The notes below the pieces were generated by a model. That model was given only the letters and a program-made list of their open reading frames with translations. It made no database searches and had not been told where the DNA came from. DNA of 61,148 bases from Syntrophomonadaceae bacterium (lineage in GTDB: Bacteria > Bacillota > Dethiobacteria > DTU022), in the NCBI GenBank assembly GCA_007119965.1, contig SKOR01000016.1, positions 1-61,148 of the forward strand, given 5' to 3'. The translations under genes were made by a program, and so were the position numbers. Shown piece after piece: positions 1 to 61,148 of the stretch. Numbering within the stretch: the stretch's first letter is position 1; each line of letters starts with the position of its first letter.

Positions 1-258
1 CTGGCCGTGGTTGTAGCGCGGGATATTTCAGCACTGCAGCTTGAAAAAGCAATCAGGCATGCAGGCGGCGGCCTGGTCAGCCAGGTCAGGCTGTTCGATC
101 TGTATGAGGGAAAACAGATCCCCGAAGGCAAACGCAGCCTGGCTTATTCGATAACCTTCAGGAGTGAAGAAGGAACCCTTACTGATGCTGAAGTCAATAA
201 GGCACAGGAAAGCATTGAAAAGGCGCTTTTTGATCTTGGTGCCGCTTTACGCAGCTAA
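1..258 (+). CDS. pheT: Phenylalanyl-tRNA synthetase beta subunit, C-terminal fragment
   Basis: Only the last 85 residues are inside the window; the reading frame is open from base 1. They form the C-terminal FDX-ACB (B8, anticodon-binding) domain, recognised by the start LAVVVARDIS, the central VRLFDLYEG and the ending SITFRSEEGTLTDAEVN. In the full enzyme this domain helps hold tRNA-Phe on the alpha2-beta2 synthetase. The gene is cut by the window edge, not broken. It is followed at 75 bp by zapA, the usual Firmicute order pheT-zapA-cvpA-mutS2. Confidence 0.93.
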   Translation: MAVVVARDISALQLEKAIRHAGGGLVSQVRLFDLYEGKQIPEGKRSLAYSITFRSEEGTLTDAEVNKAQESIEKALFDLGAALRS

Positions 259-332
259 GCAGGCAGGATATTGGGCATTAAACCTCGAAATAAGCCAGCA
301 GCGTCCTATCAATGGGGAGGGCAGGCAGAAAA

Positions 333-608
333 ATGTCCGAAAAAGAGAAAAGCCGGGTTACGGTATATATTATGGGTGAGGAATATATCCTTAAGAGTAC
401 TGCTTCGCCTGACAGGATGCACAGTGTGGGGCACTATGTAGATCGGTTGATGACCTCATTATCCGACAGCAATCAGCAGATGAGCAGGCAGAAAATTGCT
501 GTTCTGGCAGCGCTAAACCTGGCCGATGAACTGCTTAAATTAAAAGAAGAAAAACTGCAGTCGTCGGGAGAAGCGAACAACCGGGGTGACGATAATGAAC
601 TGGCTTGA
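333..608 (+). CDS. zapA: Cell division protein ZapA
   Basis: A 91-residue protein of ZapA type, which binds and bundles FtsZ filaments at the division ring. The N-terminal half has the family motif around VTVYIMGEEYILKS, and the C-terminal half is a charged helix expected to form the dimeric coiled coil. An upstream ATG at 312 is in frame, but the GGGGAGGG stretch at about 314-321 lies inside that extension and serves as SD for the ATG at 333, giving the normal family length. It overlaps the next gene by 14 bp, so the two are probably translationally coupled. Confidence 0.85.
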   Translation: MSEKEKSRVTVYIMGEEYILKSTASPDRMHSVGHYVDRLMTSLSDSNQQMSRQKIAVLAALNLADELLKLKEEKLQSSGEANNRGDDNELA

Positions 609-1164
609 TATACTTCTGATTGCGGTTTTCTTTCTGCACCTGATCAGCGGTTTTGCCCGCGGGCTGGTCAAACAGTTATTTGATATTTTTGGTTTTATCC
701 TGATTATTATCGTGTCTCTCTGGGGCAGCAGGATGTTTAGCTATATATTGGCCGATTATATCGAACTGGAAGATATCGTGCCGCACCATGAGGTTATTGA
801 AAACCTGGGGGTGGAGGTGGCTCTTGAGGCCGTTCCCCAGCTGATAGCGGGTGTGCTCACATTTCTGCTCCTCTTTTTATTTTTCAGCTTCATCTTCCGG
901 CTTTTTTCAGTCGGGTTCAGGTCAATTAACCGTATCCCTGTGATCGGTTTCTTTAACCGCGTTGGTGGGGGTTTCCTCGGCGCAGTGGTCGGGGCGATTT
1001 TTGTCTACATTATTATTGCCGCGGTTTCGCTGGTTCAGCTGCCGTTCTTTATTGATGCCATGGACAACTCTGAAGTGGTATTTATTGCCAATCACTACCT
1101 TACCCCTATCGCGAATGATCTAAGGGATCTACTTCTTAATTATTATATCAATCTGAACGGTTGA
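595..1164 (+). CDS. CvpA family integral membrane protein
   Basis: A 189-residue membrane protein that starts MNWLDILLIAVFFLHL and has four hydrophobic segments (roughly residues 4-24, 27-46, 78-103 and 115-145 from the ATG). The glycine-rich RVGGGFLGAVVGA stretch near residue 125 is typical of the CvpA/colicin V production family. The exact role of the family in Firmicutes is not settled; the common location beside zapA and mutS2 is conserved. A GTG at 586 is an alternative start. I prefer the ATG at 595 with GGGGTG upstream. The stop overlaps a possible TTG of the next gene. Confidence 0.8.
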   Translation: MNWLDILLIAVFFLHLISGFARGLVKQLFDIFGFILIIIVSLWGSRMFSYILADYIELEDIVPHHEVIENLGVEVALEAVPQLIAGVLTFLLLFLFFSFIFRLFSVGFRSINRIPVIGFFNRVGGGFLGAVVGAIFVYIIIAAVSLVQLPFFIDAMDNSEVVFIANHYLTPIANDLRDLLLNYYINLNG

Positions 1165-1265
1165 GCTTAAGCATTTTTGGCCGGTATACCATTACTGCGG
1201 GGATACCGGTTATTTATGAGTATTTATCGTCTGTGCAGGCTGTACAAGGAAAGGAATTATCCGAA

Positions 1266-1856
1266 TTGTTTACTGATCGGTTTTATGGGGAATGTAATAC
1301 TGAAGAGGTGGCGCGGAAACTATTGGGGCACTATCTCTGCCGCCATTCGGCTGAAGGGCTGGTTTCAGGGATAATTGTAGAAACTGAAGCTTACTTAAGC
1401 GAAAATGATGATGCCTGCCATGCTTCCCGGGGAATAGGGAAGCGTAACGCGGTGATGTTCGGGCCGCCCGGAAAGGCATACGTATATTTAATATACGGCT
1501 GCTACTTTTGCTTTAACGTTGTGACCGGGCCGGAAGGTACAGGTGAAGCAGTGCTGGTCAGGGCGGTAGAGCCTGTGGAGGGGCGTTTTTTAATGCAGCG
1601 GCGCCGGGGCCAGCCAACTTCGCGCAGCAGCCTTGCTGACGGACCCGGAAAGCTGTGCCAGGCTTTTGCCATTGATCAATCGTTTAACGGGCACGATTTA
1701 CAGGAAAAACCTCTGTACCTGTCAGGAAACCGGGCAGTTAACGATGATATGGAGATCATTGCCACCCCGCGTATCGGGGTAACCCTGGCAGCAGAGAAAC
1801 CGCTGCGTTTTATAATCAGGGGCAATAAAAATTTATCGAGGAGAGAACCTACTTGA
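1266..1856 (+). CDS. DNA-3-methyladenine glycosylase (AAG/MPG family)
   Basis: This enzyme excises alkylated purines to start base-excision repair. Family signatures are clear: VETEAYLSENDDACHASRG holds the catalytic Glu (of VETEAY), followed by YVYLIYGCYFCFNVV and the ADGPGKLC segment. The frame is open back to a TTG at 1161 that overlaps the cvpA stop, but that start has no SD and would add an atypical 35-residue N-terminus. The TTG at 1266 has AAGGAA 8-9 nt upstream and gives 196 residues, the usual family size. Its end overlaps mutS2 by 4 bp. The function is secure; the start is moderately so. Confidence 0.85.
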   Translation: MFTDRFYGECNTEEVARKLLGHYLCRHSAEGLVSGIIVETEAYLSENDDACHASRGIGKRNAVMFGPPGKAYVYLIYGCYFCFNVVTGPEGTGEAVLVRAVEPVEGRFLMQRRRGQPTSRSSLADGPGKLCQAFAIDQSFNGHDLQEKPLYLSGNRAVNDDMEIIATPRIGVTLAAEKPLRFIIRGNKNLSRREPT

Positions 1857-4243
1857 CTGAAGTGATTACAGCACGGGAAATTAAAGTGCTTGAATATGAC
1901 AAAATACGCCAGAGTCTGGCTGACCTGACTGTAAGTCCCATGGGCCGTCATCTGGCTGAGCAGCTTGCGCCCCTGTCAGATCTTAATGCAGTCGGCAGGC
2001 GGTTAAAAGAAACCGGCGAAGGGCGCCTGCTATGCTCCAAAAATGCATTTGCCCCGGCAGGCGTGGATGATATTGACCCACAGCTGTCGAGAGCAGCCAA
2101 GCAGGCATCGCTTTCAGCGGCCGAACTGGCAGTTGTAATGTCCTTTATTAAAGCTGCCCGCCGCTGGGTGCTATTTTTTAAAGACAGCGACCAGCGAGAG
2201 TTTTACCCGCTGCTTGCAGAACTGGTTTCCGGAATCAGCCCCTGTCCCGAAATGAATGCCGCCCTGGAAAGGTCGATTGATCCTGAAGGCAATGTCCTCG
2301 ACAGCGCTTCAACGACCCTGACCGCCCTGCGCCGTAAAAAGCTGGCTTTGCAGAATAAAATCAGGGATAAACTTGATGAGTATCTGCGCAGTTCAAAATA
2401 CAGGCGCTATATCCAGGAGGCGCTGGTTACTATCCGCAACGGTCGCTACGTTTTGCCAGTCAAGCAGGAGTACAGGCAAAATATACAGGGAGTGGTTCAT
2501 GATCAGTCATCCAGCGGGGCAACATTATTTATTGAACCGCTCCCCGTGGTGCAGATGCAAAACGAGGTTACTGCCCTTCAGCGCCAGGAAGAGCAGGAAA
2601 TAGAGCGGATCCTTTATCAGTTGAGCGGGCAGGTAGCTGCCGAAAGCGAAGCCCTGGCCCAAAACAGGTCTTTGTATGCCGAGCTAGACTTTATAACTGC
2701 CCGCGGACGCTTAAGCCTGTCAACAGGAAGCAGGGAACCACAGTTGTTCCCGGGTGGCAGTGATGCCGGCATCTATTTTGACAACGCCTATCACCCCTTG
2801 CTGCCAGGCGAGAAAGTTCCGCTTTCTGTAGACCTCGATGAACAGGTGAAGACACTGGTGGTGACAGGCCCCAATACCGGCGGTAAGACTGTTGCCCTGA
2901 AAACAATCGGCTTGTTGACAGTAATGGCCCAGAGCGGGCTGCATATACCTGCCGGTAAAGATACCAGGATATCGGTTTTTGAAAAAGTGAGGGCTGATAT
3001 CGGTGATGAGCAGAGTATCGCTCAGTCTTTGAGTACATTTTCGGGGCATATGAAGAATATTATTGAAATAATTGAAGATGCCGCCCCTCGTGTGCTGGTT
3101 CTTTTTGATGAACTGGGGGCGGGAACAGACCCGTCAGAAGGATCTGCCCTGGCAATGGCCATCCTCGGTGAACTGACGGCAAAGGGTGCGCTAACCGTGG
3201 CGACAACCCATATCAATGAACTGAAACTTTTTGCACAGGTTGAGGATAAAATGCAGAATGCAGCAATGGAGTTTGACCCCGACACGCTGACGCCGACTTA
3301 CCGGCTTTTACAGGGCGTACCCGGCCAGAGCAATGCTTTTTACATTGCAGGGCAGCTGGGATTACCCGGGCATATGCTGGAAAAGGCGAAGAGCTTTGTG
3401 CACCGCTCGCATGACCAGGTAGAGTCGGTTATCGCCAGCCTGGTTGAAGACCAGCAGCGCTTTTACAGGGACAGCCGCCAGGCAGAGATTGAGCGAAGCC
3501 GGGCTGAGGTGCTGATGGAAGAACTGGAAAAAGACCGCGACCTGCTACATGCCAGACGTGAAGATATCCTGCGCGAAGCCCGGGAAGAGGCAAGGCAGAT
3601 GATCAGGCGGGCTAAAAGCACCACGGACCAAATTATCAAGGAAATGCGTGCCCTGAAAAATGCCGGTGGTGAAAAACACCTGGCCAGTGCAGAGCAGGCC
3701 CGCCGGGAATTAAGCCTTTTGCGCCGCGATACCGAAGCAGGTGAACAGGCAGAAGAAAATGAGCAGTATGGGCCGGCCGGGGAAGATCTGGCTGAAGGGC
3801 AGGCTGTATATATCCCCAGCTTAAAGCAAAAAGGGGAAGTTATATCATTTTCCTCCGAAGAAGCGTTGGTCCAGGTTGGGTCGATGAGGGTGAACCTGCC
3901 CCTTCAGGAGCTGCGCCTGGAACGGGATAAACAAGCAGCGGAAAAGAAAAAGCGTGAAGGATCAGCCGGTGGTTACACTGTGCACAAAGACGCGTCCATA
4001 AGCAGTTCGATCGACCTGCGGGGGCTTAATCTCGACGAGGCCCGCCCTTTGGTCGATAAATTGCTTGATAACGCTCTCTGGGCCGGGTTGAACCGGGTGG
4101 ATTTAATCCACGGCAAGGGAACAGGCAAGCTGAAGCAGGGTCTGCGAGACTACCTGAAAGGTCACCCCCTGGTCGGCAGCTTTCGCGGCGGCGGTTCAGC
4201 CGAAGGCGGCGAAGGGGTAACCGTGGTTGAGCTTAAATCTTAA
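1853..4243 (+). CDS. mutS2: MutS2 endonuclease, DNA recombination suppressor / ribosome rescue factor
   Basis: A 796-residue MutS2 of normal length. It has the MutS-like core and ATPase with Walker A GPNTGGKT at residues 339-346 and a Walker B region VLVLFDELGAGTD near 415-427. A long coiled coil (about 520-620) follows, then a C-terminal Smr nuclease domain with HGKGTG at 753-758. It lacks the mismatch-recognition N-terminal domain of MutS. Family members act on branched DNA and, in Bacillus, split collided ribosomes. The TTG start has GAGGAGAG upstream and overlaps the glycosylase stop. Confidence 0.93.
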   Translation: MTEVITAREIKVLEYDKIRQSLADLTVSPMGRHLAEQLAPLSDLNAVGRRLKETGEGRLLCSKNAFAPAGVDDIDPQLSRAAKQASLSAAELAVVMSFIKAARRWVLFFKDSDQREFYPLLAELVSGISPCPEMNAALERSIDPEGNVLDSASTTLTALRRKKLALQNKIRDKLDEYLRSSKYRRYIQEALVTIRNGRYVLPVKQEYRQNIQGVVHDQSSSGATLFIEPLPVVQMQNEVTALQRQEEQEIERILYQLSGQVAAESEALAQNRSLYAELDFITARGRLSLSTGSREPQLFPGGSDAGIYFDNAYHPLLPGEKVPLSVDLDEQVKTLVVTGPNTGGKTVALKTIGLLTVMAQSGLHIPAGKDTRISVFEKVRADIGDEQSIAQSLSTFSGHMKNIIEIIEDAAPRVLVLFDELGAGTDPSEGSALAMAILGELTAKGALTVATTHINELKLFAQVEDKMQNAAMEFDPDTLTPTYRLLQGVPGQSNAFYIAGQLGLPGHMLEKAKSFVHRSHDQVESVIASLVEDQQRFYRDSRQAEIERSRAEVLMEELEKDRDLLHARREDILREAREEARQMIRRAKSTTDQIIKEMRALKNAGGEKHLASAEQARRELSLLRRDTEAGEQAEENEQYGPAGEDLAEGQAVYIPSLKQKGEVISFSSEEALVQVGSMRVNLPLQELRLERDKQAAEKKKREGSAGGYTVHKDASISSSIDLRGLNLDEARPLVDKLLDNALWAGLNRVDLIHGKGTGKLKQGLRDYLKGHPLVGSFRGGGSAEGGEGVTVVELKS

Positions 4244-4267
4244 AGCGCCGGAACAGCAGGCAGGTGA

Positions 4268-4543
4268 ATGAAGTTGGATGATCTGTTGTTACAACGTAAA
4301 GTTCTTGGTTTGCTTGAACCGGGAATCTATAAAACTACCGCGCAGGTAGTGGAGGAATTCCGTATGGAGCTTCCTTCCCTGTGGCGGCAGCTTGAAAAAG
4401 AAGGGGAGCTGCTGTACGGCAGCAGCTGCAGTTCCGTTCAGCAGCCTGCTACCCGCATCTCCCGGGTGCTCCAATCTTTACCCGCCAAACAGGTTAGCTG
4501 TTTGCGGAAGAACGGCGGTTACCGCTGGAGTAAATATAAGTGA
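4268..4543 (+). CDS. Small hypothetical protein, possible winged-helix fold
   Basis: I do not recognise this 91-residue protein. Residues 1-50 (KLDDLLLQRKVLGLLEPG, then KTTAQVVEEFRMELPSLWRQLEKEGELLYG) look like a short winged-helix pattern: two helices, then a hairpin. The ending CLRKNGGYRWSKYK is basic. It lies 24 bp after mutS2 with only a weak AGGTG as SD, and converges on the penicillin-binding protein gene 22 bp downstream. It could be a small DNA-binding regulator; this is inference from pattern only. Confidence 0.45.
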   Translation: MKLDDLLLQRKVLGLLEPGIYKTTAQVVEEFRMELPSLWRQLEKEGELLYGSSCSSVQQPATRISRVLQSLPAKQVSCLRKNGGYRWSKYK

Positions 4544-4565
4544 ACCAAGTGAACCGCCGTTTTAT

Positions 4566-7415
4566 TTAATTCGGATCGCGGCCTTTTGATACAACCAGGC
4601 GCACTTCGCGGGTTCTGGTCAAGGTTGTTCCTGCTTTAGGGGACTGTTCAATTATCCTGCTCATAACCACTGTATCATCATACCGTTGTTCTATCGGACC
4701 AATTCTTAAGCCCGCCCTGCTGAGCTCAAGTTCGGCAAGCGCCTGAAATTTACCGACAACATCAGGGACAATTATGATCTCTGAGCCACCGGGCTGCTGT
4801 ACGATACCCCCGGCAGGCGAGCTGGTTGTATTAACCGTGACAGAGGCTGTTTCCGAAAGCGAGCCATCGGCGCTCCGGGCAGCAAGGGTATAGCTATAGA
4901 TAGAGTCCAGCTCAATATTAGTGTCAGAGTGCTGACGTGAGGTATTGCCAAGCTCTAAGAAACTATCTTCGCCTGTTCCTTCCAGGAGAGTCCTCCTCAG
5001 TTCAAAACTGCTTACATCAGGGCCTTCGTATTCCCACTGGAGGGTGATTCCGCTATCGGTGACGTAAGCATTGAACAAAGTTATCTCACTGGTTGTCTGG
5101 CCTCTTTGCTCGGCTAAGTCTATGAACCTGGGATCTGTCGGCATGTCCTGGGCGTCCTGCGGCATCCTGCCCGGGCCGCCTCTTCTGGACCAGCGCTCAT
5201 CGGTTGTTATGTACGGCGGACGGTTATAAAAAGGGCCGTCATGCATATCGCAGGACTGGTTGGGGACCTGACCGGCAATAAAATAGTCGCTGGTTACAGT
5301 CCCTGCAGCCTGGCATGAGTCGTTGGGCTGCAGGCCTGATCTGCTGCAGACGGTTGCCCTTACAACCCCCTCGGGCTGTTCAAAATCCATAATTTCCAGT
5401 TCTTCAAATGCTTCCAAAAACACTTCGCGCAGGAAAGCGGTTGAATAACGCCAGCCCTGCTGGATGCGTCCCATTCTTGGTTCATCGTAACCCATCCAGA
5501 AGGAGGCCACCAGGTTGGGTGTATATGCAACCAGGTACACATCCCGCCAACTGTCGGTGGTTCCGGTTTTAGCAGCAACTGGTCGGTCAATCTGCAGGGC
5601 CCGGCCGAGATATTGGGTAACAAAATCCTGGAGAATGTCGTTGACCAGGAAAGCTGACTGCGGGCTTAAAACCTGCTCGGGGTTGGAGTTGTTTTCATAA
5701 AGCACTTCGCCATGGCGGTCAACTACTCTTTCAATGGTGTGCAGGTCCACCCTGACGCCCTGGTTGGCCAGCACGCTGTAGGCCTGGGCCATATCGATTG
5801 CGCTGACTCCCCTGTGAAAACCTCCCAGGGTAAGAGCCAGGTTATCTTTTTCATCCGGGTGCATGGTGGATATGCCCATTCTTTCTGCGTAATCAGCTCC
5901 AACCTGTGGGCCGAGTTTTTCAAAAGCGCGGACGGCGGGAATATTATAGGAGTAAACCAGTGATCGCCTGGCAGTAATGAAACCCCTGAATTCGTAATCG
6001 AAGTTTTCAGGAAACCAGTCTCCCCGCGGTCCGATATATGGTGAATCATCCAGTGTCGAACCTGCTCCGGCCAGGCTCCCTTCTTCAAAAGCAGGTCCGT
6101 AGGTGATAATCGGTTTTATCGCCGATCCGGGCTGACGCAGCGTATTAAAGCGGAGCACTTCATCTATCTTTTTTTGGTAGTCCCTGCCGCCGCCCAGGGC
6201 CTGGATCTGTCCTGTAATTGGATCAGCAAGGACGATTGCTGCCTGGGGCTGGGGGATGCCGCCTTCTTCGTCGACCAGTTCCTCGATTTGTGCCTGGCTC
6301 AGCTCGCTATCGGCGGGCAGGGCAGCAATCGCTTCCCGCACCCGGGCCATATTAACCATCACCGTTGTAGGGTATAAATCGGTTTGGGACAGTATAGACT
6401 CAACGTGGCCCTGCATGCCCGGATCAAGGGTGGTGTATATGCGCAACCCTCCTGTGTAGATAGCCATGTATGCTTCCTGGCGAGATCCGATTGAAGGCAT
6501 GGCACTTAAGATGCGGACCAATTCATCATGGACCACGTAATCAACAAAATGGGGATGGGGGTATTCCTCGCTGGGCGGAGAGGCATAGGCCATTGACCGG
6601 TTTAATGCCTGGTTGTATTCACTTTCACTGAGCATTTCCAGTCTGAGCATGCTGTTGAGCACCAGGCGCATGCGCGACTCAGCTTCAGCCTGGTTATCGA
6701 TCGGGTTAAAGAAGTTAGGCGAACGAACTGCCCCGGCAATCATAGCTGCTTCATTAACGTTCAGTTCGCTTACACTTTTATTAAAGTAAGTCTGGGAGGC
6801 CGCTTCTACCCCGTAAGCCCCGTTGCCAAAATAAATACGGTTCAGGTACATTTCCAGGATCTCTTCCTTGGAGTAATTGCGCTCAAGCTGAATAGCCAGC
6901 CAAATTTCCTGGATTTTACGCACATAGGTGGTTTCCGTGGTTAAAAAAGCGTTCTGGGCAAGCTGCTGACTGATAGTGCTGGCGCCCTGAACGATTGTCC
7001 CAGCGGTCAAGTTCGCGTAAGCAGCCCTGATGCTGCCGGTGATATCAAACCCGAAATGGCTGTAGAAACGCTCATCTTCAATAGCGATGAACGCCTGCTG
7101 AACTTGCACAGGTATTTCAGGAAGACTGACCGCAACCCGGTTTTGTTCTTCGTGCAGGGCTGTAATTTCTTCGCCGTGGCGGTCGTAAAGATAAGATGTT
7201 TCAACTGTTGCCAACCTGGCGTGATCAAGTTCGGGGGCTTCGTTAATGTAGCCGGCAACCATGTAAGCGCCTGCCCCGCCGCCAATAAGAAATAGCAACA
7301 ACAGTACCAGCAGTGTAATTTTAATTATACTGCGCCTTTTCCGGGGCTTCCTGTTACTATCTATATCGGGTTTAGAATTATTTTTCTGATCAAATGGTAA
7401 TTTTTTTTCTGCCAA
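4566..7415 (-). CDS. Class A penicillin-binding protein (transglycosylase/transpeptidase) with FN3-like and PASTA segments
   Basis: A bifunctional peptidoglycan synthase anchored by one membrane segment near residues 30-52. The GT51 glycosyltransferase carries catalytic Glu113 in EDERFYSHFGFD. The transpeptidase has SAIK with nucleophile Ser431, YSYN, and KTGTT. After it come an FN3-like stretch (about 760-850) and one PASTA repeat at the end (VPDVVGKFQALAELELSRAG). The TTG at 7415 is preceded by GAGGAGG; a longer TTG start at 7478 is less likely because a TATAAT box lies inside that extension. It converges with the small gene at 4268. Confidence 0.9.
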   Translation of the reverse strand: MAEKKLPFDQKNNSKPDIDSNRKPRKRRSIIKITLLVLLLLFLIGGGAGAYMVAGYINEAPELDHARLATVETSYLYDRHGEEITALHEEQNRVAVSLPEIPVQVQQAFIAIEDERFYSHFGFDITGSIRAAYANLTAGTIVQGASTISQQLAQNAFLTTETTYVRKIQEIWLAIQLERNYSKEEILEMYLNRIYFGNGAYGVEAASQTYFNKSVSELNVNEAAMIAGAVRSPNFFNPIDNQAEAESRMRLVLNSMLRLEMLSESEYNQALNRSMAYASPPSEEYPHPHFVDYVVHDELVRILSAMPSIGSRQEAYMAIYTGGLRIYTTLDPGMQGHVESILSQTDLYPTTVMVNMARVREAIAALPADSELSQAQIEELVDEEGGIPQPQAAIVLADPITGQIQALGGGRDYQKKIDEVLRFNTLRQPGSAIKPIITYGPAFEEGSLAGAGSTLDDSPYIGPRGDWFPENFDYEFRGFITARRSLVYSYNIPAVRAFEKLGPQVGADYAERMGISTMHPDEKDNLALTLGGFHRGVSAIDMAQAYSVLANQGVRVDLHTIERVVDRHGEVLYENNSNPEQVLSPQSAFLVNDILQDFVTQYLGRALQIDRPVAAKTGTTDSWRDVYLVAYTPNLVASFWMGYDEPRMGRIQQGWRYSTAFLREVFLEAFEELEIMDFEQPEGVVRATVCSRSGLQPNDSCQAAGTVTSDYFIAGQVPNQSCDMHDGPFYNRPPYITTDERWSRRGGPGRMPQDAQDMPTDPRFIDLAEQRGQTTSEITLFNAYVTDSGITLQWEYEGPDVSSFELRRTLLEGTGEDSFLELGNTSRQHSDTNIELDSIYSYTLAARSADGSLSETASVTVNTTSSPAGGIVQQPGGSEIIIVPDVVGKFQALAELELSRAGLRIGPIEQRYDDTVVMSRIIEQSPKAGTTLTRTREVRLVVSKGRDPN

Positions 7416-7458
7416 CTGGTTATTAGCCTCCTCGATACAAAGAAAATCATCAGTTCTA

Positions 7459-7464
7459 ATTATA
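7459..7464 (-). promoter_or_regulatory. Candidate -10 box (TATAAT) for the penicillin-binding protein gene
   Basis: On the minus strand a perfect TATAAT lies 44 nt upstream of the TTG start at 7415. A good -35 box at 17-18 nt is not evident, so the assignment rests on the -10 box and its position only. Confidence 0.4.
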
Positions 7465-7528
7465 ACACAACATTTCAACAGCTATAATTTTGAACGATGA
7501 TTTTAATTGCGTCAAATGAAACTACTAG

Positions 7529-7549
7529 CTGAAAAACAGTGTTTTTCAG
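7529..7549. repeat. Perfect 21-bp palindrome after cheC
   Basis: CTGAAAAACA and TGTTTTTCAG flank a single central G. It sits just beyond the cheC stop and before the PBP promoter region. It could be a cheC terminator (T-rich arm, but no T-tract after it on the minus strand) or an operator for the PBP gene. Confidence 0.5.
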
Positions 7550-7550
7550 G

Positions 7551-8162
7551 CTATAGAGCACCCAGGTGGTCGAATAATGTCTGTAAAGACCCGCTGTCGG
7601 GCAGAATCAGGACACTGCCCTCGATACCGTCACTTTTAACATTGAGGCAGGTTTTGAGGAGGATTAACTGGTCGTCTACTGTTTTAGTTTCAGCGATTAC
7701 CGTTCCGAGGACTGCCCCGGCCATGTCAATGCCCAGCCTGGGTGGAGAGGCCTGAAAAGTCAGTCCAGTCATGAATGAAAGCGCGCTTAAATAAGAGCCG
7801 GTAATAATGTTCCCCAGTTCCATCAGCAGGGAACGTTCCATTTCATCCAGGCTGCCCGGGCTGTCCGGCATAATCCTGGCGATCATGTTTTGCGCAGCTT
7901 CAAGAGGCATAACAAAAACCAGGACCAGGCCGAAAGAGGGACAGTCCGCTTCACAGAAAGTAGCCGAAACAAGGTTTTCCGGGTCGCCAAAGGAGTCGGG
8001 CACATCCTGGAGGGGGGCAACTTTGACGACAGGCACTTCCATATCGATCCGTTCGTCATCCAGCATAGAGGAGAGGGCGGTTACTGCATTGCCCACCCCG
8101 ATGTTTGCCAACTCTTTCAATAGGTCCTGTTGTGCTTCGCTGATTATGTTTGAAGAATCCAC
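7551..8162 (-). CDS. cheC: CheC-type CheY-P phosphatase
   Basis: A 203-residue CheC. It has the two duplicated active-site helices: KELANIGVGNAVTALSSML near residues 16-34 and MELGNIITGSYLSALS near 115-130, each with the E-x2-N pair used to dephosphorylate CheY-P. The GTG start has GGAGGTG 5 nt upstream. It stands alone: no che or flagellar gene is in the window, and the neighbours are a PBP and a CoA ligase. It may serve a chemotaxis or type IV pilus system encoded elsewhere, or another response regulator. Confidence 0.88.
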   Translation of the reverse strand: MDSSNIISEAQQDLLKELANIGVGNAVTALSSMLDDERIDMEVPVVKVAPLQDVPDSFGDPENLVSATFCEADCPSFGLVLVFVMPLEAAQNMIARIMPDSPGSLDEMERSLLMELGNIITGSYLSALSFMTGLTFQASPPRLGIDMAGAVLGTVIAETKTVDDQLILLKTCLNVKSDGIEGSVLILPDSGSLQTLFDHLGAL

Positions 8163-8253
8163 GGTGCCACCTCCATGTAATTCTTTACCTATATTCTTTC
8201 TTTTGATTCATATCCCTTCACCCGGTAAAAGATATTTTTTTGGAAAATCCGAT

Positions 8254-8267
8254 AAAGGTATACCTTT
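8254..8267. promoter_or_regulatory. Perfect 14-bp palindrome in the cheC / acyl-CoA synthetase divergent region
   Basis: AAAGGTATACCTTT is a perfect inverted repeat. It lies between the divergent starts of cheC (8162) and the ADP-forming synthetase (8347), where an operator for either gene would be expected. No regulator is identified. Confidence 0.4.
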
Positions 8268-8346
8268 TTATTAGTTGATCATGTAAAATATTAAGCAGTG
8301 AAATAATATCAAGTGGTCACTGTTTTAGCCGAAGGAGGATTCGTTG

Positions 8347-10539
8347 ATGAGCAGCCGGCATATGCAGGAATTAAGAGCCAGTCAGGCAGCAGATCTGGAA
8401 TTATTTTTTTACCCCGGTTCCATAGCAGTGATCGGGGCCAGCCAGAACGCACTAAAGCCAAACGGTATTCCTTTATACCTGTTGAACATGTTTGGATATA
8501 AGGGGGACGTCTATCCTGTTAACCCAAAATATGATCGGGTTGGCGGATTAAAATGCTACCCTTCAGTGCTCGACATTGAAGCCCCGGTAGACCTCGCGAT
8601 TATCGGCGTCGCTGCCGCCCAGGCGCAGGCTGTTTTAAAAGAGTGTGCCGAAAAGAAAATAAAAGCGGTAATTATATTTACATCTGGTTTTGCTGAAATC
8701 GGGGAAGAAGGGCGCGCGAAGCAGGAAGAGATAACTAAACTGTCTGAAGAAAGCGGTATGCGTATCCTCGGCCCAAACTGCCTCGGAATCTTAAACTATT
8801 ACAATGGCAATATGGCCAGCTTTTTTTATAACCAGGAAAACAAAGACCTGGTTCACCCGAAAAAGCTTTCCTTTATAACCCAGAGCGGAGGCCTGGGCGG
8901 TATTATCTACCAGATGGTTATGCAGTTGTCGATCGGCTTCAATTATTTTGTCAGCACCGGCAACGAGGCGGATGTTTCGTTTGCCGAGATTCTAAATTAC
9001 CTGGTAATGCAGGATGAAGTAACGATAGTAGCAGGGTACCTTGAAGGACTGCAGGGCGATGGCAGGCTCTTCACGCAGGCCTGCCGCCATGCGCTTGAAA
9101 ATAAAAAACTGGTCACCATGCTTAAAGTCGGCCGCACAGAGAGTGGAGCTGCCGCCGCTGCTTCCCACACGGGTGCCCTGGTCGGGTCAGACCAGGTTTA
9201 CAATGGTATGTTCAAACAGTTTGGAGTGCCCCGTGCTGACGATGTTGAGCAGATGAACGCTTTGGTTGCCCTTTATGCCACAGGGCGCATCCCAAAAGGC
9301 AAGAAAATGGCAATTATCACCATTTCTGGCGGCGGAGGGGTTGTCGTGGCCGACAAATGCCCTGAGTACGGCCTGGAAGTAGTAAGCCTGACCGATTATA
9401 CGCAGGATAAATTACGCGAATTTTTTCCGGCCTACGGATCTGTCCGCAACCCCGTGGATTTAACCGCCCAGCTATTTATCGATACGGGCCTCTTCCAGCA
9501 GGCGCTGCGGCTGGTTATGCAGGACCCCGAAGTCGATGTGGGCGGCTTTTTCTATAATCTTGAAATGCCTGACCCCGAGGCGGCCAAGAAAATTATTGAG
9601 GTTTACCGGGAAGTGGATAAACCTCTAGTTATCTTTACCTGGCCGACAGGGCAGGACTATGCGCTGGAGGCTAAGAAAAGCCTTGTCCAGGCAGGTGTAC
9701 CAGTGATTGAACATATCCCGAGCGGCCTATGGGCGATCAGTTCGCTGGCCGAGTGGGCCCGTAAAACTGAAAGATCGCATACCTACCCTGCTTACAGCTC
9801 CGGTGAAGAACAAAGAAAATCCCTCCAGCTGATAAAAGAAAGTTTTTCTGCAGAGGACGGGGTGATGACCGAATGGCAGTCTAAACAGATTTTAGATTTC
9901 TACGGAATCCCGGTTACAAAAGAAATACTGGCAGCAACTGCGCAGGAAGCCTCAGAAGCGGCCTCTGTAATTGGTTTTCCCGTAGCGCTTAAAATAATGT
10001 CTCCCGATCTGCTGCACAAAACAGATGTGGGCGGAGTGGTGTTAAATGTAAACAGTGAAGATGAAGTTGAAAAAGCTTGCCGCGAGATTCTAGACCGGGC
10101 CCGGGCCCACAAACCCGGGGCCAGGATTGAAGGAGTTCTGGTTCAGGAAATGCTAAGCCCGGGGCTGGAAGTGATCGTCGGCATTAAGAAAGATCCGGTT
10201 TTCGGCCCTGCGGTAGTCTTTGGGTTGGGCGGGGTATTCGTAGAGGTCCTCAAAGATGTTTCAACCAGGGTTGCCCCCCTCAGCGAAGAAGACGCCCGCG
10301 AGATGATAAGCGAGATTAAGGGCCGGGCCCTTTTGGCCGGTTATCGCGGCAGTCTGCCGCGTGACATCGATGCCCTGGTAGGTGTGCTGTTGAAAGTTTC
10401 ACGACTGGCTGTTGAATTGGAAGACCTGGTTGAGGAAGTGGATATCAACCCGCTTATCCTCTATGAAAAGGGAGCCGGCGCTGTTGCTGCCGACGCCCTG
10501 GTAATAGCAAAAAAAGGCCGGGCCCGGAGTTTTGGGTAA
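8347..10539 (+). CDS. ADP-forming acyl-CoA (acetyl-CoA) synthetase, fused alpha-beta type
   Basis: A fused enzyme of about 730 residues that interconverts acyl-CoA + ADP + Pi with acid + CoA + ATP, giving substrate-level ATP in anaerobes. Domains in order are a CoA-binding Rossmann domain (FYPGSIAVIGASQN, residues about 18-31), two succinyl-CoA-ligase-like domains with the phospho-His candidate His274 in ASHTGALVG, and a C-terminal ATP-grasp domain from about residue 500 (VALKIMSPDLLHKTDVGGV). AAGGAGG lies 9 nt before the ATG at 8347; a TTG at 8344 is in frame. The acyl substrate cannot be read from sequence. With the acyl-CoA dehydrogenase at 57.8 kb it fits fatty- or organic-acid metabolism. 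Confidence 0.88.
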   Translation: MSSRHMQELRASQAADLELFFYPGSIAVIGASQNALKPNGIPLYLLNMFGYKGDVYPVNPKYDRVGGLKCYPSVLDIEAPVDLAIIGVAAAQAQAVLKECAEKKIKAVIIFTSGFAEIGEEGRAKQEEITKLSEESGMRILGPNCLGILNYYNGNMASFFYNQENKDLVHPKKLSFITQSGGLGGIIYQMVMQLSIGFNYFVSTGNEADVSFAEILNYLVMQDEVTIVAGYLEGLQGDGRLFTQACRHALENKKLVTMLKVGRTESGAAAAASHTGALVGSDQVYNGMFKQFGVPRADDVEQMNALVALYATGRIPKGKKMAIITISGGGGVVVADKCPEYGLEVVSLTDYTQDKLREFFPAYGSVRNPVDLTAQLFIDTGLFQQALRLVMQDPEVDVGGFFYNLEMPDPEAAKKIIEVYREVDKPLVIFTWPTGQDYALEAKKSLVQAGVPVIEHIPSGLWAISSLAEWARKTERSHTYPAYSSGEEQRKSLQLIKESFSAEDGVMTEWQSKQILDFYGIPVTKEILAATAQEASEAASVIGFPVALKIMSPDLLHKTDVGGVVLNVNSEDEVEKACREILDRARAHKPGARIEGVLVQEMLSPGLEVIVGIKKDPVFGPAVVFGLGGVFVEVLKDVSTRVAPLSEEDAREMISEIKGRALLAGYRGSLPRDIDALVGVLLKVSRLAVELEDLVEEVDINPLILYEKGAGAVAADALVIAKKGRARSFG

Positions 10540-10640
10540 ATAATTTATTTTTCTGCGTGATTTTAAAATGCTTGCAAAGGCCCGAATGTTTATGTTAGAG
10601 TGAAAATGTTGCTTATGCTATAATGATCGCAGGTGAAAAA

Positions 10641-11060
10641 GTGACAAAATTGAAAATAAAAAAAGCCGACTACATGTTAGTCCTGGCAATACTGGTTTTG
10701 GGAATAGCCGGATTCTGGTTCAATATTCAGGGTGTCGGCGCTGAAGAACAAAAATATGCTTCTGTTTATGTTCAGAATGAACAGGTAGCAGAGCTGTCGC
10801 TCTCTTCAGGGGATCAATTCAGCTATACTTTTAATTTTGGATCGCAGGATCAGTATACAGCCCACCTGGAAGTTGAGGATGGTCGGATAAGGATGCAGAC
10901 TCTCGATGAAGATATCTGCCCCAAACATATATGTTCCCATACGGGTTGGATAGAATACTCCTACGAGAAGATTGTCTGTCTGCCTAACCAAATTATGATT
11001 ACCTTTAATGAATCTACCCGGGGCAGCGACAGCGAAGAGGTAGACGGGGTAACTTATTAA
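10641..11060 (+). CDS. NusG domain II-containing exported or membrane-anchored protein
   Basis: A small protein with one N-terminal hydrophobic segment (DYMLVLAILVLGIAGFWF), then a NusG-domain-II fold (DUF1312 type) with the signature CPKHICSHTGWI and IVCLPNQIMI near the C-terminus. In Clostridia such proteins are common but their function is unknown. The GTG at 10641 has AGGTG 5 nt upstream; an ATG at 10623 is in frame but overlaps a TATAAT-like box and lacks an SD. The two Cys pairs might bind metal or form disulfides (inference). Confidence 0.75.
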   Translation: MTKLKIKKADYMLVLAILVLGIAGFWFNIQGVGAEEQKYASVYVQNEQVAELSLSSGDQFSYTFNFGSQDQYTAHLEVEDGRIRMQTLDEDICPKHICSHTGWIEYSYEKIVCLPNQIMITFNESTRGSDSEEVDGVTY

Positions 11061-11136
11061 CCGGCAGATAGAGCCAGCCGAGTGATGTTCTCAGCGAAGA
11101 AGAGGTTCCGGTATGCAGATTGCCGTTTTATCTTTG

Positions 11137-11165
11137 TTGACAAAGAAAATAAAGGTCTATATAAT
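11137..11165 (+). promoter_or_regulatory. Consensus sigma-A promoter of the yceD-rpmF(-plsX-fab) unit
   Basis: TTGACA at 11137-11142, a 17-nt spacer and TATAAT at 11160-11165 match the vegetative consensus at all twelve positions. Transcription would start near 11172, leaving a short leader before the yceD start at 11196. This excludes longer N-terminal versions of the yceD protein that would begin upstream of the promoter. Confidence 0.85.
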
Positions 11166-11195
11166 TACTTTAGTTTTTTTGGGGATGTGGTGATT

Positions 11196-11726
11196 ATGCA
11201 CATATACCTGCCTGAGATAAAGGATAAAGACGGGGCAGCAGTAGAATACAGCTTTGAAAGTGATCTGGCTGACTCCTTTGATGATTTTTCCGAGGGCAGT
11301 ACTTTACAAATGCAGGTCAGCGTCAGCTGCAGCGCAGACAAGATCCTGATCAGCGGCAGTTTCAAAGCGACAATTAATGCCGTTTGCTCGAGGTGCCTGG
11401 TAACTTTTCAGCACAATTTGAAAACTGACTTCAGCGATGCTTTTACAATAATCACTGAAGCGCCGTTAGAAAGCGCTCGAGGCAACCTGGCTGCCGAAAC
11501 CGCTAATATGCAGACCGTAAGCGGCAATTACCTTTATCTGGATGAGTATATCCGTCAGCTGATTATACTGGCCCAGGAATACAATCCCCTTTGCAAAACG
11601 GATTGCAAGGGTATTTGCGCCGGGTGTGGAGCTGATCTAAACCAGGCAACCTGCAGCTGTAACCTCGATGAAGATGAGGTCGACATTAGGCTGCTAAAGC
11701 TAAAGGAGTTAAAAAACAACAGATAA
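11196..11726 (+). CDS. YceD/DUF177 family protein
   Basis: A 176-residue DUF177 protein, a family almost always encoded directly before rpmF and linked to rRNA/ribosome metabolism in bacteria and plastids. The core starts MHIYLPEIKDKDG. Cysteines form two groups, CSRC near residues 66-69 and CKTDCKGICAGCGADLNQA with CSC near 131-153, likely a zinc site. The frame is open to 11082, but a perfect promoter at 11137-11165 lies inside that stretch. GGGGATGTGGTG precedes the ATG at 11196. rpmF follows after 37 bp. Confidence 0.82.
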   Translation: MHIYLPEIKDKDGAAVEYSFESDLADSFDDFSEGSTLQMQVSVSCSADKILISGSFKATINAVCSRCLVTFQHNLKTDFSDAFTIITEAPLESARGNLAAETANMQTVSGNYLYLDEYIRQLIILAQEYNPLCKTDCKGICAGCGADLNQATCSCNLDEDEVDIRLLKLKELKNNR

Positions 11727-11763
11727 GCCTGACGGCAGATAAGTCTAATAAGGAGGCGTTACA

Positions 11764-11940
11764 GTGGCTGTTCCAAAGAGAAGGACTTCAAAATCAAAAC
11801 GGGACATGAGAAGGTCTCAGACTAAACTTACCGTTCCCCGCCTGGTTCCCTGCCCGAAGTGCCATGACTTAAAACCCGGCCATCGGGTTTGTTTAAGTTG
11901 CGGGCATTATAAAGACCGGGAAATTGTAAAAGTGAAATAA
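11764..11940 (+). CDS. rpmF: 50S ribosomal protein L32
   Basis: A 58-residue L32: starts VAVPKRRTSKSKRDMRRSQ and has the zinc-ribbon cysteines CPKC and CLSCG. GTG start with AAGGAGG 7 nt upstream. Its place after yceD and before plsX is the standard order. Confidence 0.95.
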   Translation: MAVPKRRTSKSKRDMRRSQTKLTVPRLVPCPKCHDLKPGHRVCLSCGHYKDREIVKVK

Positions 11941-11952
11941 TAATTGCTTTTA

Positions 11953-11988
11953 AATACGCCCCTTTTAGCTGGACCTAAGGGGCGTATT
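11953..11988 (+). terminator. Hairpin between rpmF and plsX (terminator or attenuator)
   Basis: Twelve-base arms AATACGCCCCTT (11953-11964) and AAGGGGCGTATT (11977-11988) are perfectly complementary with a 12-nt loop. The following bases are only moderately T-rich, so partial termination that sets the ratio of rpmF to the fab genes is plausible. Confidence 0.6.
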
Positions 11989-12024
11989 GCTTTATTGCAG
12001 GTTTAAGCAGGGGAAGTGATTTGT

Positions 12025-13059
12025 TTGGTAAGAGTGGCAGTAGATGCGATGGGTGGAGATCATGCTCCGTCAGAAATTATCAGCGGCGCTTTATCTGCGC
12101 TCACTTTATTAAATAACCTTAATTTGACCCTGGTTGGGGATGAGGAAAAAATCCGCAAAACTTTAGACGGCTTGAAGTTCCCTGCAGACCGGGTGGAGAT
12201 CTTTCATGCCGTCGAGGTTATTGAATGTGATGACGATCCGGGCTTATCGATTAGAAATAAAAAAGATTCTTCCATGGTTAAAGCCCTGAAGATGGTTCGC
12301 GAAGGTAAGGCCGATGCTGTACTCAGCGCAGGCAATACGGGGGCCCTGATGGCCGGAGGGGTACTCTTTCTGGGCCGCCTCAGCGGCATAAGCCGCCCGG
12401 CACTGCTGACCCCGATGCCCAGCTTTGAAGGTGAGCCGGTATTATTCCTTGATGTGGGCGCTAATATGGATGCCAGCCCGGAACAGCTCTTGCAGTACGC
12501 CCACATGGGCAGGATTTATGCCCAGCAGATCCTGGGTTGCAGTGAACCCCGGGTAGCCCTGCTTAATGTGGGTGTTGAAAAAAATAAAGGCAACAGCCAG
12601 GCCAGGCGGGCTTACAGCCTGTTTGAAGATCACCTGCCCGGTTTCTGCGGCAATGTTGAAGGAACGGAAGTCTTTTTTAACGCGGCAGATGTCGTGATCT
12701 GCGATGGCTTCGTCGGAAATATCTTCCTGAAAACTTCTGAAGGCCTCTCCAGGGCGATTTTAAGTTACTTCAGGCAGGAAATCAATAATAAACTTTTCTA
12801 TAAACTGGGGGCTTTGCTGCTAAAGCCTGTTTTTCTGGGCTTACGCAACCAGATTGATACCTCCGGGTATGGCGGGGCCCCGCTGCTCGGCGTAAACGGA
12901 TTGTGCATAAAATGCCACGGTTCTTCCCGGGCCAAATCAATTGAACAGGCATTAATCAAACAGGCTTACCCGTTTGTGCAGAATAATGTCACCAGCAAAC
13001 TTCAGGATGCCCTTGAAGATCTGGCCGGCGAAATCGAGGAGACAGCAGGCAGTGAATAA
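12025..13059 (+). CDS. plsX: Phosphate acyltransferase PlsX
   Basis: PlsX converts acyl-ACP and phosphate to acyl-phosphate for PlsY in phospholipid synthesis. The N-terminus VRVAVDAMGGDHAPSEI is diagnostic, and the LSAGNTGALMAGG, DVGANMD and DGFVGNIFLKTSEG motifs are present. A GTG at 12016 is in frame, but AGGGGAA lies directly against it; that SD is well placed for the TTG at 12025, giving 344 residues. No fapR gene or FapR-type operator is seen next to it. It overlaps fabH by 8 bp. Confidence 0.93.
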   Translation: MVRVAVDAMGGDHAPSEIISGALSALTLLNNLNLTLVGDEEKIRKTLDGLKFPADRVEIFHAVEVIECDDDPGLSIRNKKDSSMVKALKMVREGKADAVLSAGNTGALMAGGVLFLGRLSGISRPALLTPMPSFEGEPVLFLDVGANMDASPEQLLQYAHMGRIYAQQILGCSEPRVALLNVGVEKNKGNSQARRAYSLFEDHLPGFCGNVEGTEVFFNAADVVICDGFVGNIFLKTSEGLSRAILSYFRQEINNKLFYKLGALLLKPVFLGLRNQIDTSGYGGAPLLGVNGLCIKCHGSSRAKSIEQALIKQAYPFVQNNVTSKLQDALEDLAGEIEETAGSE

Positions 13060-14041
13060 AGCGTTTAATACAATTATCATCGGCACAGGGGCCGCTCTTC
13101 CCGACACGGTGATCACCAACCGCGATCTGGAAAAAATGGTTGATACAAATGATCAATGGATCGTTTCCCGGACAGGGATTCGGGAAAGAAGGAAGCTGGA
13201 GGATGGCTTATCAAATGTCGATCTTACTGAGCGGGCTTCCCGGGAGGCCCTGGAGAGGGCCGGCTTAGATCCATCCGAGCTTGATATGATTATTGTTGCC
13301 ACGGTAACTCCCGACTACCCCACACCTTCAACTTCATGTTTGCTCCAGGCCAGGCTTAAAGCTTTCAAGGCTGCGGCTGTCGATCTTTCCGCAGGGTGTA
13401 CCGGATTTGTCTACGCCCTGACAGTAGGGCACCAGTTTATTCGCAGCGGAACTTATAAAAACATCCTGGTTGTCGGGGCCGAAGTTCTATCCAGGGTTAC
13501 TGACTGGAAAGACCGCAGCACCTGTGTCCTCTTTGGAGACGGAGCAGGGGCAGCGGTGTTGGCCCCAACGGAGGAAGATCGCGGCATCATGAGTTTTTCT
13601 CTACATGCTGACGGACGGGGCGGGAAGCTGTTGATGATCCCGGGTGGTGGCAGTGCGCTGCCGGCCAGCGAGGAGTCGTTGCATAACAGGATGCATTTTA
13701 TTAAAATGAATGGAAACGAGATTTTTAAATTTGCCGTAAAAGCAGTTGACGAAAACCTTTCTCAGTTAATGGCCCGCGAAAACCTCAAGCCCGAAGACCT
13801 GGATTACCTGTTCCTTCACCAGGCAAATATGAGGATTATTGAATATATCCGTAAACGCCTTAAACTGCCTCCGGAAAAAGTGCCGGTTAATATTGACCGT
13901 TACGGCAACACTTCTTCGGCAACCATTCCCGTTGCCATCCATGAAGAGATCATTGCCGGTCGGATGGCAGAAGGTGATTTAGTGGCCATGGTTGCTTTCG
14001 GTGCGGGATTGACCTGGGGCGGGCTGTTGATGAAATGGTAG
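13052..14041 (+). CDS. fabH: 3-oxoacyl-ACP synthase III (FabH)
   Basis: FabH condenses an acyl-CoA with malonyl-ACP to start fatty acid synthesis. The triad is readable: Cys116 in SAGCTGF, His256 in HQAN, and Asn286 in YGNTSS (numbering from the GTG at 13052). Length is 329 residues, as expected. The frame extends upstream into plsX, but the GTG at 13052 starts the homologous part and has CGAGGAG upstream, with an 8-bp overlap suggesting translational coupling. Confidence 0.94.
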   Translation: MNKAFNTIIIGTGAALPDTVITNRDLEKMVDTNDQWIVSRTGIRERRKLEDGLSNVDLTERASREALERAGLDPSELDMIIVATVTPDYPTPSTSCLLQARLKAFKAAAVDLSAGCTGFVYALTVGHQFIRSGTYKNILVVGAEVLSRVTDWKDRSTCVLFGDGAGAAVLAPTEEDRGIMSFSLHADGRGGKLLMIPGGGSALPASEESLHNRMHFIKMNGNEIFKFAVKAVDENLSQLMARENLKPEDLDYLFLHQANMRIIEYIRKRLKLPPEKVPVNIDRYGNTSSATIPVAIHEEIIAGRMAEGDLVAMVAFGAGLTWGGLLMKW

Positions 14042-14111
14042 CGCTGCAGCCCGAAGTTACCTGGTTATACAAGGCGCAGGAAGTTATTATTGTTTAAATT
14101 CTGCCCGGCGA

Positions 14112-14149
14112 ACCTGCAGATCCGAATCCCTTCGGAGATTTAAGCAGGT
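14112..14149 (-). repeat. Intergenic structured repeat, copy A (reverse orientation)
   Basis: Outer arms ACCTGC (14112-14117) and GCAGGT (14144-14149), inner arms TCCGAA and TTCGGA with a 4-nt loop. Read on the minus strand it carries the 15-nt core TCCGAAGGGATTCGG shared with the copies at 25.3 and 35.2 kb. It fills the gap between fabH and fabD. Confidence 0.6.
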
Positions 14150-14194
14150 GCTGTTAAATGGCCACAATGATAATCTGCATGGGAGTTGATCCTG

Positions 14195-15127
14195 ATGAAA
14201 ACAGCTTTCTTATTTCCGGGCCAGGGGGCCCAATTTGTCGGTATGGGCCGCGATTTTTATGAGCATTTTCCTGAAGCCGGCTCTGTGTTTAAGCAGGCTG
14301 AAGATGTGCTCGGATCAGAATTTCTGGAATTGATCTTTAACGGTCCTGAGAATAAACTGCAGATGACCGAATATACCCAACCGGCTATTCTTACCGTAAG
14401 CGTGGCCATATTCCGGGCGCTTGAAAAACTTGATCTCAAACCTGCCGGCCTCGCCGGGCTTAGCCTCGGCGAGTACAGTGCATTGGTGGCTGCAGGTTCG
14501 TTGTCTTTTCAGGAAGCCCTGCCCCTGGTTCAGAAGCGGGGAATATTTATGCAGGAAGCGGTTGCCGAGGGAGAGGGCTCCATGGCAGCAATTATGGGGC
14601 TTTCGCATCCCCAGGTTGAAAAGGTATGCTATGATGCCCGAATTGAAGGCCTGGTTTCACCTGCAAACTACAACTGCCCCGGCCAGATTGTGATTTCCGG
14701 CCAGACAGCAGCAGTTAAAGCGGCGGTTAACCTGGCCAGGGAGGCTGGTGCTAAAAAAGTAACAGAATTAAAAGTCAGCGCCCCGTTTCACTGCGCCCTG
14801 CTGCAACCGGTTGAAGCGAGGCTCGCCGCTGAGCTGTCGAAAATTACGGTTAATGAGCCGACAGTTCCTGTCGTTTTTAACGTTTCAGCGCAATTTGGTT
14901 CCAATCCCCAGCAAATTAAAGAGAACCTGGTTAACCAGGTAAGCAACCCGATCCTGTGGGAACAGTCGGTACGTAACCTGATTGCCGCGGGAATTGATAC
15001 TTTTATCGGTCTCGGTCCGGGAAACTCCCTGGGCAGGCTGATGAAACGGATTGCCCCCGAACTGAAAACATTCTCTGTTGAAAAAGTTGAGCATATTACT
15101 CAGCTTAAGGGTGATGGATTTATTTAA
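14195..15127 (+). CDS. fabD: Malonyl-CoA:ACP transacylase (FabD)
   Basis: FabD loads malonyl groups onto ACP. The nucleophile is Ser90 in GLSLGEYSA and the partner His199 in SAPFHCALL; the N-terminus KTAFLFPGQGAQFVGMG is typical. Length 310 residues. The ATG at 14195 has GGGAG 9 nt upstream; a TTG at 14186 is in frame but too near the SD. In many Clostridia fabK lies between fabH and fabD; here only a 153-bp gap with repeat copy A is present. Confidence 0.95.
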   Translation: MKTAFLFPGQGAQFVGMGRDFYEHFPEAGSVFKQAEDVLGSEFLELIFNGPENKLQMTEYTQPAILTVSVAIFRALEKLDLKPAGLAGLSLGEYSALVAAGSLSFQEALPLVQKRGIFMQEAVAEGEGSMAAIMGLSHPQVEKVCYDARIEGLVSPANYNCPGQIVISGQTAAVKAAVNLAREAGAKKVTELKVSAPFHCALLQPVEARLAAELSKITVNEPTVPVVFNVSAQFGSNPQQIKENLVNQVSNPILWEQSVRNLIAAGIDTFIGLGPGNSLGRLMKRIAPELKTFSVEKVEHITQLKGDGFI

Positions 15128-15212
15128 AAAGGGTTTTAAGCCGCCCATGGCGGATATTTATGAGCGGGGCAAACAGCAGCCCGCAGGAAAGTCCGAGATA
15201 AGAAGCTTCTAA
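15114..15212 (+). CDS. Possible 32-residue small protein overlapping the fabD end
   Basis: An ATG at 15114 inside the end of fabD opens a 32-codon frame ending TAA at 15212. The peptide starts MDLFKKGFKPPMADIYERGK and is basic. AAGGGTG stands directly before the ATG, closer than usual for an SD. I know no family for it. It may be a coupled small protein or chance; conservation would decide. Confidence 0.2.
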   Translation: MDLFKKGFKPPMADIYERGKQQPAGKSEIRSF

Positions 15213-15244
15213 ATTATATCTGGATCGGGGGAAAGGTGATGATC

Positions 15245-15988
15245 ATGGATTTATCAGGTAAAACAGCGATAGTTACCGGCGCCTCGAGGGGCATCGGCCG
15301 GGCAACAGCTTTATCATTAGCCCGCTCAGGGGCTTTTGTCGTGATCAACTACAGCAGCAGCAAAGCTGCTGCAGAAGAGGTCAAAAGGGAAATTGAGGGC
15401 ATGGGCGGGTCAGCCCTGGTAGTCGGGGCCGATGTTTCCGACTACGGGCAGTGCGAAAAATTAATCATGAGCGCTATTGACCATTTTAAGAGAATTGATA
15501 TACTTGTAAATAATGCGGGCATAACCCGCGATAATCTGTTGGCCAGGATGAAGGCGGAAGAGTGGCAGTCTGTAATCGACACCAACTTAAATGGGGTATA
15601 TAATTGTTGCCGGGCCGTCTTAAGGCCTCTGCTCAAACAGAAAAGCGGTGGCAGGATTATTAATATCGCTTCTGTGGCGGGAATACACGGCAACAGCGGC
15701 CAGGCCAACTATGCTGCAGCAAAAGGCGGTGTAATCGCTTTCAGCAAATCACTGGCGAAAGAGCTTGGTTCCCGGAATATTACCGTAAACGCGGTTGCCC
15801 CGGGATTTATTGAAACCGAAATGACCGCGGTGCTCTCGGATGATGTAAAAGATCGGGTTTTATCACACATTGCCCTGGGCCGCTTAGGCCGGCCGGAAGA
15901 GGTAGCCGAGGTTGTTTTATTTTTGGCCGCATCGGCAAACTATGTAACCGGCCAGGTTATATCAGTTGACGGAAATCTGTCTATGTGA
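15245..15988 (+). CDS. fabG: 3-oxoacyl-ACP reductase (FabG)
   Basis: An NADPH-dependent short-chain dehydrogenase that reduces 3-oxoacyl-ACP. It has the TGASRGIG cofactor motif near residues 12-19, NNAG, the Ser in INIASVAG, the YAAAK catalytic pair, and the C-terminal [14 protein letters not shown]. Length is 247 residues from the ATG at 15245, which has AAAGGTGAT upstream; GTG 15236 and ATG 15239 are in frame but overlap that SD. It sits between fabD and acpP, as in most fab clusters. Confidence 0.94.
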
Positions 15989-16030
15989 CATGTTGTCACT
16001 CTCATGATAGACTATACATATTGATGAGAG
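15985..16030 (+). promoter_or_regulatory. Two inverted repeats between fabG and acpP
   Basis: GTGACA-TGT-TGTCAC (15985-15999) is a perfect palindrome covering the fabG stop. A second pair, CTCTCAT (15999-16005) and ATGAGAG (16024-16030), ends at the base before the acpP SD. They could be RNA hairpins that protect the acpP message or tune its translation, or a DNA operator. Confidence 0.4.
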
Positions 16031-16041
16031 GAGGTGGATTA

Positions 16042-16269
16042 GTGAGCGTTGAGAATAAGGTTAAAGATATAATTGCCGATCAGCTTGAAGTAGCGGTCGA
16101 CAAATTATCAAGGGAAACAACTTTTGAAGATATTGATGCTGATTCGCTTGACATTGTGGAGCTGGTTATGGCTTTGGAAGAAGAGTTTGACCTGGAAATT
16201 TCCGACCAGGAAATTGAGAATATTAATACCGTTGGCGATGTAATAAAGTATATCGAATCGAAAGTATAG
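16042..16269 (+). CDS. acpP: Acyl carrier protein
   Basis: A 75-residue acidic ACP with the phosphopantetheine attachment site Ser35 in [16 protein letters not shown]. The GTG at 16042 follows GAGGAGGTGG at an ideal distance; the frame is open farther upstream (15985), but that part overlaps fabG and is not ACP-like. The strong SD fits the high expression ACP needs. fabF follows after 20 bp. Confidence 0.95.
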
Positions 16270-16289
16270 TAATATTTTGAGGTGAAAAT

Positions 16290-17528
16290 GTGCGAAGAGT
16301 AGTAATCACCGGGATCGGGCTCGAATCACCAGTAGGCTCCGACAAGGTCTCTTTTTGGGAAAATATCGTCAGCGGTAAATGCGGCATCTCTGTAGTGGAA
16401 AGCTTTGATGTCAGCCAGTACCCCTGCCGTATTGCAGGGGAAATTAAAGACTTCGATCCTACCCTGCACATGGAAAAGAAGGAAGCAAAAAGAGTTGATC
16501 GCTACACGCAGCTGGGCGTTGCAGCAGCTCTAAAAGCCTGGACTGACTCGGGCTTAAGTGAGCTTCAATTAAACAAAGATGAAATTGGCGTCCTGGTTGG
16601 CTCCGGCATAGGCGGTATCCAAACCATCGAAGAGCAGCTTCAGGTTCTGGCAGAAAAAGGACCGCGCCGGGTCAGTCCCTTTTTAGTTCCGGCCCTGATA
16701 GCCAATATGGCTTCCGGTTATATATCTATTCTTCTGGGACTGCGCGGGCCGAATTCGACTGTTGTCACAGCCTGCGCCACATCAACTCACGCTGTGGGTG
16801 ATGCCTGGCATATCATCGGACGTGGTGATGCTGAAATCATGCTGGCCGGTGGGGCAGAGGCTGCGATCAGCCACCTGGCTTTTTCCGGCTTTTCCGCTGC
16901 CCGCGCCCTGTCCACACGCAATGATCAGCCGGAGAAAGCGTCCCGTCCTTTTGATTTGCAGCGTGACGGATTTGTGATGGGTGAAGGCGCAGGGGTTGTC
17001 GTCATGGAAACCCTGGATCATGCTCTTTCCAGGGGAGCGGATATATACGGTGAAGTGGTTGGCTACGGGATGTCTGGCGATGCCTACCACATGACTGCTC
17101 CTGACCCTGAGGGTAAAGGAGCTTTTTTGAGTATGCAGAGGGCCCTTAAGAGCGCAGGGGTCGTCCCCTCCGATGTTGACTACATCAATGCGCACGGCAC
17201 TTCTACCGAGTTTAACGATAAGATAGAAACCATGGCAATCAGGAACCTGTTTGGCGAACATGCTTATAGACTGGCTGTCAGTTCTACCAAGTCGATGACG
17301 GGCCACCTTTTAGGCGCTGCAGGCGCAATTGAACTTATCGCTACCTTACTGATTATGCAGCACCAGGTGATCCACCCGACCATTAATTATGAGTATCCCG
17401 ATCCGGAGTGTGATCTGGACTATGTGCCTAATAAAGCCAGGGAAAGTTCTGTAAACCTGGCTATATCGAATTCGTTCGGTTTCGGTGGGACAAACGCTAC
17501 CCTTGTTGTGAAAAATTACCTGCCCTAA
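16290..17528 (+). CDS. fabF: 3-oxoacyl-ACP synthase II (FabF)
   Basis: The elongating condensing enzyme. The Cys-His-His triad is present: Cys162 in [10 protein letters not shown], His302 in [11 protein letters not shown] and His339 in [10 protein letters not shown]. Length 412 residues. GTG start with GAGGTG 5 nt upstream; an ATG two bases earlier is out of frame. The cluster stops here for fatty acid synthesis: neither fabZ, the acc genes nor an enoyl reductase follow, and rnc comes next. Confidence 0.95.
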
Positions 17529-17549
17529 ACCGCCAAAGTAGGAATGACA

Positions 17550-18245
17550 ATGAATTGGCCTGACAGAATTAAAAATTTCCTCTGTACTATTGGCTGGGAT
17601 GTTAATAACCTTGAACTTTACAAGCAGGCTTTGACCCACAGCTCTTTTGCCCACGAAAGAGGCCAGAGAGGTATTCACAATGAACGTCTAGAATTTCTCG
17701 GTGATGCTGTTCTGGAGCTGATAGTAAGTGATTACCTTTATGAATCTTATCCCAACTTACCCGAGGGGAAGCTGACCAAACTGCGGGCAGACCTGGTTTG
17801 CGAAGCTTCCCTTGCCCGGCTGGCCTTTGATTTAAATTTAGGTCAGTACATCCGCCTGGGCAAAGGTGAAATAATTGGCGGCGGCTCTACCCGCCCTTCA
17901 CTGCTGGGCGATGCCGTGGAAGCTCTGATTGGCGCCCTTTACCTGGATATCGGCCTGGAAAAGTGCAGGGGACATGTTATGGATCTGTACAATCCGGTAT
18001 TGGAGGAACTGAAAGAAGGGGTGCTGCGCCGTGATTTTAAAACCCTTCTGCAGGAATTTTCACAGGCTCGCTTTTCAGTGACCCCTGCATACCGTATTAT
18101 CGATGAAAGAGGCCCCGATCATAACAAGGAATTTGAAGCTGAAGTGGTTATGGTCGCTGAACCGGTTGGAAGCGGCTGGGGCCGCAGTAAAAAGGAGGCT
18201 GAACAGGCAGCAGCGAGAGAAGCCTGGAGCAAACTTACACCTTAA
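17550..18245 (+). CDS. rnc: Ribonuclease III
   Basis: Cuts double-stranded RNA in rRNA maturation and mRNA decay. The RNase III signature NERLEFLGDAVLEL lies near residues 44-57 and a second acidic set in LLGDAVEALIGALYLD. A C-terminal dsRBD (about 155-230) ends GWGRSKKEAEQAAAREAWSKL. ATG 17550 has TAGGA 6 nt upstream; ATG 17544 is in frame but abuts the SD. The fabF-rnc-smc-ftsY order is standard in Firmicutes. Confidence 0.94.
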   Translation: MNWPDRIKNFLCTIGWDVNNLELYKQALTHSSFAHERGQRGIHNERLEFLGDAVLELIVSDYLYESYPNLPEGKLTKLRADLVCEASLARLAFDLNLGQYIRLGKGEIIGGGSTRPSLLGDAVEALIGALYLDIGLEKCRGHVMDLYNPVLEELKEGVLRRDFKTLLQEFSQARFSVTPAYRIIDERGPDHNKEFEAEVVMVAEPVGSGWGRSKKEAEQAAAREAWSKLTP

Positions 18246-18343
18246 CTGAATACAGGCAGGAAGCAGGGGCAAAGGGACAGGCCTTCTGCCCCATGATGAT
18301 ACAGGCCGGGTAGCCTGGTTGCCTAACCGGCCCGGGAGGAGCA

Positions 18344-18631
18344 TTGTCTGATGATATGGAAACACTCAGAGTATCTACCCATTCTAAAGCTAAAGCCCTT
18401 GCCGGGGCTCTGGCGGCAGTGATCAGAAAAAACGGTGTAGTGGAAATGCAGGCAGTAGGGGCTGGGGCGGTAAACCAGGCTGTGAAAGCGGTTGCCATTG
18501 CCAGGGGCTATGTAGCCCCGAACGGTATAAACCTTGTGATAGTCCCCATGTTTTCCGAAATAGAAATTGACGGTGAAAAAAGGACAGCAATTAAATTTAT
18601 CGTAGGGCCAAGGAAGCCGCCACGATCATAA
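18344..18631 (+). CDS. spoVS: Stage V sporulation protein S (SpoVS)
   Basis: A 95-residue SpoVS, an Alba-like small protein needed for normal progress of sporulation in Bacillus. The family block GAVNQAVKAVAIARGYVAP and the ending GEKRTAIKFIVGPRK are unmistakable. TTG at 18344 has GGGAGGA 3-4 nt upstream; the ATG at 18356 matches the start of the Bacillus protein but lies about 16 nt from the SD. A GC-rich inverted repeat (GGCCGG/CCGGCC, about 18304-18332) precedes it. It marks the host as a likely spore former, though SpoVS also occurs in some non-sporulating bacteria. Confidence 0.93.
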   Translation: MSDDMETLRVSTHSKAKALAGALAAVIRKNGVVEMQAVGAGAVNQAVKAVAIARGYVAPNGINLVIVPMFSEIEIDGEKRTAIKFIVGPRKPPRS

Positions 18632-18637
18632 AAAACA

Positions 18638-18662
18638 GGACAAGGGACCTGTCCCCTTGTCC
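18638..18662. repeat. REP-like hairpin between spoVS and smc
   Basis: GGACAAGGG (18638-18646) and CCCTTGTCC (18654-18662) form a 9-bp stem around a 7-nt loop. No T-tract follows. Short GGGACAGGT-type palindromes of this kind are dispersed in many Clostridia genomes. Confidence 0.6.
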
Positions 18663-18690
18663 AATATCATTATATTAGGAGCTTTTGCGA

Positions 18691-21600
18691 GTGTATTTAA
18701 AAAGAATGGAGCTTTTTGGTTTCAAATCCTTCGCTGAAAAATCGGAGTTAACCCTGAGTCCGGGCATAGCTGCGGTAATCGGCCCTAATGGCTGCGGTAA
18801 AAGCAATATTGTTGATGCCGTCCGCTGGGCCCTGGGAGAACAGAGTGTCAAATCATTACGCGGTACGCGTATGGAAGAAATTATATTTTCGGGCAGTGAA
18901 AGCCGTAAAGCGCTCAATTTTGCCGAGGTTTCGCTCACCTTTGACGGGGCCGGCGATTTCCTGAACCTGGAATATGATGAAGTAACTATTACCAGGCGCC
19001 TTTTCCGCAGCGGTGACAGCGAATATTACATTAATAAATCACCCTGCAGGTTGAAAGATATTACAGAACTTTTTATGGACACCGGTCTTGGAAAAGATGT
19101 ATATTCCGTGATTGGCCAGGGCCGGGTCGATGAGATTATTAGCAGCCGTCCTGAAGAACGCCGCGAAATATTTGAAGAGGCAGCGGGCATCTTAAAATAT
19201 AAGATGCGCAAGAAAGAAGCCGGGCGCCGCCTGGATGAAACCAGGGAAAACCTGATTCGGGTACAGGATTTGATCTACGAACTTGAAACCCAGATTGAGC
19301 CGCTGCAGGAGCAAGCTGAAGTTACCCGCCGTTACCGGGCACTGCAGCAGAACGTTGAAGAGCAGGAGAAGAAACTCCTTTCCTACAACCTTCAGCAATC
19401 CCGCCAACAGTTGAGCAAGGTCAATAAACAGCTGCAGAGCGTAAACGATGCCCTGCTATCTTCTGCTGCTCAGGGCAGCCTGCATGAAAAAGAGATTCAG
19501 GATTTAAAAAGCCAGTTACAGGATCAGCTGCGCCTGAAGAAAGAACAGGAACAAAAACTGAACGAAATATCGCGCAGCCTGGAGCAGAGGGAAAGCGAGC
19601 AGAGGGTGCTCCTCGAAAGAGATAATCGCTTCCGTGAGCAGCTTGAACAGAACAGCCAGAGAGTCAAACAGCTCGACCTGTTGATGGAAGAGTATGCTGC
19701 GCAAAAGAAAAGAGCGGAAGAAGACCTTCTTGAAAAAAAAGAAAACCTGGAGCAGTTAAACGGTGGTCTGGAAGAATTAAGGGCCGCACTCGCAGAACAT
19801 GAAGCGAGCGCCATGGCCGGGGAAGTGGAAAAACGGCAGGAAGAAATTTATAAAACAGGCGCCCGCAGGGAAGCCGCCGCATCGACCATCGAAGAATTGA
19901 AACGCCGCCTGGAACGGCTGCAGGTTCAGAAGCAAACTTACCGCGACGAAGAGTCAGCGCTAAATGATAAATTGGCTGCCTTAAAAGCAAATAGCGGGGC
20001 CCTCGAAAAGCAAAAAGCAGAGCTGCGGGATCAGCTGCAAAGGGCTGAGGCTGCAGCTGAAGAAGAAAGCGCGGAAGAGCGGAAGGCCGGGCAGGTACTG
20101 GAAAAGACGGTCGCCGAAGAGCAGAAGGCAAAAGAAAACATGCACGGCATCAACAGCCGCTTAAACCTGCTGCTGGAACAGGATTCAGCCCTGTCAGGTT
20201 ATTACCGCGGTGTCAGGGAAGTGATGCAGTCCCGGTCCAGCCTGCCCGGTTTGGTCGGCCCGGTGGCTGATTTAATCTCTGTTGACGGTCAGTATGTGCA
20301 GGCGGTTGAATCGGCGCTCGGCAGCTCCCTGCAGTACCTTGTAGCTGAGAGCGAGGAATCTGTCCGGGGGGCAATTCGCTACCTGAAAGAGAACAACCGG
20401 GGTTGGGCTACCTTTTTACCCCTTGATATTCTGCAACGCGGCGCCGATCCCCTGGAAAGGCACAGCGGGTGGCGCGACCTTAAGGGTGTGGTAGGTAAAG
20501 CCTCGGAACTGGTTACAGTTGACCCTCCTTACCAAAAAGCCGTAGATTACCTGATGTCAGCAATCCTGGTCTGCCGGACACTTGAAGATGCGTCTGCAGC
20601 CGCTCGCTTTATCAAGTACAGCTGCCGGGTTGTGACGCTGGATGGGGAAATGATTAATCCCGGTGGAATAATCAGGGGCGGCAGTCTTCCCAAGCGCAAT
20701 GCGGGAATGCCGCTCGGCAGGCGTAAAGAAATTGAGGAATTGCAGAATCAGAAAAAAACTTTACTGGAAGAGATTAGAGCCCACGGCCAAAAGGTTTCAA
20801 AGGCGAAGCAGTACCTTGCTGAAGCTGAAATAAAAGCTGCCGAAGCCGAAAAATACAGACGCAGCCTTGAAGGGCAGCTGGACGAACTGCAGAAAAAATC
20901 AGAAGATGTGCAGCGCGAGATTGGCAGTCTGGAAGACCGCCTGGAAACAGGGGCGAATAATTTAAGGGAGCTTGAATCTGAAGATTCAGAGCTTAAACAG
21001 CGGATGGCTAAACTGAACTGTGAGCTGGAAAAGTGTAAGCAGGATATTGAAGAATTTGAAAAAGAGCTAATTGGGGTTAAAGAAGAATACAGGCAGTTCC
21101 TGGAGGAAAAAAACTCTCTTGAGCAGAAAATCACAGGAGTTTTGGTTAAAATCAGTTCATATGCCGAACAGCGTGATTCACTTACCAGCAGGATTGAAGA
21201 AATTGAAAACAATATTAAACTGCCCGTTGCAGAAATACTGGAAAAAAATAACGATTATGAACGTTTCCAAAAAGAATTGGCCGAAAACAGGAAAACCCGG
21301 GAGAGGATCAGCTCCGAAATTGAGCAGTTGAATGACGAAAAAGCAGGCTTGATTGCCGGCCTTGAAAGTAAGAATCAACAGGTTAACCAGATTGAAGCTG
21401 ACTTGATCGAGCTCGAAGAAAAAGGCCGCCTCCGCCAGACCCGGCTTTCCAGGCAGGAAAAGCGGGAAAGGCAGCTTTCGGTGGAACAGACAAGACTGCA
21501 AACCGAAATAAATTACCAGGAAATGCGTTTCCGGGAGCAGTTCCGGAACCTTGACCTGGTTACTCTCGAAGGAGATTTTGACCCGGATGAAAGCAAAATA

Positions 21601-22260
21601 ATGGTAGATAATCTGAAAGAAGATCTTGAAGCCCTTGGCGAAGTGAACCTTGGCGCTATCGATGAACTGGCCAGGCTCGAAGACAGGATTAATTTTCTTA
21701 AAGATCAAAAAGACGATCTGCATAAAGGGGAAGCTTCCCTGCAAAAAGTTTTAGCCGAAATTGATCAGCGCATGGAACACTATTTTGGAAGCGCTTTTGA
21801 AAAGATTAAGGAGAACTTCAAGAAAACTTTCGAGGAGCTTTTTGAAGGCGGCAAAGTGTTTCTTAAACTCACTGATCCCGACAACATGCTGGAATCCGGC
21901 ATTGAGATTATCGCCCAGCCGCCCGGGAAGAAATTACAGAATATATCCCTGCTGTCAGCCGGAGAAAAGGTCTTGACCGCCATCGCCCTTGTTTTTGCAA
22001 TTCTCCGTTTCAAGCCGGCGCCTTTTTACCTTTTGGACGAGGTAGAATCAGCCCTGGATGATGCCAACCTGACCCGTTTTACAAAGTTTCTGAAAAACTC
22101 GATAAGCCAGGCCCAGTTTATCCTGATCACTCACCGCAAACGGACCATGGAAGAAGCGGAAGTCCTTTACGGTGTAACCATGCCTGAACCGGGAATTTCC
22201 CGCCTGATGTCTCTGAAAATTGAAGATAACCTGATTGCCGGGGAGAGTAAAAAGATATGA
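18691..22260 (+). CDS. smc: Chromosome segregation/condensin ATPase SMC
   Basis: A full-length SMC of 1189 residues that with ScpA/ScpB compacts and aligns the chromosome arms. Walker A is GPNGCGKS at residues 31-38. Two long coiled coils flank a hinge (about 500-660, with SLPGLVGPVADLI and the GG-rich NPGGIIRGGSLP). The signature LSAGEK is at 1088-1093 and Walker B LLDEVESALDD near 1114-1124. GTG 18691 gives the usual VYLKRMELFGFKSFAEK start with AGGAG 9 nt upstream; TTG 18685 is too near. Its stop overlaps ftsY by 4 bp. Confidence 0.95.
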   Translation: MYLKRMELFGFKSFAEKSELTLSPGIAAVIGPNGCGKSNIVDAVRWALGEQSVKSLRGTRMEEIIFSGSESRKALNFAEVSLTFDGAGDFLNLEYDEVTITRRLFRSGDSEYYINKSPCRLKDITELFMDTGLGKDVYSVIGQGRVDEIISSRPEERREIFEEAAGILKYKMRKKEAGRRLDETRENLIRVQDLIYELETQIEPLQEQAEVTRRYRALQQNVEEQEKKLLSYNLQQSRQQLSKVNKQLQSVNDALLSSAAQGSLHEKEIQDLKSQLQDQLRLKKEQEQKLNEISRSLEQRESEQRVLLERDNRFREQLEQNSQRVKQLDLLMEEYAAQKKRAEEDLLEKKENLEQLNGGLEELRAALAEHEASAMAGEVEKRQEEIYKTGARREAAASTIEELKRRLERLQVQKQTYRDEESALNDKLAALKANSGALEKQKAELRDQLQRAEAAAEEESAEERKAGQVLEKTVAEEQKAKENMHGINSRLNLLLEQDSALSGYYRGVREVMQSRSSLPGLVGPVADLISVDGQYVQAVESALGSSLQYLVAESEESVRGAIRYLKENNRGWATFLPLDILQRGADPLERHSGWRDLKGVVGKASELVTVDPPYQKAVDYLMSAILVCRTLEDASAAARFIKYSCRVVTLDGEMINPGGIIRGGSLPKRNAGMPLGRRKEIEELQNQKKTLLEEIRAHGQKVSKAKQYLAEAEIKAAEAEKYRRSLEGQLDELQKKSEDVQREIGSLEDRLETGANNLRELESEDSELKQRMAKLNCELEKCKQDIEEFEKELIGVKEEYRQFLEEKNSLEQKITGVLVKISSYAEQRDSLTSRIEEIENNIKLPVAEILEKNNDYERFQKELAENRKTRERISSEIEQLNDEKAGLIAGLESKNQQVNQIEADLIELEEKGRLRQTRLSRQEKRERQLSVEQTRLQTEINYQEMRFREQFRNLDLVTLEGDFDPDESKIMVDNLKEDLEALGEVNLGAIDELARLEDRINFLKDQKDDLHKGEASLQKVLAEIDQRMEHYFGSAFEKIKENFKKTFEELFEGGKVFLKLTDPDNMLESGIEIIAQPPGKKLQNISLLSAGEKVLTAIALVFAILRFKPAPFYLLDEVESALDDANLTRFTKFLKNSISQAQFILITHRKRTMEEAEVLYGVTMPEPGISRLMSLKIEDNLIAGESKKI

Positions 22261-23165
22261 GCCTGATTAAACAATTTAGAAATGGCCTTACCCGCAGTAA
22301 AGGCGGCTTTATCGGCCGTCTGGGCAGCCTTTTCGGCAGCGGTGAGTTGAATGAAGATTTTTACGAAGATCTTGAAGAAATCCTGGTCAGCGGTGATGTA
22401 GGTGTTGAGACCGCCATGAAACTGGCAGAAGAGCTGCAGGTGGAGGCAAAACAATTAAAGTATAAAGAAAGGGCGCAGGTTAAGAATCTGCTGTTCGAAA
22501 AACTGGTTGCCATCATGTCTTCAGATCGGGAAGCGCCTGCAGCGGACCAAAAGCCGCATGTAATCCTGCTGGTAGGAGTGAACGGATCCGGGAAAACCAC
22601 TTCAGCTGCAAAGCTGGCTTACCTGTACCGTCGTGAGGGCAGTAAAGTACTCCTTGTTGCCGGCGATACCTTCCGGGCCGCAGCTGTTGAACAGCTCGAA
22701 ATTTGGTCCGGGCGGGCCGGTGTCGAATTGATCAAACAGCAGCAGGGATCTGACCCATCCGCCCTGTTCTTCGATGCCATGAAATCTGCGCAGGCAAGGG
22801 GTACTGATATTGTCATCGGTGATACTGCGGGGCGACTGCATAATAAATTTAACCTGATGGAAGAATTGAATAAAGTTTACCGTGTTGTAGGGCGCTGCCT
22901 GGAAGGGGCGCCGCACCAGGTCCTGCTTGTCCTGGATGCCACAACCGGGCAGAATGCCGTAGCGCAGGCTAAAAGTTTTAATGAAGCTCTGCCCGTTAAC
23001 GGTGTGATTCTGACTAAACTGGATGGTACTGCCCGGGGCGGGATAGTGATCAGTATCAAGGATACCCTGGGGATACCTGTCCGCTATATCGGCACGGGCG
23101 AAAAAATGGAAGATCTGGCTCCATTTGATCCGGCTGAATTCGCCCGCGCCTTGCTTGAATTTTAA
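22257..23165 (+). CDS. ftsY: Signal recognition particle receptor FtsY
   Basis: The SRP receptor GTPase that docks ribosome-nascent chain-SRP complexes at the membrane. It has a short N domain (about 20-90) and a G domain with GVNGSGKTT at 107-115, DTAGRL, TKLDGTARGG and the end GTGEKMEDLAPF. Length 302 residues, with the brief N-terminal region usual in Firmicutes. The ATG overlaps the smc TGA (ATGA). A strong hairpin about 40 bp after the stop ends the transcript before ylxM. Confidence 0.95.
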   Translation: MSLIKQFRNGLTRSKGGFIGRLGSLFGSGELNEDFYEDLEEILVSGDVGVETAMKLAEELQVEAKQLKYKERAQVKNLLFEKLVAIMSSDREAPAADQKPHVILLVGVNGSGKTTSAAKLAYLYRREGSKVLLVAGDTFRAAAVEQLEIWSGRAGVELIKQQQGSDPSALFFDAMKSAQARGTDIVIGDTAGRLHNKFNLMEELNKVYRVVGRCLEGAPHQVLLVLDATTGQNAVAQAKSFNEALPVNGVILTKLDGTARGGIVISIKDTLGIPVRYIGTGEKMEDLAPFDPAEFARALLEF

Positions 23166-23202
23166 CCTGCGGCAGCTAATTTACTACCCTGCTTTTAAAG
23201 TA

Positions 23203-23243
23203 AGCCCCTGTTGGGATGCCTGCGGGCAACCCAGGCAGGGGCT
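23203..23243 (+). terminator. Hairpin terminator after ftsY
   Basis: AGCCCCTG (23203-23210) pairs with CAGGGGCT (23236-23243), extended inward by TGGG/CCCA. A short GTTTGCT tract follows. It separates the fab-smc-ftsY unit from the promoter of ylxM. Confidence 0.65.
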
Positions 23244-23346
23244 GTTTGCTGCCGGCAGGAGCGTGGCCGCCGGCTGCCCTGTCGGTTAAATTCTAAAGCT
23301 GAGATGGTTAAGCGGTACAGGTATTAAGCGGCAGCGTAAAAAATGT

Positions 23347-23375
23347 TTGCATTTGTCCCCCGGTTTTGTTATACT
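23347..23375 (+). promoter_or_regulatory. Sigma-A-type promoter of ylxM-ffh
   Basis: TTGCAT (23347-23352), a 17-nt spacer and TATACT (23370-23375). The position, about 32 bp before the ylxM SD and after the ftsY terminator, fits a new transcript. Confidence 0.7.
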
Positions 23376-23412
23376 TCCTCTGTAAAGGACTAAGGCTTTA
23401 CAGGAGATGACT

Positions 23413-23760
23413 ATGCTCGAACATATAAACAGGGTTAACTTTCTATTCGATATCTACTCGCCGCTGCTGACCGAGCGCCAGCAGGAAGTGCTGCAGCTTT
23501 ACTTCAGCGATAACTACTCACTGGGTGAAATTGCCATTGAATACAGTATCAGCAGGCAAGCTGTTCACGATCTTGTTCACCGGGCCTTGAGTTCACTGAA
23601 TAAACTGGAAGAAAAACTGGGTTTATATAAAATGTTTAAGGAACAGCAGGAGTTGTTAAACGAAGCTGAAATCATGCTTCTCGAAGAGACATTAAGCGAG
23701 AAGAAGATTAAGCGCCTCAAAAGAATTATCGGCGCATTGCGCTCGACAATCGAGCAGTAA
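23413..23760 (+). CDS. ylxM: YlxM/p13-like HTH protein, SRP-associated
   Basis: A 115-residue protein with a sigma-70 region-4-like helix-turn-helix (LTERQQEVLQLYFSDN, then SLGEIAIEYSISRQAVHDLVHRA). It belongs to the UPF0122/YlxM family encoded just before ffh in Firmicutes and implicated in SRP GTPase function in streptococci. CAGGAG is 6 nt before the ATG at 23413; an ATG at 23407 abuts the SD. The C-terminal half is helical and charged. Confidence 0.9.
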   Translation: MLEHINRVNFLFDIYSPLLTERQQEVLQLYFSDNYSLGEIAIEYSISRQAVHDLVHRALSSLNKLEEKLGLYKMFKEQQELLNEAEIMLLEETLSEKKIKRLKRIIGALRSTIEQ

Positions 23761-23784
23761 CGTCCGGTATCCGGTTTACAGGTT

Positions 23785-23868
23785 GTATCTGCTTATGTCT
23801 GCAAAGAGATCCGGCTTTTCGGCTGCGCTTACAGCTGCCGGAGACCTGCAGGTTAGCTGAGCAGGTAC
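23785..23868 (+). repeat. Intergenic structured repeat, copy B
   Basis: Arms GTATCTGCTT (23785-23794) and GAGCAGGTAC (23859-23868) pair over ten positions with two G-T wobbles. Inside lie CCGGC/GCCGG (23811-23815/23837-23841) and ACCTGC/GCAGGT (23844-23849/23861-23866). A core-like TGCAAAGAGATCCGG sits at 23800-23814. It occupies the ylxM-ffh gap; 19 nt (23846-23864) are identical to bases at 49318-49336. Confidence 0.65.
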
Positions 23869-23905
23869 TATAAATTTAAAATTAACTTTATGGAGTTGGA
23901 CTTTA

Positions 23906-25255
23906 ATGTTTTCTAATCTTGCCGAAAAACTGCAGAATACTCTCAAGCAGCTGCGCGGCAAAGGAAAGTTGAATGAAAAAGACGTAGATGCAGCAATGCG
24001 CCAGATTAAACTGGCCCTGCTTGAAGCTGATGTCAACTTCAAAGTAGTCAAGGAATTTGTGGCCGCGATCAGGGAAAGGGCGGTCGGGCAGGAAGTAATG
24101 AGCAGTCTGACTCCCGGGCAGCAGGTTGTAAAGATCGTTAATGAAGAGATGACCAGGCTGATGGGTGAAACCCAGAGCAGCCTGACTTTCTCGGGCAAAG
24201 GTCCCACAGCGGTTATGGTCGTCGGCCTGCAGGGTTCGGGGAAAACAACTACCGTCGTAAAGCTGGCCTCCCACCTGAGGCGCGGAGGGAAAAACCCGCT
24301 CGTGGTGGCGGCAGATATTTACCGCCCGGGGGCAGTTAAGCAGCTGCAGGTTTTAAGCGAGTCGGTAGGGGAAATATGCTACAGCAATGAAGAAGCGGAT
24401 CCCGTTGATATCTGCCGTGAAGGGCTAAAACTGGCTGAACGCGAGAACCATGACCCGGTCATATTTGATACCGCGGGCCGCCTGCACATAGATGAAGATA
24501 TGATGTCGGAGATAGCGGCCATCAAAAAAGCTGTCAATCCCCACGAAGTGCTTTTGGTTGTTGATGCGATGACGGGGCAGGATGCTGTCAATGCGGCACT
24601 TTCCTTCAATGAAACTGTCGGGCTGAGCGGTGTAATTTTAACCAAGCTTGACGGTGATACCCGTGGTGGCGCCGCCCTGTCGGTACGTGCCGTAACAGGC
24701 TGTCCGGTTAAGTTTGTCGGTGTTGGGGAGAAGATGGAGGCACTGGAGCCTTTTTACCCCGATCGCATGGCATCCAGGATCCTGGGCATGGGTGATGTGC
24801 TTTCCCTGATTGAAAAGGCGGAAGCCTCAGTAGATCAGAACAAGGCAAGGGAAATGGAGCAGAAACTGCGTAAGCAGCAGTTTACGCTGGATGACTTTAA
24901 AGATCAGTTAGGACAGCTGCGCAGTATGGGTTCACTTGACGAAATCCTGAATATGATTCCCGGGGGCGGAAACATTCCCAAGGAAGTCAGGCAGATGTCT
25001 CTAAATGAAGATAGCTTCACCAGGGTTGAAGCAATTATCGGATCGATGACAAAACAAGAAAAACAGGATCCATCATTGTTAAACAGCAGCCGCAGGCGCC
25101 GCATTGCCATGGGCAGCGGTACGACTGTCCAGGATGTCAACCGCCTTTTAAACCAGTTTGGCCAGATGCAGAAAATGTTCAAGCAGATGGACTCATTCGA
25201 TAAAAAAGGCGGTATGAAAAAACTGAAAAAAGGTAAAAAAGGTTTTCCCTTTTAG
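23906..25255 (+). CDS. ffh: Signal recognition particle protein Ffh
   Basis: The SRP54 GTPase that binds signal peptides and SRP RNA. The N domain is residues 1-90. The G domain has GLQGSGKTT near 107-115, DTAGRLHID and TKLDGDTRGGAA. The M domain (about 300-449) holds ILGMGDVLSLIEK, LNMIPGG, the RNA-binding SRRRRIAMGSG segment, and a Met-rich, Lys-rich tail. 449 residues. GGAG lies about 10 nt before the ATG. Structured repeats lie on both sides of this gene. Confidence 0.96.
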   Translation: MFSNLAEKLQNTLKQLRGKGKLNEKDVDAAMRQIKLALLEADVNFKVVKEFVAAIRERAVGQEVMSSLTPGQQVVKIVNEEMTRLMGETQSSLTFSGKGPTAVMVVGLQGSGKTTTVVKLASHLRRGGKNPLVVAADIYRPGAVKQLQVLSESVGEICYSNEEADPVDICREGLKLAERENHDPVIFDTAGRLHIDEDMMSEIAAIKKAVNPHEVLLVVDAMTGQDAVNAALSFNETVGLSGVILTKLDGDTRGGAALSVRAVTGCPVKFVGVGEKMEALEPFYPDRMASRILGMGDVLSLIEKAEASVDQNKAREMEQKLRKQQFTLDDFKDQLGQLRSMGSLDEILNMIPGGGNIPKEVRQMSLNEDSFTRVEAIIGSMTKQEKQDPSLLNSSRRRRIAMGSGTTVQDVNRLLNQFGQMQKMFKQMDSFDKKGGMKKLKKGKKGFPF

Positions 25256-25262
25256 ATGTCTA

Positions 25263-25286
25263 CCCGGGTGTTTTGCCCCGGTTTTC
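25263..25286 (+). terminator. Weak hairpin with T-tract after ffh
   Basis: CCGGG (25264-25268) and CCCGG (25277-25281) form a 5-bp stem followed by TTTTC. It may give partial termination before rpsP. Confidence 0.4.
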
Positions 25287-25294
25287 ATAACAAA

Positions 25295-25373
25295 GTAACT
25301 GTTCTCGCTTCCAAAGGGCTCCGGATCTTAGCTTACTGCTGCCGGAGACCTGCGGGTTGTGCTGAGCAGGTAC
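25295..25373 (+). repeat. Intergenic structured repeat, copy C
   Basis: Closing arms GTAACTGTTC (25295-25304) and GAGCAGGTAC (25364-25373), core TCCAAAGGGCTCCGG (25310-25324), inner arms CTCCGG/CCGGAG (25319-25324/25342-25347) and ACCTGC/GCAGGT (25348-25353/25366-25371). It fills the ffh-rpsP gap and closely resembles copy B in its 3' half. Confidence 0.65.
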
Positions 25374-25426
25374 AAAAAAGTAATCTGTCTCGATTGGCAA
25401 GGATTTATAATATGGAGGTGAAATAA

Positions 25427-25672
25427 TTGGCAGTAAAGATCAGGTTGAAAAGAATGGGCGCAAAAAAGAAACCGTTTTACCGGATCGTGGTGGCAGATTC
25501 CCGCTATCCCCGTGACGGCCGCTTTATTGAGGAAATTGGTTACTATAACCCCACCACCAAACCGACTACGTTTGAAGTGGATGCAGAAAAAGTGCAGCAG
25601 TGGCTTTCGAAAGGAGCCAGGCCTTCTGATACTGTAAAGGCCCTTTTTGAAAGAGCCGGACTGGGCAAGTAG
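25427..25672 (+). CDS. rpsP: 30S ribosomal protein S16
   Basis: An 81-residue S16 with the family start [25 protein letters not shown] broken only by the initiator, and EEIGYYNP further on. TTG start with GGAGGTG 7 nt upstream. First gene of the rpsP-khpA-rimM-trmD-rplS cluster. Confidence 0.96.
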
Positions 25673-25694
25673 TCCTGCAGGGAGGTTGGTACTT

Positions 25695-25925
25695 ATGAAA
25701 CAGCTTTTGGAGCATATCGCAAAAGGGTTGGTCGATGATCCTGACCAGGTAGAAGTTAACCAGAAGGAAAGAGAACGTTTAATAATTCTTGAATTGAAAG
25801 TTTCCCCTGATGATATGGGGAAAGTGATCGGCAAGCAGGGCCGGATAGCCAAGGCTGTCAGAACGGTGATCAACGCTGCCGCCGTCAAAGAAAATAAGCG
25901 GGTTGTTGTTGAAATTGTTCAATGA
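25695..25925 (+). CDS. khpA: KH-domain RNA-binding protein KhpA (YlqC)
   Basis: A 76-residue single KH domain with the GxxG loop in GKVIGKQGRIAKAVR. KhpA partners with KhpB/Jag as a broad RNA chaperone affecting cell elongation in Firmicutes. The frame is open back into rpsP, but GGGAGG stands 9 nt before the ATG at 25695, which is the homologous start. The end overlaps rimM. Confidence 0.94.
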   Translation: MKQLLEHIAKGLVDDPDQVEVNQKERERLIILELKVSPDDMGKVIGKQGRIAKAVRTVINAAAVKENKRVVVEIVQ

Positions 25926-26442
25926 AAAGTATGATGCAATTATCGGCAAGGTGCTATCACCTCATGGTGTGGCAGGTCTGGTAAAAGTATTTCCCTACAG
26001 CGACTATCCTGATCGGGTAAACCTGCTTGAGGAAGTCGAACTTTTACTCGGTACCGTACGCCGTACTGTGCAGGTTGAAAAAGCATCGGTTTACGGCAGG
26101 TTATGGCTGATCAAGTTCAGGGGATTCGAAAACAGGGAAGAGGCAGTCCGAATCAGGGACAGCCTGATCCTGATTCCGAAAGAGGATCGGTTAGCCCTTC
26201 CTGAGGACAGTTTTTACCACGATCAACTGGTAGGGCTCAGGGTTTATACTGCTGAACAGGAGCTGCTCGGCATTATAACGGATATAATCAGCACCGGAGG
26301 CCACGATCTCTTTGTCGTAGAACAGCAGGGCAGTGAAGGTAAAAAGCACCTCGTTCCGGCTATCAAGCGATTTATTGTAGAGGTAGATCTCAAAGCAGGG
26401 ACAATTACCGTTGATTTGCCTGAAGGCCTGCTTGAGCTGTAA
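25903..26442 (+). CDS. rimM: 16S rRNA processing protein RimM
   Basis: RimM binds S19 and assists maturation of the 30S head. The N-terminal RimM domain (IIGKVLSPHGVAGLVKVFPYSDYPDR) and the C-terminal PRC-barrel (FYHDQLVGLRVYTAEQELLG, with VPAIKRFIVEVDL near the end) are both clear. Three in-frame TTG codons (25903, 25906, 25912) are possible starts; none has a strong SD. All overlap khpA, so coupling is likely. Confidence 0.92.
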   Translation: MLLKLFNEKYDAIIGKVLSPHGVAGLVKVFPYSDYPDRVNLLEEVELLLGTVRRTVQVEKASVYGRLWLIKFRGFENREEAVRIRDSLILIPKEDRLALPEDSFYHDQLVGLRVYTAEQELLGIITDIISTGGHDLFVVEQQGSEGKKHLVPAIKRFIVEVDLKAGTITVDLPEGLLEL

Positions 26443-26457
26443 GGGAGCCGTTTAAGA

Positions 26458-27195
26458 ATGAAGATTGATCTGATCACAATATTTCCCGGGATGCTTGATG
26501 GGCCTTTCAGGGAAAGCATGATCAAAAGGGCTGTTGACAGGGGTTTAGTGGAAATAAACCTTGTTGACCTCCGTTCTTACACCCGTGATCGCCACCGCCA
26601 GGTTGATGATACCCCTTACGGCGGAGGTTGTGGGATGATATTAAAACCTGAGCCGCTTTTCGATGCAGTAGAGGATCTTAAAAGTAAATCTGACTGTGAA
26701 TACCCGTGGGTGATATTGTTAACGCCACAGGGCCGCCGTTTTGATCAGCAGGAAGCAAGAAACCTGTCGGGAAAGAAGCACCTGATTCTGATTTGCGGCC
26801 GCTACGAAGGGGTTGATGAAAGGGCCCGTTTAGGGTTGGTAGACGAGGAAATCTCGATTGGGGATTTTGTCCTGACCGGCGGCGAACTGGCTGCCGCAGT
26901 GGTTGTCGACGCTGTCGTCCGCCTGCTGCCTGGCTTTATCAGCGAGGAAGCTGCCGCTAATGAATCGTTTAGCGATTCTCTCCTCGAGCACCCGCATTAT
27001 ACCCGTCCGCCTGTATACCGCGGAATGGAAGTGCCCCCGGTCCTTCTGTCGGGGAACCATGCGGAAATAGAACGCTGGCGCAGGCAGCAATCTGTTAAAA
27101 GAACTTATGAACGCAGGCCTGATTTGCTTAAAAAAGCTGACCTGCTGCCTGATGATAAATCATATTTAAAGGACATCCTGAAACAACAGGAATAA
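26458..27195 (+). CDS. trmD: tRNA (guanine-N1-)-methyltransferase TrmD
   Basis: Methylates G37 of tRNAs that read CNN codons and so prevents frameshifts. The SPOUT knot motifs are visible: LLTPQGRRFDQQEARNL, CGRYEGVDERARLG and SIGDFVLTGGELAA; the N-terminus is MKIDLITIFPGML. 245 residues. GGGAG is 13 nt before the ATG. It follows rimM and precedes rplS in the standard order. Confidence 0.96.
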   Translation: MKIDLITIFPGMLDGPFRESMIKRAVDRGLVEINLVDLRSYTRDRHRQVDDTPYGGGCGMILKPEPLFDAVEDLKSKSDCEYPWVILLTPQGRRFDQQEARNLSGKKHLILICGRYEGVDERARLGLVDEEISIGDFVLTGGELAAAVVVDAVVRLLPGFISEEAAANESFSDSLLEHPHYTRPPVYRGMEVPPVLLSGNHAEIERWRRQQSVKRTYERRPDLLKKADLLPDDKSYLKDILKQQE

Positions 27196-27227
27196 TTATT
27201 CAGCAATTGAAGGAGGTTTAAGGGAAA

Positions 27228-27569
27228 ATGGATTTAATTAAAGAAGTTGAAAAACAAAACCTTAAGGAAGATCTGCCGCGGTTTGGACCCGGCGATAAGG
27301 TTAAAGTGCACGTTAAAGTAACCGAAGGCGGCCGTGAAAGGACCCAGGCTTTTGAAGGGGTTGTAATCAGGCGCCAGGGCAGCGGTGTAAGGGAAACATT
27401 TACTGTTCGCCGTGTAACTTTCGGCATCGGTGTTGAAAGGGTATTTCCTGTTCACTCGCCGTCTGTCAGCAAAATTGAGGTTGTAAAAAGAGGACGGGTC
27501 CGCCGGGCAAAGCTTTACTACCTGAGGAAGCGGACCGGCAAGGCAGCACGCATTAAGGAACTTCGATAA
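27228..27569 (+). CDS. rplS: 50S ribosomal protein L19
   Basis: A 113-residue L19 with [20 protein letters not shown], the FEGVVI core and the basic [20 protein letters not shown] tail. AAGGAGG lies 13 nt before the ATG. Confidence 0.96.
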
Positions 27570-27588
27570 AATTACGGGGATGATTTGA

Positions 27589-28116
27589 TTGAATAAATGG
27601 GCAGATGTGTGGGATTGGGTTCGCTCTATCCTGATTGCTGTAGTATTGGCCCTCCTGATCAGGTTGTTTTTGTTCGAGGTTTTTGTTGTTGAAGGCAGGT
27701 CAATGTACCCAACCCTGCATGAAACTGAACGTCTGATGGTTAATAAACTCGTTTACCATTATGATGACCCTGCGCTGGGTGACATTGTCGTTTTTGAATT
27801 TGAACCGGGCCGTGATTTTATCAAGCGTGTGATCGGCGTCGAAGGCGACAAGGTTGAAATAATTAACGGCCGCGTTTTCATCAACAACAACCTGTTCAAT
27901 GAACCGTACCTGCTCAGCGATATGGATCCATATGATTATGGCCCCGTGGAAATTCCGGTGGGCTATTATTTCGTGATGGGCGACTACCGTCAAAACAGTA
28001 TGGACAGCAGGGACCCGCGGGTCGGTTTTGTTTCCCGTGAACATCTGAAAGGCCGGGCTTTCTTCATCTTTTGGCCGCCCTGGGAAGCCCGGGTCATCTC
28101 TTCAAAGGTGGAATGA
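27589..28116 (+). CDS. lepB: Type I signal peptidase
   Basis: A 175-residue leader peptidase with one N-terminal membrane anchor (about 12-34). The catalytic dyad is Ser38 in EGRSMYPTL and Lys79 in DFIKRVIG. The GDYRQNSMDSRDPRVGFV box near residues 128-145 completes the family. TTG start with GGGGATG upstream. The gene lies in the rplS-lepB-rbgA-rnhB string, linking ribosome and export functions in one transcript. Confidence 0.94.
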   Translation: MNKWADVWDWVRSILIAVVLALLIRLFLFEVFVVEGRSMYPTLHETERLMVNKLVYHYDDPALGDIVVFEFEPGRDFIKRVIGVEGDKVEIINGRVFINNNLFNEPYLLSDMDPYDYGPVEIPVGYYFVMGDYRQNSMDSRDPRVGFVSREHLKGRAFFIFWPPWEARVISSKVE

Positions 28117-28118
28117 CC

Positions 28119-28952
28119 TTGTCAAAAGGCCAATGGTATCCGGGGTCTATGGCCAAGGCTGTTAATATCTTAAGCCAGGACCTGAAAATTATCGATCTCG
28201 TTGTTGAGCTGCTGGATGCGCGTATCCCAACCAGCAGCCGCAACCCTGCTTTTAAACGCCTGCTCGAAGGCAAAAAGCACCTTCTTCTTTTGCATAAGGC
28301 CGATCGGGCTGAAGAAGCTGTGACCGGGCGGTGGCTTGATTACTTCAAAGACATGGGGCAGGAAGCGATGTCTTTTAGTGTTCATAACAAACGTTACCTC
28401 AGGCAGCTCCTTCAATACCTCAAGAGCCAGGAGCACAATTTGCGCCCGACCCGTATCAAGCGCCCCCTGCGCATGATGTTTGTCGGGATCCCCAACGTAG
28501 GCAAATCAACGATTATCAACTATTTTGTCCATAAATCGGTAGCCAGGACCGGAAACCGGCCCGGGATTACAAAGGGCCGCCAGTGGATCAGAATTACCCC
28601 CGGGCTTGAACTGCTCGACACCCCCGGTATCCTCTGGCCAAAAATCACTGAAGCATCGACCTGGCCCCTGGCGGCAGTCGGGGCAATGCCGCCGGGCAGG
28701 CTCGACCAGCAGGGCATAGCCCTCTGGCTGCTTGAAATATTCATGGCAAAAGATAAGGAAGAGTCCCTGGTCAGACGTTACGGCGGCCTGAAGGCCGACA
28801 CTCCAGAAAACATGCTTAAGCAAATTGGCGAAACCCTTGGCTGTTTGCAATCAGCAGGCCAGGTAGACCTTGAAAGAGCGAGTGCCCTGGTCCTGCGGGA
28901 TTTCCAGGCCGGGCTGCTGGGCGAAATAACCCTGGAAGAGCCGCCGGCATAA
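28119..28952 (+). CDS. rbgA: Ribosome biogenesis GTPase RbgA (YlqF)
   Basis: A circularly permuted GTPase needed for late 50S assembly. The motif order is the proof: G4 (LHKAD) comes before G1 (GIPNVGKST) and G3 (LLDTPGIL). The N-terminus SKGQWYPGSMAKAV matches the family. AAAGGTG is 8 nt before the TTG at 28119; an ATG at 28113 overlapping the lepB stop is possible but too close to it. The C-terminal ANTAR-like helical domain is present. 277 residues. Confidence 0.93.
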   Translation: MSKGQWYPGSMAKAVNILSQDLKIIDLVVELLDARIPTSSRNPAFKRLLEGKKHLLLLHKADRAEEAVTGRWLDYFKDMGQEAMSFSVHNKRYLRQLLQYLKSQEHNLRPTRIKRPLRMMFVGIPNVGKSTIINYFVHKSVARTGNRPGITKGRQWIRITPGLELLDTPGILWPKITEASTWPLAAVGAMPPGRLDQQGIALWLLEIFMAKDKEESLVRRYGGLKADTPENMLKQIGETLGCLQSAGQVDLERASALVLRDFQAGLLGEITLEEPPA

Positions 28953-29096
28953 AACTTTTGCATGGCCTGGAAAACGAAAAGGCAGGCTCCGGGCCGGTTT
29001 ATAACAGGATCCGGGTAAGCAGATTCTCAAAATGGCGGAGAGTAATCTAATCTTTCAGAAAAAGTATCGACCGGACAATAAAAGGAGCTAACACCC

Positions 29097-29867
29097 GTGT
29101 CTTTCGAGCAGATGACGATCGCCGAACTGGCCAGGTACCTGGAGCTTAACGAAGATCTTAGTCCCGGGGAAGAAGAACGTCTCCGGGCAGACAAAAGGCG
29201 TGGAGCGGCTGTGCTACTGGAGCGTTACTGCCGCCGTAAAGAAAGAGTTCTATCTGAATCAGCGCGCCTGGAGAAAATGCTGGTCCGGGAGAGGTTATTA
29301 TGGGACCGGGGCTATAATGCGGTTGCAGGTACAGATGAAGCCGGGCGCGGTCCTCTTGCCGGACCTGTTGTGGCTGCTGCTGTTATCCTGGACCCCGAAA
29401 CGGCCCCGATAACCGGGCTTAACGATTCCAAAAAGCTGTCCCGGGCTGCGCGCGAAAAAATATTTGATCAGATTGTCATCAACGCCCGCTGTTATGCCAT
29501 AGCCAGCGCTTCCTGTCATGAAATCGACCACTACAATATCCATGAAGCATCACTCCTGGCCATGAGCCGGGCTCTATCCAGGCTGTCCCCGGAACCCGAT
29601 TATGTTCTTGTGGACGGGTTTATAATTAAGGGCTGCCCCTACAGGCAAAAAGCGATTATTGGCGGGGATGCCCTTTCGCTGTCGATTGCTGCTGCTTCGG
29701 TACTGGCCAAGGTTGCGAGGGATAAAATAATGACCGTTATGCACGACAAGTACCCTTCCTACGGCTTTGACCGGAACAAGGGTTACGGGACTTTTGATCA
29801 CCGTGAAGCTATTGCCAGATTCGGGCCGTGCCCGGAGCACCGCCGTTCATTTCGGTTAACTGAATAA
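29097..29867 (+). CDS. rnhB: Ribonuclease HII
   Basis: Removes ribonucleotides from DNA-RNA hybrids. The signature GTDEAGRGPLAGPV holds Asp80 and Glu81; LNDSKKLSRAAREKI and VDGF follow. 256 residues, including an N-terminal helical extension of about 70 residues found in many Firmicute RNases HII. GTG start with AAGGAG about 10 nt upstream. A 144-bp gap with no evident gene separates it from rbgA. Confidence 0.95.
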   Translation: MSFEQMTIAELARYLELNEDLSPGEEERLRADKRRGAAVLLERYCRRKERVLSESARLEKMLVRERLLWDRGYNAVAGTDEAGRGPLAGPVVAAAVILDPETAPITGLNDSKKLSRAAREKIFDQIVINARCYAIASASCHEIDHYNIHEASLLAMSRALSRLSPEPDYVLVDGFIIKGCPYRQKAIIGGDALSLSIAAASVLAKVARDKIMTVMHDKYPSYGFDRNKGYGTFDHREAIARFGPCPEHRRSFRLTE

Positions 29868-29898
29868 ATAAACAAATCGCTATAACAGGGGGTGCGCA

Positions 29899-30270
29899 AT
29901 GACCAGGACGCGCCTGCAGGTGGGAGAAACCGGAGAGAAAGCTGCCAGGTCCTACCTGGAACAGCTCGGTTACCGCATAATTGAAGCCAATTACCGCTGC
30001 AGGCTGGGTGAAATTGATCTGATTGCCCGCGATCGCGAGACAATTGTTATCGTGGAGGTGCGGACCAGGACGGGGCGGATTTTCGGCGGCCCTGAAGAGT
30101 CGATTACCGCTAAAAAAGCGCATAAACTGCGTCGCCTGGCCCTGTATTACCTGCAGTCGGTTTGCAAACTTGAAGTGCCTTCCCGCATTGACCTCGTTGC
30201 TGTTCTGCTCGATAAAAAAACCCATGAAGTCGAAAACCTGAACCATATTCGCGGTATTCTATCCGGTTAG
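29899..30270 (+). CDS. YraN/UPF0102 family nuclease-fold protein
   Basis: A 123-residue UPF0102 protein. GETGEKAARSYLEQLGYRI, the GEIDLIA motif and VEVRTRTG form the Asp/Glu-Lys core of the restriction-endonuclease-like fold, so metal-dependent nuclease activity is possible; a cellular role is not established. It lies 31 bp after rnhB, its usual neighbour. GGGGGTG precedes the ATG. Confidence 0.9.
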   Translation: MTRTRLQVGETGEKAARSYLEQLGYRIIEANYRCRLGEIDLIARDRETIVIVEVRTRTGRIFGGPEESITAKKAHKLRRLALYYLQSVCKLEVPSRIDLVAVLLDKKTHEVENLNHIRGILSG

Positions 30271-30283
30271 GGGGAATATAATT

Positions 30284-30763
30284 ATGAGCTGCTACATAGC
30301 GATTGTCGGTGGTTCAAGCTGTTCAGAAGAAGAAGCCGTGCTGGCCCGCCGGGTTGGCGCAGGGGTTGCCAAAAGGGGCGGAGTTGTAGTTTGCGGCGGG
30401 GGAAGCGGTGTGATGGAGGCCGCATCGGCCGGGGTCGGTGAAGCAGGCGGGACTGTCCTCGGGATACTGCCGGGCGATAATCCACGTGAAGGCAACCGGT
30501 TTCTTTCATTTGCCGTTTCAACCGGACTGGGTGAAGCCCGTAATGCAGTAATTGCTAAAACTGCCGATGCTGTAATCGCTGTTGGCGGGGAGTACGGCAC
30601 TCTTTCAGAAATAGCCCTCGCCCTGAAAATTGGCAAGCCGGTAATCGGCTTGAAAAGCTGGTCTTTAAAACCGCCTCACTTTCTAACCAGAACCATGATC
30701 TCGGCCGAATCAGCAGAAGAAGCGGTTGACAAGGCTTTTACCCTGGTCTCTGAAGGTCTTTAG
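30284..30763 (+). CDS. LOG/TIGR00725-type nucleotide-binding Rossmann protein
   Basis: A 159-residue protein of the SLOG superfamily near LOG-type phosphoribohydrolases. The motifs CGGGSGVMEAASAG and AVGGEYGTLSEIALA form the nucleotide-binding loops. Relatives hydrolyse nucleotide 5'-monophosphates or bind nucleotide ligands; the PGGxGTxxE motif of true LOG enzymes is varied here, so catalysis is unsure. It is 13 bp after yraN and converges with the amidase gene. Confidence 0.75.
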   Translation: MSCYIAIVGGSSCSEEEAVLARRVGAGVAKRGGVVVCGGGSGVMEAASAGVGEAGGTVLGILPGDNPREGNRFLSFAVSTGLGEARNAVIAKTADAVIAVGGEYGTLSEIALALKIGKPVIGLKSWSLKPPHFLTRTMISAESAEEAVDKAFTLVSEGL

Positions 30764-30770
30764 AGCCTTG

Positions 30771-30806
30771 AATTTGCCGGCCGTTGGTCTGCCGGAAATG
30801 CAAATT
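30771..30806. terminator. Hairpin between convergent genes at 30.8 kb
   Basis: AATTTGC (30771-30777) pairs with GCAAATT (30800-30806), with CGGC/GCCG inside. It lies between the convergent LOG-like and amidase genes; no clear T-tract. Confidence 0.4.
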
Positions 30807-30858
30807 TAATGGAGAGCCGTCATGAGCCCGGGAGGGTGGGTCTCCGATGCCGCCGGTT

Positions 30859-33105
30859 TTACTGATCGAAGCTAAGAAAAAACTCCTTAATTCCTTTCAG
30901 CATGCTTTCTGCCAGTTCTTTCTGTCCCCCGGGGTGGAGAATATGCCAGTTGTCATCAGGGTGCATCATATAGCCGGCTTCAACTAAAACACTCGGCACC
31001 TGGGGGTGCCTGAGCACGGCAATGTTTCTTCTCCAGGTTCTAAAGGCGGGCAGATCAGTTTCAGCCTCCATTGTCTCCAGCATGATATCGGCCAACTCTT
31101 CATTATGCTCATAGTTGTAGAGGATCATCAGCCCGTGGATATCCACTGCCGGGGCATCCTGGGCATGGGCATTGGCGTGAATACTGATCAATAGATCTGC
31201 GCCATATTCATTGATCCCTGCGGGGCGGTCATAAAGGTTTACAAATACATCTTCAGTGCGGGTCATTATCACATTTGCGCCTTCCGCTTCCAGCAAACGT
31301 TCGAGATGCAGGCCCATAGCCAGAACCACATCTTTTTCATGAACATCACCGGGCCCGCTTGCGCCGGTATCCTCCCCGCCATGTCCGGGGTCAACGATAA
31401 TCGTTTTGCCCCGAAGGGGGTTTTCCCTGTCGACAACCGGCGGTTTGTAAATATCGATTGCCAGTCCGCTGCCGACCCACCTGCATTCAAAACCGGCCAT
31501 CTTTTGATCAAGACTGACCGTTAAAACTGCTGCTCCATCACTTACTGCCGGTTTTTCATCCAGTTCTACCTGATCGATGAACTCCGGTAACTCCGGAATC
31601 AATATTTCTCCATCTTTATCTATTCCGTACAGTTTGATCCGAAGCTGTTTTTTACCGTCTTCAACCAGGAAGGGAAAACGCTCTGTAGTTTCTAACATGA
31701 TCGTTACCATCTCCCCGGTTTCCGATAACCCTATCTCTGACAGCTTTGGTTCAGGCGCTTCCCGGGTATCTGTCTCCCGGACGACATCCTGGTGAATAAG
31801 GAATGTATCACTGCTGTTAACCTTAACCCTGTAGTAGTTTCCCGAAATTCCCTGCACTTCATAGCGGGTGCCCTCTGTCAGGTAGGTGATCACATTTGTG
31901 GGATGCCCGGTGCCGCCAATAGTGGTGCCGTAAGCCTGGAAAGTATCATCGCGCATAATGTATAACCAGCCCCGGTTTTTTAACCTGTGTTCTTCTTTTA
32001 CTTCTACTATTTTGTAAGGCGGATCAGAGAAAAAAGTGACCCTGCCCATAAGTTCCCTGGTTACCCGGTCGTCTCCTCGTTGTAAAGATACTGTAACCGG
32101 CATGGGGTGGGACAATCCCCGGGCCGGGACATCCTCCTCGCTTACAGTGTAGAGCGCAGTATATATTCCGCCTTCACCGGGAGGGCCCCCGGAATAAGCC
32201 AGTTCTGTCATGTTTACCTGGTTTTCCGGGCTGCCGATCCAAAACCTTGCTTCAGCCCCAACGCTGCCCTGGAAGGCTACTCGCAGGGTGTCGCCTGACT
32301 TTATAGTTTGGTCATCCCGGGGAATTAAGTTTGATGAATGAATGGCCAGGGGTTCGCGGGGCATCGAGCCGGAAGGGGCAGGGTAAAGGGCGGATCTCTC
32401 TACGACGGTGGTTCCTTTTGCATCAGTAGCTGCTATCTTAACCGGGAACTCTTCACCGCGGGGTATTTCAACCATGGTTAAGAAATTACCGGTCCTGGAG
32501 TCTAAAACATCCACAGGCTCCCCGTTTACAGTTACGTGAACCTGCGAAAAAGATTGGGTTGTTCCGAATACAAATAAAGAATTTCCATAGTAAATAGTTG
32601 GCGAATCGGGAGGGTGGGCAACGTTTAGCAGCGGCCCGTTAAGGTCATCCGGTTCATCGGGGTCAAAAGTTTCAGGTGTGGAAATGACAATTGTTCTCGA
32701 CTGTTCATCCCACTGCGCAAAAGCGCCTATTGCATCTGCCGCAGGCCAAACCGGCAGGTATAGGACACCATCGAACATTTTTAAAGGATAATCCCAAATT
32801 ACTGTTTCCTCATCTACATTTACTTCATTTGCGTAAAGGGGCATCTCTATCCTGTAATTTCCGAGGATTGCGGTTAATGTTTGATTTTCGCTATCCCACT
32901 GCGTGTCAAAGCCCAATTCCCCGAGTATTCTTTCCGCTGGGGCAAAAAAGGTATCTTCTTCTATTTTAACCGGATTCTCCAGCGCGACATGCTGATCGTT
33001 AATAACGACTTCGACAGTGCTTAAGGGGATATTAACAAAAAACAGAACGCCGGCGGTTAAAAAGATTATAGTTAAAAAAACCAGAAAAAACCTTTTCAAG
33101 ATCAT
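30859..33105 (-). CDS. N-acetylmuramoyl-L-alanine amidase with stalk-type N-terminal domains
   Basis: An exported cell-wall hydrolase of 748 residues. One N-terminal membrane/signal segment (about 5-25) is followed by a copper-amine-oxidase-N-like domain (35-145), Ig-like and SH3-like regions (about 150-480), an AMIN-like segment, and a C-terminal Amidase_3 domain (about 560-745). Zinc and catalytic residues are readable in VDPGHGGEDTGASG, DVHEKDVVLAMG, ISIHANAH and VLVEAGYMMHPDD. AGGTGA is very near the ATG at 33105; a TTG two codons later (33099) is better spaced. It likely acts in division or sporulation wall remodelling. Confidence 0.88.
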   Translation of the reverse strand: MILKRFFLVFLTIIFLTAGVLFFVNIPLSTVEVVINDQHVALENPVKIEEDTFFAPAERILGELGFDTQWDSENQTLTAILGNYRIEMPLYANEVNVDEETVIWDYPLKMFDGVLYLPVWPAADAIGAFAQWDEQSRTIVISTPETFDPDEPDDLNGPLLNVAHPPDSPTIYYGNSLFVFGTTQSFSQVHVTVNGEPVDVLDSRTGNFLTMVEIPRGEEFPVKIAATDAKGTTVVERSALYPAPSGSMPREPLAIHSSNLIPRDDQTIKSGDTLRVAFQGSVGAEARFWIGSPENQVNMTELAYSGGPPGEGGIYTALYTVSEEDVPARGLSHPMPVTVSLQRGDDRVTRELMGRVTFFSDPPYKIVEVKEEHRLKNRGWLYIMRDDTFQAYGTTIGGTGHPTNVITYLTEGTRYEVQGISGNYYRVKVNSSDTFLIHQDVVRETDTREAPEPKLSEIGLSETGEMVTIMLETTERFPFLVEDGKKQLRIKLYGIDKDGEILIPELPEFIDQVELDEKPAVSDGAAVLTVSLDQKMAGFECRWVGSGLAIDIYKPPVVDRENPLRGKTIIVDPGHGGEDTGASGPGDVHEKDVVLAMGLHLERLLEAEGANVIMTRTEDVFVNLYDRPAGINEYGADLLISIHANAHAQDAPAVDIHGLMILYNYEHNEELADIMLETMEAETDLPAFRTWRRNIAVLRHPQVPSVLVEAGYMMHPDDNWHILHPGGQKELAESMLKGIKEFFLSFDQ

Positions 33106-33201
33106 TCACCTCGTTTACATAATACGCGGTGAATAGAAAATATCCTGCATGAAAATCTGAACCTGCCTGTCAACAAAAAAATTATTACCTGAGGGCTTTA
33201 T

Positions 33202-34737
33202 TTAGCCCTGCCGGTCCAGGCTCCGGTACTGCACCGCTTCGGCGATGTGGCTGGCTTCAAGCATAGCTGAATTTTCCAAATCGGCGATGGTTCTAGCCAC
33301 CTTTATGATCCGGTCATGGGCTCGCATTGACAGGTTGAGGTTTTGAAAGGACTGGTGCAGGAGCTGCCTCGCATCATTGGTCAGGGGACAGTGTTTTTCA
33401 AAGTGGCGCGCCCGAAGCCGGGCATTGGAGGCCACCTTGATATTTTTATACCTTTTGCGCTGCCTGAGCCGGGTTGATTCAACCCGGCTGCGGATATCGG
33501 CCGAGCGCTCGCCGGGCTCATTCTGCTGAAGCTGCTCAAACTTAATTCCGGGTACTTCAACCTGGATGTCGATGCGGTCGATCAGCGGACCAGAAAGCTT
33601 GGAACGGTACTTGAAAATCTGGGTCGGACTGCAGCGGCATTCCAACCGTGGGTCGCCGTAATTGCCGCAGGGGCAGGGATTCATTGAACCGATAAACATG
33701 AAGTCTGCGGGGTAACAGACTGTTGCTGCAGCACGGGTTACAGTGACAGTCCTGTCTTCAAGGGGTTGCCTTAAACCCTCCAGTACTTCACGTTTGTATT
33801 CAGGAAGTTCGTCAAAAAAAAGCACTCCCTGGTGGGCCAGGGTTACTTCACCGGGTTGTGGTATTTTACCCCCGCCAATAATACCTGCAGTCGAAGCACT
33901 GTGGTGAGGGCTGCGGAAAGGCCGCTGTCTCAACAGCGGCTTGTTGGAGTCCAACTGTCCGGCGACGCTGTGAATCCTGGTTATTTCAAGGGTTTCATCC
34001 ATGGTGGGGGAAGGCAGGATTGAAGGGATTCGCCGGGCCAGCATTGTTTTACCGCTGCCCGGGGGGCCATAAAGCAGAACATTGTGCGATCCGGCAGCGG
34101 CAATTTCCAGGGCTCTCTTGGCTGTTTCCTGGCCTTTTACTTCACTGAAGTCAAGCTCAGCTCCGTCAACGCTTAAACTTTGCGGATTAATAGGATCGGG
34201 AGCCGGCAGTTCTCCGTTCCCACAGAAGTAATTTGCCAGCTGGCTTAAAGAAGAAGTTCCTTTTACTGCAATTTTATCGACCAGGGCCGCTTCGGTGCTG
34301 TTAGGCTGGGGCAGGTAGAGGGTTAAGCCTGCATTATCGGGCAGTTCGCTTAAAGAAAGGGCCATGGCCAGGGCCCCGTTGATCCGACGCACTTGACCGT
34401 CAAGCGACAGCTCGCCGACGAAAACGCCGCTGTTAAGCGCTTCGCCGCGTGGAATTTGCCCGGTGGCAGCGAGAAGGCCAACTGCAATAGCCAGGTCGAA
34501 CGATGAACCTTCTTTTTTAAGATCAGCGGGAGCCAGGTTTACAGTCACCCGCGAGTAAGGAAAAGAAAAGCCGCAGTTGCGCACAGCGGCCCTGACTCTT
34601 TCTTTTGCTTCCTTTACCGATGCGTCAGGCAGGCCGATAATGTCGAAGGCAGGCAGGCCGTCGGCAATATCGACTTCTATCTCCAGCGGGATACCATTAA
34701 TACCCATAACAGCGCAGGAGCGGACTTTAGCCAGCAA
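33202..34737 (-). CDS. comM: YifB/ComM-type Mg-chelatase-like AAA+ ATPase
   Basis: A 511-residue AAA+ protein with an N-terminal Lon-protease-like S5 fold (ILLAKVRSCAVMGINGI, then PADLKKEGSSFDLAIAVG), an AAA+ core with GPPGSGKTM, FFDELPEY and a zinc-finger-like CPCGNYGD segment, and a C-terminal Mg-chelatase lid. ComM helps branch migration during natural transformation. The frame is open to 34821, but AAGGAGG is 8 nt before the TTG at 34737, the homologous start. dprA lies 7 kb away. Confidence 0.92.
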   Translation of the reverse strand: MLAKVRSCAVMGINGIPLEIEVDIADGLPAFDIIGLPDASVKEAKERVRAAVRNCGFSFPYSRVTVNLAPADLKKEGSSFDLAIAVGLLAATGQIPRGEALNSGVFVGELSLDGQVRRINGALAMALSLSELPDNAGLTLYLPQPNSTEAALVDKIAVKGTSSLSQLANYFCGNGELPAPDPINPQSLSVDGAELDFSEVKGQETAKRALEIAAAGSHNVLLYGPPGSGKTMLARRIPSILPSPTMDETLEITRIHSVAGQLDSNKPLLRQRPFRSPHHSASTAGIIGGGKIPQPGEVTLAHQGVLFFDELPEYKREVLEGLRQPLEDRTVTVTRAAATVCYPADFMFIGSMNPCPCGNYGDPRLECRCSPTQIFKYRSKLSGPLIDRIDIQVEVPGIKFEQLQQNEPGERSADIRSRVESTRLRQRKRYKNIKVASNARLRARHFEKHCPLTNDARQLLHQSFQNLNLSMRAHDRIIKVARTIADLENSAMLEASHIAEAVQYRSLDRQG

Positions 34738-34916
34738 TATATATTCCTCCTTAAAGTGCGATGATGAAAGCTGCGTCAGTTTGGCAGTGGAATTAGTTGG
34801 TTTGCTATTCAGGCCACCCAAAAATGATTGTATTTTAAAAACAAGCCTAAACGATAAAATTTAATTCACCGGCTGGGTATAAATATCCTGCAGGGCAGGA
34901 AAAAAACCTGTTACGG

Positions 34917-34946
34917 TTACCCTGACCGGTTGATTTATGTTATAAT
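34917..34946 (+). promoter_or_regulatory. Extended -10 promoter of the rubredoxin gene
   Basis: TGTTATAAT (34938-34946) is a perfect extended -10. A weak TTACCC at 34917 stands 18 nt upstream. The rubredoxin SD follows at about 34974. Confidence 0.6.
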
Positions 34947-34988
34947 TCAATAAATATTAATTGTAATAATTATGAAGGAGGAAAAAGC

Positions 34989-35147
34989 ATGGACAAATAT
35001 GAGTGTCAGGTATGCGGCTATGTGTATGATCCGGCAGAAGGCGACAGCGACGGAGGAATTGCACCGGGAACTTCCTTTGATGATCTTCCTGATGATTGGG
35101 TCTGCCCGGTTTGCGGGGTAGGTAAAGACGAGTTTGAAAAACTCTAG
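34989..35147 (+). CDS. Rubredoxin
   Basis: A 52-residue rubredoxin. The Fe(Cys)4 site is CQVCG (residues 6-10) and CPVCG near 39-43; the hydrophobic core residues Y-V-Y-D-P and DDWVCP are typical. It is a one-electron carrier in anaerobes, often feeding peroxide or superoxide reductases. AAGGAGG precedes the ATG. It appears monocistronic: own promoter upstream, structured repeat and strong terminator downstream. Confidence 0.96.
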
Positions 35148-35164
35148 ATAAAAGAGCAGGTAAT

Positions 35165-35222
35165 GTATCTGCTCACGCCTCCAAAGGGACCCGGCAATGC
35201 CGGCAGTTTACTGAACAGATAC
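35165..35222 (+). repeat. Intergenic structured repeat, copy E
   Basis: Arms GTATCTG (35165-35171) and CAGATAC (35216-35222), core TCCAAAGGGACCCGG (35180-35194), inner hairpin CCGGC-AAT-GCCGG (35191-35203). It lies in the rubredoxin 3' region. A GAGCAG at 35154-35159 could pair instead with CTGCTC at 35169-35174. Confidence 0.65.
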
Positions 35223-35253
35223 CGGATAATTACTTTGCAGTATATTTATGGTT

Positions 35254-35306
35254 GATAAAAAAGCTGGCAGGAGCATGTGAACCGCTCTCCTGCCAGCTTT
35301 GTCTTT
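35254..35306. terminator. Strong bidirectional terminator, rubredoxin / PII-like gene
   Basis: AAAGCTGGCAGGAG (35260-35273) and CTCCTGCCAGCTTT (35287-35300) form a perfect 14-bp stem with A-rich left and T-rich right flanks. It serves the plus-strand rubredoxin and the minus-strand DUF1538-PII unit. Confidence 0.9.
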
Positions 35307-35318
35307 ACGGGGTGTGTG

Positions 35319-35660
35319 TTACTTATTTTCTTGCATCGCCCTGATCAGGTGGACTATTCCGGCCACCTCTTTTAGTTCCAGGACAAAAGCTATACCGGTG
35401 CCGGGTTTGTTAAGTTTGCCTGCCGTGATAATTGATTCCAGGACAACTTCAGTTTTATCTTCCTGGATAATGGTTAAAATAACTTCTTTTTCAGGCTCAA
35501 TTGGGATGTTGAGCAGTTTTTTTTGCTCATGAATCCCGGCTCCCCGCGCAGGGATAATCGTTGCGCCTTCGGCGCCTGCTTTTTTTGTCGCATCAATAAT
35601 GCATTCACAGCAGCCTTTTTTTACAATAGTGACTATCAAGTCATGCTTGGGAATTTTCAT
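35319..35660 (-). CDS. PII-like signalling protein
   Basis: A 113-residue member of the PII superfamily: KHDLIVTIVKKGCCECIIDATKKAGAEGATI as the first beta-alpha-beta unit, PARGAG, a short T-loop region (IHEQKKLLNIP), and a second half ending ELKEVAGIVHLIR. PII proteins bind ATP/ADP or other small ligands and regulate a partner, often a transporter. It is the third gene of a minus-strand unit behind two DUF1538 genes and overlaps the second by 20 bp. The ATG at 35660 is chosen by homology; GAGGAGG lies 12 nt before it. The ligand is unknown. Confidence 0.8.
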   Translation of the reverse strand: MKIPKHDLIVTIVKKGCCECIIDATKKAGAEGATIIPARGAGIHEQKKLLNIPIEPEKEVILTIIQEDKTEVVLESIITAGKLNKPGTGIAFVLELKEVAGIVHLIRAMQENK

Positions 35661-36591
35661 TGTTGCCAGTTTCCTCCTCACTTTCAAATGCAGACTTTTG
35701 GTCTTCATCAGCGCGGCTCCCGTTATCAGGATCGCTGTTTTCTAAATTCTGTACATTACCCGGGGTCGGCGGGTCCGGTGAGACCTCTCCCGGCTGATGG
35801 AGAGAAATGTTTTCTTCATGGCAATTCTCACATTCTGCTGCGAATTCTTCACTTTCCTGATCGTTATCGTCGTCCTGATCGTCGTCAGGATAAAGAAACC
35901 CCAGCAACATTACCATAATTATAGGAGCCAGCGCAACCATTGCGATTAACCCGAAACCGTCAATTACTGCATCGCGGCCCTCTATTTTGTCGGCTGCCCC
36001 GACAGCCATGGCCATTATGAAGGTAACTGTCATCGGGCCAGTGGCAACTCCGCCGGAATCGAAGGCAATCGAGGTGAATGAAGGCTTGGAGAAAATCATC
36101 AGGATAATGGCCAGCGAATAGCCGGGTATTATAATATAGTAAAAAGGAATGCCGTAAACAATCCTGGTCATACCCAGGGCAATGAAAATCCCTACAGCCA
36201 GGCAAAGAGTGTAAAGAATGGTATTGCTCCTGATCGAACCGCTCGAGCTCTTTTCTACCTGGTCGGAGAGGATGCGTACAGCCGGTTCCGCCATCGTGGC
36301 GACAAAACCGAGGATAAAGCCAAGAGGTATGAGAATCCAGCGGTTGGGCAGGCCGCCTAGAATGGCGCCGATTTCATTGCCCACAGGAAGAAAACCGACA
36401 TGCACTCCCTGCAGGAAGAGAGAGAGACCGGCAAAAGCAAACAGTACACCCTGCAGCAGGTTTACCAGCATTTTTACGGGTAATTTAAAAACGAGCAAAA
36501 AAAGCAGGAACAGGACCAGCACAGGGCTCATGGCCATTAGGACCTCTGCCAGTACATCATCAAAACCGTGCAGGATCGATTGGTAGCTCAA
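35641..36591 (-). CDS. DUF1538 membrane protein (second of pair) with acidic cytoplasmic tail
   Basis: A 316-residue polytopic protein with about six to seven hydrophobic segments in residues 18-230. The DUF1538 signatures are LQGVHVGFLPVG, LGFILGFVATMAEPAVR and FDSGGVATGPMTVTFIMA. From about residue 235 a hydrophilic, highly acidic tail (DDDQDDDNDQESEEF) contains one CENC motif. A DUF1538 pair (UmpAB) has been reported as a two-component Na+(K+)/H+ antiporter in Halomonas, from memory. The TTG start overlaps the stop of the preceding gene; GGGGGTGA is the SD. Confidence 0.82.
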   Translation of the reverse strand: MSYQSILHGFDDVLAEVLMAMSPVLVLFLLFLLVFKLPVKMLVNLLQGVLFAFAGLSLFLQGVHVGFLPVGNEIGAILGGLPNRWILIPLGFILGFVATMAEPAVRILSDQVEKSSSGSIRSNTILYTLCLAVGIFIALGMTRIVYGIPFYYIIIPGYSLAIILMIFSKPSFTSIAFDSGGVATGPMTVTFIMAMAVGAADKIEGRDAVIDGFGLIAMVALAPIIMVMLLGFLYPDDDQDDDNDQESEEFAAECENCHEENISLHQPGEVSPDPPTPGNVQNLENSDPDNGSRADEDQKSAFESEEETGNNENSQA

Positions 36592-37283
36592 CCGAAAATC
36601 ACCCCCAGGATCATAACACTGAGGACAGGTCCGATGGATGCAAGGCCGATTAAGCCAAAAGTATCCGAAACAGTTGATTTGCCTCCCAGGACAGCAGTGG
36701 CGCCGACACCGAGGGCGAGGATAAAGGGTACAGCCATCGGTCCGGTGGTAACTCCGCCTGCATCAAAGGATATGGCGACAAATTCGGGCGGGGTGAAAAA
36801 AGAGAGGACTACAACAAGAATGTACCCTGCCGTTAAAAGGTAGAAAATCGGGATGCCGATCAGGATCCGAAAAATTGCCAGCGCTACAAAAAATCCCACT
36901 CCCAGGGCTACAGCAATGATCAAAATATTTGAGTCAATTGCTCCCCTGGAGGCGATGTCCACCTGGTGGGCCAGGACCCTGACGTCGGGCTCTGCGATAG
37001 TGATTACAAAGCCGAATATAAAAGCTGCAACCAGTAAAAAAAACAGCGAGCCGCGGGAGGTAAACTCTGAACCGATCATTTCGCCAATCGGCAGTAAACT
37101 GACCCGCACACCGACCAGGAAGAGGAAAAGGCCGGCGGTGACCATGGCGGCTCCAATAATAAACTGCCAGAACAAATCAAGCGGGGTACGGATTACAAAG
37201 AACATTATTAAGGTAACAACTGTTACAATCGGGATGATCGCCTGCAGGACTTCCAGAAAGATGGTTTTTATCTCTTTGACCAT
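36588..37283 (-). CDS. DUF1538 membrane protein (first of pair)
   Basis: A 231-residue paralogue of the next gene, without the acidic tail. It shares LVGVRVSLLPIG, FIFGFVITIAEPDVRVLAHQV and FDAGGVTTGPMAVPFILALGVG, the last being the best-conserved DUF1538 block. About six hydrophobic segments. The frame extends upstream to 37415, but that part is not family-like and contains the promoter; the ATG at 37283 gives the usual start MVKEIKTIFLEVLQAIIP. Likely half of a heteromeric transporter. Confidence 0.82.
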   Translation of the reverse strand: MVKEIKTIFLEVLQAIIPIVTVVTLIMFFVIRTPLDLFWQFIIGAAMVTAGLFLFLVGVRVSLLPIGEMIGSEFTSRGSLFFLLVAAFIFGFVITIAEPDVRVLAHQVDIASRGAIDSNILIIAVALGVGFFVALAIFRILIGIPIFYLLTAGYILVVVLSFFTPPEFVAISFDAGGVTTGPMAVPFILALGVGATAVLGGKSTVSDTFGLIGLASIGPVLSVMILGVIFG

Positions 37284-37349
37284 AATAGCAGCATCTCCGG
37301 GTGAATAATTTATGGGGTCAATGTTGTTTACAGTTATTATGTTATCCCA

Positions 37350-37378
37350 ATTATATCGAGTTGTCCAGAATTGGTCAG
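37350..37378 (-). promoter_or_regulatory. Candidate promoter of the DUF1538-PII unit
   Basis: Minus strand: CTGACC (37378-37373), a 17-nt spacer and TATAAT (37355-37350), about 67 bp before the first start codon. The -35 matches the consensus at four of six positions. Confidence 0.5.
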
Positions 37379-37558
37379 ATAAACCGGGTCGGGCATCTGA
37401 GCTGCGCAGATCCAAAACAACTGCATAATTTTACGGGAGTTTTAACCCTTTCATGGCAATAAGAGCTATTTGCGGCCCGGTTTTCCCAGGCTCCTGTGGA
37501 TGCAGGACTTAAAATATGTTATGATCCGCTCAGTATATTAATAGAAAGGGACGGTCAA

Positions 37559-39538
37559 GTGAGCAACGACAACTATAATACACAGCAGCACTACAAAGCG
37601 GAACCCGACTGGATCACCTTACTGCAGAATGCCCTAAACCCCGCCCAGTTTGAATTTGCCACGGCTGAAGATCCGGCCCTGCTCGGCCTGGCCGGACCCG
37701 GTTCAGGTAAAACAAGGGCGCTTATCTACAGGGCTGCACATTTAATTAAAAGTGGTGTTCAGCCGGAACAACTCCTCCTGCTGACTTTTACAAATAAGGC
37801 TGCAGGTGAGATGAAGGAACGCCTGGAAGGCCTGCTCGGGTTTTTGCCTTATAATCTCTGGGCCGGCACCTTCCACAGTATCGGGGCAAGAATATTAAGG
37901 AAGCATGCCGCCCTTGCCGGCAGGACCCCTAACTTTTCTATTTTCGACGAAGATGACACCAGGGTGACCTTAAAGCAGATTCTGAACGACCTCTCTATTG
38001 ATGATGAAGATCGGAAAATCATTATGAAACGGGGGCTTTTAGGCAGGATAATCAGCCAGTCCCGGAACTCCGCCCTTTCGATCAAGGAAGTGATGGAAGA
38101 AGATTATCCCTACCGGCTCGAATACCTTGATGTAGTTAAGAACAGCGCAGATCTTTATGAAAGAAAAAAGATTGAAAGCAACGCATTCGATTTTGATGAT
38201 CTCCTGCTTTGCTGGCTGCAGCTGTTTGAGGAACAGCCCCGGGTTGGCGAACAATACAGAAGGCGTTTTAAGCATGTGCTGGTTGATGAGTTCCAGGATA
38301 CAAACGTGATCCAGGCCAGGATTATAGATCTCTTCGCCGGGGCGGCTTCAATCTGCGTTGTCGGTGATGACGCCCAGTCTATCTATGCTTTTCGTTATGC
38401 CGATATCGGCAATATTCTTTCTTTCCCCGAGCGTTACTCCCTGTGCCAGGTGGTGCGTATGGAGCAGAACTACCGCAGCACCCCCGAAATAGTTGAACTG
38501 GCCAACTGCTCGATCGCCCACAACAGGCAGCAGCTGCCCAAGAAGCTGTTTTCTACTAACCCCGGCGGTGCAAAGCCCGCCCTGGCCAAGGTGTTTGATG
38601 CCCGCCAGGAAGCATCTTTTGTACTGCAGAACATCTGGGAATTGCAGAACAACGGTATCTCCTTAAATGATATCGCCGTCCTCTACCGCAGCTCCTACCT
38701 GACTCCCGAGGTGGAATTTGCCCTGGCCCGTAAAGGCTTAAACTACAAAACTTACGGTGGGGTCAAGTTTTTCCAGAAAGCGCATATTAAAGATCTGCTG
38801 GCCTACCTAAAAGTAATCTATAACCCCAACGATGAAAACTCCTGGCGCAGAATTACCACCCTGCAGCAGGGCCTGGGCCAGGCCACCTTCGATAAGCTAT
38901 GGGCAAAACTGAAACAGCACCCTGACCCGCTCGCTGCAGCGCTCGAAGGCAAAGAAAGCCCGGCGCGCGGCAAGGGAGGCTGGGAATCACTGGTCCGGAC
39001 CCTTGACGCTGTCAATAAAAACAGGGCAGACCAGGTGCCGCAGTTAATTGCAAATGTCCTCGATTTCAATTATGACTTTATGCTTAAGCAGAACTACCCT
39101 GATCAATATGACGAGCGGCTGCGTGGGATTGAAAGGCTGATGATTTATGCCGAAAGATTTGACACGCTGGCTACGTTCCTGGAATCGCTGGCCCTCGAAG
39201 AATCGGTATTTGCCGACACTGCAGCGGCGGGCGGCGTCCGCGACGGTCAGCTGACCCTATCGACCATTCACAGCGCCAAAGGCAAGGAATGGGATGCAGT
39301 CTTTATTATCGGCATGAACCAGGGCCATTTCCCGAGCCAGCGCTCGGAAAGCGAAGGCCTGGACGAAGAGCGGCGCCTCTTTTACGTGGCTGCCACCAGG
39401 GCGCGACGCTTCCTCTACCTGACGACATACCGCGAGGATTATCGCTCCTACGGGGCAGTCTCAGAAGGCCCATCCCTTTTCTTAAGAGAACTGCCACCCG
39501 AATGCTACCAGCTGATCAATTACGACAGCGGCTTCTGA
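37559..39538 (+). CDS. UvrD/PcrA-like superfamily 1 DNA helicase
   Basis: A 659-residue SF1A helicase. Motif I GPGSGKT is at residues 46-52, Ia LTFTNKAAGEMKERL, II LVDEFQDTN, III VVGDDAQSIYAFR, IV EQNYRST, V STIHSAKGKEWDAVFI and VI EERRLFYVAATRAR. It is shorter than typical PcrA (about 730) and lacks the C-terminal PcrA tail, so it could be a second UvrD-type paralogue. The GTG at 37559 has AAAGGG 8 nt upstream; the frame is open to 37496 without SD. Confidence 0.9.
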   Translation: MSNDNYNTQQHYKAEPDWITLLQNALNPAQFEFATAEDPALLGLAGPGSGKTRALIYRAAHLIKSGVQPEQLLLLTFTNKAAGEMKERLEGLLGFLPYNLWAGTFHSIGARILRKHAALAGRTPNFSIFDEDDTRVTLKQILNDLSIDDEDRKIIMKRGLLGRIISQSRNSALSIKEVMEEDYPYRLEYLDVVKNSADLYERKKIESNAFDFDDLLLCWLQLFEEQPRVGEQYRRRFKHVLVDEFQDTNVIQARIIDLFAGAASICVVGDDAQSIYAFRYADIGNILSFPERYSLCQVVRMEQNYRSTPEIVELANCSIAHNRQQLPKKLFSTNPGGAKPALAKVFDARQEASFVLQNIWELQNNGISLNDIAVLYRSSYLTPEVEFALARKGLNYKTYGGVKFFQKAHIKDLLAYLKVIYNPNDENSWRRITTLQQGLGQATFDKLWAKLKQHPDPLAAALEGKESPARGKGGWESLVRTLDAVNKNRADQVPQLIANVLDFNYDFMLKQNYPDQYDERLRGIERLMIYAERFDTLATFLESLALEESVFADTAAAGGVRDGQLTLSTIHSAKGKEWDAVFIIGMNQGHFPSQRSESEGLDEERRLFYVAATRARRFLYLTTYREDYRSYGAVSEGPSLFLRELPPECYQLINYDSGF

Positions 39539-39571
39539 CTATCAACAAATCCCTAACCGGGTTAAAAATAT

Positions 39572-39601
39572 TGGACACCTTGCAAATCCTTATAGTATAA
39601 T
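39572..39601 (+). promoter_or_regulatory. Sigma-A-type promoter of cimA
   Basis: TGGACA (39572-39577), an 18-nt spacer and TATAAT (39596-39601), 40 bp before the cimA ATG. No T-box or leader peptide fits in this short leader. Confidence 0.7.
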
Positions 39602-39641
39602 ACAAGTTAAATTTATTGAGAGAGCAAGCGGGGGGAAAGAA

Positions 39642-41273
39642 ATGCAGAAAATAGACATATACGATACAACCTTAAGAGACGGCTCACAGCGGGAGGGTGT
39701 GTCTTTTTCTGTTTCCGATAAATTAAAGATTGCCGAAAAACTTGATGAATTTGGGGTTGGTTACATCGAGGGCGGCTGGCCCGGATCTAACCCGAAAGAT
39801 ATTGAGTTTTTCAGGCGGGCAGCTAAAATGGAATTCAAGAACGCCCGTCTCTGCGCTTTCAGCAGCACCCGCCGGCCTGGAATAGCCGTGGAAGAAGATT
39901 TGAATATCCGGGCCCTGGTTGAAGCAGGGACTGGGACGGTCACTATATTTGGTAAAAGCTGGGACTTTCACGTTCGCGATGCCCTGAAAACAACCCTTGA
40001 TGAAAACCTGGCCATGATTAAAGAAACCATCGCATACCTCAAGTCGCTGGGGAGGGAAGTTATCTTTGATGCCGAGCACTTTTTTGACGGCTACAAGGCA
40101 AATCCCGGGTATGCTTTAAAGACCCTGGAAGCAGCCGCAGAAGGCGGTGCTGACGTCCTGGTGCTCTGTGACACTAACGGGGGTTTAATGCCCTGGGATC
40201 TTACCGCAATTCTGAAGGCCGTAAAAGAAAGGGTTAAAGTTCCCCTGGGGATCCATGCCCACGATGATGCAGGTATGGCCACGGCTAACTCGCTTATTTC
40301 TGTCCGTGAAGGAATCACCCAGATTCACGGGACAATTAACGGTTATGGCGAGCGCTGCGGCAATGCCAACCTCTGCACGATCATACCGAACCTGCAATTG
40401 AAAATGGAGCTGCAGGTTGTTACACCCGAACAGCTGAACGGCTTAACCAAGCTTTCCCGTTTTATTGCCGAATTGGCTAATATTGCTCCTGCCGACCAAC
40501 AGCCGTATGTCGGTTTTAATGCCTTCGCCCACAAGGGCGGCATTCATGTTGATGCCGTGAGTAAAAAACCGGAAACTTATGAACATGCAGATCCCGATCG
40601 GGTGGGTAACCGGCGCCGTATCCTGGTTTCCGAATTAGCCGGGCGCAGCAGCATCAGTTTAAAAACTCACCAGAACGACCTGAAACTGGATAAAGACCGT
40701 CCCGAAACGGCTTCTGTCCTGCAGAGAATTAAGGAGATGGAGCACTACGGCTACCAGTTTGAAGGGGCCGAAGGCTCTTTTGAATTGCTGGTTTTGAAAA
40801 TGATGAAGGCATACACCCCGCTCTTTAAGCTGGAAGGTTTTAGGATGATTATTGAAAGAAAAGAAGAGGGTGATATGTACTCGGAGGCAACTATAAAAGT
40901 CAGGGTCGGCGATAAACAGGTGCATACCGCCGCTGAAGGAAACGGTCCGGTTAACGCGCTTGATAACGCCCTGCGCAAGGCGCTTGAAGGTTTTTACCCT
41001 GCCCTGAAAAAAATCAAGTTAATTGATTTCAAGGTGCGGGTTATTGACGGTGTTGACGGGACAGGCGCCCAGGTCAGGGTCCTGATCCAATCGAGTGACG
41101 ATCACAAAAGCTGGGGCACTGTCGGTGTATCGCCCAATATTATTGAAGCCAGCTGGATAGCCCTGGTTGACAGCCTTGAATACGGGTTGCTCTGCCGTAA
41201 ACTTCCCGAGTTTGCAGAGGCTAAAAATGTTCTTGAAAAGCTAAAAAATGAAGGGGTAACATCTCTCGGTTAA
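39642..41273 (+). CDS. cimA: (R)-citramalate synthase
   Basis: Condenses pyruvate and acetyl-CoA to citramalate, the threonine-independent route to isoleucine. It has a DRE-TIM barrel (YDTTLRDGSQREGVSFSVSDK at the start, HAHDDAGMATANSL near residues 204-217) and a C-terminal LeuA dimer/regulatory domain (from about 400) that usually senses isoleucine. At 543 residues and with GWPGSNPKD it matches the CimA branch, not 2-isopropylmalate synthase or NifV. GGGGGAAAG precedes the ATG. dprA follows after 12 bp. Confidence 0.92.
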   Translation: MQKIDIYDTTLRDGSQREGVSFSVSDKLKIAEKLDEFGVGYIEGGWPGSNPKDIEFFRRAAKMEFKNARLCAFSSTRRPGIAVEEDLNIRALVEAGTGTVTIFGKSWDFHVRDALKTTLDENLAMIKETIAYLKSLGREVIFDAEHFFDGYKANPGYALKTLEAAAEGGADVLVLCDTNGGLMPWDLTAILKAVKERVKVPLGIHAHDDAGMATANSLISVREGITQIHGTINGYGERCGNANLCTIIPNLQLKMELQVVTPEQLNGLTKLSRFIAELANIAPADQQPYVGFNAFAHKGGIHVDAVSKKPETYEHADPDRVGNRRRILVSELAGRSSISLKTHQNDLKLDKDRPETASVLQRIKEMEHYGYQFEGAEGSFELLVLKMMKAYTPLFKLEGFRMIIERKEEGDMYSEATIKVRVGDKQVHTAAEGNGPVNALDNALRKALEGFYPALKKIKLIDFKVRVIDGVDGTGAQVRVLIQSSDDHKSWGTVGVSPNIIEASWIALVDSLEYGLLCRKLPEFAEAKNVLEKLKNEGVTSLG

Positions 41274-41285
41274 AACTTAACTGCC

Positions 41286-42392
41286 ATGAAAAAAGAAAAT
41301 TATCAGATCATCTACCACAACGCACTAAATCATCTTACTATTCTCGGGCCACGGCGCATTGCGGCCCTGCTCGGGCATTTTGGATCCGCAAAGGCTGCCT
41401 GGGAAGCTGCTCCGGAAGAAATTGCAGCCGTAATAGGACTGCACCAAAGTGCCAATAAAATTGAACAGGAACGCTTAAAACTGGATCCGCATAAGCTTTG
41501 GGACCGCCTGGAAAAACAGAAGATAAGCTGCGTTTCACCCGATTGCCCCGGTTATCCCTCACTGCTGAATCAGATTTCCGGCCCGCCATTTTTATATTAC
41601 CGCGGCTCCCTGCAAAAGATTGAGCAGCCGGCAGTGGCTATCGTCGGCAGCCGCCGCTGCACTTTCTATGGGCGGGAGATCGCCCGGCGGCTGGCTGCCG
41701 AGCTGGCAAGTGCGGGTGTATCGGTAGTTAGCGGCATGGCGATGGGGATTGACACAGCAGCTCACCAGGGTGCCCTTGAAAACAGCGGCTATACCGTGGC
41801 GGTGCTCGGCTGCGGGGTCGATTATTGCTATCCCCGCAGCAACGCTGAATTAATGGGACAGATTATTGCCGCGGGTGGCATAGTAAGCGAATTTCCGCCG
41901 GGCACCGGGCCGCGCCCGGCTCATTTCCCTCAGCGCAACAGGATTATCAGCGGCCTGTCGCTGGGCAGTGTAGTTGTCGAGGCCACGGCGAAAAGCGGCG
42001 CCCTGATTACCGCAAATTTTGCCCTTGAGCAGAACCGCGAAGTGTTTGCTGTGCCGGGTAATGTTGGCAGCCCCTACAGCCTCGGCTCTCACCGTTTGAT
42101 CAAAGAGGGCGCCAGGCTGGTCGAGTCTGCCGGCGATATCCTCGAAGAGCTCTTCATCCCCGCTTCCCCGGGGCTGCCGTACGAACAGCAGCTCAGCCTG
42201 GACGAAGTCGGTTTAAACCTGACCGGGGATGAGAAAGCCCTTTTGAATATAATTCCCTATCAGCCGATGCATATCGACAATATAATCCGCCAGGGCGGCA
42301 TTAAAGCATCAGAAGCGAGCGCCCTGCTTCTTTCACTGGAGCTGAAAAAGTCGATCCGCCAGACGCCGGGAAAATATTTTAGCAGAATCTGA
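41286..42392 (+). CDS. dprA: DNA processing protein DprA (Smf)
   Basis: Binds incoming single-stranded DNA and loads RecA during transformation. The Rossmann core is clear: VAIVGSRRCTFYGREIARRL, SGMAMGIDTAAHQGAL, AVLGCGVDYCYPRSN, FPPGTGPRPAHFPQRNRIISG and SGALITANFALEQNREVFAVPG. An N-terminal SAM-like HhH part and a C-terminal winged helix flank it. 368 residues. In Bacillus topA and trmFO follow dprA; here xerC follows after 149 bp. Confidence 0.94.
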   Translation: MKKENYQIIYHNALNHLTILGPRRIAALLGHFGSAKAAWEAAPEEIAAVIGLHQSANKIEQERLKLDPHKLWDRLEKQKISCVSPDCPGYPSLLNQISGPPFLYYRGSLQKIEQPAVAIVGSRRCTFYGREIARRLAAELASAGVSVVSGMAMGIDTAAHQGALENSGYTVAVLGCGVDYCYPRSNAELMGQIIAAGGIVSEFPPGTGPRPAHFPQRNRIISGLSLGSVVVEATAKSGALITANFALEQNREVFAVPGNVGSPYSLGSHRLIKEGARLVESAGDILEELFIPASPGLPYEQQLSLDEVGLNLTGDEKALLNIIPYQPMHIDNIIRQGGIKASEASALLLSLELKKSIRQTPGKYFSRI

Positions 42393-42495
42393 TAAAAAAA
42401 TGTGCCCGTTAAGCCTGTAAACGAGGTGGCGGAGAGGGCAAAAAGTAAAGTTGAATTTGAATAGCTGGAATTTTTTAAAAAACAATGCTATTTGC

Positions 42496-42524
42496 TTGCA
42501 TATGAATATTAGTTGTGTTAGGAT
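42496..42524 (+). promoter_or_regulatory. Candidate promoter of xerC-hslVU-codY
   Basis: TTGCAT (42496-42501), a 17-nt spacer and TAGGAT (42519-42524), about 18 bp before the xerC start. It would drive the four-gene unit apart from dprA. Confidence 0.5.
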
Positions 42525-42541
42525 AATATGGGTGTTGCGTG

Positions 42542-43444
42542 ATGACTGTATATGATTGGCTGGAACGGTTCATGGCTTACCTGTATATTGCTAAAAACGC
42601 TTCACCGTTAACCCTGCAGGCTTACCGGAGCGATATTTTGCAGTTCCTCGAGCTTGAGGGTGACAATGTTGATGATCTGCAGGCTACGGATCACCAGACG
42701 CTGCGCCGCTTTCTGGCCATGTTAAAGAATAAGGGCTACACCCGGCGCTCGATTGCGCGTAAATTATCAGCAACGCGTTCTTTTTTATTTTTTTTACAGA
42801 GAGAAAATTTTGTCAGCGGGGCAAAATGGTCGACTGTTGCCCGGCCGAAGCAGGAAAAAACCCTGCCCAGGTTTTTATATTATCATGAAGTTGCCGCTTT
42901 ACTGGAAGCGCCGGACGGCGGCACCGCCCTGGGTTTGCGCGATCGGGCCATGCTGGAGCTGCTCTACTCATCGGGCCTGCGGGTCAGTGAACTTGTCAGC
43001 TTGAACATTCATTCCCTGCAGCTGGAAGATCGCCTGGTTAAAGTATACGGCAAAGGCAGGAAGGAAAGAATTATACCGATGGGAACCGTTGCCGCGGCCA
43101 TGATTAAAAAATATATCAAAAATGCCCGTCCCGTTTTGGCTGCGCTGGAGAAAGAGGGGCGGACTTACAGTGAACTGTTCTTAAATAAGTGGGGCAAACC
43201 GATCAGCGACCGCGGTATGCGCTATAATTTTCAGAAGTATATCAGGCAGGTCTCTTACAAAGTGGGTATCACACCGCACTCTCTGCGGCATTCATTTGCG
43301 ACACACATGTTGGATGCGGGCGCTGATTTGAGGGTGGTCCAGGAACTTTTAGGACACGTAAGCATATCCACCACCCAGATATATACGCACGTAACCAAGG
43401 AGCGGCTCGGGGAAGTATACAGGGCATCTTTTCCGCGAAAATAA
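42542..43444 (+). CDS. xerC: Tyrosine recombinase XerC (CodV)
   Basis: Resolves chromosome dimers at dif with a partner recombinase. It has an N-terminal SAM-like core-binding domain (2-90) and a catalytic domain with the Arg in SSGLRVSEL, HSLRHSFATHML, LLGHVSISTTQIYTH and nucleophile Tyr281. 300 residues. ATG 42542 or GTG 42539 may start it; the SD is weak. Position before hslV marks it as the codV orthologue and not an integrase; no att sites or cargo are near. Confidence 0.92.
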   Translation: MTVYDWLERFMAYLYIAKNASPLTLQAYRSDILQFLELEGDNVDDLQATDHQTLRRFLAMLKNKGYTRRSIARKLSATRSFLFFLQRENFVSGAKWSTVARPKQEKTLPRFLYYHEVAALLEAPDGGTALGLRDRAMLELLYSSGLRVSELVSLNIHSLQLEDRLVKVYGKGRKERIIPMGTVAAAMIKKYIKNARPVLAALEKEGRTYSELFLNKWGKPISDRGMRYNFQKYIRQVSYKVGITPHSLRHSFATHMLDAGADLRVVQELLGHVSISTTQIYTHVTKERLGEVYRASFPRK

Positions 43445-43462
43445 CAGGAAGGCGGCTGGCGA

Positions 43463-43993
43463 ATGTTTCAGGCTACAACAATACTGGCAGTAAAGATCGG
43501 CGATAAAGTCGCAGTGGCCGGAGACGGCCAGGTTACCTTCGGCAATAACACAATCATTAAAAACAGCGCTAAAAAAGTGCGCAGGCTTTACGAAGGGAAA
43601 GTGATCGTCGGCTTTGCCGGTGCCGCAGCAGATTCGCTGACCCTCTGTGAAAAATTTGAAGGAAAGCTTGAAAGTTACCAGGGCAACCTGGTCAGGGCGG
43701 CTGTTGAACTGGCCAAAGAGTGGCGCACCGACCGTGTCCTGAGAAGGCTTGAAGCCCTGCTTGTTGCGGCCAGCAGTGATAGCCTGCTGATGATTTCCGG
43801 GACAGGGGAAGTTATCGAACCTGATGATGGAATCGCCGCAGTCGGATCGGGCGCCCCCTATGCCCTTGCTGCAGCCAGGGCCCTTCTGCGCAATGCCGAT
43901 CTCCCACCCGGAAAAATAGCTGCTGAAGCGCTTAACATCGCTTCGGAGATCTGTATTTATACCAACGATGCAATCATTATAGAGGAACTGTAG
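43463..43993 (+). CDS. hslV: ATP-dependent protease subunit HslV (ClpQ/CodW)
   Basis: The proteasome-like peptidase of the HslUV complex. Removal of MFQA would expose Thr5 of [23 protein letters not shown] as the N-terminal nucleophile. GGIxAVGSG appears as [19 protein letters not shown]. 176 residues. Bacillus CodW has an N-terminal Ser; this protein keeps the Thr of most HslVs. It lies 18 bp after xerC and 16 bp before hslU. Confidence 0.95.
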
Positions 43994-44009
43994 AAAGGTT
44001 GTTTGCACT

Positions 44010-45431
44010 ATGTCAACAGAAGAACTGACACCGCGTGAAATAGTAGATGAGTTAAACCGCTATATTATTGGGCAGGAAGACGCTAAACGCTGCGTTGCCG
44101 TAGCTTTAAGGAACAGGTACCGCCGCAAGATGCTTCCCGATGAATTGCAGGAAGAAATTATTCCTAAGAATATTGTTATGATCGGAGCGACCGGGGTCGG
44201 TAAAACTGAAATAGCCAGGCGCCTGGCCCGCCTGGTCAATGCCCCTTTTGTTAAGGTTGAGGCTACCAAATTTACCGAAGTCGGTTACGTCGGCCGTGAT
44301 GTTGAGTCGATGATCCGCGATCTAGTTGAAACATCTGTCAGGATTGTCAAGGGCGAGCGGATGCTGGAAGTTAAGGACAGGGCGATAAAGAATGCCAACG
44401 ACCGAATTGTTGAAACCATTGCTCCCCTGCCGCAAAAGAAAAGGCGTTCCGCCAACCCCCTGGGTTTTCTTTTCCAGGCTGCACCGGTGCAGGAAGAGAG
44501 CAGTCCTGCCGAGGATACTACTTTTACCGAAAGAATGCAGCAGGCCAGGGAGGAGCAGAAAAAAGTAAGAGAACGCCTCCTCAATGGCAAATTGGAAAAG
44601 CAGATGGTGGAAATAGAGGTTGAAGAAAGCAGACCGCAGATGATGGACATGTTTTCGGGGCAGGGTATGGAAGAAATGGGCATGAATTTACAGGACATGT
44701 TAGGTAACATAGTTCCCCCGAAAAAGAAAAAAAGAAAAGTCACTGTGGCGGAAGCAAGAAAAATCCTGGAACAGGAAGAAGCACAGCGTTTAATTGACAT
44801 GGATGCGGTTACTGGTGATGCTTTGAAAAGAGCGGAGCAGTTGGGAATTATATTTCTTGACGAAATTGACAAAATTGCCGGTAAAGATTATCATGGATCT
44901 GGTCCCGACATATCAAGAGAAGGGGTTCAACGCGACATATTACCGATCGTAGAAGGATCAACAGTTGTAACCAAGTACGGTCCGGTAAAAACAGATCACA
45001 TTCTTTTCATTGCTGCAGGGGCTTTTCATACAACCAAGCCTTCTGATTTAATACCAGAACTTCAGGGCAGGTTCCCAATCAGGGTTGAACTTGACAGCCT
45101 GACTGAAGAAGATTTTAAAAAAATCTTAACAGAGCCGAACAATGCCTTGATTAAACAATACTCTGCATTGTTGGGAACGGAAGGAGTGAAATTAAATTTT
45201 ACCGGGGAGTCGATTGAAGAGATAGCTCAAACAGCTTGCTACCTAAACCAGGAGATGGAGAATATAGGGGCACGCCGCTTACATACAATTATGGAAAAAG
45301 TGCTCGAAGAGCTGTCGTTCGATCTGCCCAGCAGTGATGTCCCGGAGGAATTAACGGTAGATCGGGAATATGTTCAGGACAAGCTGCATAAGGTAGTTAA
45401 AGATAAAGATTTAAGTAAATATATTTTATAA
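44010..45431 (+). CDS. hslU: ATP-dependent protease ATPase subunit HslU (ClpY)
   Basis: The AAA+ unfoldase partner of HslV. It starts [21 protein letters not shown]; Walker A GATGVGKT is at residues 59-66, Walker [13 protein letters not shown], and the I domain is about 110-240 with a lysine-rich [14 protein letters not shown] at its end. The pore motif GYVGRDVES and the C-terminal KYIL that inserts into HslV are present. 473 residues. From about base 44,880 the third codon positions become more A/T-rich than in the first half. Confidence 0.95.
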
Positions 45432-45461
45432 ATATAAAGTGACGAAAGGTGGGTGAAAGAC

Positions 45462-46256
45462 GTGATTTCTTCTCCATTGCTTGAGAAGACTCGTCGTATC
45501 AACAAGATTTTACAGAAAAGTGCAGGCAAACATGTTGATTTTAAGGAAGTAGCCGAAGTCCTTAAAAATGTTATTCACGCCAATGTGTATATTGCCGATC
45601 AGCAGGGAGTAATCCTTGGTTGGTCCCTGGTTGATGAGTTCGAATGTGAATTAATGGTAAATAACGTCCTCGAAAGCGGTCAGTTCCCTGAAGATTATAA
45701 CGAATTCCTGCTTAGAGAAGACGAATCCAGGGTTAACCTGCGTCAGAAGACGAATGATTGCGTATTTCTGGATAACGAAAGATGCCTCTTTGCAAACAAG
45801 ATCACCACTATTATCCCGATTCTCGGTGGCGGTGAGCAGATCGGCACCCTGCTTCTGGCCCGCTTCAACGAACTGTTTGATGCCGAAGACCTGATCCTGG
45901 CTGAAACAGGCGCAACAGTCGTCGGAATGGAGATCCTGAGGGCAAGAACAGATATTATCGAAGAGGATGCCCGCAATAAGGCTGTCGTTCAACTGGCTGT
46001 AGCTACCCTTTCTTATTCGGAGCTCGAAGCAGTTGAACATATCTTCGAAGAACTGGGCGGAACAGAAGGTCTGCTGGTTGCCAGTAAAATTGCCGACCAG
46101 CTGGGTATTACCCGTTCGGTAATAGTCAACGCCCTGCGTAAATTCGAAAGTGCCGGGGTAATCGAATCGCGTTCTCTTGGCATGAAAGGAACCTATATTA
46201 AAGTTCTGAACCCATTCCTGCTTGATTACCTGGCCAAGAAATCAAAGTCCTATTAA
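45462..46256 (+). CDS. codY: GTP- and branched-chain amino acid-sensing regulator CodY
   Basis: The global nutrient repressor of Firmicutes. It has an N-terminal GAF-type sensor (about 1-155, with [20 protein letters not shown] and [15 protein letters not shown]) and a C-terminal winged HTH ([21 protein letters not shown], then [15 protein letters not shown]). 264 residues from GTG 45462, which AAAGGTGGG precedes; GTG 45453 overlaps that SD. cimA and the peptide transporter in this window are the kinds of genes CodY controls, but no clear CodY box is seen beside them. Confidence 0.95.
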
Positions 46257-46281
46257 AGGCCGGTAACAATATTATATTATT

Positions 46282-46324
46282 AAATAAGAGGCGGGCCTCG
46301 TTTTATGCGGCCCGCCTCTTATTT
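46282..46324 (+). terminator. Strong terminator after codY
   Basis: AAATAAGAGGCGGGCC (46282-46297) and GGCCCGCCTCTTATTT (46309-46324) form a perfect 16-bp stem ending in a T-rich arm. It closes the xerC-hslVU-codY unit. Confidence 0.9.
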
Positions 46325-46433
46325 GCAAAAAAAATGATATTTTTACGAGATCAATAAAGGATTTTATCTGGGCTGTGAGAAATAATAACTCTTATTCATA
46401 AAGTCATTATAATATATTTTCAGGAGGTAAGAG

Positions 46434-48215
46434 ATGACCCATAAAGACCTTAACGAAGAGAGCCAGAAGAAACCGGTAATTATAAGCAAACCCGACGATT
46501 CAATTAAATTGGAACCGCTGCTTACAAGCATCAGTCGGGTTGCCGAAGGGGCCAACACAATTACTTTTGTCGGTTCTGCCGCAGGAAACGATGATAAAAA
46601 GGCAGTCACCCTGACCTGGGGAGAGCTGCACCTTGATGCTAAGGCGGTAGCGGCCAACCTGCAGGCTAAAGGGGTAAAGCCGGGAGACCATATTGCCCTG
46701 CTCGGACCGACTACCCGAAACCTGGTTACTGCTATCCAGGCTGTGTGGCTTTGCGGTTCCAGCGTCAGTATGCTCCCGATTCCGATGCGTTTTAGTTCTG
46801 TTGAAGAGTTTGCCAGCCAAACACGGGCCCTTATGAATCATGGTGATATCAGTCTTCTTTTGCTCGATCCTGCCCTGGCTGCTTTTCATGAAACCAAACC
46901 CGGAGATCCGCCGGTCGTGCTGCTTGATGAGCTTGAATCGCAGGAAGGACGGCCGGCTGCGGCAGACTATACAGAGGTGCCTTATGATCCGGAACGTTTA
47001 GCGATCCTTCAGTTTACATCAGGTTCGACATCCAGCCCGAAAGGTGTAATGCTGCCCAACCGGAACCTGGAGGCAAATATATTCGGCATGATCGAAGCGG
47101 CAGAGATTGTCCCGGAGGATACATTTGTATCATGGCTGCCCCTGTATCACGATATGGGCCTGGTAGGGCTTTTAGCCGTTCCGATGGTCAGCGGTTGCAA
47201 CCTCGTTTTAGCATCACCGCAGGATTTTCTTTCCCGGCCGGCTGATTGGCTGTGCTGGATGCATGATTATAATGGCACGGTTACTTCCGGCCCCAACTTC
47301 TCATGGGTCCTGGCTGCCAGGGCTTTTCGCCGCTTGACCGATAAGGGGGACATCCTGGACCTGTCCAGGATTCGCCTCGCCCTCAACGGGGCTGAACCGG
47401 TAGACCCCGGGGTGGTGGAAACTTTAATTGAATCTGCTAAACCGCATGGCTTCAGGAGTGAAGCAGTTTTCTGCGCCTTCGGTATGGCTGAATTGTCTCT
47501 CGGCGGAACATTTCCCCCGCCATTCAGGGGTATGGCTACCGATAACGTAGATCGCAATACGCTTGAAACTAAAAGGCTGGCCCGGCCTGTCAGCGATGGC
47601 CAAGAAGGCTCCCGCCGGTTTCCTCTTCTCGGAACACCGATTCCCGGCCTTGAAATGCGTATACGCGACAAGGCCACGGGTGGTATCAGGGGTTTGCGGG
47701 AAGTTGGCGAACTTGAAATAAGGGGCACATCTGTAATGAAAGGTTACTACAAGCGTCCCGAACTGAACAAAGATCTTTTTGATGACGGGTGGCTGAAAAC
47801 CGGTGACCTGGCCTATTTTGTGGAAGGCCCTGACGGGGGGCCGCCTGAGCTGGTTCTCTGCGGCAGACTTAAAGATGTGATCATTATTGCGGGTCGCAAT
47901 ATTTTCCCCGAAGATATCGAGAGGACTGTTGGTGTGGTTGAGGGAGTGCGGGCCGGCAATGTCATTGCTTTTGGCGTGGAGGGTAATAAACGCAAAGAAA
48001 CAATCGTTGTAGTAGCCGAAGTGCGGGCTGAAGATCCTGAAGCTGTCCGAAGGAGCATCCGCGAGCAGGTAGTTGGGATCGTTGGTTTCCCGCCCCGTGA
48101 TATAATGATGGTTCAGCCGGGGACGCTGCCAAAAACCAGTTCGGGCAAGCTTCAGCGGACCCTGTGCCGTAAACAGTATCTCGAAAATGAGCTGAAAACC
48201 CTGGAGCCGGCTTAA
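46434..48215 (+). CDS. Fatty acyl-AMP ligase-like / acyl-CoA synthetase family protein
   Basis: A 593-residue adenylate-forming enzyme (ANL superfamily). A3 is FTSGSTSSPKGVMLPNRN; the LPLYHDMGLVGLL segment and FGMAELSLGGTF are like fatty acyl-AMP ligases (FAAL), which make acyl-adenylates for carrier proteins, more than like CoA ligases. A7-A8 read KTGDLAYFV and GRLKDVIIIAGRNIFPEDIE, and the catalytic Lys is in KTSSGKLQR. AGGAGG precedes the ATG. It stands alone between two terminators, with no PKS/NRPS or ACP next to it, so the acceptor is unknown. Confidence 0.8.
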   Translation: MTHKDLNEESQKKPVIISKPDDSIKLEPLLTSISRVAEGANTITFVGSAAGNDDKKAVTLTWGELHLDAKAVAANLQAKGVKPGDHIALLGPTTRNLVTAIQAVWLCGSSVSMLPIPMRFSSVEEFASQTRALMNHGDISLLLLDPALAAFHETKPGDPPVVLLDELESQEGRPAAADYTEVPYDPERLAILQFTSGSTSSPKGVMLPNRNLEANIFGMIEAAEIVPEDTFVSWLPLYHDMGLVGLLAVPMVSGCNLVLASPQDFLSRPADWLCWMHDYNGTVTSGPNFSWVLAARAFRRLTDKGDILDLSRIRLALNGAEPVDPGVVETLIESAKPHGFRSEAVFCAFGMAELSLGGTFPPPFRGMATDNVDRNTLETKRLARPVSDGQEGSRRFPLLGTPIPGLEMRIRDKATGGIRGLREVGELEIRGTSVMKGYYKRPELNKDLFDDGWLKTGDLAYFVEGPDGGPPELVLCGRLKDVIIIAGRNIFPEDIERTVGVVEGVRAGNVIAFGVEGNKRKETIVVVAEVRAEDPEAVRRSIREQVVGIVGFPPRDIMMVQPGTLPKTSSGKLQRTLCRKQYLENELKTLEPA

Positions 48216-48223
48216 ATTATTTT

Positions 48224-48248
48224 CCGGCACACAGGAATGCTGTGCCGG
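48224..48248 (+). terminator. Hairpin just after the acyl-AMP ligase-like gene
   Basis: CCGGCACA (48224-48231) pairs with TGTGCCGG (48241-48248), 8 bp with a 9-nt loop, directly after the stop codon. No T-tract follows; the second hairpin downstream is probably the main terminator. Confidence 0.5.
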
Positions 48249-48275
48249 TATAGCAAAGAATGAGAATTTTCGAAG

Positions 48276-48318
48276 AAGAGGGGAGCCCCGGCTTTAGAAG
48301 CCTGGCTTCCCTCTTATC
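48276..48318 (+). terminator. Second, stronger hairpin after the acyl-AMP ligase-like gene
   Basis: AAGAGGGGAGCC (48276-48287) pairs with GGCTTCCCTCTT (48304-48315) with one G-T wobble, and GGCTT/AAGCC extends it inside. The right arm and following bases are T-rich. The next 170 bp up to the QueG-like gene show nothing I can assign. Confidence 0.75.
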
Positions 48319-48490
48319 ATAGAGCAGCCGCCTGCGGCCTGGTATAGTATGTTTTAGTTCATTGAAGCAGGAACACAGCAATATGTTGTTGAAATATTCC
48401 TGACAATGGTTGTCTTAACTCAGCTGCCCGAAATCATATGAAAGCCAGGCGGCTGCAAAGACGCATTAATTAAAGGAAGGGGGTAATAAA

Positions 48491-49309
48491 ATGCCGGCCA
48501 GCAAAACGCCAGACAGTGCAGGTCTGCAAAACAGCCTGGACAGGTTTATTGACAATGATCGCGGCAATAAACTACCGAATGGTGAGCAGATTTTCAACCA
48601 CCCTTTAATTGGTTTTGCTTCTGCTGAAGATCCGATCTTCGGGGAGTTTAGAAATGAAGCTGTGATTGGGCCGCTGTTCCGTCCTCCCTGCAGCTGGTTT
48701 TCTGAAGCTGTTACGGTTATCTCTTACTTTTTGCCGTTCAGCGAATATATCCGCCGCTCAAACTACGATAACCTGCAGACTTCCCAGGAATGGCTGCACG
48801 GGCGGTTTCTCGGTGAAAAATTTAATCAGGCAGTAAGCCGTTTTCTGGTCAGTGAGCTCGAAAACAGTGGCGGAAAAGCAGTTGTCCCGGCCCTCGAGCC
48901 GGAATATTGTGCCGACTACCAGGCTTTCAGCAGCAACTGGTCAGAAAGGCATATTGCCTATGCCGCAGGACTTGGGTCGTTTGGCCTGAGCAGGGGCTTG
49001 ATTACAGAAAAAGGGCTCGCCGGACGTTTTGGCAGCATTATTACCGATTTGCGCTTTAAGGCTTCGCCCCGCAAGGCCGGAAACCCTTTTCAAAACTGCC
49101 CTTTCTTTGCAGATAAAAGTTGTGGGGTCTGTATTGACCGCTGCCCCTCGGGAGCGATTCAGGCACACGGTAAAGATAAATCTGCCTGCAACCGGTATAC
49201 CCGCATCGAAGATCATCTCAGGGAGATGCGCCTCAGGTATGGCTACGAACACAGCGTTTGCGGCAAATGCCAGGTAAATGTGCCGTGTGAAGATTGCATC
49301 CCCGGTTAA
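48491..49309 (+). CDS. QueG-related 4Fe-4S double-cluster protein
   Basis: A 272-residue protein with the core of epoxyqueuosine reductase-like proteins: AAGLGSFGLSRGLITEKGLAGRFGSIITDL followed by a ferredoxin-like module, CPFFADKSCGVCIDRCPSGAI, and a second Cys group CGKCQVNVPCEDC at the end. True QueG is about 380 residues and has HEAT-like repeats and a cobalamin site; these are absent or reduced here, so a reductase or corrinoid-activation role is possible but unproven. GGAAGGGGG precedes the ATG. A bacterioferritin gene follows. Confidence 0.7.
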   Translation: MPASKTPDSAGLQNSLDRFIDNDRGNKLPNGEQIFNHPLIGFASAEDPIFGEFRNEAVIGPLFRPPCSWFSEAVTVISYFLPFSEYIRRSNYDNLQTSQEWLHGRFLGEKFNQAVSRFLVSELENSGGKAVVPALEPEYCADYQAFSSNWSERHIAYAAGLGSFGLSRGLITEKGLAGRFGSIITDLRFKASPRKAGNPFQNCPFFADKSCGVCIDRCPSGAIQAHGKDKSACNRYTRIEDHLREMRLRYGYEHSVCGKCQVNVPCEDCIPG

Positions 49310-49311
49310 GC

Positions 49312-49340
49312 GGAGAACTGCAGGTTAGCTGAGCAGATCC
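49312..49340 (+). repeat. Intergenic structured repeat, partial copy D
   Basis: Only the 3' hairpin of the element is left: CTGC (49318-49321) and GCAG (49333-49336) around an 11-nt loop. The 19 nt at 49318-49336 are identical to copy B at 23846-23864. It sits directly after the QueG-like stop codon. Confidence 0.6.
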
Positions 49341-49379
49341 AATTGATAGGTCAATTTAATAAATGAGGAGGAATGATTG

Positions 49380-49907
49380 ATGAGTCGCGAAGAAAGGAAG
49401 AAAAAAGTAATTGAAGTCCTGAACAAGGCAAAATCTATGGAACTTCAGGCAATACACCAATATATGCACCAGCATTACCACCTGGACGATAAAGATTTCG
49501 GCGAGTTGGCGGCCAATGTGAAACTGATAGCTATTGACGAGATGAGGCATGCCGAGGAGCTGGCCGAGAGAATTAAGGAGCTGGGCGGAGAGCCGACCAC
49601 GGAATTGGACGGCCCGGTAGAAAAAGAGCAGGACGTGGAAGAGATATTTCCCTTCAATGTAGAGCAGGAAGATCAGGCCATCGAAGCATACAGCAAGTTC
49701 TTAGAGGTTTGCCGCGAAAATGGCGATAGCATCAGCGTGCGTTTATTTGAAACCATCATCGAACATGAGCAGGAGCACTTAAATTACTTTGACGATGTTG
49801 ACGAGCATATTAAAACTTTAGGTTCGTCATACCTTTCCCGGGTTGCCGGAACCAGTTCTGACACAGGTCCGGCTAAAGGTTTTGCTTTCCCGGATCAGGC
49901 ACAGTAG
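49380..49907 (+). CDS. bfr: Bacterioferritin
   Basis: A 175-residue ferritin-like four-helix protein that oxidises and stores iron. Ferroxidase ligands are seen: Glu21 (SMELQAIHQY), Glu54 and His57 in DEMRHAEEL, and the second E-x2-H in IEHEQEHLNYF. Met55 aligns with the haem-binding Met of bacterioferritins, which supports Bfr over plain ferritin. ATG 49380 has GAGGAGG 7 nt upstream; a TTG at 49377 is in frame. The C-terminal 20 residues are low-complexity. Likely role: iron and oxygen protection in an anaerobe. Confidence 0.85.
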   Translation: MSREERKKKVIEVLNKAKSMELQAIHQYMHQHYHLDDKDFGELAANVKLIAIDEMRHAEELAERIKELGGEPTTELDGPVEKEQDVEEIFPFNVEQEDQAIEAYSKFLEVCRENGDSISVRLFETIIEHEQEHLNYFDDVDEHIKTLGSSYLSRVAGTSSDTGPAKGFAFPDQAQ

Positions 49908-49938
49908 CTCTTATCCTGAAGGTCAGATCAGTTTTTCA

Positions 49939-49976
49939 AAAACAGCCCGGGCGGCAGTAGCTGCCCGGACTGTTTT
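49939..49976 (+). terminator. Terminator after bfr
   Basis: AAAACAG (49939-49945) pairs with CTGTTTT (49970-49976); inside, CCGGGC pairs with GCCCGG. The stem ends in TTTTG, so this is a convincing intrinsic terminator. Confidence 0.85.
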
Positions 49977-50252
49977 GTGGTGCGATGAAACCGGTCAAAA
50001 GGGGATGCGGGCGATTTACTGGAGAATTAATGCCGCCGGAAATCGCCGGCTCTCAGGGCCGGCCCAGACAGGGTTTTAATTTTAAAAGTCGATGCAGATT
50101 TGACCGGGTTTAGTATATAATACCTAATAGCAAGAAAAATCCCGGGCCCGGCTCGTGTTATTCATGCAGGGGTAAGCTTTAACATGGGCAGCCTAATATC
50201 CAGTCGCGGACATGCCGGGTACGGCTGTCGTTTGAAAGGAGCTTGATCAGGT
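49977..50252. other. Non-coding gap between bfr and the FAD oxidoreductase
   Basis: No convincing gene. It holds GC-rich inverted repeats (GCCGGC/GGCCGGC near 50045-50065) and, near 50102-50125, TTGACC and TATAAT that are only 10 nt apart, too close to form one promoter. The SD of the next gene, AAAGGAG, is at about 50235-50241. Confidence 0.5.
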
Positions 50253-51593
50253 TTGTCAGTATTCGAAGAAGCAAAAAACATTCCAGTATTAGCAGAAACT
50301 GATGTCCTTGTAGTGGGAGGCGGTCCGGCAGGGCTTTCTGCCGCGCTGGCCTCAGCCCGGGAGGGCGTTGATACCATCCTCATGGAGCGTTTCGGCTTCC
50401 TGGGGGGTAACCTCACCCAGGCCATGGTAGAGTCGCTTGTCTGGTACCGCCACGAGGGAACTGTTGAGGCCGGCGGCATCGGCAGAGAGTTAGAAGAATT
50501 TGCTGCAGCTTACGGGGGGACTTACCCGGACCCTGAGTCGACCGGACGTTTACTGGATGCCGATATGTTCAAATGTGCGGCCGATGAACTCATCGTGCAG
50601 TCGGGGGTCAGGCCGCTGTTCCATTGCTATGCCGTCGGGGCAATAATAGTGGACGGCTTAATCAGGGGTGTGATTACGGAGAGTAAATCAGGGCGGCAGG
50701 CCGTGCTGGCTAAAACGGTGATTGATGCAACGGGCGACGCCGATATCGCGGCATTTTCAGGTGCGCCATTTACAAAAGAGCCGGCTGGTGAGTTAATGTG
50801 TGTCACAACAGGCTTTGGTGTCAGCGGTGTTGATACAGTGTCATTCAGGGAACATATTGCTGACCAACCCGGAAAGATCGGTGACTGGGCATCTTTAACC
50901 ATGAAAGGCGAAGAAGAGCTGTTCAGTGCCTATTTCACCGATGTTTTTGAAAAAGCCCGGCAGGACGGGGTTATTCCGGAGGATTCCCCCCTGGAAGGTT
51001 TTTGGCATGCCATAACAGATGCCGGCGAAGTTACCGGGTTAAATGTTGTCAGGGTATTTGATGTTGACTCCACCAATGTCTGGGATTTGACCAGGGCAGA
51101 AATAGAAGGACGCCGGCAGGCTCTCGCTGCAATTGAAGCACTGCGCCGTTATCAACCCGGCTTTGAGAATGCAAAATTGAGGACATTCGGCTCATCTGTG
51201 GGAACCAGGGAATCACGCAAAATTGTCGGTCGCTACAACCTTACCGGGTATGATGTTAAAAACCAGGCGCAATTTGAGGACACCATCGGAATCTTTCCGG
51301 AATTCCTGGATGCTTACGGAATAGTAATTATTCCAACAACAGGCCGTTATTTCCAGGTCCCCTACGGGGTAATGGTGCCGAAAGAAGTTGATAACCTGCT
51401 GGTAGCCGGCCGCTGCGTAGCCGGTGACCAGGTATCTCATTCCGCAACCCGCCAGATGATGTGTTGTGCCGTTACGGGGCAGGGCGCAGGCGCTGCCGCC
51501 GCTGTAGCGGTTAAAAACAGCACGACCACGGGAACTGTCGATCTGGCAATGGTTCAGAGACGCCTGGAAAAACAAGGTGTCCGTATTAAATAA
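50253..51593 (+). CDS. FAD-dependent oxidoreductase (FAD_oxidored family)
   Basis: A 446-residue flavoprotein. The dinucleotide-binding motif is DVLVVGGGPAGLSAALASAREG near residues 18-39 with LMERFGFLGGNLTQ following; VIDATGDADIAAFSG and the C-terminal LLVAGRCVAGDQVSHSATRQM complete the FAD fold. The family includes thiazole-like and uncharacterised dehydrogenases; the substrate is not readable. TTG start with AAAGGAG 11 nt upstream. It precedes a peptide ABC operon by 170 bp on the same strand, so it may act on an imported compound. Confidence 0.8.
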   Translation: MSVFEEAKNIPVLAETDVLVVGGGPAGLSAALASAREGVDTILMERFGFLGGNLTQAMVESLVWYRHEGTVEAGGIGRELEEFAAAYGGTYPDPESTGRLLDADMFKCAADELIVQSGVRPLFHCYAVGAIIVDGLIRGVITESKSGRQAVLAKTVIDATGDADIAAFSGAPFTKEPAGELMCVTTGFGVSGVDTVSFREHIADQPGKIGDWASLTMKGEEELFSAYFTDVFEKARQDGVIPEDSPLEGFWHAITDAGEVTGLNVVRVFDVDSTNVWDLTRAEIEGRRQALAAIEALRRYQPGFENAKLRTFGSSVGTRESRKIVGRYNLTGYDVKNQAQFEDTIGIFPEFLDAYGIVIIPTTGRYFQVPYGVMVPKEVDNLLVAGRCVAGDQVSHSATRQMMCCAVTGQGAGAAAAVAVKNSTTTGTVDLAMVQRRLEKQGVRIK

Positions 51594-51763
51594 CGGGTAA
51601 CAAGTCAGGCATTCATTATAGCGTCAGCTTTCGTCTACGGGTGGGCTTGTGCGTTTTGCCCAAAAGCATGCCTTTATTTCTGTGCATTTCACAAAGGATA
51701 TCAACGGGCAGTTATTTAAGTAGTTTTGCATGTTCTGCATAATATTATAAGGAGGGGTAGAAG

Positions 51764-53344
51764 ATGAAAAAACAAAACAAAAACGCTTTATTTTTGACAC
51801 TGATTTCCCTGTTTGTCGTAAGTATGATGTTGTTTGCCGGATGTGCAGGTGAAGCGGAAGATGAAGTTGATGAAGTTGGTGAAGAAGTCTCCGAGGAGGC
51901 AAGTGTCCTGAGGGTGGCCCTGACTACTAACCCTAACACCATTGAACCTGCAACGGGCGATACCAGGACTGCATCCAATGTTGCCTGGAGTATATTCAAC
52001 TCCCTGGTATGGCTCAGTGATGACGGTGTCCTGGAACCTTCCCTGGCTGAAGACTGGTCAGTCTCAGAAGACGGAACGGTTTACACTTTTAACCTGCGCC
52101 AGGGTGTCACTTTCCACAACGGCTACCCATTTACCGCTGAAGATGTTGTTTTTACCTGGGAGCGCGGTCTGGGCAGTGATATCACTTACCGGGAAGATTT
52201 TGTTTCCGTAGTTGATATGAACGTAATTGATGAATACACCGTGGAAGTTATTTTGGATGAACCCAACTCGATGTTACTGCTGCAAATGAACGAGCACTGG
52301 GGTATTCTTTCTGCACAGTACCACGATGAAGTTGGTGAAGACGGCTATCTCCAGGAGCCTGTCGGTACCGGCCCCTTTAAGTTTGTTGAATGGCGGACAG
52401 GGGATCGTATTGTGCTGGATGCCTACGAAGATTACTGGGAAGAAGGGTATCCCAGGGTTGACCGGGTTATCTACAGGCCGATAGCGGAATCATCAACCCG
52501 CTACGCCGCACTGGTTAATGATGATATTGATATTGTAAGCGGGTTGGGCCCGGAACAGTCTGAGGAAGTGCAGAATGCAGAAGGGGTTCAACTTGTCAGT
52601 TATCCCCATGACCGCGTTTTTTATATCACCTTTAATAATATGAGTACAGGAATAGGCACCCCGATCGAAGAAAAACTGGTTCGCCAGGCGATGAGCTATG
52701 CTGTCGATTATGATACCATTATCGACAGGATATTCGACGGTCATGCTGAACGGACAGCCGGTTTTGTTGTTCAGGGTAACTTAGGATATGATCCAGGCAT
52801 TGAACCATATCCCTATGACCCGGAAAAGGCCCTGGAGCTCTTAGCCGAAGCAGGATATCCGGATGGGTTTGAAATTGAATTAGCCGGTCCGTCGGATACA
52901 TACATTAACTTCGAACAGGTCCTGCAGGCCTTAGTTGGATACTGGGGTGAAGTTGGCATTGAAGTAGACTTGCAGTTGATGGAATCAGGCAGGTTCTGGG
53001 AATTGCAGGCTGCCCGCGAACTGCCTCCGCTTTTTGGCGACAGCTGGTCTTCCAGCACAGGGGAAGCATTCCCCCGCCTGGTTGGCTCTGTTGGCGGTGA
53101 AGATGCCAGTTATGCTGCCTGGCTTGACCCTGTACTGGTAGAAATGGTTAGAGAAATTCAATTAACACCCGATCAGGATGAACGGGCAGAAGTGTATACC
53201 AATATTCTTAGGTATATGCATGAAGACCCGCCTTTTGTTTACCTTTACCAGCCCACAGCATTTGAAGGAATCAATGACAGGGTCCAGAATTACAATCCCC
53301 GTGTATCTGAACAGTACTACTTAAAAGGCGTTAGTATTGAATAG
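51764..53344 (+). CDS. Peptide ABC transporter substrate-binding lipoprotein (SBP family 5)
   Basis: A 526-residue secreted lipoprotein. The signal peptide (MKKQNKNALFLTLISLFVV) ends in the lipobox LFAGC with Cys27. A short very acidic linker (EAEDEVDEVGEEVSEEAS) is followed by the SBP_bac_5 domain (LRVALTTNPNTIEPATGDT, then VPTGTGPFKF-like PVGTGPFKFVEW). It captures peptides or similar solutes outside the membrane for the permeases encoded next. AAGGAGG is 11 nt before the ATG. Ligand not predictable. Confidence 0.9.
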   Translation: MKKQNKNALFLTLISLFVVSMMLFAGCAGEAEDEVDEVGEEVSEEASVLRVALTTNPNTIEPATGDTRTASNVAWSIFNSLVWLSDDGVLEPSLAEDWSVSEDGTVYTFNLRQGVTFHNGYPFTAEDVVFTWERGLGSDITYREDFVSVVDMNVIDEYTVEVILDEPNSMLLLQMNEHWGILSAQYHDEVGEDGYLQEPVGTGPFKFVEWRTGDRIVLDAYEDYWEEGYPRVDRVIYRPIAESSTRYAALVNDDIDIVSGLGPEQSEEVQNAEGVQLVSYPHDRVFYITFNNMSTGIGTPIEEKLVRQAMSYAVDYDTIIDRIFDGHAERTAGFVVQGNLGYDPGIEPYPYDPEKALELLAEAGYPDGFEIELAGPSDTYINFEQVLQALVGYWGEVGIEVDLQLMESGRFWELQAARELPPLFGDSWSSSTGEAFPRLVGSVGGEDASYAAWLDPVLVEMVREIQLTPDQDERAEVYTNILRYMHEDPPFVYLYQPTAFEGINDRVQNYNPRVSEQYYLKGVSIE

Positions 53345-53390
53345 ATAAGTAAATCATGTTTGCGTATTAATATCCTGAGGGGGGAGCATC

Positions 53391-54332
53391 CTGAGGTACC
53401 TGCTGGCAAGAGTGCTTTATTCCATGGCCTTACTGTTAGGCGTGCTTTTCATGGTATTCATTTTGCTGCATATTACCGGTGACCCGGTAAGTTTGATGGT
53501 ATCCAGGCATGCCTCCCCTGCTGAAATCGAGGCTTTACGGGAAGAACTGGGTTTTAACCGTCCCCTCATGGTCCAATTTGCCGATTTTTTAACCGATGCT
53601 GTACAGGGTGATTTTGGCCGCTCTTTCCGGTACAGGCAGCCTGCCATGGGCCTGGTTTTAGAGCGGATACCTGCTACCATCGAACTGGCATCAGCAGCAC
53701 TGCTTATGGCGATCCTGATGGGGGTTACGATCGGCATCCTCGGCGGTTCTAATCCGAATACAATACTTGATAGCCTGGCCCGGGGCTTAGGCCTGCTGGG
53801 CCAGACTATCCCTACTTTTTGGCTCGGCCTTATTCTGATCATAATATTTTCTCTGCATTTAGGCTGGTTTCCCACCTACGGCAGGAATACGTTTGTCCTT
53901 TTTGGGATGCATTTGCCGGACAAGTCTATTATTTTGCCGGCATTTGCCCTGAGTCTTTTTACTACCGGGCAGCTGGCCCGCTTTACCCGCTCTGCGGTAT
54001 TGGAAGTCATGAACGAAGAATATGTTACTACTGCCCGCAGTAAAGGTTTGGGTAAAATGCGCATATATAGCAGATATATCCTGAAGAATTCCGCTATTCC
54101 CCTGATCAGTATTATCGGAGTTCAATTTAGCTACCTTTTGAGCGGATCAATTTACATTGAAACTATTTTTTCATGGCCCGGCCTAGGCAACCTGCTGGCT
54201 GAGGCAGTAAGCACCAGGGATTTTTTCCTGGTCCAGGCAACAGCCTTTTTTACAAGCCTTGTTGTTATAGGGCTGCACCTGGTCACTGACTTAATTTATA
54301 TGCTGGTTGACCCCAGGATACGCTACAGGTGA
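53391..54332 (+). CDS. Peptide ABC transporter permease, DppB type
   Basis: The first inner-membrane permease, with six predicted membrane segments and the EAA-like loop EEYVTTARSKGLGKMRIYSRYILKNSAIP. A GTG at 53412 gives MLYSMALLLG, but it lacks the usual basic start and a near SD. The frame continues upstream as LRYLLARVLYSM, the standard DppB start, to a CTG at 53391 only 4 nt after GGGGAG; a non-canonical CTG start is therefore likely. The stop lies 4 bp before the next ATG. Confidence 0.88.
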   Translation: MRYLLARVLYSMALLLGVLFMVFILLHITGDPVSLMVSRHASPAEIEALREELGFNRPLMVQFADFLTDAVQGDFGRSFRYRQPAMGLVLERIPATIELASAALLMAILMGVTIGILGGSNPNTILDSLARGLGLLGQTIPTFWLGLILIIIFSLHLGWFPTYGRNTFVLFGMHLPDKSIILPAFALSLFTTGQLARFTRSAVLEVMNEEYVTTARSKGLGKMRIYSRYILKNSAIPLISIIGVQFSYLLSGSIYIETIFSWPGLGNLLAEAVSTRDFFLVQATAFFTSLVVIGLHLVTDLIYMLVDPRIRYR

Positions 54333-54336
54333 TGAC

Positions 54337-55281
54337 ATGGAAAAAGAGAACGGGGATATAACAAATAATAATTCTACAGGTTTAATTGTAGATGAACAGG
54401 AAGACCGCAGCATCCGCAAAAAAATTCAGGACTTGTGGAGGCTGCTTTGGCGTGACAAATCTGGCCTGCTCGGCTTAACGATATTCTTAATCCTGGTTTT
54501 TGCGGCAATCTTCGCTCCCATGCTTTCCCCCCACGATCCTCTCCAGCAAAACCTGATCATGTCACGGCAGCCGCCGATTTGGGCTGAAGGAGGCACTACT
54601 GAACATATCCTCGGTACCGATAACTTAGGGCGCGACATTTTCAGCAGGATTATTTACGGAACCCGTGTTTCCATTATGGTTGGGTTTCTTGGAGTGTCCA
54701 TGGCTTTTTCACTGGGGATGATGATCGGCCTGGTTGCCGGTTACAAGGGCGGGACCGTTGACAATGTAATTATGACACTGACCAATATGGTCCTTTCACT
54801 GCCCTACCTGGTTTTCGTGGTTTTTATAGCCGCTATACTGGGCAACAGTTTATTAAACGTAATTTTAATCTTTGGTTTTACCGACATTCCTATATTTGTG
54901 CGGGTAACCCGTGGAGAAGTACTCCGCTTGCGTGAAGAGGGGTATATCGAAGCGGCCATGAGTATCGGGCAGAAGACGCCTGTGATCATATTTAAGCATA
55001 TCATGCCTAATTTATTGGGGCCCTTAATTACCCTGGCTACATTTGAGATGTCAGCTATGATATTTTATGAAGCAGGGCTCGGTTTTTTAGGTTTATCAGT
55101 ACCTCCTACAGTTCCGAGCTGGGGAAATATGCTGGCTGAAGGACGGCAGTATTTGACAATATACCCGTGGATGTCTATTTACCCGGGCCTGGCAATAGTT
55201 CTTACCGGGTTTGGCATGAACCTGTTTGGTGACTGGTTGAGAGATGTCATGGATCCCCGCATGCGCCTGATGAAGAAATAA
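54337..55281 (+). CDS. Peptide ABC transporter permease, DppC type
   Basis: The second permease, 314 residues. After about 40 hydrophilic N-terminal residues comes the OppC_N segment (KSGLLGLTIFLILVFAAIFAP) and HILGTDNLGRDIFSRIIYGTR, the DppC hallmark. The EAA loop is EEGYIEAAMSIGQKTPVIIFKHIMPNLLGP. AGGTGATG precedes the ATG at 54337; the frame is open farther but that part overlaps dppB. Confidence 0.9.
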   Translation: MEKENGDITNNNSTGLIVDEQEDRSIRKKIQDLWRLLWRDKSGLLGLTIFLILVFAAIFAPMLSPHDPLQQNLIMSRQPPIWAEGGTTEHILGTDNLGRDIFSRIIYGTRVSIMVGFLGVSMAFSLGMMIGLVAGYKGGTVDNVIMTLTNMVLSLPYLVFVVFIAAILGNSLLNVILIFGFTDIPIFVRVTRGEVLRLREEGYIEAAMSIGQKTPVIIFKHIMPNLLGPLITLATFEMSAMIFYEAGLGFLGLSVPPTVPSWGNMLAEGRQYLTIYPWMSIYPGLAIVLTGFGMNLFGDWLRDVMDPRMRLMKK

Positions 55282-55303
55282 TGAAACGAGATGATACGAG
55301 AGT

Positions 55304-56308
55304 GTGAAACCCATACTGGCAGTTGAAAAACTAAATACCCGTTTTGAAACCTTTGCCGGCAGTGTCTACGCTGTCAACGATATCAATTTTGAACTATTTC
55401 CGGGCGAAATTCTGGCAGTCGTCGGCGAAAGCGGCAGTGGCAAAAGTGTTACCATGCTCTCACTGTTGGGGCTGCTGCCCGGCAGCAGTTCCCGTGTTTC
55501 AGGCAGGGCTCAGTTTTCTACTGCCGGGATTGATGTTGATTTGTTGTCGCTCTCCAAATCTGAACTGAACAGGTACCGGGGAAACCATATCAGCCTGATC
55601 TTTCAGGATGCTTTGCGTTCGCTGAATCCGGTAACTACTGTGGGAGAGCAAATTAGCGAATCCCTTATAACCCACCTCGGTTACAATAAGAAGAAAGCCC
55701 GCCGGCATGCCCTGGAATTACTTGAGCTGGTAGGAATCTCTCAGCCGGATAAGCGTTACAGTTCATACCCGCATATGTTTTCCGGAGGAATGAGGCAGAG
55801 AGCAATGATCGCCATTGCAATATCCTGTAAACCGGAGATATTAATCGCCGATGAACCTACTACGGCTTTAGATGTAACCATACAGAGCCAGATCCTTGAG
55901 TTGGCCCGCCGTTTGCAGCGTGAACTGGGGATGGCAGTTATCTGGATTACCCACGATCTCGGTGTCGTTGCAGGCCTTGCTGATCGGGTACTGGTCATGT
56001 ACGGGGGCACGGCAGTTGAAATAGCACCCGTTGACGAGCTTTATGAGAACCCCCGGCACCCCTATACGGAAGGGCTCCTGGGCGCAATCCCCAGCATTGC
56101 CAATAAAGGTATCAAGCGCCTGGTCAGCATTGATGGTTCGCCACCGGACCTGTTTCAGGCACCGCGGCACTGCCAGTTTGTCTGGCGCTGTCCATATGCA
56201 TTTGAACCCTGCTGGCAAAATATCCCGCAAAACTATGAGATAAATAAAGGGCATTACTCGAAATGTTTTTATGACCTGCAAAATAATCGGCCCCGGACTG
56301 AGGTTTGA
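55304..56308 (+). CDS. Peptide ABC transporter ATPase, DppD type
   Basis: An ATP-binding subunit of 334 residues. Walker A is GESGSGKS (about residues 44-51), the signature FSGGMRQR, Walker B ILIADEPTTALD and the His in ITHDLG. The C-terminal oligopeptide-family extension has CQFVWRCPYAFEPC; in some relatives such Cys bind an Fe-S cluster. GTG start with only a weak GAGAG upstream. Pairs with the following ATPase. Confidence 0.92.
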   Translation: MKPILAVEKLNTRFETFAGSVYAVNDINFELFPGEILAVVGESGSGKSVTMLSLLGLLPGSSSRVSGRAQFSTAGIDVDLLSLSKSELNRYRGNHISLIFQDALRSLNPVTTVGEQISESLITHLGYNKKKARRHALELLELVGISQPDKRYSSYPHMFSGGMRQRAMIAIAISCKPEILIADEPTTALDVTIQSQILELARRLQRELGMAVIWITHDLGVVAGLADRVLVMYGGTAVEIAPVDELYENPRHPYTEGLLGAIPSIANKGIKRLVSIDGSPPDLFQAPRHCQFVWRCPYAFEPCWQNIPQNYEINKGHYSKCFYDLQNNRPRTEV

Positions 56309-56311
56309 AAC

Positions 56312-57310
56312 ATGGACAAACTGGTACAGATAAAAAATATTACCAAATATTTCGATGTCAAGCGCAGTTTTATTAAACTGAAGCGCTCTTCGGTTGTAAG
56401 GGCTGTTGATGACGTAAGTTTCGCCATTCATAAAAATGAAACACTTGGCCTGGTGGGTGAAAGCGGGTGCGGCAAATCTACCCTGGGCAGGGTTATCCTG
56501 CGCCTGCAGGAGCCTACTTCAGGCACTTTATTTTATGAGGATACCAACCTTAACCTGCTTAAGCCTGAAGAGTTGCGCAGGTTCCGGACAAAAATGCAGA
56601 TTGTCTTTCAGGATTCTTATTCCTCTCTAAACCCGCGGCACAAAATTGGCGAAATCATAGCCGAACCGATGACAATCCACACAGAGATGACTTACCGCCA
56701 GATCAGGGAGCGCATTTATGAACTGCTTAACCTGGTTGGGCTAAAACCGGGTCATGCTAACCGTTTCCCCCATGAATTCTCCGGTGGGCAGCGGCAGCGG
56801 ATCAACATTGCCAGAACCCTGGCTCTGTCGCCGAATTTTATTGTCTGCGATGAGCCTATATCTGCCCTGGACGTCTCAATACAGGCTCAGGTAGTCAACC
56901 TGCTGCAGGATCTGCAGGATAAACTGGGGATTACCTATTTATTCATTGCCCACGATTTAAGCATGGTCCAGCATATCTCCAACCGAATCGCGGTTATGTA
57001 TTTAGGAAAAATCATGGAGCTTACCAGCAGCGACCGGCTCTTTGATAAACCTCTGCATCCTTACACCCAGTCGTTAATTTCCGCCATACCGATCCCGGAT
57101 CCCAAAAAAGAAAGGATGCGAAAAACGGTTGTCCTGGAAGGCGAAGTTCCCAGCCCGGTGAACCCGCCGGCAGGCTGTGTTTTCCATACCCGGTGCCCGG
57201 TATCCGATGAACTCTGCAGCCGTGAAAAACCTGAGTACCGTGAGATAGAACCGGAACATTACGTTGCCTGCCACTATGCAGGGGTTCGAAAAGTGACAGA
57301 AATATGTTAG
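56312..57310 (+). CDS. Peptide ABC transporter ATPase, DppF type
   Basis: The second ATPase, 332 residues: [30 protein letters not shown] and IAHDLSM are intact. The C-terminus again has the Cys-rich [14 protein letters not shown] extension. It starts 4 bp after the previous stop and closes a complete SBP-permease-permease-ATPase-ATPase operon. A weak CAGTG/CACTG hairpin with TTTTC near 57345-57365 may end the transcript. Confidence 0.92.
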
Positions 57311-57465
57311 CTATGATTTATGTCTACCTGGTATAACAGCAGCGGCAGTGACGGGCACTGTTTTCGTTAAACAGGATAATGCCCTGTCCCCTAAAAGGGT
57401 AAGCTAATCGCTAGTATTGGGGAACTGTCCAGGAGCTCTTCGAGAATGAATTTGCGGAAGACAGG

Positions 57466-57498
57466 AAAAGGGCTTCGGTGATCGACCGAAAGCCCTTT
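57466..57498 (-). terminator. Terminator of tRNA-Leu
   Basis: On the minus strand GGGCTTTCGGT pairs with ACCGAAGCCC (one bulged T) and is followed by TTTTCC. It lies 19 bp beyond the tRNA 3' end. Confidence 0.8.
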
Positions 57499-57516
57499 CA
57501 ATTTAACCTGTTGCAA

Positions 57517-57602
57517 TGGTGCCGAAGGTGGGAGTCGAACCCACAAGGGCAAAGCCCGCACGATTTTGAGTCGTGTGCGTCTGCCAATTCCGCCACTTCG
57601 GC
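57517..57602 (-). tRNA. tRNA-Leu (anticodon CAA)
   Basis: Read on the minus strand, acceptor arm GCCGAAG pairs with CTTCGGC, the discriminator is A and CCA is encoded. The anticodon stem is CACGA/TCGTG with loop CTCAAAA, so the anticodon is CAA (reads UUG). A variable arm of class II length (GCGGGCTTTGCCC) and the T arm GTGGG-TTCGACT-CCCAC support tRNA-Leu. No other tRNA is near; it has its own promoter and terminator. Confidence 0.97.
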
Positions 57603-57614
57603 AGGATGTACCAT

Positions 57615-57643
57615 ATAGTAGCATAAACCCCGCTTTGAATCAA
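57615..57643 (-). promoter_or_regulatory. Promoter of tRNA-Leu
   Basis: Minus strand: TTGATT (57643-57638), a 17-nt spacer and TACTAT (57620-57615) with an extended TG (TGCTACTAT), 13 bp before the tRNA 5' end. Confidence 0.75.
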
Positions 57644-57822
57644 GCACAGATATGGTTGTGGATATTTTGAATATTATTAGTATATAGTCACAATAAAACC
57701 ATTTGCGGACAATTGAACCAAGTTAATAAATTCACAAAGCAGGGAAAGAAACTTTACTATCGAAAATATTAAACGGTAAAAGTAATTATTTGCCTGACTA
57801 TTTTAAAAGGGGTGATAGGTTT

Positions 57823-59604
57823 ATGAGCGAATTGATTAAAGGTGGAGCATTTTTGCTGGGCCCTGTGGATGAAAACACCGTTTTTATCCCCGAAGATTTC
57901 GATGATATTCACAAGATGATCAAGAAAACCGCAAAAGACTTTATGATTAACCAGGTTGAACCGAAAATTGACGAAATTGAAGAAATGGCAGAAGGCGTTA
58001 CCCTCGGCTTACTTCGTGAAGCCGGTGAACTGGGGCTGATGGGCAGTGATATCCCCGAAGAATACGGCGGAGAAGAAGCAGATAAAATTACCACACTGAT
58101 TATTACCGAGAACGCCTCAATTTGCGGCGGTTCATTTGCCACGGCGTTTGGCGCCCACACCGGTATTGGCACTTTGCCAATTGTTTATTTCGGCAACGCC
58201 GAGCAAAAGAAAAAATATCTGCCCGGTCTTGCTACCGGTGAAAAAATTGCCGCGTACGCCTTAACCGAACCCGAGGCCGGCTCCGATGCCTTGAATTGTA
58301 AGACCAAGGCAGTATTGAGCGATGACGGAAAGCATTACATTTTAAATGGCGCGAAGCAGTATATTACCAACGCATCCTGGGCTGATGTAATTGTTACTTA
58401 CGCTAAGATAGACGGCGAAAGATTTACATCTTTTATCGTGGAAGCTGATACGGAAGGTGTTTCGATTGATCCCGAAGAGAAAAAGATGGGAATCAAGGGA
58501 TCTTCCACTACAAGTGTAATCTTTGAAAATTGCAAGGTGCCTGTGGAGAACATGCTTTGGAAAGAAGGCAAAGGCCACCAGGTGGCTTTTAACATCCTTA
58601 ATATCGGACGTTATAAGCTCGGTGCAGGTTGTATCGGCGGCGGCAAGAGGGTTATTGAGTTTTCATCTGAATATGCCCTGCAAAGAATACAGTTTAAGCA
58701 GCCGATAGCCCAGTTTAATATTATTAAGAACAAAATTGCCAACATGGCTATTCTTACCTACCTGATGGAAAGCCTCGTTTACCGGGTTGGCGGTATGATT
58801 GAAGAAAAACTGGAAGAAGTTAAAGAAAGCGGCGCTGAAAGTTCGGATATCGTCCAGGCGATCCAGGAATATGCCATCGAGTGTTCAATTTCGAAAGTCT
58901 GGTGTTCCGAGGCTATGGATTATATTGTCGATGAAGGCGTCCAGATTTTCGGCGGCTACGGTTACGGCCAGGAATACCCCGCTGAACGTTCCTACAGGGA
59001 CAGCCGCATTAACCGTATTTTTGAAGGAACCAATGAAGTAAACAGGATGCTCATCCCCGGGACCCTGCTGCGCAAGGCGATGAAGCAGGAAGTCCCCTTC
59101 ATGGAAGCTGTAATGGGCCTCGGTGGTACCCTGGGCAAACTGAAGGAAGCTGCAATACCGGAAACAAGCCCGGACAGAGAAGAGTTTTACATTAACAACA
59201 TGAAAACACTCTTCCTGCTGGCCGCAGGCAATGCTGCCCAGACCTACGGTGACAAGTTGACCAACGAGCAGGAAATCCTTTGCCGCCTGGCTGATATGGC
59301 CATGGAAGTATTCGCTGCTGAAAGCGGTCTTTTAAGGGCGAAGAAAATGCTGGCAGAAGGTGAAAGTGAAGAATCGAAAATGGCATTGAAAATGACGCAG
59401 TGTTTTATCAGCGATATGATCCCGAAGATGGAGACCTGGGCCAGGGAAGTAATTGCCGGCACATTGGAAGGTGAAGCCGCATCGAAAGCTTATTCAGGCA
59501 TTCGGTTGTGCACCAATTATGAGCCAATGAACACTTACGTTCCCAAGCGGGAAATTGCCGACATGGTCTACGAATGCAAAAAATACTTCCTCGATCGTGA
59601 TTAA
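57823..59604 (+). CDS. Acyl-CoA dehydrogenase, FadE-like long form
   Basis: A 593-residue flavoprotein that oxidises acyl-CoA to trans-2-enoyl-CoA. The N-terminal and middle domains carry AAYALTEPEAGSD and KMGIKGSSTTSVIFENCKVP; the C-terminal helical domain has FGGYGYGQEYPAERSYRDSR and the catalytic-Glu segment IFEGTNEVNR. An extra C-terminal domain of about 150 residues marks the long Firmicute type (like Bacillus FadE). ATG 57823 follows AAAGGGGTGAT; the frame is open to 57790. Its electron acceptor (an EtfAB) is not in the window. Confidence 0.92.
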   Translation: MSELIKGGAFLLGPVDENTVFIPEDFDDIHKMIKKTAKDFMINQVEPKIDEIEEMAEGVTLGLLREAGELGLMGSDIPEEYGGEEADKITTLIITENASICGGSFATAFGAHTGIGTLPIVYFGNAEQKKKYLPGLATGEKIAAYALTEPEAGSDALNCKTKAVLSDDGKHYILNGAKQYITNASWADVIVTYAKIDGERFTSFIVEADTEGVSIDPEEKKMGIKGSSTTSVIFENCKVPVENMLWKEGKGHQVAFNILNIGRYKLGAGCIGGGKRVIEFSSEYALQRIQFKQPIAQFNIIKNKIANMAILTYLMESLVYRVGGMIEEKLEEVKESGAESSDIVQAIQEYAIECSISKVWCSEAMDYIVDEGVQIFGGYGYGQEYPAERSYRDSRINRIFEGTNEVNRMLIPGTLLRKAMKQEVPFMEAVMGLGGTLGKLKEAAIPETSPDREEFYINNMKTLFLLAAGNAAQTYGDKLTNEQEILCRLADMAMEVFAAESGLLRAKKMLAEGESEESKMALKMTQCFISDMIPKMETWAREVIAGTLEGEAASKAYSGIRLCTNYEPMNTYVPKREIADMVYECKKYFLDRD

Positions 59605-59635
59605 GATCAGCAAAAGCTTTTCTGAATGAATAAAA

Positions 59636-59667
59636 GAAGGGAGCCGGTTGATTAACCTGCTCCCTTC
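59636..59667. terminator. Bidirectional terminator, acyl-CoA dehydrogenase / rpmB
   Basis: GAAGGGAGC (59636-59644) and GCTCCCTTC (59659-59667) with GGTT/AACC inside. It lies between two convergent genes. Confidence 0.75.
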
Positions 59668-59696
59668 AATATTTAAACAATATAATAGCTCTTTGA

Positions 59697-59888
59697 TTAG
59701 ATAGCTCTTTTGATTTTGCCGGCTTTAATACAGCGGCTGCAAACATTTACCCGCCGGGGAGAACCATTCAGCATGATTTTAATCCTTTGGATATTCGGAC
59801 GCCATTTTCTCTTTGTTTTCATGTTGGAGTGACTGATTTGAAAACCAGTAGCCTTGCTTTTACTGCAAATTACACAAATTTTAGCCAT
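59697..59888 (-). CDS. rpmB: 50S ribosomal protein L28
   Basis: A 63-residue L28. The zinc-binding (C+) form is indicated by CVIC near residues 5-8 and CSRC near 50-53; KTKRKWRPNIQRIKI is the family core. ATG start with GGGAGGG upstream. Monocistronic, with its own promoter and a terminator shared with the convergent gene. Confidence 0.96.
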   Translation of the reverse strand: MAKICVICSKSKATGFQISHSNMKTKRKWRPNIQRIKIMLNGSPRRVNVCSRCIKAGKIKRAI

Positions 59889-59926
59889 TTTACAACCCTC
59901 CCGGCACCTTTATTGTCACGCGTTAT

Positions 59927-59955
59927 ATTGTAGCACAACAAGAACTATCAAACAA
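59927..59955 (-). promoter_or_regulatory. Promoter of rpmB
   Basis: Minus strand: TTGTTT (59955-59950), a 17-nt spacer and TACAAT (59932-59927) with an extended TG (TGCTACAAT), about 39 bp before the ATG. Confidence 0.75.
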
Positions 59956-60049
59956 GAGAATTTTAAATTGTCTGTGAGCAGGTTATAGCTGATGTATAGC
60001 GAAAAATATTATAGCTAAAAAAAACAAAAAGCAAAAAGGGGGAATTAAT

Positions 60050-60529
60050 TTGTCAAAAGCTATCTATCCTGGCAGTTTTGATCCGGTAACAAAAGGACAT
60101 CTCGATATTATCATCAGGGCGAGCAGAATTATGGACTCCCTTACTGTTGCAGTCCTGGATAATCCCCGTAAAGTAGCAACCTACAACATCGAAAAAAGAG
60201 TCGAGATGCTCAAACTGGTAACTAAACCTTACCCGAATGTCAATGTCGATTATTATAAAGGCCTGCTGATCGACTATGCAGAACAGAAGGAAACAGATAT
60301 AATCATCAAGGGTCTCCGGGCGATTTCTGATTTTGAGTTTGAGTTCCAGATGGCCCTGGTCAACCAGAAACTTAACCCTGCTATTGAAACCCTCTTTATG
60401 ATGACTAATAGCAAATATTCTTATCTCAGCTCAAGTATTGTCAAGGAAATTGCTGCCCTGGGCGGCGATATCAGCAGCCTGGTTCCCCCTGAAGTACACG
60501 ACATAATCATTGCAAAATATGCCGATTAA
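60050..60529 (+). CDS. coaD: Phosphopantetheine adenylyltransferase
   Basis: The penultimate enzyme of CoA synthesis, adding AMP to 4'-phosphopantetheine. The nucleotidyltransferase motif is [16 protein letters not shown] (TKGH motif), and [16 protein letters not shown] with [13 protein letters not shown] near the end complete the family. 159 residues. TTG start with AAAGGGGGAA upstream. It supplies the prosthetic group for the acyl carrier protein encoded at 16.0 kb. Confidence 0.95.
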
Positions 60530-60596
60530 AATGATCTTCTCTCAGGTGAGGTTTGTAAAGGCTAAATAAAAAGCATTGTGAGGTAGAAGCTCAGAT

Positions 60597-60881
60597 ATGG
60601 GTTTTAACTGCGAACACTTATATACATATTCTGTCAATTTCGGGGCAGGCAAACCGCTGCCTGTTGTGCCGGACAGTATCTTGTTTTTTGGAATTCTATT
60701 CACCGTTATCGGTGCAATCTCTATTATTTATCCGCGGATATTTTGGTACCTGCGGGTGGGGCGGAAACTAAAAGGGGCTTCACCCGGTAAATTATACCTT
60801 TGGGTGCTTCGCTTTGGAGGGGTGCTGGTTGTTGCAATCGGCCTGTTACTTGTATACAGTACCGGCAGGTTTGGTTTTTAA
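60597..60881 (+). CDS. Small membrane protein, possibly DUF6199-like
   Basis: A 94-residue protein with two membrane segments (about 27-45 and 70-88) joined by a basic loop IFWYLRVGRKLKGASPGKLYLWVLR. The loop, with a PRIFWYLRVG start and a polar SPGKLYL part, resembles short DUF6199-type membrane proteins. GAGGTAGAAG lies about 11 nt before the ATG. No function can be given. It follows coaD by 67 bp. Confidence 0.6.
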   Translation: MGFNCEHLYTYSVNFGAGKPLPVVPDSILFFGILFTVIGAISIIYPRIFWYLRVGRKLKGASPGKLYLWVLRFGGVLVVAIGLLLVYSTGRFGF

Positions 60882-61148
60882 CTTCCCCGGTGCTGCCCGC
60901 CGCTAATTAGCCCCATGATTAAAAGCTTGCAGCTATTTTGGCTGCCCTTCGGTGAACTGCCGCCGCTACCTGCGACAGAACCCGCAAAGGACGGTCCATT
61001 TTATTTCATTAAAGCGGTTCAGTTAGCGCCGGCATTTGACGTGTGGCGGAGCAGCTTTAATGGCCGGTGAAACAAAGGCCGGAGCAGGCCGGCCCGCATG
61101 GAGGCGGGCCGCCGGGACCTGAGCGGCGGAGGGCGAATGTCCCGGGCA
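60882..61148. other. Gene-free, GC-rich structured end of window
   Basis: No reading frame I can support. Several inverted repeats are present: GGCCCGC/GCGGGCC around 61091-61110 and CCGGGAC/GTCCCGG near 61112-61145. This could be an RNA gene or leader running past the window edge; I cannot match it to a known RNA family. Confidence 0.4.

Follow-up and report, generated by a model that had tools for sequence, protein, structure and literature searches.

A short intergenic repeat of a Syntrophomonadaceae genome is very probably a new species-restricted MITE family

Introduction

Prokaryotic MITEs, the defining features of which have been reviewed (PMC10969869), include the RUP element of Streptococcus pneumoniae (PMC3049150), and the repeat family described here resembles RUP in being short and gene-less, in carrying terminal inverted repeats and a target-site duplication, and in occurring as many intergenic copies within one species. 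It differs from RUP in that the duplication is 8 bp and no partner IS was found here, and no sequence relationship between the two is established. A second comparator is the BOX element of S. pneumoniae (PMC3049150), which likewise consists of modular size variants with common ends, terminal repeats and target duplications, but which is built of repeated boxB modules, whereas the variants here seem to derive from a foldback palindrome by loss of internal sequence; again, no sequence relation is established. The GTAG/CGTC-tagged REPs are also extragenic palindromes at high copy number and are associated with RAYT transposases (PMC3733652), though the element here is longer, has GTAY ends and is flanked by 8-bp target duplications. 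Prokaryotic MITEs are typically AT-rich (PMC10969869), and the present family departs from this in being GC-rich (about 54%, above the genome); the sites in which it lies are AT-rich. ERIC and Correia (CREE/NEMIS) elements are likewise palindromic intergenic repeats that lie in transcription units, where hairpins in the transcript are possible, though for the element here there is no evidence of an RNase or promoter function. Both ERIC and Correia differ from it in their ends and their target duplication.

Results

The window analysed, 61,148 nt of DNA, is one whole contig (C66) of a draft genome of 2.34 Mb in 120 contigs, and the five loci that the first-pass annotation had described in it are all present. 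Copy B (23785..23868, plus strand), a mid-length form of 84 nt in the ylxM-ffh gap, is the best own-genome match of our covariance model (E 1.4e-20), and its arms GTATCTGCTT/GAGCAGGTAC form the ten pairs described, two of them wobbles. Copy C (25295..25373, plus strand), also mid-length at 79 nt, lies in the neighboring ffh-rpsP gap (E 7.9e-19), and copy D (35165..35222, plus strand) is a 58-nt short form that follows the rubredoxin gene (E 9.3e-9). For copy A the assignment to the minus strand was correct, while the covariance model extends the locus from 14112-14149 to 14097..14151, a short form of 55 nt (E 4.7e-8) that has, by Pfam, a 3-oxoacyl-ACP synthase III gene on one side and an acyl transferase gene on the other. 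Copy E (49311..49340, plus strand; BLAST E 1.4e-5) is a right-half fragment only, the left end of which was looked for at this locus and not found; it starts 2 bases past the stop codon of the ORF at 48491-49309, and a ferritin-like gene follows downstream. The 19-nt stretch CTGCAGGTTAGCTGAGCAG is, as noted at first pass, exactly identical at 23846-23864 and 49318-49336. Elsewhere in the window, at 46271-46335 between ORFs, an inverted repeat of 27 nt, A/T-rich at its outer ends, encloses a loop of 11 nt and is probably a terminator.

A search of the whole genome, proposed with the first description, found many more copies, as had been predicted. Used alone as a BLAST query, copy B matched about 40 further places, with single-sequence E-values that reach 5e-14 to 8e-12 elsewhere in the genome, and a covariance model built from 16 copies gave 67 matches to E ~0.01 in the 2.34 Mb (89 to E = 1), so that the repeats are not due to chance. 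Two of the 67 are both ends of one long copy, and the copy number in the genome is about 65. Contig C55 starts inside a mid-form copy (positions 1-54, L002), so the draft assembly may be interrupted at some copies and may undercount them. The placement in intergenic gaps claimed for the window holds there for all loci and extends to the genome, where 66 of the 67 matches overlap no gene called by our simple home-made gene caller, though 82% of the examined sequence is coding. Just downstream of two copies on contig C21 (21698-21779 and 22415-22481) are a T-box leader (L019, C21:20942-23981, positions 374-666, minus strand; 89 bits, just below the cut-off) and a Guanidine-I riboswitch (same locus, positions 1783-1911, plus strand; 63.2 bits).

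All forms have in common the ends GTAYCTGCTCA...TGAGCAGRTAC, which are imperfect terminal inverted repeats of ~11 bp with the consensus GTATCTGCTCA / TGAGCAGATAC over 54 copies, and they do not have the inner hairpins in common. The architecture that had been called the same at the window loci is therefore the same in its ends and differs inside, where several forms can be told apart. There is a short form of ~55 nt (GTATCTGCTCACGTCTCCAAAGGGATCCGGATCTGCAGGTTAGCTGAGCAGGTAC), a variant of ~61 nt with a different right end (GGCAGCTGTAAGCGAAGCAGNTNC), a mid form of ~75-100 nt that includes copies B and C, and long forms of 100 to ~300 nt that carry GGCAGCTGTAAGCGAAGCAGTTCC in both halves in inverted orientation and are thus foldback elements with long subterminal inverted repeats. 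At ~50-300 nt, and with no gene, the family falls below the MITE limit of about 500 bp. Its elements have a GC content of 54.3%, compared with 49.5% for the window and 36.7% for the flanks, so the insertion sites are AT-rich. Within the ends, the CTG core at positions 5-7 on both sides is 92-100% conserved (about 96%) and the other arm positions about 50-93%; the conservation of the core exceeds that of a simulation of uniform decay with detection bias (about 0.85), and CTG is therefore probably a point of transposase contact.

The 54 complete copies, with ends taken untuned from the model, show a clear signature of insertion in their flanks. The 8-mers on the two sides agree at 244 of 432 positions, compared with 148±9 when partners are shuffled (z 10.96), while each of the flank lengths 2-7 and 9-12 gives a z below 3. 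The 8-bp signal is found separately in the short form (z 6.9), the 61-nt variant (z 5.1) and the mid/long forms (z 5.2), with TTTCGCAC/TTTCGCAC as a perfect pair and AACGAGAG/AACGAAAG as a further example. About half of the copies have no recognizable target duplication, which is expected for old or rearranged copies. In the window, copy D has a duplication that agrees at 6 of 8 positions (CAGGTAAT at 35157..35164 and CGGATAAT at 35223..35230), and taken singly those of copies B and C are weak: the putative duplication of copy B, TACAGGTT at 23777..23784 and TATAAATT at 23869..23876, is identical at 5 of 8 positions, and the flanking 8-mers of copy C show no clear match above background. At the ylxM-ffh and ffh-rpsP gaps the insert is absent in all six same-genus genomes compared (ffh 77-82% identical), in which the ends of the neighboring genes and the ribosome-binding sites still align, the gaps being too diverged for a base-by-base definition of the empty site.

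The DNA consensus, at E <= 1e-4, finds only the genome itself and has no match in the other 97 of the 98 genomes of the class, and the covariance model, at E <= 0.001, has no match in 38 of 39 relatives, one same-genus genome among the 39 giving a single weak model match. On these results the family is essentially species-restricted among the genomes examined. Exact-pattern scans of viral contigs found nothing, and those of GTDB genome contigs found nothing save one match in a Coriobacteriales MAG (L134), where the rest of the element is missing and the match is about at chance level. The single model match, in the same-genus genome G006, is a copy-like sequence (L108, C123:714-793, minus strand) with matching ends (ATATCTGCTCAG...CTGAGCAGGCAA) and a different interior, flanked, as judged by eye, by no 8-bp duplication; it is possibly a sister element family. 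With 8-bp target-site duplications, empty sites in relatives and restriction to one species, the small mobile repeat that had been offered as one of two readings at first pass is well borne out.

The other reading, a selected RNA or DNA structure, had been drawn from the wobble changes within the arms, which were taken to mean that pairing is kept. Across the 54 copies, 456 of 594 outer pairs are formed, compared with 457.6±4.7 when right arms are redealt among copies (z -0.33), and in the 16 aligned copies there are no two-sided (compensatory) changes and the covariation score is below the shuffled mean. The argument from pairing thus fails, since pairing equals the shuffled expectation and two-sided changes are missing, and selected pairing is left unsupported because the arms vary independently. 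The wobbles are what transitions give rise to when the two inverted repeats drift independently of each other.

Discussion

We conclude that the loci very probably form a new species-restricted family of non-autonomous MITEs, moved in trans by a transposase making 8-bp staggered cuts, and the family combines short gene-less elements, terminal inverted repeats, a target duplication of fixed length and empty sites. The ends would have been bound by a transposase encoded elsewhere, which would then have placed copies into 8-bp staggered cuts; its gene may since have been lost, may be absent from the draft or may belong to a family other than the four searched (see below). The long foldback forms (up to ~300 nt) may be the older progenitors, from which the short and mid forms would have been derived through internal deletions or rearrangements before spreading as elements themselves, and hairpins in transcripts would be a by-product of the inverted repeats. 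Target duplications of fixed length from staggered cuts are typical of DDE transposition and not of single-strand tyrosine transposition, so that the 8-bp cut suggests a DDE transposase. The ISL3, IS256, IS1595 and IS66 families duplicate 8 bp, and no member of these four was found in the draft assembly. An end-pattern search found no autonomous partner, and in the examined stretches there are no paired ends 250-3500 bp apart around a gene.

Small, intergenic, palindromic repeats in many copies per genome might also be REP/REPIN-type palindromes moved by a RAYT tyrosine transposase, though target duplications of a fixed 8-bp length speak against this, as do GTAY ends in place of the GTAG/CGTC tags of PMC3733652 and a length of 50-300 nt in place of 20-40, and we consider this origin extremely unlikely. 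It is only a little less improbable that the repeat is a selected structured RNA, a leader, riboswitch or attenuator, at many operons. Such an RNA would be consistent with the position of many copies a short way upstream of start codons, with the preference for the direction of transcription in co-directional gaps (33 sense and 16 antisense among the genome-wide copies, p 0.02), and with the folding of copies B and C beyond shuffled sequence (z -3.1 and -3.6; copy D is weak at -2.2). However, copies A and E fold no better than shuffled sequence (z -0.6 and -0.5), covariation is missing whether 54 or 16 copies are considered, six relatives lack the repeats in the orthologous operons, and 8-bp target duplications are present. 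Rfam has no match at the repeats at curated or permissive thresholds, in agreement with the initial remark that it was not recognized as a known riboswitch. The fold of B and C is what an inverted-repeat element is expected to give and is therefore no evidence for RNA function, and the structured-RNA reading is already contradicted by these observations. Derivation of the long form from a cobalamin riboswitch, which a superficial order of the motifs CTGTAAGCG, CCACTG and GGAGACCTGC in the alignment might bring to mind, is scarcely credible: the RF00174 model finds two true riboswitches only and no repeat copy, neither true riboswitch has sequence similarity to the repeat, and the idea is refuted at the sensitivity of that search. 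The two riboswitches of this genome, at C111:4462-4637 (L109, 127 bits) and C45:14703-14879 (L110, 123 bits), are clear ones.

The family could also be a MITE by origin of which some copies later took on a role as RNA elements of operons, such as RNase processing sites, and this we regard as improbable, if less so than the alternatives above. The sense excess in co-directional gaps, strongest in mid forms (14 sense vs 3 antisense), points in this direction, as do parallels such as the ERIC and Correia elements (PMC3049150). Against it, the excess is modest, was found as one of several splits after several classes had been examined and is missing from short forms (10 vs 11), and there is no pairing constraint. 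Either chance or selection against antisense copies may account for the excess, and nothing else hints at a secondary effect on expression. A fuller version of recruitment, in which a burst of foldback MITEs was followed by the keeping of sense hairpins in operons, ylxM-ffh-rpsP included, with the mid form as an RNA processing or attenuation element, seems to us slightly more doubtful still.

As a MITE, the family is new and its kind well known, and it is not a conserved RNA switch, which explains a conspicuous repeat without a new riboswitch. It provides a clean example of how one draft genome can be enough to recognize a small transposon, by way of its target duplications and empty sites. 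Its size variants suggest that a foldback element shrank step by step and kept the CTG core at either end. Where copies have inserted between genes for signal recognition and for ribosomal proteins, they offer a natural test of how essential operons tolerate hairpin insertions.
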